Source: Olleya sp. Bg11-27 | Lineage (GTDB): Bacteria; Bacteroidota; Bacteroidia; Flavobacteriales; Flavobacteriaceae | Direction: 5' to 3' | Assembly (NCBI RefSeq): GCF_002831645.1 | Contig: NZ_CP025117.1 | Location: forward strand, 4,045,001 to 4,109,000 | DNA: 64,000 nt | The notes under the pieces: generated by a model | The model's input: the letters and a program-made list of their open reading frames with translations, nothing else | Database searches by the model: none | What the model was told of the DNA's origin: nothing | Part shown: positions 1 to 64,000 of the stretch, one piece after another | Layout: each line of letters begins with the position of its first letter | Numbering within the stretch: the first letter of the stretch is position 1 | Translations under genes and position numbers: made by a program

Positions 1-753
1 GTATTTGCAGAAACGTCATTATCAGTTAACGAATTAGTACCAGAACCAATCGCTGTAGAAGCATTATATGCCGCAAGTTCAAGTAGTGCAAATACAATCT
101 CTGTACCTTTCACTATTACCTCTAGTAATGCTGTAGAAGGTGTAGACTATACTATCGTAGATAACAAAACATCATTTGATTTCTCAAATGGTAATTTATC
201 TGATGTTATATACATTATGCCTATTGATGAGTTTGATCCTACAGGTAACAAAGAATTAACAATAACTTTAAATTCTAATTCTGTTACTGTTGGTTACCCT
301 GGAGCAGTAGCGAACGGTAACGTTGCAGTTTTAACTATTCTTGATAATGATTGTCCTTACACTTTACAAGAATTAGGAGATGCTACTTGGTCAGGTTCTG
401 ACAATTCAACAGATGGCGATGGATCATTTACAAGTCAGATAGAAACCTCTTACGGGAACGATGCTGTATTCTATTTTGAGCGTATTGCTTATGGTTGGTT
501 AGAAGGATCTTACTGGAATGAGCCAGTAGTAACAAGCGAATTGGTTATGGCCGATTTCAATACCACTACAGGAACTATAACTATTCCTTTACAAGATCTT
601 TGTACTACAACATATCTTGGAGACCTTCAAGCACCTTATAGCATTCAAGCAACAGGTAGTTATGACTCATGTGGAGAAACAATTACTTTAAATTGGGATT
701 TAATCCAAAATGGAGCAATCCTTAGGTCTTTGACAGAAACTATAACTAAATAA
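1..753 (+). CDS. Calx-beta-like surface protein, 5' end outside the window
   Basis: The reading frame is open from base 1 to the TAA at 751-753, so only the C-terminal 250 residues are here. Roughly the first 115 visible residues look like a Calx-beta-type fold: acidic stretches, a VEGVDYT-like turn, and the closing LTILDNDCPY that usually ends such domains. The rest is a second beta-rich domain with several aromatic residues and three further cysteines. The next gene, 13 bp away, has a similar plan, so the two are probably paralogues in one operon. Similar flavobacterial proteins are usually cell-surface lipoproteins near SusC/SusD-type systems, but the N-terminus that would show a lipobox is missing. 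Function unknown. Confidence 0.75.
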   Translation, partial: VFAETSLSVNELVPEPIAVEALYAASSSSANTISVPFTITSSNAVEGVDYTIVDNKTSFDFSNGNLSDVIYIMPIDEFDPTGNKELTITLNSNSVTVGYPGAVANGNVAVLTILDNDCPYTLQELGDATWSGSDNSTDGDGSFTSQIETSYGNDAVFYFERIAYGWLEGSYWNEPVVTSELVMADFNTTTGTITIPLQDLCTTTYLGDLQAPYSIQATGSYDSCGETITLNWDLIQNGAILRSLTETITK

Positions 754-766
754 TATAACTAAGAAT

Positions 767-1564
767 ATGAAATACTTAAATAAAATATTATATCTGTTTG
801 TTGTTAGTGCTATCGTTACTTCTTGTGACAGAGATTTCGTTGACACAAATTTTGGACAACCAACAATTGGTTTTGCATCAGAAACAGCTGATCTATATGT
901 AGAAGATGGAGCTATCAATCAAATCAGCATTGAACTAGCATCTACTGCTGTAACAGAAGGAAATGTAAATTATAGCATTTCTGTAGACCCAACATCTACA
1001 GCATTCGAAGGTACAGAATTTACAATAGTAAATTCTTCTACGTCTTTTGCTAATGGAGAAATGTTTACAAACCTTATTATTGAAGGTGATTTTGCTAATG
1101 CAGATTACGAAGGAGAAGTTGCTAAACTTATTTTAACGTCTAATCAAGCACAAATATCTCAAGATAATAGCTTTGATTTAAACATATTTAAAGTTTGCGA
1201 AATTTCGTCTTTAAATACTTTGGACTATAACGCTGAAGTATTTGCTCTAGGCGATACAGCTCCTAGTCACTCTGTAACTTTAACTCCTGTAGCAGGAGAA
1301 GATAGACAATGGACTATAACTAGTAGTTGGGGACCTGAATTTTTAGCTTGGGCTACAGGTGATCCTGCTTATAGCGGTTTATTTGTATATTCTGGAACAA
1401 TAATTTTAAATGATGACTTAACTGTTGACTTTATAGGTGATGAAGCTCTTACTCCTGGTGGTACTGGGGTTTTTATCCCATGTCCACAAGAGTTTAACAT
1501 AACATTGACACAAGATGTATTTACTAATCCATTTACTGTGGATGTAGTACTATCTCCTATGTAA
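767..1564 (+). CDS. lipoprotein with Calx-beta-like domain
   Basis: A 265-residue lipoprotein. The N-terminus is a short signal peptide ending in VTSC, with the lipidated cysteine near residue 20. Residues of about 30-140 form a Calx-beta-like region (FEGTEFTIVNSS... with acidic turns). The remainder is a beta-rich domain containing CEISSLNTLDYNAEVFALG, whose cysteine starts a domain comparable to the one after DNDCPY in the upstream gene. It starts 13 bp after the previous stop and is followed by a strong terminator, so the two form the end of one transcript. The job is probably binding or scaffolding on the outer membrane surface. No enzyme motif is visible. Confidence 0.8.
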   Translation: MKYLNKILYLFVVSAIVTSCDRDFVDTNFGQPTIGFASETADLYVEDGAINQISIELASTAVTEGNVNYSISVDPTSTAFEGTEFTIVNSSTSFANGEMFTNLIIEGDFANADYEGEVAKLILTSNQAQISQDNSFDLNIFKVCEISSLNTLDYNAEVFALGDTAPSHSVTLTPVAGEDRQWTITSSWGPEFLAWATGDPAYSGLFVYSGTIILNDDLTVDFIGDEALTPGGTGVFIPCPQEFNITLTQDVFTNPFTVDVVLSPM

Positions 1565-1584
1565 TTTACTTGTTTGATAAATTA

Positions 1585-1619
1585 AAAGAGCTGATATAAT
1601 TATATCAGCTCTTTTTTTG
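1585..1619 (+). terminator. intrinsic terminator
   Basis: A perfect 13-bp inverted repeat (AGAGCTGATATAA / TTATATCAGCTCT) followed by a run of seven T. It closes the lipoprotein operon. Confidence 0.85.
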
Positions 1620-1692
1620 TTTAAAAAACAAAAAAAATACAGCACTCTTTATTTTAATAAGTTAAAAAAATAATAGAAATATTTAAATATTA

Positions 1693-1700
1693 TATATTTG
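1693..1700 (+). promoter_or_regulatory. -7 box of the S8 protease gene
   Basis: TATATTTG matches the Bacteroidota -7 consensus TAnnTTTG and lies 13 bp before the ATG at 1713. It contains the TTG that a gene finder would take as an upstream start, which argues against that start. No clear -33 TTG is visible. Confidence 0.5.
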
Positions 1701-1712
1701 TTAAAAAAAAAT

Positions 1713-3671
1713 ATGAAAAAAAAAATACTCTTTGCCGTTGCCCTATTAATTGTGACTAATATTATAGCTCAAACAGAGGCTGAAAGGCAAACCATAATTA
1801 GTGAATACAATCAATCACAAATTAAAGCACTAGAAAAGAAGATAAAGCAAACCAACAAAAACATTCAAAAAGAAATTACAGATTACGTTACAACTAATAA
1901 TGTAGACCGTAAATACACAAATGAGGATGGGACATTGTTTGAAATTAAATATATATTAAATAATAAACCTGTTTATATGTCTACCGATAATGCTACAGAA
2001 GCAATATCTACTAGAACTAATTTTTTACATAATGGTGGTGGTTTAGGTCTAAACTTAGAAGGCCAAAACATGCACGTCGCCACTTGGGATGGAGGGCCAA
2101 CATTATCCACTCACGACGAGTTTTTGGATGACAATACTACGCCAACATCAAGAGTTACAACACCAGATTCTTCTGCCTCAAATGGGGAAAGTAATCACTC
2201 GACTCATGTCTCTGGTACCATAATCGCCAAAGGAACACAAGCTAGCGCTAAAGGAATGGCACCACAAGCAACATTAACTTCTTTTGATTGGGATAACGAT
2301 AGCCTAGAAGCCTTAAATCAAGCCACTACAAATGGTCTTTTATTATCAAACCACTCTTATGGTATTCCTGTTTCAACCAACGGAACCCAAAACGCTCCAA
2401 CATGGATGATGGGATGTTACAATAGTGATGCTGTGGAATGGGATACCGTTGCCTACAACGCTCCTTATTATTTAATGATTGCTTCTGCAGGAAATGACGG
2501 CTCAAATACCTACACTGGAGGACTAGCTAATAACTATGACAAATTAACAACCAATAAAAATGCCAAAAACAATTTAGTTATTGCCAACGCAAGTAATCCA
2601 TTAATAAATCCAAATGGAAGTGGTGAAATGCTAAATTTATTTATCAATACTAGTAGTAGCCAAGGTCCATCTGATGATGGTAGAGTTAAACCAGACATTA
2701 CTGCCGACGGAACCGACGTATATTCTCCTATAAGTACATCTAACTCAAGTTATGACATTTATACTGGAACATCAATGTCAGCACCCAACACCACAGGGTC
2801 TTTGTTATTATTACAACAATACTACAATCAACTAAATAGTAAATACATGAAATCGGCAACACTAAAAGGATTAGTTTGTCACACTGCTGATGATAATACC
2901 TCTAGTCCTGGTCCAGATCCTATTTTTGGCTGGGGACTTTTAAATTCTAAAGTATCCGCAGAAACTATAGAACAAGATGCCACAGATGGCGCTGCTAAAA
3001 TTTTTGAATCTACGTTGAATAATAATGATACCTTTACAACGCAAGTTACTATACAATCAGGACAAACTTTAAGAGCTACATTATGTTGGACCGACCCTGC
3101 TGGTACTGCCCAAGATAATCAAATAAACAGCAGTACTCCTGCTTTGGTTAATGATTTAGATCTAAGAATTACAGACGCTTCAAACAGTACATTTCTACCA
3201 TGGAAATTACAATTGAGTAATGTTCAAGGCTTAGCTGTTAAAGGTGATAACCTAGTAGATAATATTGAACGTGTAGATATAAATAATGCACCAGCTGGTA
3301 CTTATACCATAACTATTAATCATAAAGGAACCTTAACTAATGCTCTGCAAAATTATTCATTAATTATAACGGGAGAAAGTTTAACATCTACTTTAAGTAC
3401 AGATACATTTAAGAAAGAATCAAATTTGTCTGTTTGGCCAAACCCTGCCAAGGAAACTTTAAATTATTCTTTTAAATCTCAAACCAATGGAAAAGTGCAA
3501 ATTTCATTAACCGATATACAGGGGCGTATAGTATTTACTAAAACTCCTTTTGAAAGTCAAACCTCTATAATTGAAGGACAGCTAGATTTAACTGGATATT
3601 CTAAAGGTTTATACTTTTTTAACATCGCGCAAGGAAATTCAACAATTAATAAAAAGGTCATTATTAAATAA
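1713..3671 (+). CDS. secreted subtilisin-like (S8) protease with T9SS sorting domain
   Basis: About 652 residues. A signal peptide (MKKKILFAVALLIV...IIAQ) is followed by a prosegment-like coiled stretch, then an S8 catalytic domain. The Asp sits in ATWDGG (about residue 126), the His in HSTHVSGT (about 162) and the Ser in GTSMSAPN (about 354). After it comes a beta-sandwich (residues of about 430-560, with LVNDLDLRI) like the P-domain found after secreted S8 enzymes. The end is a type A Por/T9SS sorting domain (WPNP near the start, GLYFFNIAQG, final KKVIIK). It should be exported by Sec and then moved across the outer membrane by the type IX system, acting as an extracellular protease. ATG at 1713 is chosen over the in-frame TTG at 1698 because that TTG lies inside the promoter box. 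Confidence 0.9.
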   Translation: MKKKILFAVALLIVTNIIAQTEAERQTIISEYNQSQIKALEKKIKQTNKNIQKEITDYVTTNNVDRKYTNEDGTLFEIKYILNNKPVYMSTDNATEAISTRTNFLHNGGGLGLNLEGQNMHVATWDGGPTLSTHDEFLDDNTTPTSRVTTPDSSASNGESNHSTHVSGTIIAKGTQASAKGMAPQATLTSFDWDNDSLEALNQATTNGLLLSNHSYGIPVSTNGTQNAPTWMMGCYNSDAVEWDTVAYNAPYYLMIASAGNDGSNTYTGGLANNYDKLTTNKNAKNNLVIANASNPLINPNGSGEMLNLFINTSSSQGPSDDGRVKPDITADGTDVYSPISTSNSSYDIYTGTSMSAPNTTGSLLLLQQYYNQLNSKYMKSATLKGLVCHTADDNTSSPGPDPIFGWGLLNSKVSAETIEQDATDGAAKIFESTLNNNDTFTTQVTIQSGQTLRATLCWTDPAGTAQDNQINSSTPALVNDLDLRITDASNSTFLPWKLQLSNVQGLAVKGDNLVDNIERVDINNAPAGTYTITINHKGTLTNALQNYSLIITGESLTSTLSTDTFKKESNLSVWPNPAKETLNYSFKSQTNGKVQISLTDIQGRIVFTKTPFESQTSIIEGQLDLTGYSKGLYFFNIAQGNSTINKKVIIK

Positions 3672-3692
3672 TATCACCTTTATAATTTAATA

Positions 3693-3727
3693 AAAAAAAG
3701 AGACTGATTTTTCAGTCTCTTTTTTTA
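3693..3727 (+). terminator. intrinsic terminator
   Basis: AGAGACTGA-TTTT-TCAGTCTCT stem with a following T run, and A residues in front. It ends the protease transcript. Confidence 0.85.
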
Positions 3728-3735
3728 TACCTTTG
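3728..3735 (+). promoter_or_regulatory. -7 box of rlmB
   Basis: TACCTTTG matches TAnnTTTG and lies only 4 bp before the ATG at 3740, directly after the previous terminator. Transcription would begin at or next to the start codon, so the mRNA is probably leaderless or nearly so. Confidence 0.45.
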
Positions 3736-3739
3736 TATC

Positions 3740-4474
3740 ATGGAAAAAACCACTCAAATATTTGGTCTTAGAGCCATTATAGAAGCTCTAAATGCAGGAG
3801 AACATGTAGATAAAGTCTTTTTACAAAAAGGCCTTAAAGGCGACTTGTTTCAAGAATTAGAAACTGTTTTAAAAAGTAAAAGGGTAAACTCTTCTTATGT
3901 ACCTGTTGAAAAATTGAACCGATTAACAAAAAACAATCATCAAGGTGCCGTTGCACAAATAAGCCCTGTAAAGTTTTATGACATCGAAGAACTTTATGAA
4001 TTGGTCTCAGCCAAAACTAAAACACCACTTTTTTTATTACTAGATCAACTCAGTGATGTAAGAAACTTTGGTGCCATAATCCGTACTGCAGAATGCACTG
4101 GTGTCGATGGAATAATAATACAAAGTAAAGGCGCTGCTCCAGTAAATGGTGACACGATTAAAACTAGTGCTGGTGCTGTATTTAAAGTGCCATTATGTAG
4201 AGTTGACCATATTAAAGACGCTGTATTCTTTTTACAATCATCGGATATAAAAGTTATTGCAGCCACCGAAAAAACAGATAAAACTTTATACGATGTTTCT
4301 TTTAAAGAGCCTTGTGCTATAATAATGGGATCTGAAGGACGCGGTATTAATCCCTCTATTTTAAAAATAGCAAATGAAAAAGCTAAATTGCCTTTATTAG
4401 GGGACATAGAATCTTTAAATGTAAGCGTAGCTTGCGGCGCATTTCTATACGAAGCGGTTAGACAACGTTTATAG
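3740..4474 (+). CDS. rlmB: 23S rRNA 2'-O-methyltransferase, RlmB-type SpoU/TrmH family
   Basis: A 244-residue SPOUT enzyme. An N-terminal substrate-binding domain (residues 1-75, opening IFGLRAIIEAL) precedes the knotted catalytic domain. Motif 1 is the N109-R115 stretch in SDVRNFGAIIRTAEC, motif 2 is MGSEGRG (196-202), and motif 3 is SLNVSVACG (225-233). The family methylates the ribose of a guanosine in 23S rRNA (Gm2251 in E. coli) using S-adenosylmethionine. Length and motif spacing are normal. RlmB is the best guess, although SpoU members with other tRNA or rRNA targets look alike. Its end overlaps the convergent rhomboid gene by 6 bp. Confidence 0.88.
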   Translation: MEKTTQIFGLRAIIEALNAGEHVDKVFLQKGLKGDLFQELETVLKSKRVNSSYVPVEKLNRLTKNNHQGAVAQISPVKFYDIEELYELVSAKTKTPLFLLLDQLSDVRNFGAIIRTAECTGVDGIIIQSKGAAPVNGDTIKTSAGAVFKVPLCRVDHIKDAVFFLQSSDIKVIAATEKTDKTLYDVSFKEPCAIIMGSEGRGINPSILKIANEKAKLPLLGDIESLNVSVACGAFLYEAVRQRL

Positions 4475-5251
4475 CTCTTTATTTTCTTTAAAAGTATAAG
4501 TAATAGTTAAAGGTAGAGTTACTTCTGGAAGATTACTTTCGGGTAGCTCCTCCTCCACTATGCTTTCAACAAAATTACCGTTTTGATCAAAATGCTGCAA
4601 AAACGCATCATTTTCTTCATTATAATCGGGCTCTTCCCAGACATATCGTTTAGGCTTAGCTATTTGTTTTTTAAACACCATAGCAAATAATAGTCCTACC
4701 AATAATCCACTTAAATGCCCCTCCCAAGAGATGCCCTCCTCAAGTGGTAGTGTATTCCAAATCATACTTCCGTACAAAAAAGCAACTAATAAAGACAATG
4801 CAATAAGCCTATAGTGTTTTGCAAAAACACCTTTAAAAAAAATAAAGCTTGCTAAAACATATATCAGTCCACTAGCTCCAATATGATATGACGGTCTACC
4901 AATACACCACGTTAAAAAACCCGATAATATAATACCATAAAATAATATTTTAAACGCTATTGGTCTATAAAAATAAAAAAGTGCTGTGCTTAATACAAAT
5001 AGCGGAATAGTATTATGCCATAAATGTTCTATTCCAGAATGGATAAACGGACTAAAAACAACACCTATTAGACCTGAGGATTTTTGAGGATAAATACCTA
5101 AAAAATTTAATGAAAACCCAAATCTAATTTCTATAGCAAATATTAACCATAGCAACATTATAAATGCTATTGGATAAGCTACAACGTCTAAAGTAAACGG
5201 GAAAGGTTCTTGCTGTTTCATTGTCAAATAGTATAGCAAATAGTTATCCAA
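4469..5251 (-). CDS. rhomboid-family intramembrane serine protease
   Basis: A 260-residue membrane protein with about six hydrophobic segments between residues 20 and 195 and a hydrophilic acidic C-terminal tail. The rhomboid signature is present: HxxxN-type region EHLWHN (residues 75-80), catalytic Ser127 in IGASG, and His179 in WEGHLSG. It would cleave transmembrane substrates within the bilayer. Substrates cannot be read from the sequence. The in-frame ATG at codon 11 (5221) is an equally good start, because the first ten residues add little to the fold. Confidence 0.88.
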   Translation of the reverse strand: MDNYLLYYLTMKQQEPFPFTLDVVAYPIAFIMLLWLIFAIEIRFGFSLNFLGIYPQKSSGLIGVVFSPFIHSGIEHLWHNTIPLFVLSTALFYFYRPIAFKILFYGIILSGFLTWCIGRPSYHIGASGLIYVLASFIFFKGVFAKHYRLIALSLLVAFLYGSMIWNTLPLEEGISWEGHLSGLLVGLLFAMVFKKQIAKPKRYVWEEPDYNEENDAFLQHFDQNGNFVESIVEEELPESNLPEVTLPLTITYTFKENKEL

Positions 5252-5285
5252 TTTTATTGTAATGTAATAATGTCAGTCAGTTACT

Positions 5286-5389
5286 GCGTGAGGGATGGAT
5301 CGTTATGTTTGAAATCCTTTTTGCCCAAGCAAAAAGATTGAGTAGTGACAGCCCGACTATTTTGTGAAGAATGAACAAAAAAGGCACGC
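5286..5389 (+). repeat. dispersed structured element, copy A (Flavo-1-like?)
   Basis: One of three related elements in the window. The outer stem is GCGTG (5286-5290) pairing with CACGC (5385-5389). Inside are an ATCCTTTTTGC / GCAAAAAGAT hairpin and a third AT-rich stem after a GCCCGAC box. Copies B and C close with GCGTTA/TAACGC, so the pairing is kept while the bases differ. It lies between the divergent rhomboid and rarA genes. The layout resembles a Flavobacteria-specific structured RNA such as Flavo-1, but that name is from memory and unverified. Confidence 0.55.
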
Positions 5390-5418
5390 CAACCAAAAAA
5401 ATAATTTAATTTTACATT

Positions 5419-6696
5419 ATGAACACGCCTTTAGCCGAAAGATTACGCCCACAAACTTTAGATGACTACATTAGTCAGTCACATTTAGTGGGTCCCAACG
5501 GAACATTAACTAAACATATCCAACAAGGTCTTATACCCAGTATGATACTTTGGGGGCCACCCGGTATTGGAAAAACAACTTTGGCTAATATTATTGCAAC
5601 CACATCAAAACGGCCTTTTTACACTTTGAGTGCTATTAGCTCTGGTGTTAAAGATGTCCGTGAAGTTATTGATAAGGCTAAAAATAGTGGCGGACTGTTC
5701 ACGGCTAAAAATCCAATTTTGTTTATTGACGAGATTCATCGTTTTAGCAAATCGCAACAAGATAGTTTACTACAAGCTGTAGAAAAAGGTTGGGTGACTT
5801 TGATTGGAGCGACCACTGAAAATCCAAGTTTTGAAGTCATTTCTGCATTATTGTCACGGTGTCAGGTTTATATTTTAAAAGCGTTTGAAAAAACAGACTT
5901 AGAGAACCTTTTAAAGCGAGCTATTGCAAAAGATGAGTACTTGTCTCAAAAAAACATAAAACTTAAAGAAACCGCCGCATTATTACGTCTTTCTGGAGGT
6001 GATGCTAGAAAATTATTAAATATTTTTGAGTTGGTGGTTAATAGTGAAACTGAAGAACCTATTACTATCACGGATACTATGGTTTTTGATAAAGTACAGA
6101 ATAATACAGTACGTTATGATAAAACCGGAGAACAGCATTACGACATTGTATCCGCTTTTATAAAATCCATTAGAGGTAGCGATCCTAATGCTGCTGTATA
6201 TTATTTAGCTAGAATGGTTGAAGGTGGTGAGGATGTTAAATTTATTGCTAGACGTTTACTAATATTAGCTAGTGAGGATATTGGTAACGCTAATCCAACC
6301 GCTTTAGTTATGGCTAACACAACGTTTCAAGCAGTGAGTACTATTGGTTACCCTGAATCTAGAATTATCTTAAGTCAGTGCGCCACCTATCTAGCATGCT
6401 CTCCAAAAAGTAACGCTGCTTATATGGCCATAAATCACGCACAACAATTGGTAAAACAAACTGGAGATTTAAGCGTGCCATTAAATATTAGAAATGCGCC
6501 CACAAAATTAATGAAAGAGATTGGTTACGGCGAAGACTATAAATACAGTCATAACTACGCCAACAATTTTGCTAGTCAGGAGTTTTTGCCAAAAGAAGTT
6601 AGTCATACTAAATTATACGAACCTGGTAATAATGCAAGGGAAAATGCCCAACGTGACTTTTTAAAGTCTCGATGGAAAGAAAAATATGGGTACTAG
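5419..6696 (+). CDS. rarA: replication-associated recombination protein A (RarA/MgsA), AAA+ ATPase
   Basis: 425 residues, the usual length for RarA/MgsA/WRNIP1. Walker A is GPPGIGKT (46-53) and Walker B is LFIDEIH (101-107). After these come sensor 1 GATTENPSF, an arginine-finger region ALLSRC, and the C-terminal tetramerisation region with [21 protein letters not shown]. The family loads at stalled replication forks and binds single-strand-binding protein. It stands alone, divergent from the rhomboid gene. Its stop overlaps the next convergent gene by 4 bp. Confidence 0.95.
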
Positions 6697-7484
6697 AATT
6701 TAATCTCTATATTTTTCACTTTAAGATTATCATTAATATACTCCGCTAAAACCCACTGGCTATTCAGTTTATAGACTATTGATTCTGAACCTTTTACAAA
6801 ATAAACGTCTTCTTTTCCAGAGTATAAAATGGTATATCCCCTGGTATTACTATTATTTTTTAAATGATAACTAACAACAGAGCCTGAAATTAAATCGGCT
6901 GTATACACCTCTTTTCCAAACACCTGTGAGGATACGTGATTAGGCGTTGTATTTACTAGCAAGTTAGGAGTACTTACATCGGATTTAACTATTGTATCTG
7001 GTTTATCTTCTTGTACCACATCATTTTGAGCAACTGTTTTCTCCTTGTAATTATGCGTAAAGGTTTGAAAAGTCTTAATAGTGTTACGTAAAGCAACATT
7101 ATAAGCAACTTTATATATTTTGTCTCTAGAAACACCTTCTTCAGAAGTAAATATACTTTCGTTTTTACAATTCCTAAAACTGATTTTTAACTTCGTTTTA
7201 AACATACTACTATCTTCAGTAACATCTGCATACACCACTAAACAGCCATTATTTGCAGCATCTTCGGGCAAGTCTTCAGAATCTAGAAAAACAATAAAAT
7301 TCTGTTTCTGCAATAAAAACTGAGTTAATCCATTTAATTGATAATCATTAGCTTTTTTTTGACAAGAAAACTGTTCTGGTACCACAATATATTTGTAATC
7401 ATTTAATTGTTTTTGAGCATTTAAAGTGATTGAAAAACTAAGTAAAAAAAGGAATGCTAAGACTATTTTATGTTCTAATTTCAT
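6693..7484 (-). CDS. exported protein of unknown function
   Basis: 263 residues with a clear signal peptide (hydrophobic VLAFLFLLSFSITLNAQ, cleavage after the AQ near residue 24). The mature part begins with LNDYKYIVVPEQFSCQ and is mixed alpha/beta. There is a low-complexity linker around residues 145-180 and a small C-terminal beta domain. Two soluble cysteines (in FSCQ and NGCLV) might pair in the periplasm. I recognise no family or catalytic motif. It is the last gene of a minus-strand run with the HAD phosphatase, 4 bp downstream of it, so it is probably co-transcribed. Confidence 0.75.
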   Translation of the reverse strand: MKLEHKIVLAFLFLLSFSITLNAQKQLNDYKYIVVPEQFSCQKKANDYQLNGLTQFLLQKQNFIVFLDSEDLPEDAANNGCLVVYADVTEDSSMFKTKLKISFRNCKNESIFTSEEGVSRDKIYKVAYNVALRNTIKTFQTFTHNYKEKTVAQNDVVQEDKPDTIVKSDVSTPNLLVNTTPNHVSSQVFGKEVYTADLISGSVVSYHLKNNSNTRGYTILYSGKEDVYFVKGSESIVYKLNSQWVLAEYINDNLKVKNIEIKF

Positions 7485-7488
7485 GAGA

Positions 7489-8181
7489 TTACAAATATTT
7501 TTTAATATCTATTAAATGATCGATAAATTTTATTTCAGGCTGTTTGTCTACTTTATGATAGTTAAAGCAGATAGCATCCAATCCAATATTTAATGCACCT
7601 AAGATGTCTGCTTCATAATTATCACCAATCATTATACTATTTTGGGTTTCGGCTTTAGCCAAATTTAAAGCAAAATTAAATATATCTGGATTTGGCTTTT
7701 TTACTCCTGCCGCCTCAGCATTTGTTACTGTATCAAAGTAATGGTCCAATTTTGATGATTTCAATTTATTGTTTTGTGCCTCTTTAAACCCATTGGTAAT
7801 AATATGTAATTTGTATTTAGGCTTTAGATAATCTAAAATCTCAAAGGTGCCATCAAAAACATGATTAAAACTAGACAAATAAGTAATGTAATCCTCAGAT
7901 AATTGATTGATCACCTGGTCTTCCACTACAAATTCTAAAGCATCAAAAGTTTCTTTTAATCTACTATACCTTAAATTCTCCTTGGAAACTTTTTCATCTC
8001 TATATAATTTCCAATATTTTAAATTTATAGGCTCATACAGTTTTAAAAAATCTACCAGAGTAGCGTTAACTTCATGTTTTTTGAAAATAAACTCAAAGGT
8101 TAATGCTGAATTTTTATCAAAATCCCACAGTGTATGGTCTAAATCAAAAAAGATATGTTCTACTTTATTTCTTTTTAGCAT
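7489..8181 (-). CDS. HAD-family pyrimidine nucleotidase, YjjG type
   Basis: 230 residues. All four HAD motifs are visible: DLDHTLWDF with the nucleophile Asp (motif I, about residues 13-21), ITNGF (motif II), the Lys in GVKKPNPDIF (motif III), and MIGDNYEADILGA (motif IV). The helical cap between motifs I and II is of C1 type. YjjG-type enzymes dephosphorylate non-canonical pyrimidine nucleoside monophosphates such as 5-fluoro-dUMP, a house-cleaning role. Its start overlaps the end of the upstream gene by 17 bp, which indicates translational coupling. Confidence 0.85.
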   Translation of the reverse strand: MLKRNKVEHIFFDLDHTLWDFDKNSALTFEFIFKKHEVNATLVDFLKLYEPINLKYWKLYRDEKVSKENLRYSRLKETFDALEFVVEDQVINQLSEDYITYLSSFNHVFDGTFEILDYLKPKYKLHIITNGFKEAQNNKLKSSKLDHYFDTVTNAEAAGVKKPNPDIFNFALNLAKAETQNSIMIGDNYEADILGALNIGLDAICFNYHKVDKQPEIKFIDHLIDIKKYL

Positions 8182-9463
8182 CCAATATTATATTAAATAG
8201 TGTTTTAAAATGTTTCCAGCGGTCTTGCTTACTAAACGTATAGTTATGAAATACAGGTACAAACGTGCCATTTACCTTTTTTATAGTGCTTATAAGTCTA
8301 TTAAGCGCCTGCTCTTTATCTAACAGTGAATTATATTTTAAAAATGCAAAATCTATCGCCTGATAAGGTACCACCTTGAGTGGCGTCTGCACTTCAAAAT
8401 CTAAGTCATAAAATAAAAAAGGTGTACACGTGCCGGCTCTAAACCCCAAATGATTTACATAACCCATAGTATAATCTTCAGGTATTTCTAACTCGACTAA
8501 ATTACGATAGGACTCCGGTAGATTAACTTTAGAAAACGATTGTCTAGACCCAAGGATAGCATTATTAATAATCGCTTCCATCCTACTCTTTTCCTCTTTA
8601 AGCAACTCTATATCTGTTAACGCAAAAAAAGAAATTTTAATACCTACTTGACAATAATCTGCAACGTGCTTTATTAACGACACAAATTTTTGTTTTTGAG
8701 GATTTATATTTTTATCATAGGTCGAAAAATCTCCTAATAAAAAGAAAAATACAAATTTATACTTTGAAGATTTTTGTTTATTTATAATATACTTATAAGT
8801 ATCGTACGGATCACGTTTAAAACCAGATAATACCGAGTATCGCTGATACAAACGTTTAAATCTAAAAGTCAAAACATCTATAAAAGTACCACTTAGAGTA
8901 CGCATCATTCCTTTTAATTTATACTCGTAAGCAACTGGGACATCAATGACGGGTATGACATTATATTGTTGCTTGGGAAACTGATAATCAGGATAATTAT
9001 TTTCTAAAAGTTTTTTAAATTTACAGGCCCAAATATCAACCACAGGTTGGTCTAAAAAGTTATTTTTAAACGCCATACTTTCTTGTGCTGTAAAACGACC
9101 ATAATCATCTTTTACATGGGGTAAATACTCCTCATATCTACTTATCAAGTAAAAAGATGCTGCAAAAATATCAAAAGGCATAGCACTTTTTTCGCCAGCA
9201 GGAAAAAAACATTTAGTGTCTTCCCAAAGCAAAACGGAAATTTCTATATCTGACAAACCTTGCTCAAATAAGAACTCACTACTACGAATAAAAATTTCGT
9301 TACCTAAAGGTTGTCTTGTATACGACATCTTTAAACTATCGTGCGCGATAAACTCCTCAATAGTTGTTGTAAAACTAACCGGTAAACCCAAAATTCTAGT
9401 ACAAATTTGCTTAAAAACATATTTGATTCTAGGGGTTATTTTATGTGTGTAAACTAAAAGCAT
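8165..9463 (-). CDS. polysaccharide deacetylase-like family protein (DUF7033 type)
   Basis: 432 residues with no signal peptide. The N-terminal half (to about 150, with FPFDIFAASFYLISRYEEYLP-like sequence) matches the family of flavobacterial proteins annotated as polysaccharide deacetylases with a DUF7033 head. The C-terminal half has an NodB-like barrel order: VIPVIDVPVAYEYK in place of the usual TxDDG start, FFFLLGDFSTYD, SFFALTDIELL, LGFRAGTCTPF, and a final FHNYTF. The canonical metal-binding DD of NodB is not obvious, so activity is uncertain. It heads a three-gene minus-strand operon with the YjjG-like gene and the exported protein. Confidence 0.7.
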   Translation of the reverse strand: MLLVYTHKITPRIKYVFKQICTRILGLPVSFTTTIEEFIAHDSLKMSYTRQPLGNEIFIRSSEFLFEQGLSDIEISVLLWEDTKCFFPAGEKSAMPFDIFAASFYLISRYEEYLPHVKDDYGRFTAQESMAFKNNFLDQPVVDIWACKFKKLLENNYPDYQFPKQQYNVIPVIDVPVAYEYKLKGMMRTLSGTFIDVLTFRFKRLYQRYSVLSGFKRDPYDTYKYIINKQKSSKYKFVFFFLLGDFSTYDKNINPQKQKFVSLIKHVADYCQVGIKISFFALTDIELLKEEKSRMEAIINNAILGSRQSFSKVNLPESYRNLVELEIPEDYTMGYVNHLGFRAGTCTPFLFYDLDFEVQTPLKVVPYQAIDFAFLKYNSLLDKEQALNRLISTIKKVNGTFVPVFHNYTFSKQDRWKHFKTLFNIILDAKKK

Positions 9464-9509
9464 TTTTTACGTAAGCGTGGATAGGTATGCGCTGAATTAT
9501 CTAGTGACT

Positions 9510-9517
9510 CAAAAATA
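9510..9517 (-). promoter_or_regulatory. -7 box for the deacetylase-like operon
   Basis: On the minus strand TATTTTTG matches TAnnTTTG, 47 bp before the ATG at 9463. A TTTG lies 22 bp further upstream, at a somewhat long spacing for a -33 box. Confidence 0.4.
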
Positions 9518-9601
9518 GGACTTTCAAAAAGCAAAATATCAAATTATAACTATAAAATTGAATAAATTACTCCTAAACTTTTGTCTTTAAATTCTTATGA
9601 C

Positions 9602-10300
9602 TTAAAGTATAGACTCGTCTGCAAAGCTAAAATAAGCGTTTTCCGTGACAATCAAATGGTCCAACACTTTTATATCTAAACTTTGTGCTGCTGTCTTTAG
9701 TTTTAAAGTCACATCTTTATCAGCCTGACTGGGTTTTAAAGTTCCGGATGGGTGATTGTGAGCCAAAATAAGTCCAACTGCTCCAACTTCTAAGGCCGTT
9801 TTTAAAACTAAACGTGTATCCACTAAAGTGCCAGTAATACCGCCTTTACTCAATTGATTTTTATAGATCACTTTATTGGAGTTATTTAAATATACAATCC
9901 AAAACTCTTCATGCGGTAACTCGCCAATAATAGGCTGCATAAGTTCAAATACAGATGCGCTAGAGGTTATTTTCTTTTTCTGCAAAGCTTCCTCTCCTCT
10001 GCGTCTACGTCCTAATTCTAAAGCTGCAATTATACTAATTGCTTTAGCCTCTCCAATGCCTTTAAACGCCATTAATTGTTTAATACTAAGTTTGCCTAAC
10101 TCACTCAAGTTATTATCTACACTAGATAAAATGCGTTTACATAGCGATACCGCACTCTCTGTTCTATTTCCTGATCCAATTAAAATAGCCACTAACTCTG
10201 CATCACTTAAGATTGCTTTTCCTTTGTATAATAGTTTTTCTCTAGGTTGATCATCTTGAGACCAATTTTTAATTGAAAATGAAGTACTTTTATCTGACAT
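9602..10300 (-). CDS. radC: RadC-family protein (JAB/MPN domain)
   Basis: 232 residues. The N-terminus carries the UPF0758 helix-hairpin-helix region (KLSIKQLMAFKGIGEAKAISIIAALELGRR, near 70-100). The C-terminus is a JAMM metalloprotease-like fold with the zinc motif HNHPSG (181-186) followed by an Asp near 194. Length is normal. Named for a supposed repair role, RadC's true function is unsettled. Members are often near mobile elements, but nothing mobile is seen here and the gene sits in a housekeeping stretch. Confidence 0.93.
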   Translation of the reverse strand: MSDKSTSFSIKNWSQDDQPREKLLYKGKAILSDAELVAILIGSGNRTESAVSLCKRILSSVDNNLSELGKLSIKQLMAFKGIGEAKAISIIAALELGRRRRGEEALQKKKITSSASVFELMQPIIGELPHEEFWIVYLNNSNKVIYKNQLSKGGITGTLVDTRLVLKTALEVGAVGLILAHNHPSGTLKPSQADKDVTLKLKTAAQSLDIKVLDHLIVTENAYFSFADESIL

Positions 10301-10370
10301 TTTATAAAACTACACATTATTTTGTGATTTTTAAATGAAATAAACAGATCTAACTTTATAACAGACCATT

Positions 10371-10964
10371 TTGTATCCTCCTAAAAAACATCAAGATAAC
10401 GACAAGCAACACTTAATACAAGTGATAAAAACATATCCGTTAGCCACTGTAATTTCGGTTAAAAACAATACACCATTAGTGACACATTTACCACTAATTT
10501 ATCGTGAAAGTGACGGGAAATTAATTGGCCATATTGATATTTATAATCCGCAAACTGAATTATTACAAAATCAAAACGATATTACTATCTTATTTTCTGG
10601 TCCACAATGTTATATTTCTCCGAGTATTTATACCACAGCACAGCTACCAACATGGAACTACATAAAAGTACATTTAACTGGAACCGTCTCTAGAATTGAT
10701 AATACTGAAGATTTAAAGCAATCTTTAATTACAATGACTGAATTTTTAGAAGCTCCAGATCATAAATATATTTTGGAAGCTAATAATCCAAGGTTAGACA
10801 GTAACCTAAAATATATTAAATTGTTTGAAATATCTATTGCCACTTGGGAAGGTAAATTTAAACTCTCACAGGATAAAAAGCCTAAGGATACGGAAAATGC
10901 AAGACAAGAATTATTAAAAGCAAATCAAGCTAGTATCAAAACGTTTTTAGATCAAGTATTCTAA
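10371..10964 (+). CDS. PaiB-like FMN-binding negative transcriptional regulator
   Basis: 197 residues with the PaiB order: MYPPKKH start, LATVISVKNNTPLVTHLPLI, GHIDIYNPQTELL, ILFSGPQCYISPSIY, PTWNYIKVHLTGTV, and KLSQDKKP near the end. The fold is an FMN-binding split barrel, and Bacillus PaiB represses sporulation and protease genes. Whether this one regulates transcription or is an FMN oxidoreductase is unknown. The start is TTG at 10371; no in-frame ATG or GTG lies upstream, and MYPP is the family's usual beginning. Confidence 0.85.
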   Translation: MYPPKKHQDNDKQHLIQVIKTYPLATVISVKNNTPLVTHLPLIYRESDGKLIGHIDIYNPQTELLQNQNDITILFSGPQCYISPSIYTTAQLPTWNYIKVHLTGTVSRIDNTEDLKQSLITMTEFLEAPDHKYILEANNPRLDSNLKYIKLFEISIATWEGKFKLSQDKKPKDTENARQELLKANQASIKTFLDQVF

Positions 10965-11024
10965 AATTACTCTAGCATTTTTAAAACAACAATCACTATA
11001 CACTAACACTAATTAAATAATAAA

Positions 11025-11390
11025 ATGGACATCTTAATTAAAATTATCATCGCAATAGTTGCAGTATTACACCTATATTTTTTATATTTTGAAATGTTTG
11101 CTTGGGAGACTACAGGACGCAAAGTCTTTAAAACGATACCTAAAGAACTATTTGGACAAACTAAAGTTATGGCTGCCAATCAAGGTCTATATAATGGTTT
11201 TTTAGCTGCCGGATTAATTTGGTCTTTTTTTATAACTGATCCACAGTGGTTTTCTAATATTGCCTTGTTCTTTTTAGGCTGTGTTACTATCGCCGGTATT
11301 TATGGAGCCTTATCATTGTCTAAAAAAATATTTTTCGTCCAAGCAATACCTGCATTAATAGGTATTGTATTGGTCTTAATTAACAGGTAA
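11025..11390 (+). CDS. DUF1304 family membrane protein
   Basis: 121 residues with four hydrophobic segments (about 3-22, 52-72, 77-97, 101-118). The DUF1304 pattern is recognisable: HLYFLYFEMFAWET near the N-terminus and NQGLYNGFLAAGLIW in the second helix. These are small inner-membrane proteins of unknown function. It follows the PaiB-like gene by 60 bp on the same strand and may share its transcript. Confidence 0.85.
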   Translation: MDILIKIIIAIVAVLHLYFLYFEMFAWETTGRKVFKTIPKELFGQTKVMAANQGLYNGFLAAGLIWSFFITDPQWFSNIALFFLGCVTIAGIYGALSLSKKIFFVQAIPALIGIVLVLINR

Positions 11391-11532
11391 CACATCTCTT
11401 TTAATGACATTTAATGACGTCAGGCTCGGATAAAAATTAAATCTCAATTTAAAATCTATTACTTCCAAAAAAATATACTTTTTAAGAGAACTTACACTTA
11501 CAAAGCTGAGCTTTAATTTAACCTTACCACTT

Positions 11533-11576
11533 ATCAAATAAAAACAGCCATTGTTATAACATTATAACAATGGCTG
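11533..11576 (-). terminator. intrinsic terminator of the FKBP gene
   Basis: A perfect 15-bp stem CAGCCATTGTTATAA / TTATAACAATGGCTG with a 2-nt loop. Only the minus strand has a T tract after it, so it terminates the FKBP gene ending at 11622. It may also slow plus-strand transcription from the DUF1304 gene. Confidence 0.75.
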
Positions 11577-11621
11577 CTTGATTATTCTAAAAACAATCGA
11601 CTTACTTAAAGCAGTCATTAT

Positions 11622-12050
11622 TTATTTAATCTCTACTACTTCAAGATCAAAAATAAGATCTTTACCGGCTAGTGGATGATTTGCATCTAAAACGATAGTG
11701 TCTTCTTTAACCTCCACAACTAGTAAATTAGTTTCACGGCCATCAGGAGCTTTAGAAACTAATCCCATCCCTACTTCTGGTTTCATATCCTGAGGAAGAT
11801 CTGTTTTACTAACTTCTTGTCTTAAAGCTTCGTTAATATCTCCGTATGCCTCTTCTTTAGCAATTGTAATCGTTTTCTTTTCATTTAATTTCATGTCAAT
11901 TAACCCCTTTTCAAAACCAGGTATTAATTGCCCTTGTCCTAAAGTAAACTCAATTGGTTCTTTTCCTTCAGAACTATCAAAAATTTGTCCATCAGATAAT
12001 TTACCTGTGTAATTTACTTTTACTGCGCTATTCTCTTTTACTTGACTCAT
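11622..12050 (-). CDS. FKBP-type peptidyl-prolyl isomerase, SlyD-like
   Basis: 142 residues, cytosolic (no signal peptide). The FKBP half is at both ends: VNYTGKLSDGQIFDSSEG...FTLGQGQLIPGFEKGLIDM and the closing DANHPLAGKDLIFDLEVVEI. Between them is an insert-in-flap chaperone domain (about 70-125), as in SlyD and SlpA. It lacks the His/Cys-rich metal-binding tail of E. coli SlyD. It should catalyse proline isomerisation and help fold new proteins. It stands alone with its own terminator. Confidence 0.9.
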   Translation of the reverse strand: MSQVKENSAVKVNYTGKLSDGQIFDSSEGKEPIEFTLGQGQLIPGFEKGLIDMKLNEKKTITIAKEEAYGDINEALRQEVSKTDLPQDMKPEVGMGLVSKAPDGRETNLLVVEVKEDTIVLDANHPLAGKDLIFDLEVVEIK

Positions 12051-12505
12051 ACTGTAATTTTATAATTTTTAAAAATAGGTTTTGCATAATTCTTACACAG
12101 CTCCTATTTTAATTTAAATATAGTATAGCCATAAACGCTAAAACCACGCCAAATACTAAATAACAAAGGTGTTAGTGTAAATAACCACAACTAGCAACTT
12201 AAAAACGACTATCACAACCCTTTAATAGTGCTAAACAACAACATTAATGCTGGACTTGAATGCAGCTGATCTGTAATCAGAAAATATGTCAGTAAAATCA
12301 GTTTTTTAGATTTTTTCATGCCAAATTCGCGAAAAACAAGTTATAGAATAGCTCGCAACTATTAAAAACGCAAAAAAACCTGGGATTTTATTTTGAGTAA
12401 AACGCATAAAAAAGCTCACAATTAAAATTGTGAGCTTTTTTTATATTCTATTCCATTAGATCTTTAGCAATTGTTAAGAGTCTCTGCTTCCTCTTAGCGC
12501 TAACT
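12051..12505 (-). other. gene-free stretch between FKBP and the cystathionine synthase gene
   Basis: 455 bases with no convincing gene. It holds the terminator at 12408-12441 and an AT-rich remainder. A 35-codon minus-strand ORF (12212-12319) begins MKKSKKLILLTYF and looks slightly signal-like, but it has no promoter box and is not credible on its own. Confidence 0.5.
12408..12441 (-). terminator. intrinsic terminator of the cystathionine synthase gene
   Basis: AAGCTCACAATT-AA-AATTGTGAGCTT stem flanked by A and T runs on both sides, so it can work in both directions. It lies 65 bp after the cystathionine synthase stop. Confidence 0.8.
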
Positions 12506-13486
12506 TTAGTCTAAATATCCCATTTCTCTCATCCAGTCGTCATTAAACATTTTTCCAACGTATCGACTTCCGTGATCATGAAATAATACAACTACAACGT
12601 CGTCTTTAGTAAAGTGTTCTTTTAATTGTAACACTCCTTTTATTGCCGCTCCTGCACTATTACCTAAAAACATACCTTCTTCTTTGGCCAGTCTTTGTGT
12701 ATATACTGCTGCATCTTTATCAGTTACTTTAGTAAAACCGTCGATGATACTAAAGTCTACGTTTTTTGGTAAAATATCTTCTCCAATACCTTCGGTAACG
12801 TAAGGATAAATTTCATTTTCATCAAACTCGCCTGTTTCATGGTATTTTTTAAAGACACTTCCGTAAGTATCAATTCCCCATATTTTTAAATTAGGATTTT
12901 GTTCTTTTAGGTATTTCCCAACACCAGAAATGGTTCCTCCTGTACCAACACCTACTACAAAATGTGTGATTTTACCTTCCGTTTGTTTCCAAATTTCTGG
13001 ACCTGTACTTTGGTAATGTGCTTTAGCGTTACTTGGGTTATCATATTGATTGACATACCATGAGTTTGGTGTTTCTTCTCCCAAACGTTTTGATACAGAA
13101 TAGTATGATCTTGGATCATCAGGCTCTACAGCTGTAGGACACACGACCACTTCCGCCCCTACTGCTTTTAAAATGTCTACCTTTTCCTTACTTTGCTTGT
13201 CCGCCATTACAAAAATACATTTGTAACCTTTTATAATAGCAGCCAATGCTAATCCCATACCTGTATTACCTGAAGTTCCTTCTATAATAGTTCCCCCCGG
13301 CTTAAGACGTCCATCTGCTTCTGCATCTTCTATCATTTGTAATGCCATACGGTCTTTAACTGAGTTTCCTGGGTTAAAAGTTTCGTATTTAGATAACACT
13401 AAACATGGTAATTCTGCTGTTAGTTTATTTAACTTTACTAATGGTGTATTACCTATAGTTTCTAATATGTTATTCGCGTAGTTCAT
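12506..13486 (-). CDS. cystathionine beta-synthase / cysteine synthase, PLP-dependent
   Basis: 326 residues of fold-type II PLP enzyme. The PLP lysine is K44 in NPGNSVKDR. EGTSGNTGMGLA is the substrate-carboxylate loop and GVGTGGTISGVGKYLKE binds the PLP phosphate. YPYVTEGIGEDILP and DDPRSYYSVSKRLGEE are more typical of cystathionine beta-synthase than of CysK. C-terminal regulatory CBS domains are absent. It makes cystathionine or cysteine from serine or acetylserine plus a thiol. It starts MNYANN at 13486 after A-rich sequence. Its 5' region is unusual: the same start context is repeated five times upstream (see the repeat entry). Confidence 0.88.
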   Translation of the reverse strand: MNYANNILETIGNTPLVKLNKLTAELPCLVLSKYETFNPGNSVKDRMALQMIEDAEADGRLKPGGTIIEGTSGNTGMGLALAAIIKGYKCIFVMADKQSKEKVDILKAVGAEVVVCPTAVEPDDPRSYYSVSKRLGEETPNSWYVNQYDNPSNAKAHYQSTGPEIWKQTEGKITHFVVGVGTGGTISGVGKYLKEQNPNLKIWGIDTYGSVFKKYHETGEFDENEIYPYVTEGIGEDILPKNVDFSIIDGFTKVTDKDAAVYTQRLAKEEGMFLGNSAGAAIKGVLQLKEHFTKDDVVVVLFHDHGSRYVGKMFNDDWMREMGYLD

Positions 13487-13957
13487 TTCTATTTTTTATT
13501 GTTTTTTAAAGGTGAAATGTGTTCGTCTATATAAAGTTTTTAATAGTTAAACTTCTAAATAAGACTCGGTTCATTTCTATTTTTTATTGTTTTTTAAAGG
13601 TGAAATGTGTTCGTCTATATAAAGTTTTTAATAGTTAAACTTCTAAATAAGACTCGGTTCATTTCTATTTTTTATTGTTTTTTAAAGGTGAAATGTGTTC
13701 GTCTATATAAAGTTTTTAATAGTTAAACTTCTAAATAAGACTCGGTTCATTTCTATTTTTTATTGTTTTTTAAAGGTGAAATGTGTTCGTCTATATAAAG
13801 TTTTTAATAGTTAAACTTCTAAATAAGACTCGGTTCATTTCTATTTTTTATTGTTTTTTAAAGGTGAAATGTGTTCGTTTACATGAAGTTCTTACTATTC
13901 AACTTCCTTATAAAACTCGGTTCATTTCTATTTTTTATTGTTTTTTAAAGGTGAAAA
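13481..13957 (-). repeat. tandem 88-bp repeats in the cystathionine synthase leader
   Basis: Four identical 88-bp units begin at 13481, 13569, 13657 and 13745. They are followed by a diverged 87-bp unit at 13833 and a partial unit of about 37 bp at 13920. The half nearest each unit start, which carries the translation-start context of the synthase gene (A-rich stretch, then ATGAAC on the minus strand), is preserved in all six. The first unit contains the real start codon. Exact identity of four copies points to recent amplification or active homogenisation. Confidence 0.95.
13527..13925 (-). other. array of five tiny upstream ORFs ahead of the cystathionine synthase
   Basis: On the minus strand each repeat provides an ATG in the same context as the synthase start. 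Four identical 15-residue ORFs, MNRVLFRSLTIKNFI, occupy 13791-13838, 13703-13750, 13615-13662 and 13527-13574. The most upstream one, at 13908-13925, is only MNRVL. Each stop lies about 40 nt before the next ATG. Whether they are translated is inference. They contain no cysteine or methionine run that would suggest a classical attenuator. Confidence 0.5.
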
Positions 13958-14010
13958 TTAATTTGCCTTTATAAAATTTAAGCTTGATTTAATGTTTTCT
14001 TTTGAATTTG

Positions 14011-14018
14011 CAAAAGTA
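14011..14018 (-). promoter_or_regulatory. -7 box upstream of the repeat leader
   Basis: TACTTTTG on the minus strand matches TAnnTTTG. If used, the transcript would start near 14004 and carry the whole repeat array, giving a leader of about 500 nt before the cystathionine synthase ATG. Confidence 0.45.
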
Positions 14019-14085
14019 AGGTAATTGTCTAAAGTTGAAAGTTAAAACTAAATTAATTTATTTTGAAACTGAACTTTAGTGAATT

Positions 14086-14192
14086 GCGTTAGCGGTAGAA
14101 ACGGCATCCTTTTTTGTGTGCGCTTATGCGCAAAAAAGATATAGTGGATGACGCGACCTTTTCCTGAATAACTTTCAGGATAAAGGTAACGC
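14086..14192 (+). repeat. dispersed structured element, copy B
   Basis: GCGTTA (14086-14091) pairs with TAACGC (14187-14192). An inner hairpin ATCCTTTTTTG...AAAAAAGAT carries a GC-rich tip (TGCGC-TTA-TGCGC). A third stem CTTTTCCTGA / TCAGGATAAAG follows the CGCGACC box. The same plan as copies A and C, with different bases in each stem. It lies between the synthase leader and the permease gene. Confidence 0.55.
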
Positions 14193-14201
14193 CAAAATTA
14201 T

Positions 14202-15437
14202 TTAATCAAAACGAATAGCTTTAACTGGCGAAATTTTTGAAATGATATAAGAAGGGATCAATAACATTAATAAACATAACACAAAAGTCCCAATATTTAG
14301 TGCCACTATATAGCCTAAATTAATGTATACGGGTACTGCCGAAACATGATAGGTTTTTGGATCCAATGGAAATAATCCGAAATACTTTTGAAGCAATAAT
14401 AAACTTATCCCAATTAAATTACCCCAAAACAAGCCTTTTAATATAAGATATGCTGCATTATAAAGGAAGATTTTCCGGATTCTAGTATTGGCACTTCCTA
14501 ATGCTTTTAAAATACCAATCATTTGAGTACGCTCTAATATCAATACTAACAATGCAGTTATCATATTAATACCTGCAACTAAAATCATAATACCGATTAT
14601 AGCATAAATGTTATTATCAAAAATCTTTATCCATTCAAATATAAATGGATACACTTTATCTACCGTTTGCGCTTTTAACGTAGATGGTACTTCTTTATAA
14701 ATGGCTTCTCCTGCCGTTTCTAAATTATTATAATCGTCTATAAACACCTCAAAACGTCCAACTTGGTCATCGTCCCATTTATTTAAACGTTGAATATGCC
14801 TAAGATCCCCTATTACAAATAACTGATCCATTTCTTGCAACCCAGAATTGTAAACACCTATAATATTATAGGTAATTACATTTGGCGGTTTTGTAGAATC
14901 TTCTTTTAAAAAATAAGTATTTATCCGATCGTTTAATTTAAGCTCTAATCTATTGGCTAGATATTGAGAGATTAAAACATCTTGATTTCTTTTTTTTGTA
15001 TAATCCGGTAGTCGTCCTTCTACCAAAAATTCTTTAAAATATTGCCAATCATAATCTGCTCCGACCCCTTTTATAATAATATATTCAAAATCGTTTTCCA
15101 ATCGTATTACTCCCGATTTTGTTGCTGTACCTTGGATATGAGTAACCTCTGGCACACTAGTAAATTTGGGATAAAAATCTTGATTGGTCGATATTGGTCT
15201 GATACTTTCTTCTGAGTTGTTATTATCATAATTACCGATAATACTATGTCCATTAAAAGCAATTACTTTTTCTCTAATTTTTTGTTGTAGGCCAATCCCT
15301 GTTGCTATTGCAATCATCATTACAATAATACCCAATGCAATTGCTACGATTCCAATTTTTATTATTGGTGCCGATATACTACTTTTATACGCTTTACTAT
15401 CAATTATGCGTTTAGCTATAAAAAACTCGAAATTCAA
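14202..15437 (-). CDS. FtsX/LolC-E-like ABC transporter permease
   Basis: 411 residues with the four-helix MacB/LolC topology. One helix lies near 25-47 (IGIVAIALGIIVMMIAIATGI). A large periplasmic domain covers about 50-270. Three C-terminal helices span about 277-400, with the FtsX-domain signature LERTQMIGILKALGS. Members either extract lipoproteins for the Lol pathway or drive other envelope transport. No ATPase gene is adjacent, so its partner must be elsewhere. The family assignment is firm; the substrate is not. Confidence 0.85.
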   Translation of the reverse strand: MNFEFFIAKRIIDSKAYKSSISAPIIKIGIVAIALGIIVMMIAIATGIGLQQKIREKVIAFNGHSIIGNYDNNNSEESIRPISTNQDFYPKFTSVPEVTHIQGTATKSGVIRLENDFEYIIIKGVGADYDWQYFKEFLVEGRLPDYTKKRNQDVLISQYLANRLELKLNDRINTYFLKEDSTKPPNVITYNIIGVYNSGLQEMDQLFVIGDLRHIQRLNKWDDDQVGRFEVFIDDYNNLETAGEAIYKEVPSTLKAQTVDKVYPFIFEWIKIFDNNIYAIIGIMILVAGINMITALLVLILERTQMIGILKALGSANTRIRKIFLYNAAYLILKGLFWGNLIGISLLLLQKYFGLFPLDPKTYHVSAVPVYINLGYIVALNIGTFVLCLLMLLIPSYIISKISPVKAIRFD

Positions 15438-15445
15438 ACTAGATT

Positions 15446-16720
15446 ATGCGATTTAATGTTTTCAAAAATACAGTTTTATTATTTGTTTTAGTATTAATTT
15501 CTTGTGCTTCTAAAACGAAAAACAATTTAGCTGAGACAAATCATATTTTTACTCAATCAGAAATAAAAATAGACAACTCAAATATTACCCCAATTATTGT
15601 TGGTGCCAATCAAACAAAAACCTATTTACCATTGTTAAAAGGTAAACGTATTGGTATTGTCGCTAATCAAACGAGTGTTATTTTTAAGACTAGACAATTT
15701 AATCATAAAGCAACCACTAATCAAAAATACACTCATATAGTTGATTCTCTTATTTCCGAAAAAATAAACGTAATAAAAGTATTTGCTCCAGAACATGGGT
15801 TTAGAGGTAAAGCGGATGCTGGCGAAGTTGTAAAGGATGGTATTGACACCAAAACCGGTCTACCTATTATTTCTCTGTACGGAAAAAACAAAAAACCTAG
15901 TGCGGAACAGCTACAAGATATTGATATTATCCTTTTTGACATCCAAGATGTTGGTGCACGATTTTACACTTATATATCCTCTTTACATTATGTTATGGAA
16001 GCTTGCGCCGAACAAAATAAAATGCTGATTGTCTTGGACAGACCAAACCCTAACGGACATTATATTGATGGCCCTATTTTAGAAATGGAACATTCTAGTT
16101 TTGTTGGAATGCACCCGGTACCAGTAGTTCATGGATTGACTATTGGAGAATACGCAAAGATGATTAATGGTGAAAAATGGCTTAAAAATGGCGTACAGTG
16201 CAACCTAAGTGTTATCACTATGAAACATTACAACAGACAAATGGCTTATGACTTACCTGTAAAACCATCTCCTAATTTACCTAATGCACAAGCGATAAAC
16301 CTATATCCTAGTCTATGTTTTTTTGAAGGTACAAACATAAGCGCCGGACGTGGTACAGATTTACAGTTTCAAATATATGGTTCTCCTTTATTACCTATAA
16401 CAAATTATACTTTTACACCTAAAGCTAACGACGGTGCAAAATACCCAAAACATGAAAACAAAATATGCAATGGTTATAACTTAAGTGAGACAAAATCACT
16501 TAATGGATTAAACTTAAACTATCTTATTACAGCTTATAACACTACTAAAAATCAGGCTGACTTTTTTATTAAAAACGGTTTCTTCACAAAGTTGGCTGGA
16601 ACAAAAAAATTACAGCAGCAGATAGAGGCTGGCTGGAACGAAGACAAAATAAAAGCCACTTGGACAAGTGGCTTAGATAGTTTTAAGATTAAAAGGCAAC
16701 CCTATATATTGTATAACTAA
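15446..16720 (+). CDS. namZ: exo-beta-N-acetylmuramidase NamZ-like lipoprotein (DUF1343)
   Basis: 424 residues. A lipoprotein signal ends in LVLISC (Cys near 20). The DUF1343 landmarks follow in order: GKRIGIVANQTS, VFAPEHGFRG, FDIQDVGARFYTYISSLHY, DRPNPNGHYIDGPIL, PVVHGLTIGEYAKMI, and NISAGRGTDLQFQIYG. NamZ enzymes release N-acetylmuramic acid from non-reducing ends of peptidoglycan fragments, as described for Bacillus and Tannerella. Lipidation places it in the periplasm, where it would take part in wall recycling or scavenging. It is divergent from the permease gene by 8 bp, so the two promoters overlap the coding starts. Confidence 0.88.
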   Translation: MRFNVFKNTVLLFVLVLISCASKTKNNLAETNHIFTQSEIKIDNSNITPIIVGANQTKTYLPLLKGKRIGIVANQTSVIFKTRQFNHKATTNQKYTHIVDSLISEKINVIKVFAPEHGFRGKADAGEVVKDGIDTKTGLPIISLYGKNKKPSAEQLQDIDIILFDIQDVGARFYTYISSLHYVMEACAEQNKMLIVLDRPNPNGHYIDGPILEMEHSSFVGMHPVPVVHGLTIGEYAKMINGEKWLKNGVQCNLSVITMKHYNRQMAYDLPVKPSPNLPNAQAINLYPSLCFFEGTNISAGRGTDLQFQIYGSPLLPITNYTFTPKANDGAKYPKHENKICNGYNLSETKSLNGLNLNYLITAYNTTKNQADFFIKNGFFTKLAGTKKLQQQIEAGWNEDKIKATWTSGLDSFKIKRQPYILYN

Positions 16721-16728
16721 CCTTTTAA

Positions 16729-16871
16729 TTATTCGTCATATTTTTTACCGTTAGGTCTTAAGTTTTCTTTTCGATACTCATTTCTTGTTTGTTTATCCAA
16801 CGAAGTGTTATTATCTATATCAGAAAGATTATACTTAACTTCTTTAACCTCTGTTTCTTTAGATGGGCGGT
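16729..16871 (-). pseudogene. C-terminal continuation of the next gene in a shifted frame
   Basis: Directly after the annotated stop of the exported protein, another minus-strand frame stays open from the A tract at 16900-16909 down to a TAA at 16729-16731. It adds about 56 residues beginning GKRVASHKLDRPSKE and ending LRPNGKKYDE. Charge and codon use match the upstream part, and it ends 8 bp from the convergent namZ stop. One extra A in the A10 tract would fuse the two frames. Confidence 0.6.
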
Positions 16872-17579
16872 CTAATTTATGACTAGCGACTCTTTTTCCT
16901 TTTTTTTTTCAGCCTCTGCTCTATCTTCATCTGATTCAACTAAAGAACGAGCACTAAGTGCTTTTTCTTCCGCTCGTTTTTTCAAACGTGCTCTTAATTC
17001 TTTTTCTCTAATTAACGCTAAAGCTTCTTCCTTTTTAGCTCTTGCCTCAACCTCTCTTCTAAAACGCCCTATTTGATCTTTTTCAGCTTTACTTTTTTTA
17101 GCCTTAGCTGCCATATTAGCTAAAAACGTTTCTCTATCTGGCATACCTCTTCTCTGTTGTTCTGTATTAGACAAACTTGCACGTAACACATCTTCTTCTA
17201 AATCAGTAATGGCATCTGTTGGTGTATCGATTACTTCAATACGATTTAAAGAAATCGGGTATACCGCATCTTCTCTATAAGCTACTACAGTATAGTGACC
17301 TACTTCAAAGTGGTGTAAAGGAATTCTAGCCTCTTTACTTCCTAAATCCATTAAAACAGATTCTTTTTGATTATGAAATAAAAAGCTAAATCTATAAATT
17401 TCTGTATTACTTTTTAAAATGATAGTATCTCCTGTCTTATTCAGTATATGGATAAGACCAGCTTTAGAAGCATTAACATTTTCAACAATTGTCGTTCTGG
17501 TACTTGCGCCTTGAGAAAACGCAGAAGCAGTTACTACAAGTAACAAGAAAATTGTATTTATTATTTTTTGACTATTCAT
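16872..17579 (-). CDS. exported protein with charged coiled-coil tail, probably frameshifted
   Basis: 235 residues as read. A signal peptide (FLLLVVTASAFSQ) is followed by a small beta domain at about 30-120 (IHILNKTGDTIILKSNTEIYRF...GHYTVVAYREDAVYP). After this comes a highly charged, probably helical region rich in Lys, Glu, Ala and Arg. The frame ends with EKKKEKESLVIN just after ten consecutive A residues. With eleven A the protein would run to about 283 residues and keep the same character. I recognise no family; it looks like a periplasmic protein of Flavobacteriaceae. The long charged helix may contact the wall or another protein. Confidence 0.65.
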   Translation of the reverse strand: MNSQKIINTIFLLLVVTASAFSQGASTRTTIVENVNASKAGLIHILNKTGDTIILKSNTEIYRFSFLFHNQKESVLMDLGSKEARIPLHHFEVGHYTVVAYREDAVYPISLNRIEVIDTPTDAITDLEEDVLRASLSNTEQQRRGMPDRETFLANMAAKAKKSKAEKDQIGRFRREVEARAKKEEALALIREKELRARLKKRAEEKALSARSLVESDEDRAEAEKKKEKESLVIN

Positions 17580-17866
17580 AATTTTGAATTATATCGTTAT
17601 GCTAAAAATCAGATATAAGGGCTGAACAAATCTATAATGAATAAGGGATAATTCACATCAATCTATCCGAAAATTATACAATTTTAGCCAAACGTCACAA
17701 AAAACTCGACGAATAGTTAATTTAACTGATAATCAATTATTTATAAAAAAAAATAAACTATTTATGAAACAATTCGCTATTTATCAAGTAAATACTCAGG
17801 AAAAGACAGAGTTACTTAGGATTATCGCTCTATTTTAACAAAAAAAACAACAAAACTACTATAAAG

Positions 17867-18694
17867 CTAACCCCTCATCGATTTACCTTTCTTATTAAAA
17901 GGTTGCTTTAACAAATACGTTAGATGCTTATTTTGCTCTTCTTCAGGACACGTATCTACACCATATATAATTTTATCACGATCCAGGGATAAGTAAGTCC
18001 CAAAAAGCCTATCCCAGATAGAGAAAATATTACCATAATTGGAATCCGTATATGGTAATTTATAATGATGATGTACTTTATGCATATCTGGAGATACAAT
18101 TAGATAACTAAGCCTTACATCTATTTTTTTAGGCAATCTAATGTTAGCATGAGAAAACTGTGTCGCTATTAGAGATAACGATTGGTATAAAAACACAATT
18201 CCTATTGGTGCACCAACAATAAAAACACCAAACAAAGTAAAAACAAACCGGATAATACTCTCTAAAGGGTGATGCCTATTTGCCGTAGTTGTATCTACTT
18301 GATGATCCGAATGATGTACCAAATGTAAACGCCACAACAATTTAATTTTATGTTCTATATAATGTACCAAATACGCACCAAAAAAATCTAACAATAAAAC
18401 ACCTAAGACTATATATAACCATAAAGGCATTTTAGGAAGCCAATTTATAATTCCAAAATGATTTTGCTTAACCCAAAATGAAGTATATATTAATACACTT
18501 GCTAAGGTGAAATTAATGACTATTGTTGTTCCTGTAAAAAAAAGATTTGGCCAAGCATGCGACCATTTATTATAGTTGAATTTAGCTAAAGGTAACACAC
18601 CTTCTAAAAGCCAAAATAGCCATAGCCCTGAAACAAGAATTAATGCGCGATGGAGCGATGGTATGCTCTCAAAATAACTAATTACAGATTCCAT
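17867..18694 (-). CDS. sterol desaturase / fatty acid hydroxylase family protein
   Basis: About 275 residues with four or five hydrophobic segments. The di-iron histidine clusters are in place: HYIEH, HLVHHSDHQVDTTTANRHHP, and HKVHHHYKLPYTDSNYGN. The family hydroxylates or desaturates lipids in the inner membrane using oxygen. In Bacteroidota the substrates may be carotenoids, hopanoids or amino-lipid fatty acids; the sequence does not say which. ATG at 18694 is chosen; in-frame GTG and TTG codons lie 6 and 9 bp upstream. It follows the next gene on the minus strand with only 11 bp between, so they are probably co-transcribed. Confidence 0.87.
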   Translation of the reverse strand: MESVISYFESIPSLHRALILVSGLWLFWLLEGVLPLAKFNYNKWSHAWPNLFFTGTTIVINFTLASVLIYTSFWVKQNHFGIINWLPKMPLWLYIVLGVLLLDFFGAYLVHYIEHKIKLLWRLHLVHHSDHQVDTTTANRHHPLESIIRFVFTLFGVFIVGAPIGIVFLYQSLSLIATQFSHANIRLPKKIDVRLSYLIVSPDMHKVHHHYKLPYTDSNYGNIFSIWDRLFGTYLSLDRDKIIYGVDTCPEEEQNKHLTYLLKQPFNKKGKSMRG

Positions 18695-18705
18695 GTACAC
18701 CAAAC

Positions 18706-19599
18706 CTATTTGTTAATAATAAACTTAACTTTATTTAAATCCGATTGTAATACTTGTGTTTTCCATAGTAATGCGTCTTCAATTTTATTTAAACTTCTAA
18801 AAGTTGTATAGTTAAGAAAGGCAAATAAAGACCGATTAATCTTATCAATATTTTCTAAATCATACCGTTTTAAAAATCGACGGGCTTTATTAAATTTCCC
18901 AGAAATCAAAAATGCTTTTATCTCTAATAAATCGTGTTTTTGAAGCAATGCTTGTTTCTTTTCCAATGCACTCTTTTCCAGCAGCTCTTTTGCTTCTTGC
19001 CTATAAATATCGGATAACCTAATTAATTCCTCCTTTAGATAATCTTCGGCATATATTCCAAAATCCAAATATTTATTAGCCAACCTAAATGCAGACGCAT
19101 AGTTTTTATTTTCAAAATAAGCAGTTAATTCTGTTTCCAAAAAAGAAGTATCTAAAGCATATTTTTTAATAAATGTTGTTAAATTTTGAGCAACAAATTG
19201 ATCATGAAAAGCACTATCTAAAATATTTCCGTTGGGATCCATTACTTTAATTCTATCATCATTAAAATGTAGAATATACTGAGCGCCCCTTTTACCATCA
19301 ATCAAACCATGCAACTGGCTATAATTAGACTCGCTAAGAACGACAGGCACAAAATACTCCCAAATTAAAGTTTTAATCCTGTCACCCCCGAATAACTCAG
19401 TAACAATTTGCCCCCCTTCTTTATCTTCAAGTATAATTGGATAAGAATAATTTGCAGCATCTTCCCAAATAACTAACAGCATCTTATTTTTAGATAATGC
19501 CAACCTTTTTGCCAAAGTAAAAGAGGTGAGCCACTCTTGAGCGGTAGAAGTTGTAATTGTAGCACAACCTATTAATAGAGTAAGTAATATTTTTTTCAT
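18706..19599 (-). CDS. exported protein, thioredoxin-fold-like, function unknown
   Basis: 297 residues with a signal peptide (LLTLLIGCATITTSTAQ). The first half (about 22-150) has a thioredoxin-like order: EWLTSFTLAKRLALSKNKMLLVIWED, then VPVVLSESNYSQL, then GAQYILHFNDD. The CxxC motif is absent, so redox activity is unlikely. The second half is helical, charged and TPR-like (residues of about 160-290). It may be a periplasmic folding or docking factor. It sits directly upstream of the sterol desaturase-like gene. Confidence 0.7.
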   Translation of the reverse strand: MKKILLTLLIGCATITTSTAQEWLTSFTLAKRLALSKNKMLLVIWEDAANYSYPIILEDKEGGQIVTELFGGDRIKTLIWEYFVPVVLSESNYSQLHGLIDGKRGAQYILHFNDDRIKVMDPNGNILDSAFHDQFVAQNLTTFIKKYALDTSFLETELTAYFENKNYASAFRLANKYLDFGIYAEDYLKEELIRLSDIYRQEAKELLEKSALEKKQALLQKHDLLEIKAFLISGKFNKARRFLKRYDLENIDKINRSLFAFLNYTTFRSLNKIEDALLWKTQVLQSDLNKVKFIINK

Positions 19600-19625
19600 A
19601 GTACTAAAAATACAAAATAATAGTA

Positions 19626-20120
19626 TTAATACTTAATTCGTTTTTTCATCTCTTCAACAATATTAAAAGCCGCAGGACAGATAGACACATTTTTTAATGT
19701 TAAATTTGATATTTGTTGAAATTTTTTACGATCTGTATGCGGGAATTCCGAACATGCTTTAGGGCGCACATCATATATAGAACAGTAATTGTCTGCACCT
19801 AGAAACGTACACGGAACGGATTGTAGTACATAATCATTTTCTTCGTCAAGACGCAGATACGTATCAATAAACTGTTGTGGCTTTTGTCTAAAATGTTTAG
19901 CAATACGCTGAACATCCTTATCCGTAAAAAGAGGACCTGTAGTTTTGCAACAATTGGCACACGTTAAGCAATCCGTTTTTTTAAATTCGGCTTCATGCAA
20001 TTCTTGCATAATATAATCCAGTTGCTTTGGTGCTTTCTTTTTTAGCTTAGTAAAAAAGGTTTTATTTTCCTTATGCTTATCTTTGGCAAGCTTTGGGAGA
20101 TCATTTAAAAATTCTTCCAT
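19626..20120 (-). CDS. YkgJ-type cysteine cluster protein
   Basis: 164 residues, cytosolic. Cysteines 51, 54, 57 and 58 lie in CLTCANCC. Further cysteines are in VPCTFL, NYCSIYDVRPKACSEFP and VSICPA. This is the UPF0153/YkgJ pattern, thought to bind zinc or an iron-sulfur cluster. The function is not established. The gene is divergent from the methyltransferase gene with 21 bp between the starts. Confidence 0.85.
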   Translation of the reverse strand: MEEFLNDLPKLAKDKHKENKTFFTKLKKKAPKQLDYIMQELHEAEFKKTDCLTCANCCKTTGPLFTDKDVQRIAKHFRQKPQQFIDTYLRLDEENDYVLQSVPCTFLGADNYCSIYDVRPKACSEFPHTDRKKFQQISNLTLKNVSICPAAFNIVEEMKKRIKY

Positions 20121-20141
20121 CTTACAAAAATAGTATTTTAA

Positions 20142-20840
20142 ATGAAAGACCTTTTCGGAAAAGCCTTATTAGATTATCAGAATAATAATTATACAGAAGA
20201 CCTAATGACGTCTACTAACATATCTGATGAGGATGAATTACCAATTCCTTATCTTTTTAGAGACTTTAAAGACATGCCTAAGTTAGAGCAACACGCTCTA
20301 AACTTATCTAAAGGTCACGTTTTAGACGTTGGTTGTGGTTCTGGAAGTCACAGTTTATATTTACAAAGTAAAGGACTTAGCGTTAAAGCTATTGACATCT
20401 CTACTGGTGCTGTTACTGTAAGTAAAGCAAGAGGCGTTATTACTATCGAAGAAAAAGCACTTTTAGACGAAACCGACACTTTTGACACTATTTTATTATT
20501 GATGAATGGTACCGGCATATTTCAAACCTTAGATCAAGTCTCTACTTATTTATCACATTTAAAATCTTTATTACATAAAAACGGTCAAATATTAATAGAC
20601 TCTAGTGATATAAAATATATGTATCTAGATGAAGATGGTGGGTTTTGGCAGGATATGAATGCCAACTATTATGGCGAGCTAGACTATTTTTTAAGTTATA
20701 AAGGCGAAAAAGAAACCCCAATGAAGTGGTTATATTTAGACTACAAGCTACTAAAAGACGCTTGTAACGCTATTGACTTAAAATGCGAAATGCTCGCTGA
20801 AGGCGAGCATTATGACTATTTAGCAAAGTTATCGATTTAA
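20142..20840 (+). CDS. class I SAM-dependent methyltransferase
   Basis: 232 residues. Motif I, VLDVGCGSGSHSLYL (about 60-74), binds S-adenosylmethionine. VKAIDIS follows as the acidic motif, and DTILLLMNGTGIFQTL is the motif IV region. The substrate cannot be read from the sequence; GLLMNGTGI-type members are often annotated simply as methyltransferase domain proteins. It is a single gene, and its stop overlaps the convergent DUF2059 gene by 4 bp. Confidence 0.85.
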   Translation: MKDLFGKALLDYQNNNYTEDLMTSTNISDEDELPIPYLFRDFKDMPKLEQHALNLSKGHVLDVGCGSGSHSLYLQSKGLSVKAIDISTGAVTVSKARGVITIEEKALLDETDTFDTILLLMNGTGIFQTLDQVSTYLSHLKSLLHKNGQILIDSSDIKYMYLDEDGGFWQDMNANYYGELDYFLSYKGEKETPMKWLYLDYKLLKDACNAIDLKCEMLAEGEHYDYLAKLSI

Positions 20841-21364
20841 AGGTTAAATCCTTTTTCTGATAATTTTGCTATCATACTTTTATATAAATCCCCACTCCAC
20901 AACACGGAGATATCACCCATTGCAGCATTCATAGAATCTTGAGAGCTTACAATTTTTTGACCAGTATCACTTTTATAGAATTCTGTTAAAATTATTTTAT
21001 CACCTTCTGTTAATGCCTCAGGTTTAAACATATTTTTACCAGCTGTAGTAGTGTATAATGCATTCATGTTTTTAACATCTTTATGTGTAAAATGAGCTCT
21101 GTAAGCAGATACTACCATTTCCGCTAACGCTCCCATTGCATTAGTTTTTTCCTTTTTAAGTTCTGTCCAAACTGCTACAGGCACTCCTTGAGAGACAAAT
21201 TGTTCTTCAAGCATAGTAAACATTTGATCAACCACACCTTCGTAGTAGGTCATGGTTCCATTGCTTTTAATACAAGTTTTAACATCTTGACTGTATTGAT
21301 CAACTTGTGCGAAACCTACAGTCCCTATTGTTAAAAGACATACTAATGCTATAATATTTTTCAT
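20837..21364 (-). CDS. DUF2059 periplasmic protein
   Basis: 175 residues with a signal peptide (IIALVCLLTIGTVGFAQ). The mature part is helical and carries the DUF2059 core, with the pattern AHFTHKDVKNMNALYTTTAGK (shortened here) followed by a helix. Function of the family is unknown. It lies 35 bp downstream of the amidohydrolase gene on the same strand. Confidence 0.85.
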   Translation of the reverse strand: MKNIIALVCLLTIGTVGFAQVDQYSQDVKTCIKSNGTMTYYEGVVDQMFTMLEEQFVSQGVPVAVWTELKKEKTNAMGALAEMVVSAYRAHFTHKDVKNMNALYTTTAGKNMFKPEALTEGDKIILTEFYKSDTGQKIVSSQDSMNAAMGDISVLWSGDLYKSMIAKLSEKGFNL

Positions 21365-21399
21365 TTTTAAAATGTGTTTATGTTATTACCAAAGAACAA

Positions 21400-23022
21400 C
21401 TACTGTGCCACTCCTCCAATATAAGTCTCATTTACTTTAATGTTTGGAATTTCTTTTTCATCCACAGTCATTATATTTTGGTCCAAGATAATAAAATCGG
21501 CAAACTTACCAATTTCGATACTTCCTTTTTCTTGTTCCTCAAAGTTTGAATAGGCCGCCCAAGTTGTCATTCCTTTTAAAGTTTCTTCTCTTGATAACCC
21601 ATTCTCTTTATTAAAACCACCTTCTGGATATTGCTTAGTATCTTGTCTAGAAACGGCTGCATAAAACGTTAAAAACGGACTTACTTTCTCTACAGGAAAA
21701 TCAGTACCTAAAGCCACTCGTCCACTTTTTTCTAATAACTTTTTATAGGCATAAGCCCCTTTTACTCTCTCTTTTCCTAAACGGTCTTCTGCCCAATACA
21801 TATCACTTGTTGCGTGTGTTGGTTGTATAGAGGGGATAATATTCTCATTTTTAAAATATTCAAAATCATCATCTGTAATAACTTGAGCATGCTCAACTCT
21901 CCAACGTCTGTTCTTTTGACCTAATAATGTTTTTTCATAGGTCTGTAATACAAATCTATTAGCAGAATCTCCAATCGCATGTGTGTTCATTTGATATCCT
22001 GCTTTAGCGATTCTTTCTGCTAAATTCTTATAATCCTCAATCCCAATAACTAGAGCACCAAAATGATTATGTTGATCCGTATATTCTTGTTTTAATGCCG
22101 CACCTCTAGACCCCAAAGCGCCATCCGCATAAACTTTTACCGATTGTACATTTAAACGCGCTGTCTTAATTTTCCCTTTAGTTAAATAATAGTCCAGGTT
22201 TGCTTTTCTATTACTAATCATAGCATAGATACGCATATCCAATGCACCTGCTTGTTGCAAACTATCAACCAATTCTATAACTTGTTTATCTAAACCAGCA
22301 TCCGACACTGTAGTCAACCCTAAATTTGTACATATTTTTTGAGCTTCCAATAGCGCATCTATTTGTTGTTGCTTTGTTGGCTCCGGAAAAATAACTTCCA
22401 CCAATTCCATTGGATTATCAATTAAAACTCCTGTTAACTTCCCATTTTCTTTTAAAATCTCTCCACCTTCCGCTAGTGTACTTTCTGTAATATTAGCTAA
22501 ATCCAATGCAGCTTGATTACATATCATAGCATGACCATCAATTCTAGTTAATGCTACCGGAATATTAGGAAATAAACTATCTAATTGTACTTTAGTTGGA
22601 TATGTTTTATCACCCCAGTCGTTTTGATCCCATCCTCTACCAATAATAAATGCAGAGGATTTGTTTTTCTGAAACTCTACAACCTTGCTTATAACATCAG
22701 CATAACTTTTTGTATCTCTCAGATTAACTTGCAATTGGTTTAAACCAAGTCCATAAAAATGACAATGTGCATCAATAAAACCTGGTACAACAGTTTGACC
22801 AGCTGCATCAATAAGTGCTTTTGGTTTATATTTATTCTTTATATCTGCAGCTGTACCAACTCCTACAAATTTACCATCTTTTACCGCAAAAGCTTCTGCC
22901 TTAGAAAAGTTAGAATCGACTGTATATACATTAGCATTCGTGATAATAGTATCCACATCTATTTTATCTGAAGCACAAGATGTAATGATTAAAAATAAGA
23001 ATAGGGTTTTGGTGAATTTCAT
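21400..23022 (-). CDS. amidohydrolase family lipoprotein, YtcJ-like
   Basis: 540 residues. A lipoprotein signal ends in ITSC (Cys near 16). The amidohydrolase-3 landmarks are VVPGFIDAHCHFYG (HxH metal ligands), GRGWDQNDW, KVYADGALGSRGAAL, NTHAIGDSANR, VEHAQV, and GTDFPVEKVSPF with the final metal Asp. It is a zinc-type hydrolase of unknown substrate, anchored in the envelope. It is followed by the DUF2059 gene and preceded by a strong terminator that isolates it from the barrel gene upstream. Confidence 0.88.
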   Translation of the reverse strand: MKFTKTLFLFLIITSCASDKIDVDTIITNANVYTVDSNFSKAEAFAVKDGKFVGVGTAADIKNKYKPKALIDAAGQTVVPGFIDAHCHFYGLGLNQLQVNLRDTKSYADVISKVVEFQKNKSSAFIIGRGWDQNDWGDKTYPTKVQLDSLFPNIPVALTRIDGHAMICNQAALDLANITESTLAEGGEILKENGKLTGVLIDNPMELVEVIFPEPTKQQQIDALLEAQKICTNLGLTTVSDAGLDKQVIELVDSLQQAGALDMRIYAMISNRKANLDYYLTKGKIKTARLNVQSVKVYADGALGSRGAALKQEYTDQHNHFGALVIGIEDYKNLAERIAKAGYQMNTHAIGDSANRFVLQTYEKTLLGQKNRRWRVEHAQVITDDDFEYFKNENIIPSIQPTHATSDMYWAEDRLGKERVKGAYAYKKLLEKSGRVALGTDFPVEKVSPFLTFYAAVSRQDTKQYPEGGFNKENGLSREETLKGMTTWAAYSNFEEQEKGSIEIGKFADFIILDQNIMTVDEKEIPNIKVNETYIGGVAQ

Positions 23023-23047
23023 ATTTTAAATTTTTGAGTAAATATAA

Positions 23048-23086
23048 GCATAAAAAAAAGCCTCGAGAGGAGGCTTTTTTTTATGC
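23048..23086 (-). terminator. strong bidirectional-looking terminator
   Basis: A 17-bp stem running from GCATAAAAAAAAGCCTC to its exact complement around a 5-nt loop (GAGAG). It closes the TPR/barrel operon. Confidence 0.85.
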
Positions 23087-23126
23087 TTAATAATTTTAGA
23101 ATGTGATTATATCGAAATATGCGTAT

Positions 23127-24854
23127 TTAAAAATCAAATTTATAAGTTCCTCCTGCCAAAAACTGAATACCCTGCACTGGTGTGTTTTGCCATTTAGTAT
23201 ACGCTTCCCCTACTATATTATTAGCTTTTGCAAATACAGAAAAACGATCGTTTATATGATAACCTACATGTGCATTAGCATCAAAATAAGCATCTAACGT
23301 AACAACTCCTGTTACAGATGGTATTACACTAGAAACACTAAATTGGTCTTTACGTTCTCCAATATAATATAAATTAGCGCCGGCAAACCATTGCTCATTA
23401 ATTTGATAGTCTAAAAAGACTGATGCTTTTAAATCTGGTAGATTCCAAGCTTCCATTTCGTTTTTAACATCATAAGAAAAATACTCTCCTTTTATTCCTA
23501 ATGTAAAGTTTCTGTTTATATCAACGTTTAATTCTGCTGCGACACTTAATGTTGTCACGTCATCGTAAGTCATCCCAAAAGAGTTACCATAAGTATAAGC
23601 TTCTGATGTTTGCGTGATATCATTATTTACGAATAATGCTTTATTTTTTTCGGATTTATAATTACCACTTACCGTGTAACTCATTGCATTAGAAAGCTTT
23701 CCTTTTAATCCTCCGAAAGCATTGTATTGTTGATCTGTTGGCGCTATAAAAAGATTAGGTGAAACAAATTGATTGTCCTCTACAAAATCATAATACGAAT
23801 TTTGAATCAATCCCCCTTTTACGCCTCCAAAAACAATTAAAACATCATCTATAAGTCTGTAACTAACTGCAATATTAGGGTAGATAAAGAATTTACTCTC
23901 ACTAGCTTCTGTATTATTTAAATAGACCGCTTTAACACCTAAATCGACCGTCAAATCATCTTGTTTTAGCTGAAATTTTGGAGCAACCCCAAATTGAAAA
24001 TTACCATAATTAACCTCCGTTGGTGCTGCATAAGCTTTATCAAAACTACCGCCTAAATAATCGACAAACACTTCTACATCGACATCGTTATCCTGAATAT
24101 TTATTGTTCCAATAGCATTAGCCTTAAATCGATTTTCTCCAGAACCATAATCATCACCAAAGCGTCTAAAAAGAACACTTCCTGAAGACACAATCCCATC
24201 TTCAAACATAATGTCTCCTCCAACATATGCATTGGTAAAACTATGCCCCACATCTAACGTATCTGCAGTTGCCTGATTAAACAAAGGTTGTTGTAAACCG
24301 TACCAATTATAAGTTTGATACTGAAAACCTCCTAACGCGGTCCATGTATAATCACGATCTGATTTAGTATAGGTTACATTAAGTTTTGAATCTGAAAACC
24401 CACTATCCGTTAAAACTTCATCGATATCACCTTGAGAGGAATGGTGACCTATATAGGCACTAAATGCCTGGTCTCTACCAATAGCATGATTTAAATAAGC
24501 TTCCCCTAAAATAGTGGTATACGTTCCAACTCCTAAAGTTGCGTAATTGTTATACAACTTTATTTTTTTTGCTTTATCCACAACCGCTGCTTTTCCTTTT
24601 GCTGGTGTAAATGTTGATGCCACAGGAAAAGAGAAAATATTATATTTAACGTCTTTCTTTGTTCCCGTATCGTTATCATCCAATGACGGTGTTTCTTTTA
24701 CTTTAAAAGCATCAGAAATTGATGGTGTATATGGTTTTATTACATCAATAACACCTGTTTGTATTGTGTCTCCCTCCCTTTCTTGCGCTAATGCAAAGAC
24801 AGAAATTAACAACGATGGTATTAATAAAATGATTTGTTTTTTTATACTAAACAT
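23127..24854 (-). CDS. plug-less TonB-receptor-like outer-membrane barrel
   Basis: 575 residues. After a signal peptide (IILLIPSLLISVFALAQ) and a short segment (VIDVIKPYTPSISDAFKVKE), the whole protein is alternating beta strands ending in aromatic residues, with a final Phe (GGTYKFDF). There is no TonB plug domain or carboxypeptidase-like N-terminal domain, so it is a bare barrel of roughly 22 strands or fewer. It lies 41 bp downstream of the long TPR gene, an arrangement common in Flavobacteriaceae. It may form a passive pore or be plugged by a partner protein. Confidence 0.8.
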   Translation of the reverse strand: MFSIKKQIILLIPSLLISVFALAQEREGDTIQTGVIDVIKPYTPSISDAFKVKETPSLDDNDTGTKKDVKYNIFSFPVASTFTPAKGKAAVVDKAKKIKLYNNYATLGVGTYTTILGEAYLNHAIGRDQAFSAYIGHHSSQGDIDEVLTDSGFSDSKLNVTYTKSDRDYTWTALGGFQYQTYNWYGLQQPLFNQATADTLDVGHSFTNAYVGGDIMFEDGIVSSGSVLFRRFGDDYGSGENRFKANAIGTINIQDNDVDVEVFVDYLGGSFDKAYAAPTEVNYGNFQFGVAPKFQLKQDDLTVDLGVKAVYLNNTEASESKFFIYPNIAVSYRLIDDVLIVFGGVKGGLIQNSYYDFVEDNQFVSPNLFIAPTDQQYNAFGGLKGKLSNAMSYTVSGNYKSEKNKALFVNNDITQTSEAYTYGNSFGMTYDDVTTLSVAAELNVDINRNFTLGIKGEYFSYDVKNEMEAWNLPDLKASVFLDYQINEQWFAGANLYYIGERKDQFSVSSVIPSVTGVVTLDAYFDANAHVGYHINDRFSVFAKANNIVGEAYTKWQNTPVQGIQFLAGGTYKFDF

Positions 24855-24895
24855 AATTTATATTTATGAATTACGATGGTCTTGATTACTGATTT

Positions 24896-27800
24896 TTAGT
24901 CCTCAGTGATTACTGACGAGTTTGTTTTAGCTTCTTCTGCTTTTATTCTAGTCAATTCGGTTTGTGCTTCTGTTTTCACATCCTCAAAATTGCTAAAGTT
25001 TTTGATTACACTTTCAAGGATATAAGTGGCTTGAAAAGCATCTCCTAAAGCATAAAAGTTTTTAGCCATTATTACTAATCCTTTTGCACCGTAGTATTTA
25101 TATCCAGAATAATCTTTTGCTAAACGCTGTGTTACTTCATTAGACTCGTTATACAGTCCGTCTTTATTTTTAAAGTATGCGTTGTAGTACAATGCTTCTG
25201 CTGCTGTTTCGCCAGTTGCAAATGTTTCGACTTGTGTATAAGCGGTTCTTGCTTTAGGTTGATCGTTAGTTTTAATAGCAGCACGTGCAATTATAACATA
25301 TGCATCACTTCTTACTTTATTATCTAAATTAACATTGCTAAGCACTTTTTCCGCGTAAGCGACTGCTTGACTATATTTATCTAATTGATAATTAGCCTGC
25401 ATTAAATTAGATTGTGCAAATAAACTGTTTTGAGGAAAATTAGCCTCTAGCTCTAAACGTTTTAATGTTGGAATTGCAGCATTCCAATCTTTTTTATCTA
25501 ATTGAATTTGAGACAAACGCAACAATGCTTCTTCAGAAAACTCGCTTTGCGATTGACCTACAACATAAGCATAATGCGGTTCGGCATTAGGTTTTAAGTC
25601 TTTTTTGAAATACAATTGCGCCAAGTAAAAATGTGCTTGTGTAGCATGTAATCCGTTTGCAAACTCACTTAAATATCCATTAAATTGTTTGATAGCAGCA
25701 TTTACGTTTTCATCCAAATATTGTTTTTCTGCTGCTTGATAAGTTGCATTATCTAAATCAGCATCAGTAACTTCTACAAAATCCAATGTTCTAACCCAAG
25801 TTGCATACTCGTCAACTTTTCCTAAATCGATATAAATTAGTCTAGCTGTTGCTACCGCTTGGTTAGCTTCCGGAGTACTTGGATACGCTTTAGCCACCGC
25901 TTTAAACGTTGTTAATGCTTCTTCATTTTGACTGGCATTATAATACACTAATCCTTGACGTAATTGCCCTTTGCGTGTAAATGGACTTGTACTATATTCT
26001 TTTTTTAATTGATTATAAATAGCAACTGCTTTCACATCTTCTCCTGCCTTTACATAACTATTCCCCAATGCATACATGGCATCGTCTCTTAACTTAGATG
26101 TTGGGTATTTAGAAATAAACTGTTTTAATTGCTCTGTTTGATCATTTTCCTTACCAATGTAACCATAACTCATAGCTTTTTGAAAAAACGCATAATCATT
26201 TTCAATTTTCCCAACTTCCATTGCCTTATCATAAGTCGAAATAGCGTCACTATAGCGACTTGATACAAAATAGCCATCTGCCAATCTTAAATAAGCATCG
26301 TTCAATCTAATTTTGTCTGTTTGATTTTTCTCTATAAATTGACTGAAAGACGTCGTTGCTTGACTATAATTTTTCTGTTTAAAATACGTGTAGGCGATAT
26401 TGTAATCTAAATTTTCAAACTCGGTCGTTGTAGATGCTTCACTTTGTTGTGCAAATTGTTTGAATCCAATTAAAGCATCGTCATAGTTTGTTAAGTTATA
26501 ATCCGCTTCTGCTTTCCAAAAAGTGGCCCTTGCGGTATACTTTTGATCTTGTTGTTCTTTTAACGATTTATCAAAAAGGTCTTCCGCTTCTTGATATTTA
26601 CTTTCATTAAACAACTCTAAACCTCTATAAAATGCTACTTTTTGATACGCAACCTTACTCTCAAAGCTATTTTTGTTTTTCAATAACACTAATGCTTCTT
26701 TGTAATTTTTAGAAGTAATATACGAGTCTATTAATAACGACTCCACCTCTTCCTTATATTTTGTATCGGGATACTTTTCTAAATAACTATTTAAAACTTG
26801 TGGTACCGATTGATAAGCATTACCTATTTGATAACTAATCTTAGCATAGTTTAACCACGCATCTTCTTGGATTTTTAAATCATAATCCATTTGAGACGCA
26901 TTTCTAAAGGCATTTAATGCTTCTTGCTTTTTACCCACATCAACATAACTTTCTCCTAAATGGTAATAGGCGTTTTGCGCAACACTGTTGTCAGCACTTA
27001 CAATTTTATTAAACTCTGAAATTGCTTTATCATACTCCTTTTGTTTATAATAAGCATATCCTAATTGATAGTAATCGGTATTATTCCATTTCCCTTTTTT
27101 ACCATTGTAATCCGTTAAGTACGGGATGGCCTCGTCATATTGTTCAAGATTAAAATAACTTTCTCCTATAATTTTATTTAATTCTGAAACTTCACTTCTC
27201 TCACTAGTCTCTAATTTAGATTTAGCCAACTCAATAGCTTTATCAAATTTCCCTAATTTGAAATTTAAATCCGCTTGGTAATAGCTTAGCTTTTCTTTAT
27301 ATTTTTCTTCGTCTCCAACTTGCTCAAAGTACTTATTGGCTTCGTCGTAATCATCTCCTTCATAAGACATAAATCCCAAATAGTATTTGGCTTGAGAGCC
27401 GTATTTTTGAGATGTTTCGACACGTGTTAAATACTTCCTTGCTTCTTTATAATTTTTAGTTGTAAACGACGCATACCCATTATTAAAATTATAAGTTTCC
27501 CTATCTCCTTTTGCTAAAGACCCCTCGTCCACTTTAGCATACCATTTTTGAGCGTAGGCATATTTACCATTTATAAAATAATATTCTGCAACGTCTAAAA
27601 AGGCCGTATTTCGTTTTGTACTTGTTGGATAATCTTCGACAAAACGCTCCATTAATACATCCGCATTTTGCTGGTTTAATCTAATCGCCGCATTTGCAAT
27701 ATAGAATGCACAATTACTTTGAACATTCTCATCATCCGTCGTTTTTTTAATTTGACTAAACAAATTCTGAGAAGCTAAATATTGCTGACTATTGTAAAGT

Positions 27801-27916
27801 TGTAATGCTTTTTGGTAATCCCCTAAACTACTTGTATATACTGCGGATTGTTGTCCAAATAACTGAAAACAAAACGCTAAGGTTATGAAAAATATAAGTT
27901 GCTTTTTTGCTAACAT
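24896..27916 (-). CDS. large exported TPR-repeat protein
   Basis: About 1006 residues. A signal peptide (LIFFITLAFCFQLFGQ) is followed by continuous tetratricopeptide repeats over nearly all of the chain, for example NTDYYQLGYAYYKQKEYDKA and YFLGFMSYEGDDYDEANKYF-like units. Such proteins act as periplasmic scaffolds. Its partner is probably the barrel encoded just downstream. ATG at 27916 is preferred to the TTG at 27943, because that TTG lies inside a -7 promoter box. Confidence 0.88.
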   Translation of the reverse strand: MLAKKQLIFFITLAFCFQLFGQQSAVYTSSLGDYQKALQLYNSQQYLASQNLFSQIKKTTDDENVQSNCAFYIANAAIRLNQQNADVLMERFVEDYPTSTKRNTAFLDVAEYYFINGKYAYAQKWYAKVDEGSLAKGDRETYNFNNGYASFTTKNYKEARKYLTRVETSQKYGSQAKYYLGFMSYEGDDYDEANKYFEQVGDEEKYKEKLSYYQADLNFKLGKFDKAIELAKSKLETSERSEVSELNKIIGESYFNLEQYDEAIPYLTDYNGKKGKWNNTDYYQLGYAYYKQKEYDKAISEFNKIVSADNSVAQNAYYHLGESYVDVGKKQEALNAFRNASQMDYDLKIQEDAWLNYAKISYQIGNAYQSVPQVLNSYLEKYPDTKYKEEVESLLIDSYITSKNYKEALVLLKNKNSFESKVAYQKVAFYRGLELFNESKYQEAEDLFDKSLKEQQDQKYTARATFWKAEADYNLTNYDDALIGFKQFAQQSEASTTTEFENLDYNIAYTYFKQKNYSQATTSFSQFIEKNQTDKIRLNDAYLRLADGYFVSSRYSDAISTYDKAMEVGKIENDYAFFQKAMSYGYIGKENDQTEQLKQFISKYPTSKLRDDAMYALGNSYVKAGEDVKAVAIYNQLKKEYSTSPFTRKGQLRQGLVYYNASQNEEALTTFKAVAKAYPSTPEANQAVATARLIYIDLGKVDEYATWVRTLDFVEVTDADLDNATYQAAEKQYLDENVNAAIKQFNGYLSEFANGLHATQAHFYLAQLYFKKDLKPNAEPHYAYVVGQSQSEFSEEALLRLSQIQLDKKDWNAAIPTLKRLELEANFPQNSLFAQSNLMQANYQLDKYSQAVAYAEKVLSNVNLDNKVRSDAYVIIARAAIKTNDQPKARTAYTQVETFATGETAAEALYYNAYFKNKDGLYNESNEVTQRLAKDYSGYKYYGAKGLVIMAKNFYALGDAFQATYILESVIKNFSNFEDVKTEAQTELTRIKAEEAKTNSSVITED

Positions 27917-27940
27917 TGACACTGTTTTTAAATTGAAAAT

Positions 27941-27948
27941 CAAAGATA
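27941..27948 (-). promoter_or_regulatory. -7 box of the TPR/barrel operon
   Basis: TATCTTTG on the minus strand matches TAnnTTTG exactly, 24 bp before the chosen ATG. Confidence 0.55.
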
Positions 27949-28170
27949 AATTAATCTATAGGTCTAACGCGTGATTTAACTAATAATTATATTGTGAGTG
28001 AATAATTCCAAAAATAATCTTCAATTATTTCTAAAAAAATTGACAAACTTAGATGCTTAATAAATTATTATTTTTCTGTCCTTTTTTTTACTATTAATTG
28101 TTTACTTTGTCACTTACAATTTTGTGCACTCCAAATGCGTTATCTTAATAGAAAGAATTAAATTTATTTT

Positions 28171-28857
28171 ATGTCAGACACTGTTTTAGAATTAAAAAAT
28201 GTTTCAATTTTTCAAGGCGAAAGCTTAGTACTTTCTGATGTAAATCTAGAAATGAAAAAAGGTGATTTTATTTATCTTATTGGTAAAACGGGGTCTGGAA
28301 AAAGTAGTTTTATGAAAACGCTTTATGGCGATTTAAAATTAACCAAAGGCGAAGGTCATATTGTTGATTTTGACTTACTAAAATTAAAAGAAAAAGAGAT
28401 TCCTTTTTTACGTCGAAAGCTGGGTATTGTCTTTCAAGACTTTAAACTACTTACAGATCGTACCATAAATGACAATTTACTATTTGTTTTAAAAGCGACC
28501 GGTTGGAAAGACAAAGTAAAAATGAATGAACGCGTTGCTTCTGTATTAGACAAAGTAGCTATGAAAACTAAAGGTTTTAAATTCCCGCATGAATTATCCG
28601 GAGGAGAGCAACAACGTATTGCTATTGCTCGCGCCTTATTAAATGACCCTGAACTTATATTAGCTGATGAGCCAACAGGAAATCTAGATCCGCAAACAAG
28701 TATCGAGGTTATGGAAGTACTGTTAGAAATAAATAAAAATGGGAACACTATTTTAATGGCGACTCATGATTATGCTCTACTTTTAAAATACCCAAGTAAA
28801 ACACTAAAATGCGACGATAATAAAGTCTTTGAAGTCGTACAACGTAAAGTTAATTAA
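28171..28857 (+). CDS. ftsE: cell division ATP-binding protein FtsE
   Basis: 228 residues. Walker A is GKTGSGKSS (38-46), the ABC signature LSGGEQQRIAIARALL, Walker B LILADEPTGNLD, and the switch His in ATHDYALL. RRKLGIVFQDFKLL at the Q-loop is the FtsE hallmark. FtsE with FtsX regulates peptidoglycan hydrolases at the septum. FtsX is not beside it here, as is usual in many Flavobacteriia. The next gene begins 10 bp after the stop. Confidence 0.9.
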   Translation: MSDTVLELKNVSIFQGESLVLSDVNLEMKKGDFIYLIGKTGSGKSSFMKTLYGDLKLTKGEGHIVDFDLLKLKEKEIPFLRRKLGIVFQDFKLLTDRTINDNLLFVLKATGWKDKVKMNERVASVLDKVAMKTKGFKFPHELSGGEQQRIAIARALLNDPELILADEPTGNLDPQTSIEVMEVLLEINKNGNTILMATHDYALLLKYPSKTLKCDDNKVFEVVQRKVN

Positions 28858-28867
28858 ATCTCGTTAT

Positions 28868-29758
28868 ATGCTTTCTGTTTTAATACCGACTTATAATTAT
28901 GACGTTACTAATTTGGTTAACAGTCTGCACCAACAACTTATAACTTCTAAAATCCCATTTGAAATTTTAGTGTTTGATGATGGCTCAAATTCGGAATTAA
29001 ACACAAAAAACGACAAGCTAAACGCACTCTCTTCTACCACCTTTAAAAGTCTTATAAAAAATGTTGGTTTAAGTAATAATCGAAATCTTTTAGCGGAAGC
29101 TTCCCAATTTGATTACCTCCTATTTATTGACGGGGATTCCTTAATTATATCAGACCATTATATTACCAATTACCTTAACTCGATAACTCCAGAATTTGCT
29201 ATAATATATGGTGGACGTATCCATCCCGAAGAAGTGCCTAATAATAGACGCCTACGATGGAAATACGGAAAACAAAGAGAGGATTTAACTGCAAAACAAA
29301 GAGCACAATATCCTTACAAATGCATCTTTTGTAATAACACGTTAATGAGCAAGACGGTTTTTAATAATATCGGTTTTGAAAAAACATTAAACCAATACGG
29401 TCATGAAGACACTTTATTTGCCTATCAAGCTAGTTTATTAAACATCGCTATATTACATATCAATAATCCTATTCTACATGGAGATGTCGATTTTAATGAT
29501 GTGTTTTTAGGCAAAACAAAAAAAGGCCTTCAAAACTTAAATTACATTTACAAATCAGGATTTATACCTATCACCTTTATTCCGTTTTTGGATTATTTTA
29601 CAACGCTAAAAAAGCTTAGACTCAATTATGTGTTAGCCTTTTTATATTATTTAATTAATCCAATAGCCCAATACATTTTGAAAACAAAACAGACTTCTCT
29701 TTATTTATTTGATTTATTTAGAATTAGCTACTTTTGTCATATTAACCTCAAACCATGA
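28868..29758 (+). CDS. family 2 glycosyltransferase
   Basis: 296 residues of GT-A fold. LSVLIPTYNYDVTNLVNSL opens the Rossmann part, FDDGSNSE is the first nucleotide-sugar acidic motif and FIDGDSL the metal-binding DxD-type motif. Its C-terminal part is followed by hydrophobic helices. The ATG at 28868 is used; an in-frame ATG at 28829 lies inside ftsE and would add 13 unrelated residues. It overlaps the next glycosyltransferase by 4 bp, so the two are coupled. The acceptor is unknown, but the locus is for a surface glycan. Confidence 0.87.
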   Translation: MLSVLIPTYNYDVTNLVNSLHQQLITSKIPFEILVFDDGSNSELNTKNDKLNALSSTTFKSLIKNVGLSNNRNLLAEASQFDYLLFIDGDSLIISDHYITNYLNSITPEFAIIYGGRIHPEEVPNNRRLRWKYGKQREDLTAKQRAQYPYKCIFCNNTLMSKTVFNNIGFEKTLNQYGHEDTLFAYQASLLNIAILHINNPILHGDVDFNDVFLGKTKKGLQNLNYIYKSGFIPITFIPFLDYFTTLKKLRLNYVLAFLYYLINPIAQYILKTKQTSLYLFDLFRISYFCHINLKP

Positions 29759-30693
29759 GTCCTTTTTTTTCTATTGTCATACCGCTTTATAACAAAGAGA
29801 GCTATATTTCTACAACTCTAAATACGGTCTTAAATCAGTCATTTCAGGATTTTGAAATTGTAATAGTTAATGACGGTTCAACGGATCAGAGCGTATCTGT
29901 TATAAACACTTTTACTGATAAAAGGATACAACTTATTCATCAACAAAACAAAGGTGTTTCTGTTGCCCGTAATACTGCTATAAAATCTTCAACAGGAACC
30001 TATATAGCAACTTTAGACGGGGATGATCTATGGAAAGAGAACCATCTTGAAGAGTTAAAAAAATGCATTATGCTTTTTAAAAATGCAGTCCTATATTGTA
30101 ATAATTATGAAATTAAGCGACACGACGGATTTGTGACAGCAGCAAAATTTAATTTCGATTACAATTCAGAATGCCTAATCGTTCCTGATTTTTTTGAAGC
30201 TAATATTATAAACTACATTCCGCATTCATCTTCTGTTGCTTTCAAAAAAGACATTTTTTTCAAAATTGGAGCCTATAATACTCAATTGCATACTGGTCAA
30301 GATATTGATTTATGGATTCGATTTGGTTTACACGGTGTTATTGCATTCAACCCAACAATTACGATGCTTTACAATTTTTTTGACCCGAATAGTTTATCAA
30401 ACAGCAAGCTAAATGATAATAGATTACTCCTAATCAACAATTATGTAAATGAAGAGCACTCTAACCCGTCTTTAAAGCGCTATATGGATATCAAACGTTA
30501 TGCTTTAGCAATTAGATATAAGTTTAATAATGAAGATAATAAAGCAACGTTATTAATTAAAGCTATTACTATTGATAACCTTAATTTGAAACAGCGCTTG
30601 ATATTATATTGCCCTAAATTTGCTTTAATAGCAATGAAAAAATTTCAAGATTTTCTAATCAGAAAAAACATATATTTATCTGCTTTTAAGTAA
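29755..30693 (+). CDS. family 2 glycosyltransferase
   Basis: 312 residues. FFSIVIPLYNKESYISTTLN starts the fold, IVNDGSTDQS is the first acidic motif and TLDGDDLW the DxD motif. GQDIDLWIRFG holds the catalytic-base region. It follows the previous glycosyltransferase with an ATGA overlap. Its stop overlaps the end of the convergent fdtA-like gene by 18 bp. Confidence 0.88.
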   Translation: MSPFFSIVIPLYNKESYISTTLNTVLNQSFQDFEIVIVNDGSTDQSVSVINTFTDKRIQLIHQQNKGVSVARNTAIKSSTGTYIATLDGDDLWKENHLEELKKCIMLFKNAVLYCNNYEIKRHDGFVTAAKFNFDYNSECLIVPDFFEANIINYIPHSSSVAFKKDIFFKIGAYNTQLHTGQDIDLWIRFGLHGVIAFNPTITMLYNFFDPNSLSNSKLNDNRLLLINNYVNEEHSNPSLKRYMDIKRYALAIRYKFNNEDNKATLLIKAITIDNLNLKQRLILYCPKFALIAMKKFQDFLIRKNIYLSAFK

Positions 30694-31083
30694 TCTAAAC
30701 TCCTCATAATCTCTAATATAGTCTGTTTCATCATAAACATCCGAAGCTAAGACTAAACAAACAGCACCAGAAGAAAAATTTTCAAGTTCCCTCCAGATTC
30801 CAGACACAATCAACAAGCCTTTATTAGGCTTATTAAGCATTATTTTTTTTTCATCATTACCGTCTTTTACAATAACATCAAAACTGCCACTTAACGGGAT
30901 CAAAAATTGACGCAAACCTTTATGTGCATGCCCACCTCTATAAGCGTCACTTGGTATGTCGTATAAATAATAGACACGTTTTATATCAAAAGGAATAACT
31001 TCTTTTTCTATAACTGCCAAAATACCACGTTCATCATGGACTTTAGGAATCTCGATTAAATTAACGTTATCTATTGTATTCAT
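30676..31083 (-). CDS. fdtA: FdtA/QdtA-type dTDP-4-keto-6-deoxyhexose 3,4-ketoisomerase
   Basis: 135 residues of cupin fold (WxcM-like C-terminal family). PKVHDERGILAVIE, RVYYLYDIPSDAYRGGHAHK (the histidines of the active-site region) and the closing YIRDYEEF are typical. The family isomerises dTDP-4-keto-6-deoxyglucose to the 3-keto sugar on the way to dTDP-3-amino-3,6-dideoxyhexoses. The aminotransferase partner (FdtB-like) lies 3.6 kb away on the same strand. FdtA and QdtA differ in the C4 configuration of the product and cannot be separated by eye. Confidence 0.82.
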   Translation of the reverse strand: MNTIDNVNLIEIPKVHDERGILAVIEKEVIPFDIKRVYYLYDIPSDAYRGGHAHKGLRQFLIPLSGSFDVIVKDGNDEKKIMLNKPNKGLLIVSGIWRELENFSSGAVCLVLASDVYDETDYIRDYEEFRLLKSR

Positions 31084-31092
31084 TTTATTATT

Positions 31093-32184
31093 TTAATTTA
31101 AAATGGCTTCCCATTTTTGAACAATATTAGCTTCCGAAAAACTAACAACACTACTTATTGAATTATTTTTACAATTCAAATACAATTCTTTATTTTCATA
31201 AAGTCTACTGATCGCATCTGCTAATTTTTTTGGATTATGATTTTCTACTAGAATCCCATTACAGCCATTCTTAATGATTTCATTTGGTCCAGATTTACAA
31301 TCAACTGAAACTACTGGCACACCAAGAGATAGAGACTCCAAAATACTTCTTGGAAACCCCTCATATCTACTCGTAAGCACTGTAAATAAAGCATGAGTTA
31401 TCACATCTTGAGGGTTTACTAAATATGGCAGAAACTCAATGTTGTTGGATAATCCATAATCTTCCGCCTTAAGCTTTAATTTCTCTAAATCTGGCCCCTC
31501 ACCCAAAATCTTAAGTTTAACTCCTTTTTCTGGTAGTGATGAACCAGCGTACCCTTCAATTAGAAGAGAAACATTTTTATGTTCATCATCTAATCGCCCA
31601 AAGAACAGGATATACTCTTTTAAAGAATCATTCTCCACTTCCTTAATAACATCACTTCTTTTATCTACCGGATTATGAATCGCTATTGCATTACTAAACC
31701 CGTACTCTTCCATCAACCTTTCATAAATACCTTTAGAAACCCCTACCATTTTATAAGCATTTCCGTACAAAATTTTACTAAGAAATTTATTTGAGTTTAT
31801 ATACAGATTCACCTTAAAATTACGAACACAATAAATTGTTTGTCTTGGGGTGTATAAAAACTTAGAAATTATAAATTCTTTTACAAATCCTATGCGTGTT
31901 CTATTATCAATAACGTAATCAAAATTATATTGTTTTAAATAGGAATTAAAAACTCGTAATCTGTGCCACCTTCCAAAAACAGAATCATCTTTATCTTTAA
32001 GCAATCCTAAATTTAATAATTCACCTTTGTATGGGAAATCAATATTATTTAAAACACTGACCACATGAACATCAAAACCTGCATCGTAAAGCATTATAGA
32101 TAATAAGCCTGAAGAACGTTCTGCTCCTCCTCCTGCCAAGGAAGACACAACGATACAAACTTTTTTATTATTCCTTTTTATCAT
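31093..32184 (-). CDS. GT-B glycosyltransferase, family 4 type
   Basis: 363 residues. VSSLAGGGAERSS is the N-terminal nucleotide of a GT4 enzyme. ILFFGRLDDEHKNVSLLIEG starts the C-terminal Rossmann domain, and SRYEGFPRSILESLSLGVPVV is the E-x7-E donor-binding motif. It retains the linkage anomer if it follows the family rule. It ends 9 bp before the fdtA start, on the same strand. Confidence 0.88.
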   Translation of the reverse strand: MIKRNNKKVCIVVSSLAGGGAERSSGLLSIMLYDAGFDVHVVSVLNNIDFPYKGELLNLGLLKDKDDSVFGRWHRLRVFNSYLKQYNFDYVIDNRTRIGFVKEFIISKFLYTPRQTIYCVRNFKVNLYINSNKFLSKILYGNAYKMVGVSKGIYERLMEEYGFSNAIAIHNPVDKRSDVIKEVENDSLKEYILFFGRLDDEHKNVSLLIEGYAGSSLPEKGVKLKILGEGPDLEKLKLKAEDYGLSNNIEFLPYLVNPQDVITHALFTVLTSRYEGFPRSILESLSLGVPVVSVDCKSGPNEIIKNGCNGILVENHNPKKLADAISRLYENKELYLNCKNNSISSVVSFSEANIVQKWEAILN

Positions 32185-32191
32185 TTACGAG

Positions 32192-32199
32192 TATCTTTG
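32192..32199 (+). promoter_or_regulatory. -7 box for the glycosyltransferase at 32220
   Basis: TATCTTTG matches TAnnTTTG, 20 bp before the ATG at 32220. Confidence 0.5.
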
Positions 32200-32219
32200 A
32201 GACAAATATAACTATATAA

Positions 32220-33359
32220 ATGAAAATATTATTAATCGGAGAGTACAGCAGATTGCATAATTCTTTAAAGGAAGGTTTAATAAAATTTGGGCATGAGGTT
32301 ACAATAGTAGGCTCAGGAGATGGCTTTAAGGATTATCCGGTGGATATTAAAATTAATTCTAAAATATCAAAATACTCTTCCTTAAGATTTATTAGTAAAG
32401 TACTTATTAGAACACTAAGAATAAACATCATAAAACTTGAGAATTATTATAACTTCAATTCCATATTGCCTCAATTAAAAAATTATGATGTTGTACAATT
32501 AATAAATGAAAGTGTATTGAAAAGTTATTCTAATTTAGAGATACGATTTTTAAAAAAGTTAACAAAACAAAATCACAAGCTTTTTCTTTTGTCATGTGGC
32601 ACAGACTACTTAAGTGTGAAATACGCAAATGACAAGAAGTTAAAATACTCTAATCTAACACCTTATCACGAAAATGATTTAAAAAAAGAATATAAGTTTG
32701 TTATGCAACGTTTAAGTCCGTCACATTATAAATTACATTCTTTTATTTTTAATATAACAAATGGAGTTATCGCTTCAGATATAGATTATCATATGCCTTT
32801 ATTAAATCATCCAAAATATTTAAATATTATCCCTAATGCCATCAATACAGATAACATCACTTATTCTCCTTTACTAATAAAGGACACAATACATATTTTT
32901 CATGGAATTAATAGTTCCAATACCATAAAAAAAGGAGGCGACATTTTTGAAAAAGCTTTAAAAATTATTGCCAATAAATATCAAGATAAAGTTTCAATAA
33001 AAACCACTTATGATATTCCATATAATGAATACATTAAAATTTATAATGATGCTCACATATTAATGGATCAAGTATACTCCTATGACCAAGGCTATAATGC
33101 ATTAGAAGCTATGGCAAAAGGAAAAGTTGTGTTTACTGGCGCAGAGCAAGAATGGTTAGATTATTACAGTTTAAAAGAGGATACTATTGCTATAAACGCA
33201 CTTCCCAATGTCGACTATCTTGTAGAAAAATTAGAATGGCTTATTCTAAACCCCGAAAAAATTATTGAAATTTCAAAAAATGCTAGAGCATTTATAGAAA
33301 AAGAACATCACTACAAAAACATTGCCGAACAGTATTTAAAAACATGGAAAGACGCCTAA
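32220..33359 (+). CDS. glycosyltransferase, GT-B family
   Basis: 379 residues. MKILLIGEYSRLHNSLKEGL is a Rossmann-type start. The second domain begins near IHIFHGINSSNTIKKGGDIF and has the donor region DQGYNALEAMAKGKVVF, a variant of the GT4 E-x7-E motif. It is the only plus-strand gene among minus-strand polysaccharide genes here, with its own promoter box. The specific linkage is unknown. Confidence 0.83.
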   Translation: MKILLIGEYSRLHNSLKEGLIKFGHEVTIVGSGDGFKDYPVDIKINSKISKYSSLRFISKVLIRTLRINIIKLENYYNFNSILPQLKNYDVVQLINESVLKSYSNLEIRFLKKLTKQNHKLFLLSCGTDYLSVKYANDKKLKYSNLTPYHENDLKKEYKFVMQRLSPSHYKLHSFIFNITNGVIASDIDYHMPLLNHPKYLNIIPNAINTDNITYSPLLIKDTIHIFHGINSSNTIKKGGDIFEKALKIIANKYQDKVSIKTTYDIPYNEYIKIYNDAHILMDQVYSYDQGYNALEAMAKGKVVFTGAEQEWLDYYSLKEDTIAINALPNVDYLVEKLEWLILNPEKIIEISKNARAFIEKEHHYKNIAEQYLKTWKDA

Positions 33360-33360
33360 T

Positions 33361-34668
33361 TTAGCGCTCTTCAGTTTTTTCTGGAATAACACCAAACAAT
33401 GAAGAATAAAATATCAATAAGATAATAGCGTAGTACATAACATTAGTAACAAAATACGCCATGTTTGCCCCTACAACTCCAAACTCATCTATTAATATTT
33501 TACTAGTAAAATATAACGTTACTACAGAAAAAGCCTCAGTAACAATATAGTGCCAGAACATTCGCTTTGCAAGAAACTGATAAGCGATTACTACAGACAG
33601 CACTTTAATAAAATCACCCAATAATTGCCAGAAGAATAATTCTTCAACAGGAACAAATTCGTCAGTCAAAACAACTTGAACAATAAAATGTCTTAAAAAG
33701 TAAATGGCAATTAATCCAACAGCAAAAACGGGAATAATAGACTTATAAAATCCAAAAACCTCTTTTCTAAAATCCTTTATATTATCAATCTCAGAAAATC
33801 TTGGTAAAATATACATCGTTAAAAGTGTGGTTACAAATAGCAAATAATACTTTGATATTCGATTCATCGCTTCCCAAAAACCAGCTTCTTTTAGCCCCAC
33901 ATTATCAATAATATAGCTTCTAATTAATATCGCGATTAATGGTAGAATTATTGCTGAAAACAAAGCCATACCAGAATAAGAACTTAGTTTTCGGGCAAAA
34001 CTCAAACTAAAGTTACTCGCTTTTATTAATGGGATAAAATTTCTTCTATTAATGATCCCTACTACAGTAATTAAAAATATCAGTGATTCTGCCACAACTA
34101 CCGCTATTAAAGCGCCATCAATCTGCTCTTGCCAAATTAATAATATGGTGATAATCGCTCCCAAAATTTGACCAAAAATATTAAAGACAATCAAATATTT
34201 ATATTTGGCAAATCCATTGAGAATGGAAAATGAAAACATATTTAATGCGTAAAACGGAAGCGCTACTGCAAAAACCTGAATGATATAAGCATAATTATCA
34301 TACTCTTTGAATATTAAATCATTAATATAATCTGCTTTAAAATATACCAAAAATGACATCAACAATGTTGATATAAAGCCTAAGTAAAATACTGTAGATA
34401 AAATTTTACTAAGCTGAACAGTATCTTTTTTGAATTGCGCGATATATTTAACGACCCCTTTATACAATCCAAGTATAGATATAGATTGTATTGAACCTAC
34501 AAAATTCCTTAAATTTCCAACTAATGCCATCCCTTCTGAACCAATAAAAATCGCTATGACTTTTGAAGTTAAAAAGCCCGCAATTATTTTCACAATAACA
34601 GACACAGAGTTAAGTGAAGCCACTTTAACTAAGACATTAGTATTTATATAATCTAGAACTTTTTTCAA
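33361..34668 (-). CDS. polysaccharide flippase, Wzx-like
   Basis: 435 residues with about twelve transmembrane helices spread from residue 15 to 425 (for example ALVGNLRNFVGSIQSISILGLY near the N-terminus). It matches the MATE/PST flippase family that moves lipid-linked sugar repeat units across the inner membrane. Its position between fdtB and glycosyltransferase genes supports an O-antigen or capsule repeat unit. The next gene upstream on the same strand, fdtB, ends exactly where it starts. Confidence 0.85.
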   Translation of the reverse strand: MKKVLDYINTNVLVKVASLNSVSVIVKIIAGFLTSKVIAIFIGSEGMALVGNLRNFVGSIQSISILGLYKGVVKYIAQFKKDTVQLSKILSTVFYLGFISTLLMSFLVYFKADYINDLIFKEYDNYAYIIQVFAVALPFYALNMFSFSILNGFAKYKYLIVFNIFGQILGAIITILLIWQEQIDGALIAVVVAESLIFLITVVGIINRRNFIPLIKASNFSLSFARKLSSYSGMALFSAIILPLIAILIRSYIIDNVGLKEAGFWEAMNRISKYYLLFVTTLLTMYILPRFSEIDNIKDFRKEVFGFYKSIIPVFAVGLIAIYFLRHFIVQVVLTDEFVPVEELFFWQLLGDFIKVLSVVIAYQFLAKRMFWHYIVTEAFSVVTLYFTSKILIDEFGVVGANMAYFVTNVMYYAIILLIFYSSLFGVIPEKTEER

Positions 34669-35772
34669 TTAGTAATCATTAAGGGTTTTAATTACTGACG
34701 TCACCTCTAAATCAGTCATTATAGGACTAATAGGTAAACTCACGCAAGTGTCGTGAATTTTTTCTGTTATTGGAAATTTTAAAACATTAAATCGTTTAAG
34801 TGCTTTTTGTTTATGTGGTGGAATTGGATAATGAATAGCAGGCTGTATATTATGCGCTTTTAAATACTGAATAAAATGATCGCGATTATCTACCATAACA
34901 ACAAATAGGTGAAACACATGATTACGCAAACCATTACACTTGGGTAATTTAATCCTTGGGTTTTTTACTTCTAACAAATAGCGTTTTGCAATAGCTACAC
35001 GCTCTGCATTATCCGCATCCAAAAATTTAAGCTTAACATTTAAAAACAACGCTTGAATTTCGTCCAATCTATTATTTACACCCAATACATCGTTTATATA
35101 TTTAGATGCTGTTCCGTAATTTCTTAATTTAAAAATAACATCAGCTAATGCTTTATTATTAGTAGTGACCGCTCCTGCATCTCCTAAAGCGCCTAAGTTT
35201 TTACTTGGATAAAAACTAAAAGCTGCTGCATCGCATAAGTTCCCAGATCGTTTTGATGTTAGACTATCAATAGCACCTGTGGATTGTGCAGCATCCTCAA
35301 CAACTAATAACCGATTACGCTTGGCTAACGCATTGATTTCAGAAACATCACACAATTGCCCATATAAATGAACAATCAATATCGCTTTAGTATTTCCGGA
35401 AATATGTTTTTCAATTTCTGATGCCTCTATATTAAAGCTATCCATATTAGGTTCAATTAAAATAGGCTTTAAGCCCACTTCCATAATAGCCAATATAGAT
35501 GCAATAAATGTATTAGCAGGCACAACAACTTCATCTCCCTTTTGCAATACACCCAATTCTAAATAACCTTTAAAGATTAAGATTAAAGCATCAAAACCAT
35601 TACTGACACCAATACAATATTTGGTTCCACAATACTTAGCATAGTTAGATTCAAAAGCGGTTACACCTTGACCTAAAACATAAACTCCAGAATTTAAAAA
35701 TGCATTGAACTCCGTTTTGAATTCTGACTCAAAACGTGCATTAATTTTTGGTAGGTCTAAAAACTTTATCAT
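34669..35772 (-). CDS. fdtB: DegT/DnrJ/EryC1/StrS aminotransferase, FdtB-like
   Basis: 367 residues. LARF-like start, GVSNGFDALILIF as the substrate/PLP pocket, VEDAAQSTGA with the PLP-ring Asp, and SFYPSKNLGALGDAGAV with the PLP lysine. Together with the FdtA-like ketoisomerase it would make dTDP-3-amino-3,6-dideoxyhexose (Fuc3N or Qui3N). An FdtC-type acetyltransferase of left-handed beta-helix fold is not seen. The upstream FemAB/GNAT-like gene overlaps it by 4 bp and could acylate the sugar, which is inference. Confidence 0.85.
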   Translation of the reverse strand: MIKFLDLPKINARFESEFKTEFNAFLNSGVYVLGQGVTAFESNYAKYCGTKYCIGVSNGFDALILIFKGYLELGVLQKGDEVVVPANTFIASILAIMEVGLKPILIEPNMDSFNIEASEIEKHISGNTKAILIVHLYGQLCDVSEINALAKRNRLLVVEDAAQSTGAIDSLTSKRSGNLCDAAAFSFYPSKNLGALGDAGAVTTNNKALADVIFKLRNYGTASKYINDVLGVNNRLDEIQALFLNVKLKFLDADNAERVAIAKRYLLEVKNPRIKLPKCNGLRNHVFHLFVVMVDNRDHFIQYLKAHNIQPAIHYPIPPHKQKALKRFNVLKFPITEKIHDTCVSLPISPIMTDLEVTSVIKTLNDY

Positions 35773-36740
35773 ATCAATACCGTATCTAAAATTTTATAAC
35801 TGCTAGTATCCACCGTATAAAAATCTTGTATTACTGTTCTTGCTCCAAAACCTTCTTTCCAATATTGTAAACCTTGATTAACTTGTCTTCCGTTATTGAT
35901 ATTAGACACTCCAAAATCAAAAAATCGTTTATTATTAAATACAGACGTAATTAAATGATGATGTAAAAAATCTAAACTACCTAATTCGTTTTTTTTGGTA
36001 TTACCCGATATATACTGGGAATGCGCCACGTATTTACTTTCAAAAATTGTAGTCCCAGCAATTATCTGATTATTATGATAGACATTAAACTGACGTATTT
36101 GTTTCCCGAAATTGGTATTTAATGCTGTTATTTCTGCTAAACTATGGACCGGTTTCACATTATGCTTCTCATTTAAATTAGGTTCTAATACGGTAGACCA
36201 AAAAGATTCAAAACTATCTTCTTCTTTAATAAGCAAACCATGTTTTTTTCCTCGTTTAACGCCTTCTAACCTGTTTTTAGAAAATCTCAAGGCATGTCTG
36301 TAATCAATTACAGATAAAGCATCACGTCTATTTAGTTTTGCTTCGAGTAAAAACATGATATAAGACTGTTCATCATTTGGCAATGCACTATAAATAGAGG
36401 GCAACAATTTTAATTGCAATTCTTTGACTTGAGCATCGTTCAAATATTTTAAAAGTGCTCTGAAAATTAATAAAACGATATTCAATTTTAAATTTTCTTT
36501 AAACACTAAGCCACCATACGTCAACCCTTGATGAGAGTAAACACGATCCTCAACGATATTTGCTGGTAGTATTGCAACAAGTCTTTCACCTTTAAACACA
36601 AGTAATGAGAAATCATTAAATCTATCCTTATGGTACTCCATAAAATTTCGATTAAATAAAAACGTTGCATTCTTGGATGCGACAATAAAATCGTTCCAAA
36701 TGTTAAAATATTCGGGGTTATATGTTTGAATTGAAAAAAT
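35769..36740 (-). CDS. FemAB/GNAT-like acyltransferase, start codon unclear
   Basis: The ATG-initiated part (35769-36641) is 290 residues with a FemAB-like double-GNAT look: LVAILPANI and GGLVF in the first half, and GTTIFESKYVAHSQYISGN, SLDFLHHHLI and FDFGVSN in the second. The frame is open further upstream to a TAA at 36753-36755. Translation of that extension (IQTYNPEYFNIWNDF, then ATFLFNRNF leading into MEYHKDRF) continues the family's expected N-terminus. Yet no ATG, GTG or TTG occurs in it, so the start may be a rare ATT near 36740 or 36743, or the 5' end has been damaged. The gene overlaps fdtB by 4 bp. It probably acylates an amino sugar of the surface glycan. Confidence 0.65.
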   Translation of the reverse strand: MFSIQTYNPEYFNIWNDFIVASKNATFLFNRNFMEYHKDRFNDFSLLVFKGERLVAILPANIVEDRVYSHQGLTYGGLVFKENLKLNIVLLIFRALLKYLNDAQVKELQLKLLPSIYSALPNDEQSYIMFLLEAKLNRRDALSVIDYRHALRFSKNRLEGVKRGKKHGLLIKEEDSFESFWSTVLEPNLNEKHNVKPVHSLAEITALNTNFGKQIRQFNVYHNNQIIAGTTIFESKYVAHSQYISGNTKKNELGSLDFLHHHLITSVFNNKRFFDFGVSNINNGRQVNQGLQYWKEGFGARTVIQDFYTVDTSSYKILDTVLI

Positions 36741-36797
36741 AATATTACAATTTTAGGCCAGCCTAAATTACTAATTAAAAAAGCAATTGTAGTACAT

Positions 36798-36899
36798 TTA
36801 TTTAGATAATGGCTCAAAAACAATTTCTCCTTGGTTATCAATAAATTTATAGACGCCAAACGGAGCTCCTTGATTGATACTAATATAATTACTATCGTC
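36798..36899 (-). pseudogene. possible 3' remnant of a deleted gene
   Basis: On the minus strand about 33 codons read like real protein (NYISINQGAPFGVYKFIDN, then QGEIVFEPLSK) and end in TAA at 36798-36800. A TAG sits directly in front and no start codon is present. The transcript terminator at 36911-36949 follows immediately upstream. It may be the tail of a gene removed in the rearrangement that also left the FemAB-like gene without a start. Short length makes this uncertain. Confidence 0.3.
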
Positions 36900-36910
36900 C
36901 TAAAAATAAT

Positions 36911-36949
36911 CCAAAAAACTCCTGTTTTTACTTAAATACGAAAACAGGA
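36911..36949 (-). terminator. terminator after the PnuC-like/typA block
   Basis: On the minus strand CCTGTTTT pairs with AAAACAGG around a 12-nt loop, followed by AGTTTTTT. Confidence 0.6.
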
Positions 36950-37076
36950 TTATAAAAAAATTAACTGATGTTTTAAATTTAATATCAAAGTCTAGAGGCC
37001 TACCATTGCATTTAATCGCTGAAATGTAGGTATAAATAGAATATATTGTAATTATTAAATCAAAGAAGCTTTAACC

Positions 37077-37819
37077 TTACTCCTCTTTTGTCTTTTTAAC
37101 ATCGCCATTAATACGCCAATCAAAAAAAGTAAGTATTGAATTTATAATGTAAAACACATATTTAACAATGTTTGCAACATTACCTTGTATTACATTTTTA
37201 ATAATTTGTGCTAGGTTATAAAAAGACCACGTTAAAAAAGTCTGCTCGTATTTAAAAGCGGTACTTATATTACCAACTAAGGATATTCCAAATATAATAG
37301 CAACGGTGTGTTTAAAAAATTGATTTTTAATAGTCGTTCCAAACCAATAAAATCCTAAAAAAACTAAAGTATAAGTAACCAATATTTGGCATCTGCTTTT
37401 TTAACCTGCTCTCCTTCACTCCACTTTTTGGTAGCAATAATGGCAATAACAAATGTTAAGGGATAGGTTATAATGGCAGAATGATTACCAAATAAGTAAT
37501 CTATAACACCAGAATTAATGGTTGTAAACAAACCTATCCAATTCCCTAGATTTTGTTGTTTAACAATCATTCTAGCAGCTAATAAAGATACAACAGCTCC
37601 TAGTGTAGACAATAGACCAATTGGAAAAGCGCCTTTAGATATGTAATCACTAAAACCAGAAAGAGGTACCCCAAATTGGATACCTCCCTGATAATATATT
37701 GTTTCATGAAACCCCCTGTAAAAACAGATAACGGTTACCAAAATCACACCAACTATATCTATATATTTAGAGTGTACTACACGTCTAAGTGTTGGATTTG
37801 GTAACTGTAAGCATTTCAC
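37077..37819 (-). pseudogene. PnuC-like nicotinamide-riboside transporter, split by a frameshift
   Basis: Two overlapping minus-strand frames make up one membrane protein. The first (37364-37819, 151 residues) has helices including FPIGLLSTLGAVVSLLAARM and IITYPLTFVIAIIATKKW. The second (37077-37382, 101 residues) continues with LVFLGFYWFG and YNLAQIIKNVIQGNVANIV and ends FFDWRINGDVKKTKEE. Helix order and the W/N-rich loops fit the PnuC family of vitamin B3 nucleoside transporters, although similarity is modest. The frames meet near GCCAAATATTGG; one additional A in the AAA run would join them. It may be a real pseudogene or a sequencing error. It starts 3 bp after typA ends. Confidence 0.55.
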
Positions 37820-37822
37820 TTA

Positions 37823-39622
37823 TTAAGCAATCTTGTTTCTCTTACGATCGTTTTCTGTTAAATAGATCTTACGTAAACGAATATGGTTTGGTGTTACCTC
37901 TACATACTCATCTTTTTGGATATATTCTAATGCTTCTTCTAAACTAAACTTGATAGCTGGTACAATCTTAGCTTTATCATCTGCTCCAGAACTACGTACA
38001 TTACTTTGTTTTTTAGCTTTAGTAATGTTTACAGCCATATCATCTTGACGAGAGTTCTCACCAATTACTTGACCTTCGTAAATATCTTCACCTGGTTCAA
38101 CGAAAAACTTACCTCTATCTTGTAATTTATCGATAGAGTAAGGTATAGCTTTACCATTTTCCATAGAAATTAAAGATCCAGAAATACGTCCAGCGATAGC
38201 ACCTTTTAATGGTTGGTATTCTTTAAAACGGTGTGCCATAATTGCTTCACCAGCAGTAGCTGTTAATAACAAGTTACGTAAACCAATAATACCACGAGAA
38301 GGAATTAAGAATTCGCAAATCATACGATCTCCTTTTGCTTCCATACTTAATAATTCACCTTTACGTAAAGTTACAAACTCTACAGCTCTACCAGAAACAG
38401 TTTCAGGAAGGTCAATTGTTAATTCTTCAACTGGCTCACATTTAACACCATCAATTTCTTTGATAATTACCTGTGGTTGTCCAATTTGTAATTCATAACC
38501 TTCACGACGCATAGTTTCAATTAAAACTGATAAGTGTAATACACCACGTCCAAAGACCATAAATTTATCTGCACTACCAGTTTCACCTAGTTTAAGTGCT
38601 AAATTCTTTTCTAGTTCTTTTTCTAAACGATCTTTAATATGACGAGACGTCACATATTTACCATCTTTACCAAAGAAAGGAGAATCGTTAATTGTAAATA
38701 ACATACTCATTGTAGGCTCATCAATTGCAATTGATTTTAAACCTTCTGGATTTTCAACATCTGCAATTGTATCACCAATTTCAAATCCTTCAATCCCTAC
38801 AACAGCACAAATATCTCCTGTTTGTACGCTTTCTACTCTTTTACGTCCTAAACCTTCAAATATAAATAATTCTTTAACTCTACTTTTAGTTGTAGACCCA
38901 TCTCTTTTTACAAGTGAGATTTGTTGTCCTTCTACTAAACTTCCTCTTTGTAATCTACCAATCGCGATACGACCTGTAAAAGAAGAAAAATCTAAAGAAG
39001 TAATAAGCATTTGAGTTGTTCCTTCAGGAAAAACAGGCGTAGGAACATGCTCTATAACCATATCTAATAATGGTTCAACATTTTTAGTTTCGTTTCTCCA
39101 ATCGTCACTCATCCAGTTATTTTTAGCCGAACCATAAACGGTTGGAAAATCTAACTGCCACTCTTCTGCTCCTAATTCGAACATTAGATCAAAAACTTTT
39201 TCATGTACTTCATCTGGAGTACAGTTTTCTTTATCTACTTTGTTTACAACCACACAAGGCTTTAAACCTAAATCAATCGCTTTTTGTAATACAAAACGCG
39301 TTTGAGGCATTGGTCCTTCAAAAGCATCCACTAATAATACAACACCATCAGCCATGTTTAATACACGCTCTACTTCTCCTCCAAAATCGGCGTGACCTGG
39401 TGTATCAATGATATTAATTTTTGTGTCTTTGTAAATTACAGAAACGTTTTTAGAAGTAATTGTAATTCCTCTTTCACGTTCTAAATCATTGTTATCCAAA
39501 ATTAAGTCTCCTGTGTTCTCGTTTTCACGAAACAATTGACAGTGGTACATGATTTTATCAACCAACGTAGTTTTTCCGTGATCGACGTGTGCAATAATTG
39601 CAATATTTTTAATATTAGCCAT
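37823..39622 (-). CDS. typA: translational GTPase TypA/BipA
   Basis: 599 residues, the standard length. G1 is AHVDHGKTTL (11-20). ERGITITSKN is the switch I threonine region, DTPGHADFGGEVERVL G3, and VVNKVDKENC G4. EF-Tu domain II, EF-G-like domain V and the BipA-specific C-terminal domain (KLQDRGKFFVEPGEDIYEGQVIGE) follow. It binds ribosomes and helps assembly and stress growth. It is followed by the PnuC-like gene; the 239-bp gap before the DUF4836 gene contains divergent promoters. Confidence 0.96.
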   Translation of the reverse strand: MANIKNIAIIAHVDHGKTTLVDKIMYHCQLFRENENTGDLILDNNDLERERGITITSKNVSVIYKDTKINIIDTPGHADFGGEVERVLNMADGVVLLVDAFEGPMPQTRFVLQKAIDLGLKPCVVVNKVDKENCTPDEVHEKVFDLMFELGAEEWQLDFPTVYGSAKNNWMSDDWRNETKNVEPLLDMVIEHVPTPVFPEGTTQMLITSLDFSSFTGRIAIGRLQRGSLVEGQQISLVKRDGSTTKSRVKELFIFEGLGRKRVESVQTGDICAVVGIEGFEIGDTIADVENPEGLKSIAIDEPTMSMLFTINDSPFFGKDGKYVTSRHIKDRLEKELEKNLALKLGETGSADKFMVFGRGVLHLSVLIETMRREGYELQIGQPQVIIKEIDGVKCEPVEELTIDLPETVSGRAVEFVTLRKGELLSMEAKGDRMICEFLIPSRGIIGLRNLLLTATAGEAIMAHRFKEYQPLKGAIAGRISGSLISMENGKAIPYSIDKLQDRGKFFVEPGEDIYEGQVIGENSRQDDMAVNITKAKKQSNVRSSGADDKAKIVPAIKFSLEEALEYIQKDEYVEVTPNHIRLRKIYLTENDRKRNKIA

Positions 39623-39811
39623 AATGGTGCCTTATTTTAAGCGTGCAAATGTACTCAATTTTTATCTAAAAATACGTTTTAATTAAAATTTGACAAATTC
39701 ATCCCTAAAATATGTAACATTTTTAATCAAACAGACACAGATAGTTATGTCTAATTAAAGGAATAGCTTATTAATTGTTTTAATAATATTTAATAAAAAA
39801 TATTATATGAT

Positions 39812-39819
39812 TAGATTTG
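39812..39819 (+). promoter_or_regulatory. -7 box of the DUF4836 gene
   Basis: TAGATTTG matches TAnnTTTG exactly, 42 bp before the ATG at 39862. Confidence 0.5.
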
Positions 39820-39861
39820 TCAACTTATTAATCAACTACTTAAAAAAATTACACTAGAACC

Positions 39862-41730
39862 ATGAAAAAATTTATTTGTCTACTTGTTATTGCATTTCTA
39901 TTTGCCAGCTGTGGTACCAAAAATGAAGAATCCTACTTTATCCCTAAAGATGCTGTAGCTGTAATGTACGTCAATCTTAAAACGCTTTCAGAAAAAAGCA
40001 AAGGCTTAGATTCAAAAAACCTAAGCATTAATGCTTTAATAGAAGACAAAGCTCCTGAAGAAGTAAAAGCGTTTGTATCCGAATTTATGACCTCAGAGAA
40101 TCTAAACAAAACGTTTAGAAAAGAATTCATTCTTGGATTTGGTTCTTTTAAAAGACTCTCTGGATTTGGTGGTTTAGCATTACCAATTAAAGACGCTGCT
40201 GCTTTTGAAGCCTTTATACAACCACTATTAGAAAAATTACATGACTTAGAAAAGGAAGAGAATGTTGGTAAAGACAAAGACTTCACGGTATATTCTACTA
40301 GAGAATTAGCTATTGGTTGGAATAATAAAACGGCATTAATAATTGGTGCTAACAACTATGCCAGTGCAGAATTAAAAGACTTAACTAATTTAAAGAAAGA
40401 CGAATCTATCTTAGCTACAAATTATTTTGACGATTTCTTTGATGTTAAACAAGATATGGGTTTACACATAACATCAACACCTTTAGGTGATGCTTTTGAT
40501 GGATTACTTAATGCTTTCGCGGGGGTAAAAGTGAATTTAGAAGACAATAACCTATCGTATCATGGAAGCTTTGAAGACGACCATATTTACACCAACACAA
40601 ACCTGAAATTAAATAAAGACTTCACCTCTTTATTAGGTTACAAAAAATGGATGACTACGTCTTACAGTAAATCTATGCTTGATGCATTACCAAATAGCCC
40701 ATTACTTTTAGCAAAAATATCAATAGACCCAGAAGCCTATTTTGATCATATTACAAGTTTAACAGATAATAAAGTGCTACCTGTTCAGGCCAGGGAAGAA
40801 TTGAAAAAAAACCTTGAAAGCGCTAACAGTGAATCTGAAAGAGAAATCGGTATGAGCACTAAAGATATCGCAAAAATATTTGATGGTTCTTTAATGTTTG
40901 CTATGACGGAAGGTAAAACAGTTAAAGACTCTGTATACGATTATAATTACTACACTGGAGAAAAAACGTATACAATAGTAAACAAAAAGATTCCTAATAT
41001 GTATGGTGTTATTGCCATTAAAGACAAATCTAAATTTGACAATTTGTTAGCTAAGATCCAAGAAAAAGGAGCTCCTTTTGAAGAGGTAAGCCCTAATTAC
41101 TATGAAATCGAAAAAAACGCGTTTATGGTAATCACAGACGATTTTATATTTTTCACTAATGATGTAAATAAAGCAAGTGAAATTAAAACTAATGGAAAAC
41201 TAGCAAATAACTTATCTGATTTTGAGCATAAGGACAAACTATCTCACTCAATTTATCTTTACACCAAAGGAAACATTGCAGAACTAAGTAATGATTTTGC
41301 GCAATCTTTAGGTAACATGTATAATCCTTATGGCGGATACAATGCTTACGGAAGTGATACTACAATGGAGCGCTTTAAAGATAAAAGCATTGCTATATAT
41401 GATAAGTATTTTGGTGAAAATCATTATTTTGTTGACACTGACGGCGGAGAGTCTTTTACTTATACTAAAGGTGACAAAAACTCATTAATTCAAACTGTTT
41501 TATATGGTGATGAACTAGCAAAGACAATGAATACTTTAATGGATGACATTGAAAATGAAGAACAAGAAGTGATTACAAATGATGATGAAATAACAGAAAC
41601 CACGATAGATGCTCCTGCGGAAGATGATGAAGATTCGGAAAATATAGAAATAATAGAAGTTATTGACGAAGACGACGATTCTGTTTACGACATAGAAGAA
41701 ACGGTTATCGAGGATACTGAATCAAACTAG
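39862..41730 (+). CDS. DUF4836 family lipoprotein
   Basis: 622 residues. A lipoprotein signal (CLLVIAFLFASC, Cys near 17) precedes the DUF4836 body: YFIPKDAVAVMYVNLKTLSEKS, LGFGSFKRLSGFGGLALP, and KKWMTTSYSKSMLDALPNSP. The last 60 residues are almost all acidic (Glu/Asp-rich). It is anchored in the envelope and its role is unknown. The ABC-transporter gene pair follows 5 bp downstream on the same strand, suggesting co-transcription. Confidence 0.87.
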   Translation: MKKFICLLVIAFLFASCGTKNEESYFIPKDAVAVMYVNLKTLSEKSKGLDSKNLSINALIEDKAPEEVKAFVSEFMTSENLNKTFRKEFILGFGSFKRLSGFGGLALPIKDAAAFEAFIQPLLEKLHDLEKEENVGKDKDFTVYSTRELAIGWNNKTALIIGANNYASAELKDLTNLKKDESILATNYFDDFFDVKQDMGLHITSTPLGDAFDGLLNAFAGVKVNLEDNNLSYHGSFEDDHIYTNTNLKLNKDFTSLLGYKKWMTTSYSKSMLDALPNSPLLLAKISIDPEAYFDHITSLTDNKVLPVQAREELKKNLESANSESEREIGMSTKDIAKIFDGSLMFAMTEGKTVKDSVYDYNYYTGEKTYTIVNKKIPNMYGVIAIKDKSKFDNLLAKIQEKGAPFEEVSPNYYEIEKNAFMVITDDFIFFTNDVNKASEIKTNGKLANNLSDFEHKDKLSHSIYLYTKGNIAELSNDFAQSLGNMYNPYGGYNAYGSDTTMERFKDKSIAIYDKYFGENHYFVDTDGGESFTYTKGDKNSLIQTVLYGDELAKTMNTLMDDIENEEQEVITNDDEITETTIDAPAEDDEDSENIEIIEVIDEDDDSVYDIEETVIEDTESN

Positions 41731-41735
41731 TTGAC

Positions 41736-42368
41736 GTGCAAATTACTATCCAAAACATAATACCAAACTTTTTTACTCCAGCTTCATCCGAAGTCTGGAG
41801 TAAAAATTTTGAGTTACTACCAAATTCAAAATATTTAATAAAAGCAGTTTCGGGAAGTGGGAAAAGTTCATTTTTTAATTTTTTATATGGTCTAAACAAC
41901 CGGTATTCTGGCTCTATACTATTTGACAAAACGACTATCGCTTCATTTACTGAAGATGATTGGACGTCTATTAGGCGAGATAAAATTTCGATTGTATTTC
42001 AAGGTCTTCGACTCTTTCCAGAATTGACAGCTTTAGAAAATATTCAACTAAAAAATAGTCTAACCAATCATAAATCTGAATCTGAGATTTTAGAAATGTT
42101 AGCACAATTAGACGTGGATCAATTAGCTCATAAAAAAGCTGAGACCTTATCTTACGGTCAGCAACAGCGTATTGCTATTGTTAGAGCCTTATGCCAACCG
42201 TTTCAGATTTTATTATTAGATGAACCCTTTAGCCATATAGACCAAGCCCAGATTACAAATGCGGTTACTCTAGTGACACAGGAAGTAGAAAAAAACAATG
42301 CAACTTTAATAATTGCCAGTTTAGGTGATACTTACAATATCGATTATACAAAAACACTATTGTTATGA
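41736..42368 (+). CDS. ABC transporter ATP-binding protein, LolD-like
   Basis: 210 residues. Walker A is SGSGKSS (about 39-45), LSYGQQQRIAIVRALC the signature and ILLLDEPFSHID Walker B. The usual switch-region His is replaced by the ASLGDTYN context, which is unusual and could reduce hydrolysis. The start is GTG at 41736, 5 bp after the previous stop. It overlaps the permease gene by 4 bp, so the two form a MacB/LolCD-type unit. Confidence 0.85.
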   Translation: MQITIQNIIPNFFTPASSEVWSKNFELLPNSKYLIKAVSGSGKSSFFNFLYGLNNRYSGSILFDKTTIASFTEDDWTSIRRDKISIVFQGLRLFPELTALENIQLKNSLTNHKSESEILEMLAQLDVDQLAHKKAETLSYGQQQRIAIVRALCQPFQILLLDEPFSHIDQAQITNAVTLVTQEVEKNNATLIIASLGDTYNIDYTKTLLL

Positions 42369-43558
42369 TTGACAAACTTCTAAAAAAACAAGTTGACAAA
42401 TCTCAGCTGCTCTTTTTTGCGTTAAGCTCTAGTTTAGGTTTAGCCATATTGTTAATTGTGATCCAATTATTTATTGATACACGATCTATATTTAGTTCTG
42501 AAAATGACTTATTAGGTAATCAAAACCTAATTATTTATAAAGATTTAGGAAGAGACAACGCCTTTACACCAAAAGAAATAGCAGAACTTGAACAACAACC
42601 CTTTATTAATAAAACGGGAGGCTTTACACATGGGACTTACCGTGTGCTTGCCAGTGTTACACTACCAAACTACACCGGAATTTCTACGGAGATGTTTTTA
42701 GAAGCTGTAGGTGACGAGTTTTTAGATATTAAAAGTGCCGATTGGAAATGGCAACCAGGAGATCGAGAAGTTCCTATAATTATTCCTAAGAATTATATAA
42801 ACCTGTATAATTTTGGATACGCAGCAAGTACAGGAATGCCGCAAATTAATGAGAAAATTATTAGACAAATTCCCATCGACTTAAAACTTACTGGGTCTAG
42901 TAAAACAGAACTATACCCTGCTTATATATTGGATGCTTCCGAAAAAATAAATTCTATTTTAGTTCCGGAATCCTTTTTAAAGTATACCAACAAAACATTA
43001 AGTCCTTTAAAAGAGTCTAAAATATCTAGAATAATTCTAGATGTTACCAACCCATCAGACCCTAAATTACTAGAGTTTTTAGCCTCCAAAAAATACAACT
43101 ATCTATCTAATGACGTGCAAAACTCCAAACTGAGTTATGTCCTTAAATTGATATTGAGTATTGTTTTAGGTATTGGATTACTCATCACTATATTATCAAT
43201 ATACCTGGTTATTACCAATATTAATTTATTGATTTTAAAAAATAAGCAAACGATCACACAGCTTCATTTTTTAGGGTACTCTAAGACGCAAATAGCCAAA
43301 GTATATCACACTATCGCTTATAAAATCTTAGCCATTTCAATTATTGTCGCTTTACTATTAAGTACTATTAGTAAATTTTTGATTTCGCCGTATTTAGAAC
43401 TGTTACAAGTTGAAAAAAACATGACTTCCATTATTTATTTGGTTGTGATAAGTGTTGTTCTTTTTATACTTTTGGCCATGTATTATCGTAAACATACCAA
43501 TAGTAAAATCAAACAGATGATACAACCCAACACAAGTCTACTAACTACTGAAAATTAA
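42365..43558 (+). CDS. FtsX-like permease
   Basis: 397 residues. One N-terminal helix (LLFFALSSSLGLAILLIVIQLF) is followed by a periplasmic domain up to about 255, then three helices (VLKLILSIVLGIGLLITILSIYL and later pairs). NLLILKNKQTITQLHFLGYSKTQIAKVYH corresponds to the FtsX cytoplasmic coupling motif. It pairs with the ATPase encoded just upstream. The neighbour DUF4836 lipoprotein suggests envelope trafficking, which is inference. Confidence 0.85.
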   Translation: MIDKLLKKQVDKSQLLFFALSSSLGLAILLIVIQLFIDTRSIFSSENDLLGNQNLIIYKDLGRDNAFTPKEIAELEQQPFINKTGGFTHGTYRVLASVTLPNYTGISTEMFLEAVGDEFLDIKSADWKWQPGDREVPIIIPKNYINLYNFGYAASTGMPQINEKIIRQIPIDLKLTGSSKTELYPAYILDASEKINSILVPESFLKYTNKTLSPLKESKISRIILDVTNPSDPKLLEFLASKKYNYLSNDVQNSKLSYVLKLILSIVLGIGLLITILSIYLVITNINLLILKNKQTITQLHFLGYSKTQIAKVYHTIAYKILAISIIVALLLSTISKFLISPYLELLQVEKNMTSIIYLVVISVVLFILLAMYYRKHTNSKIKQMIQPNTSLLTTEN

Positions 43559-43560
43559 CT

Positions 43561-43568
43561 TATCTTTG
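43561..43568 (+). promoter_or_regulatory. -7 box of kdsA
   Basis: TATCTTTG matches TAnnTTTG, 20 bp before the kdsA ATG, directly after the permease stop. It gives kdsA its own promoter. Confidence 0.55.
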
Positions 43569-43588
43569 CAGTATAAATTATTACAATT

Positions 43589-44407
43589 ATGATACTTCAA
43601 GATATTCCTAAAATAAAACATACAGATAGTAACAATTTCTTTTTGCTTTGTGGGCCTTGCGCTATCGAAGGAGAAGATATGGCCTTTAGAATTGCAGAAA
43701 AAGTGCTAACGATTACTAACAAGCTTGAAATCCCTTATATTTTTAAAGGAAGTTTTAAAAAAGCTAACCGTAGTAGAATTGATAGTTTTACGGGTATTGG
43801 TGACGAAAAGGCTTTAGAAATTTTAGCTAAAGTTTCTGAAAAATTTGATGTCCCAACTGTTACTGATATTCATGAAGTTAGTGATGCTGCAAAAGCGGCA
43901 CAGTATGTTGATGTCTTACAAATCCCTGCTTTTTTAGTACGTCAAACAGACCTTGTCGTTGCTGCTGCTAAAACGGGAAAAGTAGTCAACCTTAAAAAAG
44001 GACAATTTATGAGTCCTGAAGCTATGAAGCATGCGGTACAAAAAGTAAAAGACGCGGGAAGTGATAAGGCTTGGATTACAGATCGCGGAACTATGTTTGG
44101 TTACCAAGATATGATTGTAGACTTTAGAGGCATCCCAACGATGCGTCAATACGCACCAACAGTATTAGATGTAACACACTCTTTACAGCAACCAAATCAA
44201 AGTGCTGGTGTAACAGGTGGACGTCCAGATATGATCGAAACGATTGCACGTGCGGGAATTGTTAATAACGTAGACGGTTTATTTATAGAAACGCATTTTG
44301 ATCCTGCTAATGCTAAAAGTGACGGTGCAAACATGCTACATTTAGATAACTTAGAAGCCTTATTAAGTAACTTAACGGCTATTAGAAAACTAGTCACTAC
44401 TTTTTAG
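43589..44407 (+). CDS. kdsA: 3-deoxy-8-phosphooctulonate synthase (KDO-8-P synthase)
   Basis: 272 residues, the normal length. FFLLCGPCAIEGEDMAFRIA, FKGSFKKANRSRIDSFTGIG, DVLQIPAFLVRQTDL, NLKKGQFMSPEAMKHAV, ITDRGTMFGYQDMIVDFRGIP and DVTHSLQQPN are all canonical. It condenses phosphoenolpyruvate with arabinose-5-phosphate to make KDO-8-phosphate for lipopolysaccharide core. The CGPC cysteine and the IETHFDPANAKSDG motif are consistent with either the metal-dependent or metal-free class. Confidence 0.96.
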   Translation: MILQDIPKIKHTDSNNFFLLCGPCAIEGEDMAFRIAEKVLTITNKLEIPYIFKGSFKKANRSRIDSFTGIGDEKALEILAKVSEKFDVPTVTDIHEVSDAAKAAQYVDVLQIPAFLVRQTDLVVAAAKTGKVVNLKKGQFMSPEAMKHAVQKVKDAGSDKAWITDRGTMFGYQDMIVDFRGIPTMRQYAPTVLDVTHSLQQPNQSAGVTGGRPDMIETIARAGIVNNVDGLFIETHFDPANAKSDGANMLHLDNLEALLSNLTAIRKLVTTF

Positions 44408-44414
44408 GTAGTCC

Positions 44415-44633
44415 ATGTTGTATCAGCTATTAGGATATATAATTTTAAGACTTCGTTACCCAAACACAGAAGAACACAAAAAAATACTTGAAGAGAAATA
44501 TCAGGGTTTATATAGCGATGTAGCCTTACAACCTATCTTAAAAATAGTAGGCTTTGTTTTTATTATTGCGTTGACAGCCATGTTGATTGGTGTCATTTAT
44601 GCTGCTTTTACAAATGACAGGGCTGTATTATAA
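44415..44633 (+). CDS. small membrane protein of unknown function
   Basis: 72 residues. One amphipathic N-terminal region (MLYQLLGYIILRLRYPNTEEHKKIL) and one strong transmembrane helix (ILKIVGFVFIIALTAMLIGVIYAAF). It begins 7 bp after kdsA and is probably co-transcribed. No family recognised. Confidence 0.65.
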   Translation: MLYQLLGYIILRLRYPNTEEHKKILEEKYQGLYSDVALQPILKIVGFVFIIALTAMLIGVIYAAFTNDRAVL

Positions 44634-44996
44634 TTATCTTTTATAAAAACTTTCATCTTTACAAGCATAGACTTCTTTAAGTATATCGACTAGGACAATA
44701 TCGTCCACCGCTTTTAAAGATTTATAGCGCAGTGACTTTACAACCTTACGGTTTTCACTTACCAAATGCTCTAAATGTTTAGTAATGTATGCCGAGTGCC
44801 AAAATCCAACATCGACATAATCTTTGGATTTATTCATATAACAAATAGGGCGTTTACCTAAATAATAACAAGGTAAACGCCATTTGTATTTTAATTCTAC
44901 TTCTGGTAATGTATGCTCAACAACCATCTGCAAGTGCAACAAAATAGAGCGGTAAGGCTCCGATTGCTTTAAGATATAATCTTCCGCAGGATTCAA
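44634..44996 (-). CDS. DUF1801 domain protein
   Basis: 120 residues, cytosolic. AEDYILKQSEPYRSILLHLQMVV, VELKYKWRLPCYYLGKRPICYM and YVDVGFWHSAYI follow the YdhG/DUF1801 plan, a small fold related to frataxin-like iron carriers in name only. Function unknown. It abuts the convergent small-membrane gene with no gap, and follows the next membrane gene by 6 bp on the minus strand. Confidence 0.85.
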   Translation of the reverse strand: MNPAEDYILKQSEPYRSILLHLQMVVEHTLPEVELKYKWRLPCYYLGKRPICYMNKSKDYVDVGFWHSAYITKHLEHLVSENRKVVKSLRYKSLKAVDDIVLVDILKEVYACKDESFYKR

Positions 44997-45002
44997 TTGT
45001 TA

Positions 45003-45377
45003 TTATAAAATATGTAATAAACTCAACACCCCTATTGCTAATAAAGCGATACCAATAATAGCTTTAAAAGGTAATAATTTGTCTGATATTTTTCTTAATG
45101 TTTCTTCTAATGCTGGTACTTTTCCAAAGACGTGTGTCAATAATAGTAATCCTCCAATAATACTTACAATACCAAAAAGGTTAAACCCTCCGCGTAATAT
45201 ACCTAATAGCGGTAAAACAATTAGTGCGCCACCTATTACGGTTTGAAAAGGCGCTAATACTCCTGCTATTTTATTAAAAAAATTTGCTTCTCCATCCAAT
45301 TTATCTAAAGTTGCTAATCCTAATAATAAACCTCCTGAGATGTTTGCTATGTCTAAAAGTAATCCTGTCAATGCCAT
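45003..45377 (-). CDS. small integral membrane protein
   Basis: 124 residues with three or four hydrophobic segments, glycine-rich (LLLGLATLDKL, TVIGGALIVLPLLGILRGG, IVSIIGGLLLLTHVFG, AIIGIALLAIGVLSLLHIL). Two similar GxxxG-like repeats suggest an internal duplication. Function unknown. Confidence 0.7.
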   Translation of the reverse strand: MALTGLLLDIANISGGLLLGLATLDKLDGEANFFNKIAGVLAPFQTVIGGALIVLPLLGILRGGFNLFGIVSIIGGLLLLTHVFGKVPALEETLRKISDKLLPFKAIIGIALLAIGVLSLLHIL

Positions 45378-45497
45378 AATCTTTTTTGTTTTTAAATAGT
45401 TAGTTTATAAATCTATGAAAAATATTTAGCACTTACCCCTAAATGTTAAAATGAATATTAAGAAACTTTTAACTTGCATATTTAAACGATTTACGGT

Positions 45498-45516
45498 TAC
45501 TTTGTAATTCAAAGTA
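45498..45516 (+). promoter_or_regulatory. palindromic operator-like site, copy 1
   Basis: TACTTTG-TAATT-CAAAGTA: 7-bp perfect arms around a 5-bp spacer, ending 8 bp before the ATG at 45525. The arm itself resembles a -7 element, so a bound protein would block the promoter. An identical arm pair occurs at 46480-46498. Confidence 0.6.
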
Positions 45517-45524
45517 CTTCTATT

Positions 45525-46136
45525 ATGAGCGACCAAGATTATTTAAAAGACATAAGCACTATTAAAAACTTAATGAATAAATCGTCAAGATTTATTTCGT
45601 TAAGCGGTTTGTCAGGTATATTAGCCGGTATTTATGCCTTAATCGGAGCTGCTCTAACCTACTATTTAGTTACAAATTATAGTTACGGAACATTAACTTT
45701 AGATGGCTGGGTTTTTAGATATGTTTTTATAATCTTATTTATGGTGGCTTTTTTAAGTGTAGTTACTGGTGTTTTTTTAACCACAAAAAAAGCAAAGCAA
45801 AATGGAGAAAGCATTTGGGATGGTTCTTCTAAAAGATTGCTGTTTAATTTTCTAATCCCATTAGTAGCAGGTGGCCTATATATTTTAATTATACTTAGTC
45901 AAGGACGTTACGGACAAACCGGAGGTTTAATGCTTATTTTTTATGGTTTAGCATTAGTTAGCGCTTCAAAGTATAGTATAGGTGATATTAAGTATTTAGG
46001 ATTTACAGAAATTATCTTAGGTCTAATAGCAACCTTATATCCTGGCTACGGTTTCTGGCTTTGGGTTATAGGATTTGGAGTGATGCATATTATTTATGGC
46101 ACTTACATGCATTTTAAATATGATGTCAAAAAATAA
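45525..46136 (+). CDS. integral membrane protein, first gene of a regulator operon
   Basis: 203 residues with about six transmembrane helices (FISLSGLSGILAGIYALIGAAL onward; last near GYGFWLWVIGFGVMHIIYGTYM). The N-terminus is a short cytosolic segment (DQDYLKDISTIKNLMNKSS). Function unknown. It lies 30 bp upstream of the winged-helix regulator gene on the same strand. This pairing of a membrane protein with a small HTH protein is common in Flavobacteriaceae. Confidence 0.78.
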   Translation: MSDQDYLKDISTIKNLMNKSSRFISLSGLSGILAGIYALIGAALTYYLVTNYSYGTLTLDGWVFRYVFIILFMVAFLSVVTGVFLTTKKAKQNGESIWDGSSKRLLFNFLIPLVAGGLYILIILSQGRYGQTGGLMLIFYGLALVSASKYSIGDIKYLGFTEIILGLIATLYPGYGFWLWVIGFGVMHIIYGTYMHFKYDVKK

Positions 46137-46140
46137 ACAA

Positions 46141-46167
46141 TACTTTCGCTAAAGCGGAAACAAAGTA
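46141..46167 (+). promoter_or_regulatory. imperfect operator-like half sites before the regulator gene
   Basis: TACTTTC ... CAAAGTA separated by 13 bp, with an inner near-palindrome TTTCGCTAAAGCGGAAA. The CAAAGTA arm overlaps the ATG at 46167. It is a weaker relative of the two perfect sites at 45498 and 46480. Confidence 0.35.
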
Positions 46168-46460
46168 TGAGCATAATAACTAACATCAATAAAGTATTTG
46201 ACCACAGAATTAGACTTGGTATCATGTCTGTTTTGATGGTTAATGAATATGCCGATTTTAAAACACTAAAAGAACTACTTGGTGCCACAGACGGAAACTT
46301 AGCCAGTCACACTAAAGCGCTTGAAAAATCCGAATATATTATAGTAGAAAAGCAATTTATAGATCGCAAACCCAATACTCGTTATAGTGTTACTAAATTA
46401 GGTCAAGCCGAATTTAAAAAACATATCAACGCACTTGAAAAATTAATCAAAAAACAATAA
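46167..46460 (+). CDS. winged-helix transcriptional regulator
   Basis: 97 residues, an entire winged helix-turn-helix domain (HTH_34 type) with no effector domain. FDHRIRLGIMSVLMVNEYADFKTLKELLGATDGNLASHTKALE spans helices 1-3, where the recognition helix lies in DGNLASHTKAL. RKPNTRYSVTKLGQ is the wing. It probably represses its own operon and the DUF4173 operon through the TACTTTG-N5-CAAAGTA palindromes flanking it. That is inference from site placement. Confidence 0.88.
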   Translation: MSIITNINKVFDHRIRLGIMSVLMVNEYADFKTLKELLGATDGNLASHTKALEKSEYIIVEKQFIDRKPNTRYSVTKLGQAEFKKHINALEKLIKKQ

Positions 46461-46479
46461 CACTATTTTTTTATCAATC

Positions 46480-46498
46480 TACTTTGAAAAACAAAGTA
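46480..46498 (+). promoter_or_regulatory. palindromic operator-like site, copy 2
   Basis: TACTTTG-AAAAA-CAAAGTA with the same arms and spacer length as the site at 45498, ending 15 bp before the ATG at 46514. Confidence 0.6.
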
Positions 46499-46513
46499 CT
46501 TTAAGACACTATT

Positions 46514-47908
46514 ATGAAACACCTCCTTCTCATTATTGCCTCGCTATGTTTTAGCACATTGTTTTACCAACAAAGCATTGGTTTAAACCTAAGTCTGTTT
46601 TCCATAATTAGTATAGGAATATTATGGTGGCACAACAAACCACAGTTTAAGAATCAAACCACTATAATCTATGCATCTATATATGTAATAACCGCCATTC
46701 TAATATTTATACATGGTACTGCTTTAGCTATATTTACTAATATCTTTTCGTTTTTTATCTTAATAGGATGCGTATCATCCAACAAAAATTCGATTTACGT
46801 ACAATGGATTAATGGCTTTTACTCTGTGATTGCAGGTTATTTTCATCGCAAATTTGATAATAAAGACATTCCAGAGCAAACCATTTTAAAAAAAGACATT
46901 GATATTTTACATTGGGCAAAACTGGTCGGTATCCCGTTAGTATTCATCATTATATTTATATTACTTTATAAAAATGGGAACCCAATATTTGAAGATGTAA
47001 TTACCAAAATTAATTTCGACTTTATCAATCTTCAATGGATCCTTATGACTGTATTGGGTTATTTTTTATTCAATAACATTAGTCAACCAGCCACAATAGA
47101 ACCTGCCACCACTTTAGATTTAAATACCGCTAACCTATTAATTGAAAGAAAAAATACGTCCGAAGAAAAAAACAAAAAAGACAATCAACTAGGGACTACT
47201 CTACTTGCGTTTCTTAATGTTCTGATTGTATTTTATAGCATTACAGATCTGATGTATTTGTTGACTAATACAGTTGATAGTGCCAACCATTTATCGATGC
47301 AAGTACACAATGGTATTAATGCTTTAATAGCTTCCATTGTCATAGCCATCCTTACTATTTTATTCTTTTTTAGAAGTGATTTAAATTTCTACAAAAAAAA
47401 TAAAGCTATTAAAAATTTAGCCTATTTGTGGATTGGGTTAAACATTATACTAATTGTATTGATTTCAATTAAAAACTACCAATATGTCTCTGCATTTGGC
47501 TTTACCTATAAACGTCTTGGCGTTTTTGCTTACTTATTATTGGCCTTTTTCGGCTTGATTACCACATTTATAAAAGTATTTAAAATTAAAAATCTATGGT
47601 ATTTATTCAGAGTAAATACTCAAATCGCTTTTGCTATTTGCATTTTATCTGCTACTATAAATTGGGACTATTCAATTACAGAATTCAATATTAATAACGC
47701 CAAGGTTTTAGACATCACCTATCTCATACATCTCAAAGGAAACAACTCCCCGTTATTAAAGACCTATGCGCAACAATACAAATTATCAGAACCTATCAAT
47801 ACTCAAATTAATCAAAAATGGACAACACACAACCAAAACCTATCTCTTATGAATTGGCAAGAATATAGTTTAGAAAATTTTACTAATACAACTAAAGGTT
47901 ATCACTAA
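46514..47908 (+). CDS. DUF4173/DUF4153-type membrane protein
   Basis: 464 residues with about eleven transmembrane helices. The second half carries the family landmarks LNVLIVFYSITDLMYLL, HNGINALIASIVIAILTILFFF, and YKRLGVFAYLLLAFFGLITTFIKV. Function unknown. It heads a run of six closely spaced plus-strand genes reaching 50428 and has an operator-like palindrome at its promoter. Confidence 0.8.
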   Translation: MKHLLLIIASLCFSTLFYQQSIGLNLSLFSIISIGILWWHNKPQFKNQTTIIYASIYVITAILIFIHGTALAIFTNIFSFFILIGCVSSNKNSIYVQWINGFYSVIAGYFHRKFDNKDIPEQTILKKDIDILHWAKLVGIPLVFIIIFILLYKNGNPIFEDVITKINFDFINLQWILMTVLGYFLFNNISQPATIEPATTLDLNTANLLIERKNTSEEKNKKDNQLGTTLLAFLNVLIVFYSITDLMYLLTNTVDSANHLSMQVHNGINALIASIVIAILTILFFFRSDLNFYKKNKAIKNLAYLWIGLNIILIVLISIKNYQYVSAFGFTYKRLGVFAYLLLAFFGLITTFIKVFKIKNLWYLFRVNTQIAFAICILSATINWDYSITEFNINNAKVLDITYLIHLKGNNSPLLKTYAQQYKLSEPINTQINQKWTTHNQNLSLMNWQEYSLENFTNTTKGYH

Positions 47909-48273
47909 TGCCAATCCTAGAAAACACTTTAAAAAGCACGCTATTAGCGGCAAGCATCTTTTGGCTATTTTATATAGACCATGTTTATCCAAGTAGGATT
48001 ATAACCTATGTATTAATTTCATTCTTGCCCATATTTATATGTTGTTTAATGACGATCTCTGCCTCCATTTATCCATTTTTTTTAATTGGAGGAAAAAGTA
48101 AAATAGCTAGACAAAAAACATTTACCATTTACTTTCCATATTATGTAATGATCGCTTTTAGTTTTTCTGGAGTACTACTTATATCAACACGATTTGATCC
48201 TTTTATACTAGCCTTTATCACCTCAGCTTTTATAACAACAAGCCAAACCTGGCTATGGTTTACAAAACAATAA
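47908..48273 (+). CDS. small membrane protein of unknown function
   Basis: 121 residues with four transmembrane helices (LLAASIFWLFYIDHVYPS, YVLISFLPIFICCLMTI, and two more). The start overlaps the previous stop by one base (TAATG), so translation is coupled. No family recognised. Confidence 0.75.
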   Translation: MPILENTLKSTLLAASIFWLFYIDHVYPSRIITYVLISFLPIFICCLMTISASIYPFFLIGGKSKIARQKTFTIYFPYYVMIAFSFSGVLLISTRFDPFILAFITSAFITTSQTWLWFTKQ

Positions 48274-48277
48274 GTCT

Positions 48278-48751
48278 ATGAAAAAACAACGTAAACAATT
48301 AATCGCTTGGCTTTTTAAAGTCACACAACATATTTACACGACCTATTTTAAAACTAACCAACCTTGGGGTATTAAAAAAGAGCAATTACTAGAATACAGC
48401 CCTAATACTTTTGGTCACCATTTAGGATTGTTTTTAGACAGTAATGGATTTGAATTAATTCCTAAAGTAGAACGTCACGACGCCTATCACGTGATGACTG
48501 GTTATAATAGTAATGAAGAAGACGAAATTGCTTTACAATACCTCTGTTTTGGAAATGGAAAACGTAGCTTATACCTATTTGGTGTTATTGCAATTGGCTC
48601 TATAATATTGCCCGAATACTGGAAATACTATCTAAAATCCTATCGTATTGGTAAAAATGCCAATACCTTTTACAACTTAGATTACAAAGGGTTACTTAAT
48701 ACCTCTATTAGTAATTTACGTGGTTCCATTTTTATTAATTTAAACTATTAA
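48278..48751 (+). CDS. Coq4-like family protein
   Basis: 157 residues. The region ERHDAYHVMTGYNSNEEDE holds an HDxxH followed by a downstream Glu, the metal-binding pattern of Coq4-type proteins. A hydrophobic segment follows (YLFGVIAIGSIILPEYW). In other organisms Coq4 is part of ubiquinone assembly, but Flavobacteriia use menaquinone, so a different role is likely here. It lies in the DUF4173 operon. Confidence 0.65.
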   Translation: MKKQRKQLIAWLFKVTQHIYTTYFKTNQPWGIKKEQLLEYSPNTFGHHLGLFLDSNGFELIPKVERHDAYHVMTGYNSNEEDEIALQYLCFGNGKRSLYLFGVIAIGSIILPEYWKYYLKSYRIGKNANTFYNLDYKGLLNTSISNLRGSIFINLNY

Positions 48752-48753
48752 AC

Positions 48754-49386
48754 ATGAAAAAACAGATCATCCGTGGCATCAAATTAACCGTCCTTTTAGT
48801 ACTTGCTGTTTTACTAGCTAATTTTCATATTACTTATAATGCCGAAGGAAAACTGTATAATACTATTGACACTATTCCTAAAAACAGAGTTGGTTTAGTA
48901 CTAGGCGCAGGTAAATATGTTGGTCATAGTAACCATGTCAATTTGTATTACAAATACCGTTTAGAGGCTGCCTTCCTACTCTATCAAAATAAAAAAATAG
49001 AATACCTTTTAATCAGTGGAGATAATAGCACCGTCGATTATGACGAGCCTTCCACTTTTAAACAAGACCTGATGCAGTTAGGTGTCCCTGAGGATAAAAT
49101 AATACTGGACTATGCCGGATTTAGAACATTAGATTCGGTAGTCAGAGCTAAAAAAATATTTGGGTTAAACAGCTTTACAATCATATCACAACAATTCCAT
49201 AACGAACGTGCTATCTATTTAGCCGAAAATAATGACTTAAACGTCATAGCCTTTAATGCAAAAGCTATTAAAGGGCGTTACGGACTTCGTACAAAAGTTA
49301 GAGAATATTTAGCCAGAACCAAAGCTATTATAGACGTCGTAATTAACAAACAACCTAAATTTTTAGGTCCTAAAATTGAAATATAA
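48754..49386 (+). CDS. SanA/YdcF-like DUF218 protein
   Basis: 210 residues. One N-terminal transmembrane anchor (LTVLLVLAVLLANFHI) is followed by the DUF218 fold: NRVGLVLGAGKYV, EYLLISGDNSTVDYDEPS, LDYAGFRTLDSVVRAKKIF and ISQQFHNERAIYLA. E. coli SanA affects envelope barrier function at high temperature. It follows the Coq4-like gene by 2 bp. Confidence 0.87.
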   Translation: MKKQIIRGIKLTVLLVLAVLLANFHITYNAEGKLYNTIDTIPKNRVGLVLGAGKYVGHSNHVNLYYKYRLEAAFLLYQNKKIEYLLISGDNSTVDYDEPSTFKQDLMQLGVPEDKIILDYAGFRTLDSVVRAKKIFGLNSFTIISQQFHNERAIYLAENNDLNVIAFNAKAIKGRYGLRTKVREYLARTKAIIDVVINKQPKFLGPKIEI

Positions 49387-49770
49387 ATGACACTAAAATT
49401 TAATCCCTTATTTACACTCCTAACGTTTACATTATTAATAATAGAAATAGCTATTGCTTACTTTTTAAAAGACGGTTTTATACGTTTTACTGTAGGCGAT
49501 TTTCTAGCCTCTATTTTAGTGTATTGCGCAATAAAAAGCATTTTTAAAATGAAAGCTATACAGATTGCGATAACGGCTCTAATTATTTCCTTTACTATCG
49601 AATTTGCTCAATTAATTAACCTACTTGATTTTTTAAATTTAAGAACAAATAAATTAGCATCTATAATCCTTGGAAGTCATTTTAGCATTGAAGATTTAAT
49701 CGCTTACGCTTTAGGCATCATAACCATCTATTTTATAGATATAACCTATATTTCAAATGAAAACCATTAA
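49387..49770 (+). CDS. DUF2809 membrane protein
   Basis: 127 residues with four helices. GFIRFTVGDFLASILVYCAIK, FTIEFAQLINLL and GSHFSIEDLIAYALGI match the DUF2809 plan. It starts directly after the previous stop. Function unknown. Confidence 0.85.
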   Translation: MTLKFNPLFTLLTFTLLIIEIAIAYFLKDGFIRFTVGDFLASILVYCAIKSIFKMKAIQIAITALIISFTIEFAQLINLLDFLNLRTNKLASIILGSHFSIEDLIAYALGIITIYFIDITYISNENH

Positions 49771-50428
49771 ACAGTTCATCTCCGCGGAAACAAAAACCCT
49801 TTCAGTACTAATACTATTATCTTCTTTTAGCATATTATTGCTCCTATTCAGAATAAAACTAACACAATCCCATTACTTTTTATTTTTAGTATGGAATCTT
49901 TTTCTGGCAGGAATCCCTTATGTTATCAGTAGTTATTTAAACACTTTAAAGCGTATCAACACCAGTTCACTTATGGTTATTAGTACTATTTGGTTACTGT
50001 TTTTGCCAAATGCACCTTATATAATTACGGATTTATTTCATTTACGTTATAGCAGTACTCATCTGATATGGTTAGATACTTTAATCATTGTTGTATTTGC
50101 AATTACGGGGTTATTTTTATTTTTCAAATCGGTATTGACAATGGAACGTATTGTTAAGACTTACGTCGAAAAAAAAGCGGTTACTTTTATGTTTCCCTTT
50201 TTATTTATACTCGTAGGTTTCGGCGTTTACTTAGGTCGTTTTTTACGGTTTAACTCTTGGGAAGTTATTAATAAACCTTGGGTCATAATCACTACCATTT
50301 TTAAAATATTAACACAACCTAGAACACACAGTGCCGCATGGTTATTTACAATTTGTTTTGGATTGTTTTTAGGTGTGTTTTATTATGTATTTAAAGTGCT
50401 GAGTTTTGAAAACAAAAAAGCTTCCTAA
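49757..50428 (+). CDS. DUF1361 membrane protein
   Basis: 223 residues with seven helices. FLVWNLFLAGIPYVISSYL, TIWLLFLPNAPYIITDLFHL and GVYLGRFLRFNSWEV are the DUF1361 hallmarks. It overlaps the DUF2809 gene by 14 bp and is the last gene of the operon; its stop codon lies inside the terminator stem. Confidence 0.88.
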   Translation: MKTIKQFISAETKTLSVLILLSSFSILLLLFRIKLTQSHYFLFLVWNLFLAGIPYVISSYLNTLKRINTSSLMVISTIWLLFLPNAPYIITDLFHLRYSSTHLIWLDTLIIVVFAITGLFLFFKSVLTMERIVKTYVEKKAVTFMFPFLFILVGFGVYLGRFLRFNSWEVINKPWVIITTIFKILTQPRTHSAAWLFTICFGLFLGVFYYVFKVLSFENKKAS

Positions 50429-50444
50429 ATTAGGAAGCTTTTTA
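50414..50444 (+). terminator. terminator overlapping the DUF1361 stop codon
   Basis: AAAAAGCTTCCTAA-AT-TTAGGAAGCTTTTT, T-rich on both sides, and therefore likely also used by the convergent gene ending at 50462. Confidence 0.8.
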
Positions 50445-50461
50445 AATTATTGCTTAAATTT

Positions 50462-52540
50462 TTAAAAATCTAATGGATCATTGGGATCAGTTCCAGCTGT
50501 TGCTTCTTCACAATCATTAACGCCATCATCATCACTATCGGCATCATTTGGGTCCGTAATATTCCCATTAGGACTACACGTTCCAAAACCATTATCTAAA
50601 CCAGAAATCTCATCGCAATCCGCAATACCATCTTGATCACTATCTACAAACTCTAATCCCAATAAATCCAACTGTCCTATTGCCGACTGATTAGTCGTCG
50701 TATTTGTTGTTACCACAAACAGCTCATCTAACAGGCTAGAATTAGTATAAATACTAGTGTTGATTATTACATTGATAGACGCTTCTGCATCTGCTTGTGT
50801 TTCAAAATAGCTAAAATCTGTATTTGGATATATCACACCATATGTTTCTGTCAAATCATATTGTGCATTACTAGCATCGCAATTAGTCGCATAAATTTCC
50901 GAATTAAAAACAATAACATCCTGAGCGTCTAAATAATCTGGTATTTGATCTCCGTCACTATCCTCATTCATTGGGTTTCCATCATTATCATAATCTTCAT
51001 CCATGGTCTCTATACCATCTCCATCATCATCTGTATCTAAATAATCAGGTATCCCATCTTGATCTGTATCATCATCCTCAAGGTCGTTATTTCCGTTAAG
51101 ATCTTCATTTAAATCTAAAACCCCATCAGCATCACTATCTGATAAATCTGTACAAGACAACTGTGTTCCTAAATCTGTTGTTACGGTAGTAAAATTACCT
51201 GTTACTGCATCCGTACTTTGACCATTTGTTACATCAAAAAATTGAGCAGAAAAACTAGTGTCCGTAGCGCAGTAATCGATTATCAAATCCAACTGTCCGT
51301 TTGTTATTGGAATTATAGAGGATACATTGTTATAAAACAATTGTACATAACCATTTGTTGCTGCATCACCATTACAATCATTAAATATACCAAGCAAATT
51401 AGTTGTCAATGCAGTGGCCTCTGGTATTATAATAGTCATATTTGTATCTTCCGAATATGATCCAATAGTTTCAATGTAGTTAGTTCCAACACAGCCATAA
51501 TTTGTAATTGTTAGCGTTAAAGCTTCCTCTGCAGGAATTAAACCACAAACTAATCCATTTTGATCTGTATAACCTCCAGAATACGAATTCCAACCTGTAA
51601 CTGTTCTTTGTAATTGCACATAATTATTAGGTAAAGGATTACCATTACTATCCTGTAAAGTCACACAGAACTCTAATGCTGCAAATGGCGCATCACAATT
51701 CCAAAAACTAAAATGCGAAACCTCTCCCACATATTTATTACCCTCTAAAGTAGCAAAGCCTTCTTCTTTCCAATACCCATAAACCTCATCAAAATACCAT
51801 AAGGGTAGTGTTGCTGGTAAACTAGTCGCATTGGTCGGTACCGGAATACTAATGGTAGCAAAGGTCTCATCTGCCATAGTTAAATCCTCACCATTTTCGC
51901 CAACTAACTCTACCGCAATCATACCATAAGTTTCCAAAACACGTAAGTCTCCACTTTCATTTTCAGCAATCAATGCACCTGGCATTTGTAAGCTCATAGT
52001 ATCGTTATCAGGGTTTAAATGTTTTATTACAACAGACACATCGCCTTGGTACTCATAACCAAATTCGGTTTGATATTCTCCAGGTAACTCCACCGACACC
52101 CCACTAGGTAAATCAAAATTTAAAATTTGTCCTGAAGCAACCGTTGCAATAGGGTCTATATCTAATAGCATAATAGCCACTTGATTTACACCATCTGTGG
52201 GCACCAATGTTCTAGACCCGTCTATAAAACCATTTTTACTTGCTTTTACATACGCGAATTTTTCATAAACAATGGCTTCTTCTACAGAAAACACACCATT
52301 AGCATCTGTAATTGCCATAGAGGATCCAATAGTTATAGTTACTCCAGAAATTGGAGTATTGTCTTCGTTAACTACCGTACCTATAAAACGCGCCGTTATG
52401 CTGCTTCCAAAATTATCCATAAACGGATTGCTTGTTAAACCATCCACCTGTTGTTGATTTAATGGAATATTATTGTCTTTCTCACAAGAAAAAGAAAATA
52501 GCATTGCTAATAATGGGAGTATAAACTTTAGTTTTTTCAT
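50462..52540 (-). CDS. lipoprotein with carboxypeptidase-like domain and thrombospondin-3 repeats
   Basis: 692 residues. The lipobox is FSFSC (Cys near 19). Residues of about 50-125 are a carboxypeptidase-regulatory-like sandwich (ARFIGTVVNEDNTPISGVTI). A middle region of cysteine-containing beta domains follows (residues of about 270-460). From about 465 the chain has calcium-binding thrombospondin type 3 repeats (DSDADGVLDLNED, DDTDQDGIPDYLDTDDDGDG, DSDGDQIPDYLD). A separate repeat pair comes at the very end (GTDPNDPLDF). It should sit on the cell surface and bind calcium. No T9SS domain is seen. Role unknown, probably adhesion or structural. Confidence 0.83.
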   Translation of the reverse strand: MKKLKFILPLLAMLFSFSCEKDNNIPLNQQQVDGLTSNPFMDNFGSSITARFIGTVVNEDNTPISGVTITIGSSMAITDANGVFSVEEAIVYEKFAYVKASKNGFIDGSRTLVPTDGVNQVAIMLLDIDPIATVASGQILNFDLPSGVSVELPGEYQTEFGYEYQGDVSVVIKHLNPDNDTMSLQMPGALIAENESGDLRVLETYGMIAVELVGENGEDLTMADETFATISIPVPTNATSLPATLPLWYFDEVYGYWKEEGFATLEGNKYVGEVSHFSFWNCDAPFAALEFCVTLQDSNGNPLPNNYVQLQRTVTGWNSYSGGYTDQNGLVCGLIPAEEALTLTITNYGCVGTNYIETIGSYSEDTNMTIIIPEATALTTNLLGIFNDCNGDAATNGYVQLFYNNVSSIIPITNGQLDLIIDYCATDTSFSAQFFDVTNGQSTDAVTGNFTTVTTDLGTQLSCTDLSDSDADGVLDLNEDLNGNNDLEDDDTDQDGIPDYLDTDDDGDGIETMDEDYDNDGNPMNEDSDGDQIPDYLDAQDVIVFNSEIYATNCDASNAQYDLTETYGVIYPNTDFSYFETQADAEASINVIINTSIYTNSSLLDELFVVTTNTTTNQSAIGQLDLLGLEFVDSDQDGIADCDEISGLDNGFGTCSPNGNITDPNDADSDDDGVNDCEEATAGTDPNDPLDF

Positions 52541-52605
52541 TTATCTAATATTGTAATTGTTGCATAAATAGAACCAGTCGAAAGGCAAAAATCCTAACTA
52601 GGATA

Positions 52606-53811
52606 TTACTCTTTTCCATCTACATAGTCTTGTAAATAGCTAAATCGTTTGGTTAATTTACCATTTTCGGTAATCTTAGCGCGTTTTAAAACGCCATCCG
52701 CATCGCCATTAAAAAACGCTGGAATGACATGTTTTAAAAACATATCTCCAAAACCTTCACTGGCATCCTTTGGCAACTCGCATGGTAAATTATCTACAGC
52801 CATAACCGTAATGGCCTCTTTATCATCAAATGCGACTTCCTTTTCTGTTTTAGGATTATATCCATAAAAAGGATCTGCAATAGTCGATGGTCTAATAGTT
52901 GTTGCTACTGGGCCATCAATATCACATGATATATCCGCCACCAAGTGTATTCTAAATTCAGGGTGTTTAGCATCATCTCTTGTAAAGAGATAAGGTGCTC
53001 CATCTCCAAAAAAGTGACCAGCTATAAAAAAGTCTGTTTGTTTAGCATACGGCATAAAGTTACTTTCATACCCTGTTGCATCTTTATAAAAGGCCCATTT
53101 ATCGCCAACCTTACCATCTTTACGTTTAGAATACTCCATAACGTCAACCATACAGTACACAGGCTCCGTAAACTCTGACGTTAAATATAACGCATCACTT
53201 ACTTCTTTTATTTTCAGGTGGTCCAAAATTTCTTTAGCGCCTTTTGCCACTTTCCCTGTTCCTGATAATAAGATCTTAATATTAGGTACTGTGATTTTAT
53301 CCAACTCACTTTTTACAGCCTCTAAATCTTTTAACTGCTCTACTTTAGGTAATACAAATAGCTTATCCCGTAATCCTAAAGCTCTAAATCCATTGTAAGC
53401 ACCAACTAATCCTGCATAACGACCAAAACCAATTAACCTTGCCCCACTTTGTTTTACAATAGTTTCATGATCATACATTTCTATATTCTTATCCAAAATA
53501 GCCTTTAAAAGGGTTCTATTATAAGGTTGTTTTTTTATAGTATGACTAAAGAAAAAATATTTTTTATTAGGTATCAAAGCATCAATAGGCACTTCTTTAA
53601 CACCAAACATAACATCCGCATCTGAAACATTGTCAGACACTTGAAATCCTAACTCTTGATAATCGATATCATTAAACACTCGGATATCTGAAGACTCAAC
53701 AACCAACTCCGCTTCCGGGAAATTAGTTTTTAATTGCTTCAAGTCTTTTGGAGAAAAAACCACACGTCTATCTGGTGGATTTTTACGTTCTTTTATTATT
53801 GCGAATTTCAT
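52606..53811 (-). CDS. saccharopine dehydrogenase-like NAD(P)-dependent protein
   Basis: 401 residues starting MKFAIIKERKNPPDRRVVFSP, the alanine-dehydrogenase/PNT-like N-terminus. The active-site region is HTIKKQPYNRTLLKAIL, and KILLSGTGKVAKGAKEIL the Rossmann loop. DISCDIDGPVATTIRPSTIADPFYGYNP is typical of saccharopine dehydrogenases that form lysine. It may act in lysine metabolism or as a related amino-acid dehydrogenase. ATG at 53811 is used; the longer ORF to 53868 adds residues that do not fit the family. The gene lies alone. Confidence 0.85.
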   Translation of the reverse strand: MKFAIIKERKNPPDRRVVFSPKDLKQLKTNFPEAELVVESSDIRVFNDIDYQELGFQVSDNVSDADVMFGVKEVPIDALIPNKKYFFFSHTIKKQPYNRTLLKAILDKNIEMYDHETIVKQSGARLIGFGRYAGLVGAYNGFRALGLRDKLFVLPKVEQLKDLEAVKSELDKITVPNIKILLSGTGKVAKGAKEILDHLKIKEVSDALYLTSEFTEPVYCMVDVMEYSKRKDGKVGDKWAFYKDATGYESNFMPYAKQTDFFIAGHFFGDGAPYLFTRDDAKHPEFRIHLVADISCDIDGPVATTIRPSTIADPFYGYNPKTEKEVAFDDKEAITVMAVDNLPCELPKDASEGFGDMFLKHVIPAFFNGDADGVLKRAKITENGKLTKRFSYLQDYVDGKE

Positions 53812-53937
53812 ATTATGCGTTTGGAATAATTTTTGTACTAATTTAGTGGTTATTGCAAGGTTTAGCAAACTTTTTAGTAGTTTTGCATCCTTGCTCTTTT
53901 AAACTGCTTATGCTTTGCTTTGTAGTTTGAGTGAGTT

Positions 53938-54033
53938 GCGTTAGGGATTGCAGCGACATCCTTTTGCTTTTTTGCAAAAGATATAGTGGAAAGCCCGACC
54001 ATTTTTGCCCTTAAAAGCAAAAATTGGTAACGC
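53938..54033 (+). repeat. dispersed structured element, copy C
   Basis: Outer stem GCGTTA (53938-53943) with TAACGC (54028-54033). The inner hairpin is ATCCTTTTGC-TTTTTT-GCAAAAGAT. A third stem ATTTTTGC / GCAAAAAT follows GCCCGACC. It ends 25 bp before ssrA on the same strand. Confidence 0.55.
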
Positions 54034-54058
54034 CAAAATAATATAATTTATTACATCT

Positions 54059-54451
54059 GGGGTCGACTGGTTTTGACAGCAAGATTAATTAGATTGTAAG
54101 CACGTCGTGTAATGGTATTGAAACACGTTAAAGACTAGACCAACTTTTTAATCGGCGAGAATAACTACGCTTTAGCTGCCTAATCCGAATTATAGTAGGA
54201 TTAAGCCTCGGTACACTAGGTGTACGAGCTTTATGTCTCCGGAAAGCCTTGATTGACGGCGTTCCATTTGAGGCATCGAAAATGTCAATATAGACTTAGT
54301 AGCGCTTTGATGCTTTGTTGAAACTAAAAAAGATAAGTTGTAAGTGGGTTGTCTTTAACCAGCTTACAATCGAAAACCTAAGAAAAGAATAAACGTGTAG
54401 AAAGCCTTTTGGTTACTTGTTTGGACGAGAGTTCGATTCTCTCCGACTCCA
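54059..54451 (+). ncRNA. ssrA: transfer-messenger RNA (tmRNA)
   Basis: The 5' GGGGTCG (54059-54065) pairs with CGACTCC near the 3' end. The T arm GAGAGTTCGATTCTCTC lies at about 54427-54443, and the tRNA-like part closes there. The tag ORF 54154-54183 reads GENNYALAA then TAA, a usual flavobacterial tag. The 3' CCA is not encoded, since the sequence continues ACTTT, so it must be added enzymatically. tmRNA rescues stalled ribosomes and marks the peptide for proteolysis. Confidence 0.96.
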
Positions 54452-54455
54452 CTTT

Positions 54456-54495
54456 AAACGCTCTAAAACATTGATTTTAGAGCGTTTCATTTTTA
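54456..54495 (+). terminator. ssrA terminator
   Basis: AAACGCTCTAAAA / TTTTAGAGCGTTT, a 13-bp perfect stem with a 6-nt loop, followed by CATTTTT. Confidence 0.85.
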
Positions 54496-54704
54496 GACAA
54501 CAATTATGCGACATCTTTTTAACTTTTAAGAAATGAAACAAGCAAAGATTTAAAATGAATAAAACATATTCTCAATCGTGTTTTTTTTTGTAGTTAAATC
54601 AGATAATATATTAAAATAAGTACAGATTAAAAGTAAGTTTCACCCTTATTTATTGTAATCCAATTCCATACTAACTCAACTATTCTTTTGATTAAATTGC
54701 TTAA

Positions 54705-55427
54705 ATGATAAGTTGTTTAATAATAGATGATGATAAAAAAACTGTTAATTTTATAAAAACAGTAGGTAATGACTTTTCTGAAATCTCATTTGAAGAAATC
54801 AATGAAAATCAAGAATTTGCGGCAAACACCATTTTAAAAAGTAAACCCGAAATTGTCATTATTAATATTGAATCTACTAAAATTAATTTTTTAGAATTCC
54901 TATTTGAAATAACTCAATATAGTAAAAACGAACCTGCTTTTATAGCTCTTTCATCTTCAAAGATTAAAGCTTTTGATTCCTATAAATATAACTTTTCAGA
55001 TTTTTTATTAAAACCATTAAATGAGCTCTCAATAAGAAAAAGTATTCTAAAATACAAAAGAAGACACCCCGTTAAACAAATTGAAACCATTTGCCTTAAA
55101 TCCTATAAGGATTACCAATACTTAAATATAAATAACATTCTTTATTTAAAAGCAGATAACAATACTACAGATTTTCATATGTCTGATGGCAAAGTTATAA
55201 GCGCCTATAAGACATTAAAAGTCTTTGAAAATTTATTACCCCATGCCTTTTTAAGAATTCATAAAAGCTATATCATTAATAGAAATTCTATTTCTAGAAT
55301 TCACTACGGAAAATCGATGTGTATTATTAATAATGAACATAAGATTCCATTCACAAAAACATTTATAGGAAATATAGATTTAATAAACACATCGCTTTCA
55401 AAAAACACATTAGTTACATTAAACTAA
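54705..55427 (+). CDS. LytTR-type response regulator with degenerate receiver
   Basis: 240 residues. The N-terminal receiver-like domain (1-115) keeps the acidic pocket in IIDDD (8-10) and a Lys in FLLKPL (103). The expected phosphorylation Asp is Asn54 (IVIINIES instead of a D-ending strand). So it is unlikely to be phosphorylated in the normal way. Residues of about 128-235 form a LytTR DNA-binding domain (YQYLNINNILYLKADNN, FLRIHKSYIINRNSI). LytTR regulators bind direct repeats upstream of target genes. It is the first gene of the region that leads to the RiPP locus, with no kinase gene directly beside it. Confidence 0.85.
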   Translation: MISCLIIDDDKKTVNFIKTVGNDFSEISFEEINENQEFAANTILKSKPEIVIINIESTKINFLEFLFEITQYSKNEPAFIALSSSKIKAFDSYKYNFSDFLLKPLNELSIRKSILKYKRRHPVKQIETICLKSYKDYQYLNINNILYLKADNNTTDFHMSDGKVISAYKTLKVFENLLPHAFLRIHKSYIINRNSISRIHYGKSMCIINNEHKIPFTKTFIGNIDLINTSLSKNTLVTLN

Positions 55428-55642
55428 ATTCCCTATATAAAAGTATTATTTAGCTCACAGACATATAGTCTTCACTAAACCACTTGATTTTTGATAGTTA
55501 ACACGAAAACTCCTGTCTAACTTAACTCACGAACACTCCTGTATTTCAAATAAATAGCACGCTAAATTGTTGACAATTTAAAAAATAATGGAGCTGTATT
55601 TATAACCTAAAAAACTATTGTTAAATCTCAAAATTTTGTAAC

Positions 55643-55798
55643 ATGAAATTCTTAAAATTCTTAATTACTTTATTCCTACTTGCAAGTATTATATCTTCTT
55701 GCACACCACAAACACTAGAGGAAGACCAAGACAATATTGTTCAAAACACACAAGCAACTGGAGACGATGATATCGTTGATGACGGAAGTAAAGAATAG
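55643..55798 (+). CDS. 51-residue lipoprotein
   Basis: A short gene too small for most gene finders. MKFLKFLITLFLLASIISSC is a clear lipoprotein signal with the cysteine at residue 20. The 31-residue remainder is acidic: TPQTLEEDQDNIVQNTQAT, then GDDDIVDDGSKE. The A-rich context in front of the ATG suits Bacteroidota. It sits between the LytTR gene and the sensor kinase gene. It may be a membrane-anchored signalling or accessory protein of the kinase system; that is inference. Confidence 0.65.
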   Translation: MKFLKFLITLFLLASIISSCTPQTLEEDQDNIVQNTQATGDDDIVDDGSKE

Positions 55799-55833
55799 AC
55801 TATACTTTAATAAAATTATTAAAACCTTTTTTT

Positions 55834-55841
55834 TAGATTTG
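55834..55841 (+). promoter_or_regulatory. -7 box of the sensor kinase gene
   Basis: TAGATTTG matches TAnnTTTG exactly, 19 bp before the TTG start codon at 55861. Confidence 0.5.
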
Positions 55842-55860
55842 TTTTAAACAGACAAATCAA

Positions 55861-57897
55861 TTGAAGAACAATCATTTATATTATAAATTTTGTATACTAC
55901 TAACTCTAAGTTCTATTACACAATCCTGTATTAAAACAAACGAGAAGGATAACACAATACCGCAAAGTGAAGAAAATGACAGTATTAAAATCTGGATCAA
56001 ATCTTCAAAAAATAAATCTTATCCTGCACATAAAAGAAAAGAATTTTTAATAAAATCATATCAAACCATCACATCTTCGGAACTGAAAATTTCTCAATTA
56101 AGAACTTTGAGTACTTTAGCTTATCAGAATTTAAAACTTGGAGACACATTACTATTTAAAAAGAGAAACAAGGAAGCTTTAACTCTTGCAAAAAAAATAA
56201 AAGACTCCTTTACTATTGGAGATACAAATTGGAATTATGCTAGTTTTTACAACAAAATACAAGTATATGATAGTGCCTATTACCACTTTAATATAGCACA
56301 TGACTATTTTGATAAAAGTGGTTATGTCTATGAATCTGCAAAGACACAATACGGAATGGCTTTTATTAAAGGACGTTTTAAAGATTATTCAGGAAGTGAA
56401 ATTTTAACGTTTAAAGCAATTGATAAATTAAAAAAAATAAAAGATTACAAATCCTTATTTTCTTGTTACAACCACCTAGGTACTCTACAAAACGATATTC
56501 ATGAATATGATAAAGCCTTATTTTACCATAATATAGCTTTAAAATATTTGAGAAAATTAAAAAATAATGGACTCCAACATCAATCTATCCTTAACAACAT
56601 GGGCAATACCTATTTAAAAAAGGGGGATTACGCTAAAGCTATAAAATACTTTAATAAAGTATTGGCTATTAAAAATATAAAATTCAAAAATATAGGCCAA
56701 TATGCCACAGTATTAAGTAATAAAGCATATGCCAAGCTTTTAACTAAAGACACTACCAATGTTGCTAAAGACTTAATTACAGCTTTACATATAAGAGATA
56801 GTATCAATAATAAAGGAGCCATAATAATTAGCAAAATTCATTTAGCCCAATATTACAGCTATAAACAAGACACAAGTAAAGCTATTAATTACCTTAAAGA
56901 TGCTAATATTCTAGCTAAAGAAATTAAAAACAGTAGGGATTATTTAGAGAGCCTATTTTTATTATCCAAATTAGACAACAAGCATTCTTCAATATATCTA
57001 GAAAGGCACATTCAGTTTAATGATAGTATCCAAATTGTAGAACGTAATATTCAAAACAAGTTTACTAGAATCGCTTACAAAACAGATGAATATATAGAAG
57101 AAACTAAAAGGTTATATCAACAAAAAATATGGATATTATTAACCGGCTTTGGATTAATTTCAATATTAGGGTTATTATTCTTTATTAAAACACAAAAAAC
57201 TAAAACGGAAAAACTAAAATTTGAAAATGAACAACAAAAAGTAAATGAGCAAATTTACCTCTTAACTTTAAGACAGCAAGAAAAATTAGAAAAAGAAAAA
57301 ATTAAAGAACGAAATAGAATTGCAGAAGAATTACATGATGGTATATTGGGCAAATTATTTGGAACTAGGCTTGGTCTAGGTTTTTTAGATATTAAAGGGG
57401 ATAAAAAACTAACGAACCAACATCAATTATTCTTAGAAGAATTACAAATCATTGAAAAAGACATAAGAGAAGTCTCTCATAAGTTAAGTTCTAATTTTGA
57501 TAGTACACAAATTAGTTTTCCAACGATAGTTCTTCAACTTCTAGAAAACAAATGTAAAATAGGTGATTTTAATTACGACCTCGATTTCGATGAGTATATC
57601 AATTGGCAAAAAATAAATAGAAAAATTAAAGTGAGCCTCTATAGAATAATACAAGAGACTCTCCAAAACATAATAAAACATGCTCATGCTAAAAATGTAA
57701 ACGTAGTTTTCTCATTCAATACTAACACTTTAATAGTAATAATAAAAGATGATGGAATTGGATTTAACTTAAAACAAAAGAAAAAAGGCATTGGGATAAA
57801 AAATATTTCATCTAGAGTAAAGAAGTTAAAGGGTATATTTAATATTCAATCAAAACTCAATCAAGGAACAATAATCAAATTTCAAATACCTATTTAA
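55861..57897 (+). CDS. TPR-domain sensor histidine kinase (lipoprotein-like)
   Basis: 678 residues from a TTG start at 55861. The N-terminus looks like a lipobox (LTLSSITQSC, Cys near 23). TPR repeats fill about 50-400 (for example QSILNNMGNTYLKKGDYAKA). A transmembrane helix lies at about 424-442 (IWILLTGFGLISILGLLFF). The H-box has His492 in RIAEELHDGILGKLFG, a HisKA_3 (NarX/DesK) type. The ATPase has NIIKHAHA, DDGIGF and GIGIKNI motifs. It would sense something in the periplasm through the TPRs. It lies 11 bp before its response regulator, so they form a two-component pair. Confidence 0.9.
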   Translation: MKNNHLYYKFCILLTLSSITQSCIKTNEKDNTIPQSEENDSIKIWIKSSKNKSYPAHKRKEFLIKSYQTITSSELKISQLRTLSTLAYQNLKLGDTLLFKKRNKEALTLAKKIKDSFTIGDTNWNYASFYNKIQVYDSAYYHFNIAHDYFDKSGYVYESAKTQYGMAFIKGRFKDYSGSEILTFKAIDKLKKIKDYKSLFSCYNHLGTLQNDIHEYDKALFYHNIALKYLRKLKNNGLQHQSILNNMGNTYLKKGDYAKAIKYFNKVLAIKNIKFKNIGQYATVLSNKAYAKLLTKDTTNVAKDLITALHIRDSINNKGAIIISKIHLAQYYSYKQDTSKAINYLKDANILAKEIKNSRDYLESLFLLSKLDNKHSSIYLERHIQFNDSIQIVERNIQNKFTRIAYKTDEYIEETKRLYQQKIWILLTGFGLISILGLLFFIKTQKTKTEKLKFENEQQKVNEQIYLLTLRQQEKLEKEKIKERNRIAEELHDGILGKLFGTRLGLGFLDIKGDKKLTNQHQLFLEELQIIEKDIREVSHKLSSNFDSTQISFPTIVLQLLENKCKIGDFNYDLDFDEYINWQKINRKIKVSLYRIIQETLQNIIKHAHAKNVNVVFSFNTNTLIVIIKDDGIGFNLKQKKKGIGIKNISSRVKKLKGIFNIQSKLNQGTIIKFQIPI

Positions 57898-57908
57898 ATA
57901 ACTCAAAA

Positions 57909-58592
57909 ATGGAAAATAAAAAATATTCGGTTCTTATTATAGATGACCATCCATTAATTACAGATGCCTATAAATCAGCTTTTAATTATTATAGCAAACA
58001 GAATGAATCAATTAAATTTTCTATAAAAATAGCTCAAAATTGTGATACTGCATTTGAATTGATAAATGAATTTTCAACAAAAGAAAAACAGATTGATATT
58101 ATTTTTTTAGATATTAAGTTACCTCCATCTAAAGATAGAAAAATTCTTTCAGGAGAAGATTTAGGCTTGTTAATAAACAAATTATTCCCAAATACAAAAA
58201 TTATAATTTCTACTACACTTAATGATAATTACCGTGTGCATAGTATTTTTAAAAGTATCGATCCTGATGGATTTTTAATCAAAAATGATATAACACCAAA
58301 AGAACTTATAGAATCAATTCATTCTATATTAAACGACCCTCCTTACTACAGTAAGACTGTTGTAAAATTATTACGTAAACAAGTCGCAAATGATTTTATA
58401 CTGGATAATATTGATAGAAAAATACTATATGAACTATCCATAGGAACAAGAATGAAAGACCTCCCTAATCTTTTGCCGCTTTCTATAGCAGGAATAGAAA
58501 AGAGAAAACGACACCTAAAACAAATCTTTAATATAAAAAGTCCTGATGACAGAGAGTTACTATTTATAGCTAGAGAAAAAGGGTTCATTTAA
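57909..58592 (+). CDS. NarL/LuxR-type response regulator
   Basis: 227 residues. The receiver has acidic residues D12 and D13, phospho-acceptor D68 in FLDIKLPP, and the Lys in FLIKND (about 120). The C-terminus is a LuxR-like helix-turn-helix (LYELSIGTRMKDLPNLLPLSIAGIEKRKRHL), where the usual GLSNKEIA text is strongly changed. Phosphorylation by the adjacent kinase should activate it. The following barrel gene is the natural candidate target, which is inference. Confidence 0.88.
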   Translation: MENKKYSVLIIDDHPLITDAYKSAFNYYSKQNESIKFSIKIAQNCDTAFELINEFSTKEKQIDIIFLDIKLPPSKDRKILSGEDLGLLINKLFPNTKIIISTTLNDNYRVHSIFKSIDPDGFLIKNDITPKELIESIHSILNDPPYYSKTVVKLLRKQVANDFILDNIDRKILYELSIGTRMKDLPNLLPLSIAGIEKRKRHLKQIFNIKSPDDRELLFIAREKGFI

Positions 58593-58612
58593 TTCGCAAA
58601 CAACTTCAAGAC

Positions 58613-58642
58613 AAAAAAGTAAGGACGCTCCTTACTTTTTTT
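58613..58642 (+). terminator. terminator after the two-component system
   Basis: AAAAAAGTAAGGA-CGC-TCCTTACTTTTTT, an extended 13-bp stem with a 3-nt loop. It separates the kinase/regulator transcript from the barrel gene. Confidence 0.8.
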
Positions 58643-58700
58643 ATGTTTAAAAAGCTAAAGAACTGATAACTAAGTTCTAATTTTATGAAAAGCTTTTTAA

Positions 58701-61085
58701 ATGAAATTATTCAGATTAATTATTTTTCTTCTTCTCGCTTCTTTGTCTTCATATTCACAGAGCGAAATAAGAGGAACTATTACTGACTCTTCAAATACTG
58801 CTATTGAATTTGCAAATGTTATTTTAACAGATAAAAAAAATGAAATAATTACGGGCACTGTAACGGATGAAAGTGGAGGTTTTAAATTATTAGTAAGAGA
58901 TGGTAACTATAAATTAAGCATTAGCTATATAGGTTACACAACCATAGACAAAGATTTAGCTATAAATGACAATATAAAATTAGATAAGATAATTCTTACT
59001 CTAAGCGAGAATAATCTAGATGAGGTTGTTATAAAAGGTAATAAACCTCTTATTGAAAGAAAAATAGATAGAATTGTTTTTAACGTAGATAATAGTATTA
59101 GTGCATTAGGGGGGGATGGAATAGATGTATTGACTGTAACCCCTGGGATTAGGGTTGTTAATGATAAAATTTCAATGATAGGTCGGTCCAATATGGGAGT
59201 AATGATTAACGAAAAGATAATAAACCTTTCTGGTGATGATTTAGTAACATTTATTAGAAATCTAAACTCAGATGATATCAAACGTATAGAAGTGATAACC
59301 AACCCTTCTGCTAAATATGACGCTGAAGGTAATGGAGGCTTAATAAATATAGTTACAAAAAAGCAAAGAAATGACAGCTATAACTGGAGTATCACAAATA
59401 GTTTGTCTAAAAGTGAAAAATCAATTTATAGAGGTGGCGCAAGTTTTAATTACAAAAAAGACAAACTAACTTTAGCTTCAAGGATAGGATATTCAAAAGG
59501 AAGTTTAGAACCTTTTCAAAAGTACGTCCTAACCTATCCCAATTATATATGGGAAGAAGAAAATAACAAAAGAAATTATTTAAATAGTATTAGAGGTGGC
59601 TTATCGGTAGATTACAGCATAAGTCCAAAAACCAATATTGGCGGAGAGTACTCTTTCTCGGACAGTAAGCCAATAGTCAAAAGTAATAATGTCTCTAGAA
59701 TTTACAGTCCTTCAAAGGTATTGGATTCTTTGATTTCAAATGATTCTAGAATACAACAAGATACAAAAAACCATTCTCTCAACTTATACTCTACTGTAAA
59801 ATTAGATACGTTAGGAACACAAATAAATTTTAATATAGACTACTTAAATTATAATAAAAAAATAAATAATACTTTTTTTACTAATTCATTTTTTTCAAAC
59901 GGCGAAATAAAACCAAATAGTTTTTTTTCTGCAAATAATTTAAGCGATTTAGATATTAATATTTTTTCTTCAAAATTAGATTTAATACTACCAACTAAGT
60001 GGATAGACTTGGAGTTTGGAGGTAAATTAACCTTCACAAATAACGAAAGTGATATTGCATTTTTTAATAACACTTCAGGTATAAGTGTCCTGGATCCCTC
60101 AAAAACAAACGCTTTTACTTATGAAGAGAACTTACAAGCTTTATATATTTCGGGAACAAAATATTTTTCTAATAGAGTAAGTCTTAATGTTGGTCTAAGA
60201 GGCGAATTTACGCAAACGCAAGGGGTTTCAAAAGAATTAAATCAAACAAATACAAATGATTATTTTGAACTATTCCCATCTCTCTATTTTAACTATGTAA
60301 TTAAAGATTATAAAATTTTAACCTTTAATTATAATAGAAGAATAAATAGGCCTAAATACAATAATTTAAATCCATTTCAATTTTTTACAAATTCGTACAA
60401 TGTTACTCAAGGTAATCCTTTCCTAGCTCCCTCCTTTGCCAATAACTTTGAATTATCTTATATATACAAAAACGCATCATATTCATCACTCTATTGTAAT
60501 TATACAACGAATGGAGTCGATCAAGTTACTTTTGTTTCCCCTGATTCTATTATTCAAAATGTAATTCCTACAAACTTTTATAATCAAATAGATGTTGGAA
60601 TATTCCAATGGTACTCTTTTAAACTAGCTAGTTTTTGGGAAAACACTATCGACGCCTCTCTTTTTTATTCAAAAACAGATTCGGATATCCCAAGCATAGT
60701 ACAGGGTGTAGACTCATGGTCTAGTAGTATAAATACTAATAGTTCTTTTGTATTAGACGCTAATCAACGTTTTAAAGCTCAATTAGGTTTCACATATCAA
60801 TCCCCTTCATTATCTGGTAGCTATAAATTATCAAGTTTTTACCAATTAACATTTGGTATTAAAGGGTCTTTTTTCAATAAAACACTTACTGCAGCCATAA
60901 ATGCTTATGATATATTAAAAACAGATGAAAAAACATTTACACAAGTAGTCAACGGTATTAGACAAGAAAATTTTGATTACCGAGATTTAAGAAGAATTCG
61001 GTTCTCGATGAAATATAATTTCGGGAAAGCGATAAAGTCTAAAAAAATAAAAACAAGTAATGAAGAAGAAAAAAAGAGATTATAG
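58701..61085 (+). CDS. outer-membrane beta-barrel (TonB-receptor-like) protein with carboxypeptidase-like domain
   Basis: 794 residues. A signal peptide (LIIFLLLASLSSYSQ) is followed by a CarboxypepD_reg-like domain (about 22-100, with EIRGTITDSSNTAIEFANV) and a plug-like domain (DRIVFNVDNSISALGGDG ... NPSAKYDAEGNGGLINI). The rest is an OMP_b-brl_3 beta-barrel up to about 780 (GLRGEFTQT, NYNRRINRPKYNNLNPF). The C-terminus is a short basic tail. Members of this type are often next to radical-SAM peptide loci in Bacteroidota and may take up or export the product. It ends 292 bp before the precursor gene. Confidence 0.87.
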   Translation: MKLFRLIIFLLLASLSSYSQSEIRGTITDSSNTAIEFANVILTDKKNEIITGTVTDESGGFKLLVRDGNYKLSISYIGYTTIDKDLAINDNIKLDKIILTLSENNLDEVVIKGNKPLIERKIDRIVFNVDNSISALGGDGIDVLTVTPGIRVVNDKISMIGRSNMGVMINEKIINLSGDDLVTFIRNLNSDDIKRIEVITNPSAKYDAEGNGGLINIVTKKQRNDSYNWSITNSLSKSEKSIYRGGASFNYKKDKLTLASRIGYSKGSLEPFQKYVLTYPNYIWEEENNKRNYLNSIRGGLSVDYSISPKTNIGGEYSFSDSKPIVKSNNVSRIYSPSKVLDSLISNDSRIQQDTKNHSLNLYSTVKLDTLGTQINFNIDYLNYNKKINNTFFTNSFFSNGEIKPNSFFSANNLSDLDINIFSSKLDLILPTKWIDLEFGGKLTFTNNESDIAFFNNTSGISVLDPSKTNAFTYEENLQALYISGTKYFSNRVSLNVGLRGEFTQTQGVSKELNQTNTNDYFELFPSLYFNYVIKDYKILTFNYNRRINRPKYNNLNPFQFFTNSYNVTQGNPFLAPSFANNFELSYIYKNASYSSLYCNYTTNGVDQVTFVSPDSIIQNVIPTNFYNQIDVGIFQWYSFKLASFWENTIDASLFYSKTDSDIPSIVQGVDSWSSSINTNSSFVLDANQRFKAQLGFTYQSPSLSGSYKLSSFYQLTFGIKGSFFNKTLTAAINAYDILKTDEKTFTQVVNGIRQENFDYRDLRRIRFSMKYNFGKAIKSKKIKTSNEEEKKRL

Positions 61086-61377
61086 AATGTTGACTAAAAC
61101 AAAAGTATTTTAATCAACACCTGTCCAGTGAAAAAAATAATTGATACTATAATTTATCAATATTAATTCAATCTACTGAGATATTTCTTCTCAAAAACAA
61201 AGATTTAGAAACACTAAAATCTAATGTTTCCAAATAAAATAGTTTGGAATAAAGTATATAGAGTTAACAGATTAATTAAAATGGAAGACTCATCAAATAA
61301 TAAAAATATCAACCAAAATTCCGACTACACGGCTTATATGTAGATTATTTATTTTTTTTAATTTAACACGTTTTATT
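61086..61377 (+). other. non-coding stretch before the RiPP precursor, with a decayed leader copy
   Basis: 292 bases between the barrel gene and the precursor gene. The main content is the decayed leader at 61181-61237 (see that entry). A frame of 39 codons (61224-61343, starting MFPNKIVWNKVYRVN) overlaps it. I see no terminator after the barrel stop and no clear TAnnTTTG box before the precursor. Confidence 0.5.
61181..61237 (+). pseudogene. decayed second copy of the RiPP leader
   Basis: Reading from ATA at 61181: I-F-L-L-K-N-K-D-L-E-T-L-K-S-N-V-S-K then TAA. The intact leader starts MKFFLKNKDLGALKSNVSK. The two match at about 14 of 17 aligned residues, with ATA close to the start position and a stop after SK, so no core peptide is made. 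It is 141 bp upstream of the precursor ATG. Confidence 0.75.
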
Positions 61378-61569
61378 ATGAAATTTTTTCTAAAAAACAA
61401 AGACCTAGGAGCATTAAAATCTAATGTTTCTAAATTTAAGAACCCAGCATTAAAAAATGCTGCTTTAGGAGCTGTTAATACAGAATTTATTGGAGGTACA
61501 GCATACTCTAGAGCGGTAGAATGGGGAAAACTAATATGGTCGAGAGGGATTATTATTGTTGAAGAATAA
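61378..61569 (+). CDS. RiPP precursor peptide with double-glycine leader
   Basis: 63 residues. Positions 1-40 are a lysine-rich leader (MKFFLKNKDLGALKSNVSK, then FKNPALKNAALGAVNTEFIGG) that ends in GG at 39-40, the cleavage site of C39-type peptidases. The predicted core is residues 41-63: it starts TAYSRAVEWG, continues KLIWSRG and ends IIIVEE. It contains no cysteine. It holds three aromatic-small-basic triplets: Y43-S-R45, W49-G-K51 and W54-S-R56. Directly downstream are a radical SAM/SPASM maturase and a C39 peptidase ABC exporter, so the role as precursor is strongly supported by context. The structure of the product is not known. Confidence 0.85.
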   Translation: MKFFLKNKDLGALKSNVSKFKNPALKNAALGAVNTEFIGGTAYSRAVEWGKLIWSRGIIIVEE

Positions 61570-61591
61570 TTCCTTTTTCTAAATTAATGAT

Positions 61592-61619
61592 AAGCCCCTT
61601 CTTAATAGGGGCTTGTTTT
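61592..61619 (+). terminator. attenuating hairpin between precursor and maturase
   Basis: AAGCCCC-N9-GGGGCTT followed by GTTTT. It can act as a weak terminator so that the precursor is made in excess over the maturase. An ATG at 61587 lies just in front of it and is therefore a poor start for the maturase. Confidence 0.6.
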
Positions 61620-61631
61620 AAAAACAAAATA

Positions 61632-62888
61632 ATGAAAATAGATAATATTGTAGTCAAAATAGCCAGTAGATGTAATATAAACTGTAAATACTGTTATATG
61701 TATAATCATGAAGATTTATCATATCTAAAACAGCCAAAGTTTATATCTGAAGAAGTAACAACGCAGTTTATTGATAGATTAATAGAAAATTCAAGGGCAA
61801 ATGATATTAACCAATACTCAATATGTCTTCATGGAGGAGAGCCTATGCTTATGGGAAAAAAAAGGATAAAACAATTTATATCACATTTTGATAGATTAAA
61901 AGAGGAGGAAATAGCTGTCCAATTTTCAATGCAAACTAATGGAATATTAATAGATGATGAGTGGTGTGATTTATTTAAAGAACTAAACATTAGTGTAGGT
62001 ATAAGTTTAGATGGACCCAAAGAAGTTAATGATATATACCGTGTAGACCATAACGAAAAAGGAACGTTCGATAGAGTTATAGATGGTATAAATATAATGC
62101 GAAAAAACAAACTACCCACAGGAACTCTATCGGTAATGAACTTACATGCTGACCCTACGGAAATGTATAATCACTTTATAAATATGAAAATATCATTCGT
62201 TGATATCCTTTTTATGGATTTAACCTATGATAATTTTGATAGATTTGTAACACCAAACATAAAACACTCAATGTCAGATTGGTACATGCAATTGTTTGAC
62301 CTATGGTTTCACAACAAAGAACACACGTATTTTAAATTTAGACTATTTGATGATTTTATAGGAAATATTTTAGGGGGAAATACCTCTGCCGATTTTGTTG
62401 GTACGGCAGATAAAAGTATTTTGGTTTTAGAAACTAATGGCGACTTAGAGCCCGTCGATTCATTAAAAATTTGCGGAGATTCTTTTACTAAAAGAGATTA
62501 TAATGTAAGTAAAAATAAGCTATCGGACTTAAACAACAATGACCTTATCTTATTATATCACAAAAGCGGTACGTTTTTACCTAAAAAGTGCTTAGCATGT
62601 CCAGTAAAAGAACTGTGTGGAGGTGGTTATCTAACGCATCGTTATAGTGCAAAAAACGGCTTTAATAATCCTTCAGTATATTGTAATGATCTATTGCGAT
62701 TAATTACCCATATACAAAATAAAATAGTAGATGAAATGCCAGAGGATTACAGAAAAAGTAGTAATATACAGAAATTAACTTACGAAAATGCCCTTCAGAT
62801 TATTGAAGAAACATTACCCACTATAGAAGAGCCAAAATATATTGAATTTTTAGAAAGTTTTAAAAAAGAAGAAAAAGAATATGTATAA
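61632..62888 (+). CDS. radical SAM/SPASM peptide maturase
   Basis: 418 residues from ATG 61632 (the ORF is open to an ATG at 61587, before the hairpin). The SAM-radical cluster motif is C14-x3-C18-x2-C21 (CNINCKYC). HGGEPMLMGKKR is the GGEP-type SAM-binding motif and SVGISLDGPKEVND follows. The SPASM region has C in LKICGDS, then KKCLACPVKELCGGGYLTHRYS, and a last C in VYCNDL, enough for two auxiliary iron-sulfur clusters. CGGGYxxHRYS is characteristic of maturases that make cyclophane crosslinks at aromatic residues. It is expected to modify the adjacent core peptide. It overlaps the exporter gene by 8 bp. Confidence 0.92.
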   Translation: MKIDNIVVKIASRCNINCKYCYMYNHEDLSYLKQPKFISEEVTTQFIDRLIENSRANDINQYSICLHGGEPMLMGKKRIKQFISHFDRLKEEEIAVQFSMQTNGILIDDEWCDLFKELNISVGISLDGPKEVNDIYRVDHNEKGTFDRVIDGINIMRKNKLPTGTLSVMNLHADPTEMYNHFINMKISFVDILFMDLTYDNFDRFVTPNIKHSMSDWYMQLFDLWFHNKEHTYFKFRLFDDFIGNILGGNTSADFVGTADKSILVLETNGDLEPVDSLKICGDSFTKRDYNVSKNKLSDLNNNDLILLYHKSGTFLPKKCLACPVKELCGGGYLTHRYSAKNGFNNPSVYCNDLLRLITHIQNKIVDEMPEDYRKSSNIQKLTYENALQIIEETLPTIEEPKYIEFLESFKKEEKEYV

Positions 62889-64000
62889 AAAACCCTTTGC
62901 TTTTATAAAACAGTTGGATAGTCAAGATTGTAGTTTTGCCTGCCTAAAAATGGTTGGTAAAAGTTATAATAAAGAATTTAATATTGACAATGATACTATT
63001 TTAAACTCTAATATAATAAAGCAAGGTATTCTAGTCAGTGATGTAGATACAAATGCGAAAAAACTTGGGTTTGAGACCCTTTTAGTAGATATAGACCTTG
63101 AAGGAATAATTCAAAACGCACCTCTTCCTGCCATATTTCAATGGAATCAAAATCATTTTGTAACCGTTTACAAAATAACGAGTAATAAAATTTATGTAGC
63201 AGATCCAGCTTTTGGTAAAACGACATATTCAAAAAAAGATTTTTTAAAAGGATGGACACAAGGTAGAGGGAATGGCATTGCACTACTGTTAGAACCAACA
63301 GATAAAATTTACAACTATAAAAAAAAAACAATAAAAGAAAAAAAGGTCGATTTAAAATATATAACTAGATATTTAAAAAAGCATAAAAAACAATTTTTTT
63401 TAATATCGCTTACACTACTACTATCTTCGTGTATAGAACTAGTTTTCCCTTTTTTTACGCAAAAAATAATAGATAAAGGAGTCGCTTTTAAAGATATCAA
63501 TTTTATTTACATGGTTCTTATTGCGCAAATATTCGTTTTTATAAGTAGAATTAGTTTAGAATATTATAGGTCATGGTTATTTATTCATATCAGTAGTAGA
63601 ATTAGCTTATCCATTATTTCTGATTTTCTAATAAAAATGATGAAATTACCTATTAAATTCTTTACTTCTAAAAATATAGGAGATTTAATACAGCGTATTC
63701 AAGACCATAAGCGGATTGAAAACTTTCTATCAGAAGACCTTATTCAGGTTGTTTTCTCGTTTTTTAGCATTATTATTTACTCTTCTATTTTATTCTATTT
63801 TAACACTGATATATTTTTAGTTGTATTTATAAGTACTTTAATAGAGCTGATTTGGATTTTTAGTTTTTTAAAAAAAATAAGAATCAATGATCATAAAAAT
63901 TTTGCGATTCAGTCTGAAGATCAAAACAAGATATATGAATTTATTAATGCTGTACAAGAAATAAAACTTAATAATTTAGAAGAACAAAAAACAAATCAGT
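62881..64000 (+). CDS. C39-peptidase ABC exporter (PCAT), 3' end outside the window
   Basis: At least 373 residues are visible and the frame is open at the window edge. Residues 1-140 are a C39 peptidase domain: active Cys17 in QLDSQDCSFACLKMV, His92 in NHFVTVY, and Asp108 in VADPAFG. It should cut the leader after the GG of the precursor. Transmembrane helices follow from about residue 170 (FFLISLTLLLSSCIELVFPFF). The ABC ATPase part must lie beyond 64000. The ATG at 62881 overlaps the maturase stop by 8 bp, so translation is coupled. Together they form a complete maturation-and-export module. Confidence 0.92.
   Translation, partial: MYKKPFAFIKQLDSQDCSFACLKMVGKSYNKEFNIDNDTILNSNIIKQGILVSDVDTNAKKLGFETLLVDIDLEGIIQNAPLPAIFQWNQNHFVTVYKITSNKIYVADPAFGKTTYSKKDFLKGWTQGRGNGIALLLEPTDKIYNYKKKTIKEKKVDLKYITRYLKKHKKQFFLISLTLLLSSCIELVFPFFTQKIIDKGVAFKDINFIYMVLIAQIFVFISRISLEYYRSWLFIHISSRISLSIISDFLIKMMKLPIKFFTSKNIGDLIQRIQDHKRIENFLSEDLIQVVFSFFSIIIYSSILFYFNTDIFLVVFISTLIELIWIFSFLKKIRINDHKNFAIQSEDQNKIYEFINAVQEIKLNNLEEQKTNQ

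Follow-up and report, generated by a model that had tools for sequence, protein, structure and literature searches.

Radical SAM/SPASM maturases of the triceptide class close cyclophanes on aromatic-X-X3 triplets. XncB joins C6 of Trp to the C-beta of Arg or Asn, and YhhB joins C3 of Tyr and C2 of His to the C-beta of Arg, as described in parts of a triceptide review (PMC11002830). Aromatic-x-Arg rings are therefore not new. The partners named in the available sections of that review are Arg, Asn, Asp, Ser and Ala (PMC11002830), and excerpts of PMC11002830, PMC9055067 and PMC8092268 describe no Lys, Gln or Glu partner for this branch of enzymes. A further relative, ChlB, is termed a multiple cyclophane synthase in the title of a reference, and the title of its PDB entry names the precursor's leader region as part of the crystal.

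Other enzymes act on similar motifs. DarE links Trp to Lys and also accepts Arg (excerpt of PMC9055067), and the W-G-K of streptococcal tryglysin becomes a tetrahydrobenzindole (excerpt of PMC8092268). Three-residue cross-linked rings hold darobactin and dynobactin as beta-strand mimics; according to a 2025 paper, what triceptides do has yet to be elucidated (PMC12257519). Here we describe a flavobacterial gene set whose product is very probably a secreted peptide with up to three tight rings, the rings being predicted from sequence.

Results

Organization of the locus

The window, by which we mean the whole 64,000-nucleotide stretch of DNA analysed (G000:C1:4045001-4109000), comes from a complete genome of 4.31 Mb. 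A triceptide-type gene set occupies its last 5.3 kb, with every gene on the + strand:

58701..61085, + strand: outer-membrane beta-barrel protein with OMP_b-brl_3 and CarboxypepD_reg-like domains (Pfam)
61181..61237, + strand: decayed second leader copy, IFLLKNKDLETLKSNVSK then a stop, no ATG (84% identity over 56 nt to the 5' end of the precursor gene)
61378..61569, + strand: precursor peptide, 63 aa (ORF listing; leader similarity to relatives)
61378-61497, + strand: leader, residues 1-40, with GG at its end (sequence)
61498-61566, + strand: core, residues 41-63 (sequence)
61504..61512, + strand: triplet YSR, residues 43-45; predicted cross-link from the Tyr ring to Arg C-beta (sequence)
61522..61530, + strand: triplet WGK, residues 49-51; predicted cross-link from the Trp ring to Lys C-beta (sequence)
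61537..61545, + strand: triplet WSR, residues 54-56; predicted cross-link from the Trp ring to Arg C-beta (sequence)
61589..61617, + strand: RNA hairpin in the precursor-maturase gap, 11-bp stem and 7-nt loop (folding)
61632..62888, + strand: radical SAM/SPASM maturase, 418 aa (start matched to relatives; ORF call from 61587)
62881..64000, + strand: C39 peptidase/ABC exporter, open at the window end (Pfam)
L007:8056-8187: membrane microprotein, 43 aa, directly after the exporter (ORF beyond the window end)

A first-pass annotation had called a precursor of 63 residues whose leader is of the GG type, next to a radical SAM/SPASM enzyme and a C39 exporter, and all three are there. The precursor has its GG at residues 39-40, immediately before the core, the enzyme contains both CNINCKYC and CGGGYLTHRYS, and the exporter matches Peptidase_C39, ABC_membrane and ABC_tran in Pfam, so that a double-glycine leader is paired with a C39 domain on an ABC protein. 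The exporter is whole in the genome (724 aa, L007:5882-8056, equal to G000:C1:4107881-4110055), and the operon frames, read in the window and the genome, are intact. The maturase start called at 61587 is probably wrong because its 15 codons overlie the hairpin; a start at 61632 agrees with those of the relatives and leaves a 62-nt gap between precursor and maturase.

TAnnTTTG is the Bacteroidota -7 promoter motif; it occurs neither in 61086-61378 nor in 58593-58710. We rejected the two-component genes at 55861-58592 as operon members: they had no match at the loci of relatives (searched on the maturase strand, and on both strands in nine). This comparison is less than strict, since several of the stretches searched end near the barrel gene.

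The 23-residue core that follows the GG is TAYSRAVEWGKLIWSRGIIIVEE. It has no Cys and carries the triplets Y43-R45, W49-K51 and W54-R56, just where the annotation had placed them. Their supposedly regular distance is only roughly so, the spacing being six residues and then five. The annotation had not recognised the leader or the core from any described family; neither Pfam nor NCBIfam gave a match, and a search at E <= 0.01 of the 299 genomes of the family sample returned the window's own copy alone. In this core, all three aromatics have K/R/Q/N/E/D at +2, when 0.76 would be expected (matched by 1.2% of 5000 shuffles; equalled in 0.06% of 5000 shuffles if only K/R is counted), a statistic that is suggestive only, as the motif was picked after being seen.

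The maturase resembles cyclophane-forming enzymes

Among the NCBIfam models compared, the best for the window maturase was YhhB (NF041707; 355.2 bits, cut-off 445), followed by FxsB (TIGR04269; 312.8 bits, cut-off 370), XyeB (195; cut-off 450), DynA (170; cut-off 450) and DarE (114.5; cut-off 650). It passes none of these curated cut-offs, and so falls outside both the YhhB equivalog and the FxsB subfamily as these are defined by score. Eight other maturases (L097, L066, L098, L100, L099, L016, L026 and L117) likewise stay below the YhhB cut-off, at 333-355 bits. This cut-off is passed by 0 of 296 genomes in the phylum sample; the enzyme of L129, which comes from a different sample, reaches 469 bits. 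The precursor at L129, beside this YhhB-type enzyme, also contains the YSR of the window.

ChlB is the nearest sequence in the PDB (E 1.5e-61; profile E 4e-98). It is also the best fold match of a predicted model of the maturase (mean pLDDT 70.8; TM 0.78, E 1.6e-23, 32% identity), with anSME and sactipeptide-maturase entries next and SuiB far behind (E 3.5e-8). Both comparisons thus point to ChlB/ChlA (PDB 9gm3, 9gmc) as the closest solved structure. It differs in that ChlB, as its source excerpt has it, forms one domain of a fusion protein that also carries an alphaKG-HExxH hydroxylase; the window maturase has no such hydroxylase domain. The three radical-SAM cysteines and the SPASM residues C320, C323, C329 and C351 (numbered from 61632) are invariant in six aligned maturases. 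By sequence and by structural model, the window maturase is nearest to cyclophane-forming radical SAM/SPASM enzymes, the kinship expected of a triceptide maturase.

The likeness to named families is partial. XncB and MscB form cyclophanes on aromatic-x-(Asn, Arg, Ser) triplets, and YhhB, the best family model, acts on Tyr-x-Arg substrates (both in parts of PMC11002830). Unlike YhhB, the window system pairs Trp and Tyr with Lys and Arg, lacks a His triplet, and comes with a GG/C39 exporter and an outer-membrane protein. It differs from the XyeB and FxsB families, its maturase scoring below the cut-offs of both. XncB belongs to the XyeB family and MscB to the FxsB family; maturases of these types have leaders unlike the one found here.

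Distribution and gene order

Searching the window's family sample with the maturase at E <= 1e-20 gave matches in 5 of 299 genomes, one of them the window genome itself. A second family's sample gave 37 of 296 genomes at E <= 1e-70. Genomes of Elizabethkingia and Chryseobacterium, which overlap with this second sample, contributed 10 loci; most other matches are remote. A tree of 45 maturases groups the window with six others in a supported clade (99/95), its sister being L097 (100/100); several longer branches outside this clade are of unsure placement.

The order barrel protein, precursor, maturase, exporter is common to L066, L098, L099, L100, L101, L016 and L106, with small variations. At L016 there is a second maturase, along with a 292-aa gene taken for a putative transposase, L106 has a 354-aa gene without Pfam match ahead of the exporter, and L100 has a 0.7-kb gap at this place. 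At L026, all parts are present as more distant versions. Exporters of eight loci with this operon type share 65-72% identity with the window's (the L098 copy is split in two frames), whereas two other C39-ABC proteins in the window genome are 45% identical to it.

Triplets are kept while cores diverge

The precursors of L097, L066, L098, L100, L099, L016 and L106 are 26-44% identical to the window's over their full length. We compared 10 of 14 near loci, leaving out L101 (nearly a copy of L099), L104 and L105 (nearly copies of L103) and L102 (on the contig of L016). Precursor ORFs and core starts were chosen by eye from ORF listings; L106 lacks a GG, and its core was split after AKG. The cores contain these triplets:

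Window: YSR, WGK, WSR
L097: WIN, FGQ, WSR
L066: WTQ, WTK
L098: FNR, WNQ, FDK
L100: YSQ, YDR, YTR
L099: YAQ, YSQ, YTE, YGQ, YSR
L016: WLK, WMK (also HGD)
L106: FSR, WER
L103: WSN three times, WRN
L026: WEE, WGE, WGE, WAE

The WSR of the window thus recurs in L097, and W-x-K recurs in L066 (WTK), L016 (WLK, WMK) and L017 (WVK). Leaving the window core aside, 28 of 31 W/Y/F in the nine remaining cores have K/R/Q/N/E/D at +2 against 9.1 expected, and none of 5000 shuffles reached 28. The excess is confined to offset 2; offsets 1, 3 and 4, tested in the same nine cores, had none. With the window included, triplets account for 31 of the 34 W/Y/F in the ten near cores. Once relatives are considered, the pattern is therefore far beyond chance by the shuffles.

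Similarity is higher among leaders than among cores (mean identity 0.39 versus 0.23; 19 of 21 pairs of seven precursors). Selection thus holds the triplet in place as the remaining core drifts, as is predicted for a ring site. The motif alone is not diagnostic, since F-x-K/N is also found in 9 of 10 leaders. Among 14 more distant representatives (near-copies L018, L107-L110, L112, L113, L115, L117-L125, L127, L130 and L141 left out), 26 of 38 aromatics are in triplets, where 12.9 are expected and 0 of 5000 shuffles gave as many.

Cores that had lost the triplets beside a conserved maturase would speak against the ring sites. There are none among the 10 nearest distinct cores; of the distant representatives, L030 and L139 have no W/Y/F triplet at all, and L028 has one triplet for five aromatics. 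Aromatic-X-X3 triplets, as the triceptide class has them, are thus kept among relatives with the exceptions of L030 and L139.

The third residue varies. The 31 triplets of the ten cores end in Arg (9), Gln (7), Lys (5), Asn (5) or Glu (5); without the window core, 11 of 28 end in Arg/Lys and 17 of 28 in Gln/Asn/Glu. Arg or Lys as the second partner, as first proposed, therefore fits the window peptide and does not extend to the family, in which Gln, Asn and Glu also fill the third place. Judged from these sequences, a basic third residue is peculiar to the window peptide and is not a family rule.

A hairpin follows the precursor gene

The 62-nt gap between precursor and maturase folds with -17.2 kcal/mol (z -3.88). 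A hairpin lies in this gap in 15 of 15 loci examined, and the stem sequences differ between loci; given close kin (L017/L018, L099/L101, L103/L104/L105), the 15 represent 11 independent cases from a set that excludes the more distant L027-L030, L109-L130 and L138-L141. The gap is 41-85 nt long in 13 loci, each with a hairpin, and the 11 of these gaps that were folded gave z -3.07 to -6.34 (200 shuffles each). L099 and L101 have longer gaps and, by eye, a perfect inverted repeat directly 3' of the precursor gene.

As a control, twelve further gaps of 35-95 nt between same-strand genes were folded, and 4 of them reached z <= -3 (60 shuffles each, separate shuffling script), compared with 11 of 11 cluster gaps (Fisher P 0.001). 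A hairpin peculiar to cluster gaps would be too strong a claim, given these 4 of 12 control gaps; it is the position of the hairpin that the related sequences keep. Rfam gave no match at gathering score within 55000-64000.

The nearest precedent is the inverted repeat between cinA and cinM, the cinnamycin precursor gene and the first modifying enzyme, which was shown to be a transcriptional attenuator (excerpt of PMC5408092). That system differs in being a Streptomyces lantibiotic with unrelated genes. The T-runs after the stems vary, so that attenuation and mRNA protection are both possible; the hairpin may be an attenuator or an mRNA stabiliser, and its role is guessed.

A microprotein and a barrel protein accompany the cluster

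All 9 loci read downstream of the exporter have an ORF of about 40-43 aa there (window, L016, L066, L097-L101 and L106; at L097 the ORF has 54 aa and an inner ATG, giving 41 aa, was taken). The microprotein contains a single hydrophobic segment and a GKIP...LGI...VLF pattern. When 148 genomes of the second family were searched at E <= 1e-4, three gave a match, each at an already known cluster locus; searches of protein families gave chance-level matches and none that convinced.

There is no HlyD-type adaptor gene beside the window ABC gene: the 43-aa ORF stands alone in the next 1.35 kb. At other C39-ABC genes, a protein of 429-436 aa comes next in five of six cases, two of them in the window genome, and from the N-terminus we take these proteins for HlyD. 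A truncated HlyD N-terminus was one reading of the microprotein; its P and G line up with those N-termini, yet the hhalign match is weak (E 0.0039, probability 8.6%).

The barrel protein is encoded upstream on the same strand, at 44-49% identity, in seven related loci, and is absent from 3.6 kb of the L097 locus. With the L099 copy as query, the window copy scored 787 bits (49%), and the next paralogue in the window genome 143 bits (25%). On this evidence, the barrel protein is predicted to be a dedicated partner of the cluster. Both the microprotein and the barrel protein are linked to the cluster in the sequences; the functions given to them below are guesses.

Discussion

We conclude that the cluster is probably (about 0.8) a triceptide-type RiPP operon, whose precursor receives up to three cyclophanes and is then exported. 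The first-pass annotation had suggested that the maturase closes cyclophanes, up to three in number, between an aromatic and a basic residue two places on. This suggestion gains from the best matches of the enzyme, which are cyclophane-forming, and from the triplets kept in diverging cores.

The radical chemistry, ring position, leader recognition and cleavage, and export proposed here follow by analogy with the named families. The maturase would recognise the 40-residue leader, form a 5'-deoxyadenosyl radical and take a hydrogen from the C-beta of R45, K51 and R56. Each C-beta radical would attack the aromatic ring two places earlier (Y43, W49, W54), and every ring so closed, three at most, would be a small cyclophane that costs the peptide 2 Da. 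From the monoisotopic mass calculated for the unmodified core, 2675.44, one, two or three rings would lead to 2673.43, 2671.41 or 2669.40. The hairpin 3' of the precursor gene may hold the precursor in excess over the maturase. The C39 domain would cleave after G40, and the ABC part would send the 23-residue ring-locked peptide to the periplasm, perhaps helped by the membrane microprotein. The outer-membrane protein could then pass the peptide out, take it up or protect the producer.

It is possible, if on the unlikely side, that the maturase modifies one or two triplets only, for example YSR and WSR, and that the others are bystanders. Lys is the least documented partner for the enzyme class, going by the residues that the excerpted review names (PMC11002830), and the relatives L016, L066 and L106 have two triplets only. 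However, W/F-x-K recurs (L066 WTK, L098 FDK, L016 WLK and WMK, L017 WVK and FSK), and the 31 of 34 aromatics found in triplets argue against bystanders. That WGK becomes a tetrahydrobenzindole, or that Lys-Trp or Arg-Tyr links of the streptide/ryptide kind are made, is very improbable: tryglysin has the identical W-G-K (excerpt of PMC8092268), but the SuiB fold match is remote beside that of ChlB and Gly is not kept at the W-x-K sites of relatives.

The darobactin group, which the annotation had also offered for comparison, proved a poor comparator. W-S-K or W-S-R, with its C-C link from Trp to Lys or Arg, corresponds to the C-C-linked half of the darobactin core, and Arg is accepted by DarE (excerpt of PMC9055067). 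A daropeptide-like fused bicycle with an ether and a C-C bond is nevertheless the least probable outcome, because daropeptides are marked by a DarE score above 650 bits and a WxW core: the window maturase is remote from DarE and DynA in score, and the window core has no W-x-W and thus no fused-bicycle motif. We also regard it as improbable that the radical SAM enzyme makes some other modification (epimerisation, thioether) or that the operon is silent or decayed. The second leader copy is decayed, and many SPASM enzymes carry out other chemistry; against this, the core has no Cys, the operon frames are intact, and the family and fold matches of the maturase are cyclophane enzymes. We favour the triceptide-type operon.

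A broader and more doubtful proposal is that the loci form a distinct flavobacterial cassette, in which one enzyme lineage with a shared leader would cyclise many aromatic-X-X3 triplets (Trp, Tyr and Phe with Arg, Lys, Gln, Asn and Glu; up to five per peptide) in freely reshuffled cores. A C39-ABC exporter would have a 40-residue microprotein replacing HlyD, and the peptide would exit through, or act against, a dedicated barrel. We found no description of the cluster in titles and abstract beginnings of the open-access literature, a scope without the triceptide landscape paper (10.1021/jacs.2c00521) and two ChlB papers. Within that scope, the class of ring chemistry is known, and the family, its parts and its varied ring sites appear undescribed.

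The hairpin position, the barrel protein and the microprotein are new elements beside known triceptide chemistry, and this wider family, with its freely varied triplets, is more interesting than the single peptide. Related leaders and enzymes with some ten different cores are a natural substrate series; hence partner scope (Lys, Gln, Glu) and ring order could be read by simple co-expression. The microprotein may be a component, new as a candidate, of a peptide exporter, and the linked outer-membrane protein offers a handle on target, route or immunity. If the cassette proposal is true, there would be a parallel with darobactin, in that ring-locked strands target an outer-membrane protein or are carried by one.

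Genes around the cluster

A tmRNA gene lies shortly upstream of the regulator and cluster genes in the window, and mobile islands commonly land at ssrA. A decayed leader from a second precursor copy sits immediately ahead of the intact precursor, and the gap between precursor and maturase holds a hairpin. A hairpin occurs at this place in 15 loci, with stem sequences that are unrelated from locus to locus.

54059-54452, tmRNA gene, tag GENNYALAA
61181-61237, decayed leader, second precursor copy
61589-61617, hairpin

In three near relatives (L099, L100, and L101), the cluster is preceded, upstream of the barrel-protein gene, by a gene that weakly matches FeeM (N-acyl amino acid synthase) or autoinducer synthases.

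YhhB-type maturase and exporter loci

The L129 and L130 loci (genomes G873 and G811) encode a 719-aa maturase, which passed the YhhB cut-off (score taken for L129 only), and a precursor whose C-terminal end, DYSRMHHRHNRS, contains YSR, HHR, and HNR. The exporter of the near relative L098 (G670:C77, 3723-5902) is divided between two frames of 390 and 316 aa; either the gene is broken or this is a sequencing error. The window's own genome has a further C39-ABC locus, L143 (G000:C1:1634000-1642500), with three short GG-leader peptides of the LGxxLxKAEQxxIxGG type (L143 coordinates, as oriented on the - strand):

2780-3007, - strand, GG-leader peptide
5522-5716, - strand, GG-leader peptide
7135-7329, - strand, GG-leader peptide

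Small proteins 3' of the exporter

A single-pass membrane microprotein is encoded directly 3' of the C39-ABC gene in L007, the stretch of the window's genome with the complete exporter, and a copy follows the exporter gene in the relative L016.

L007:8056-8187 (genome 4110055-4110186), membrane microprotein
L016:9088-9210, membrane microprotein

This protein of ∼40–43 aa is also kept 3' of the exporter in L066, L097–L101, and L106. The same position is occupied by 140–141-aa proteins in L144 and in L026, which has more distant versions of all parts; these proteins look like shortened HlyD adaptors.
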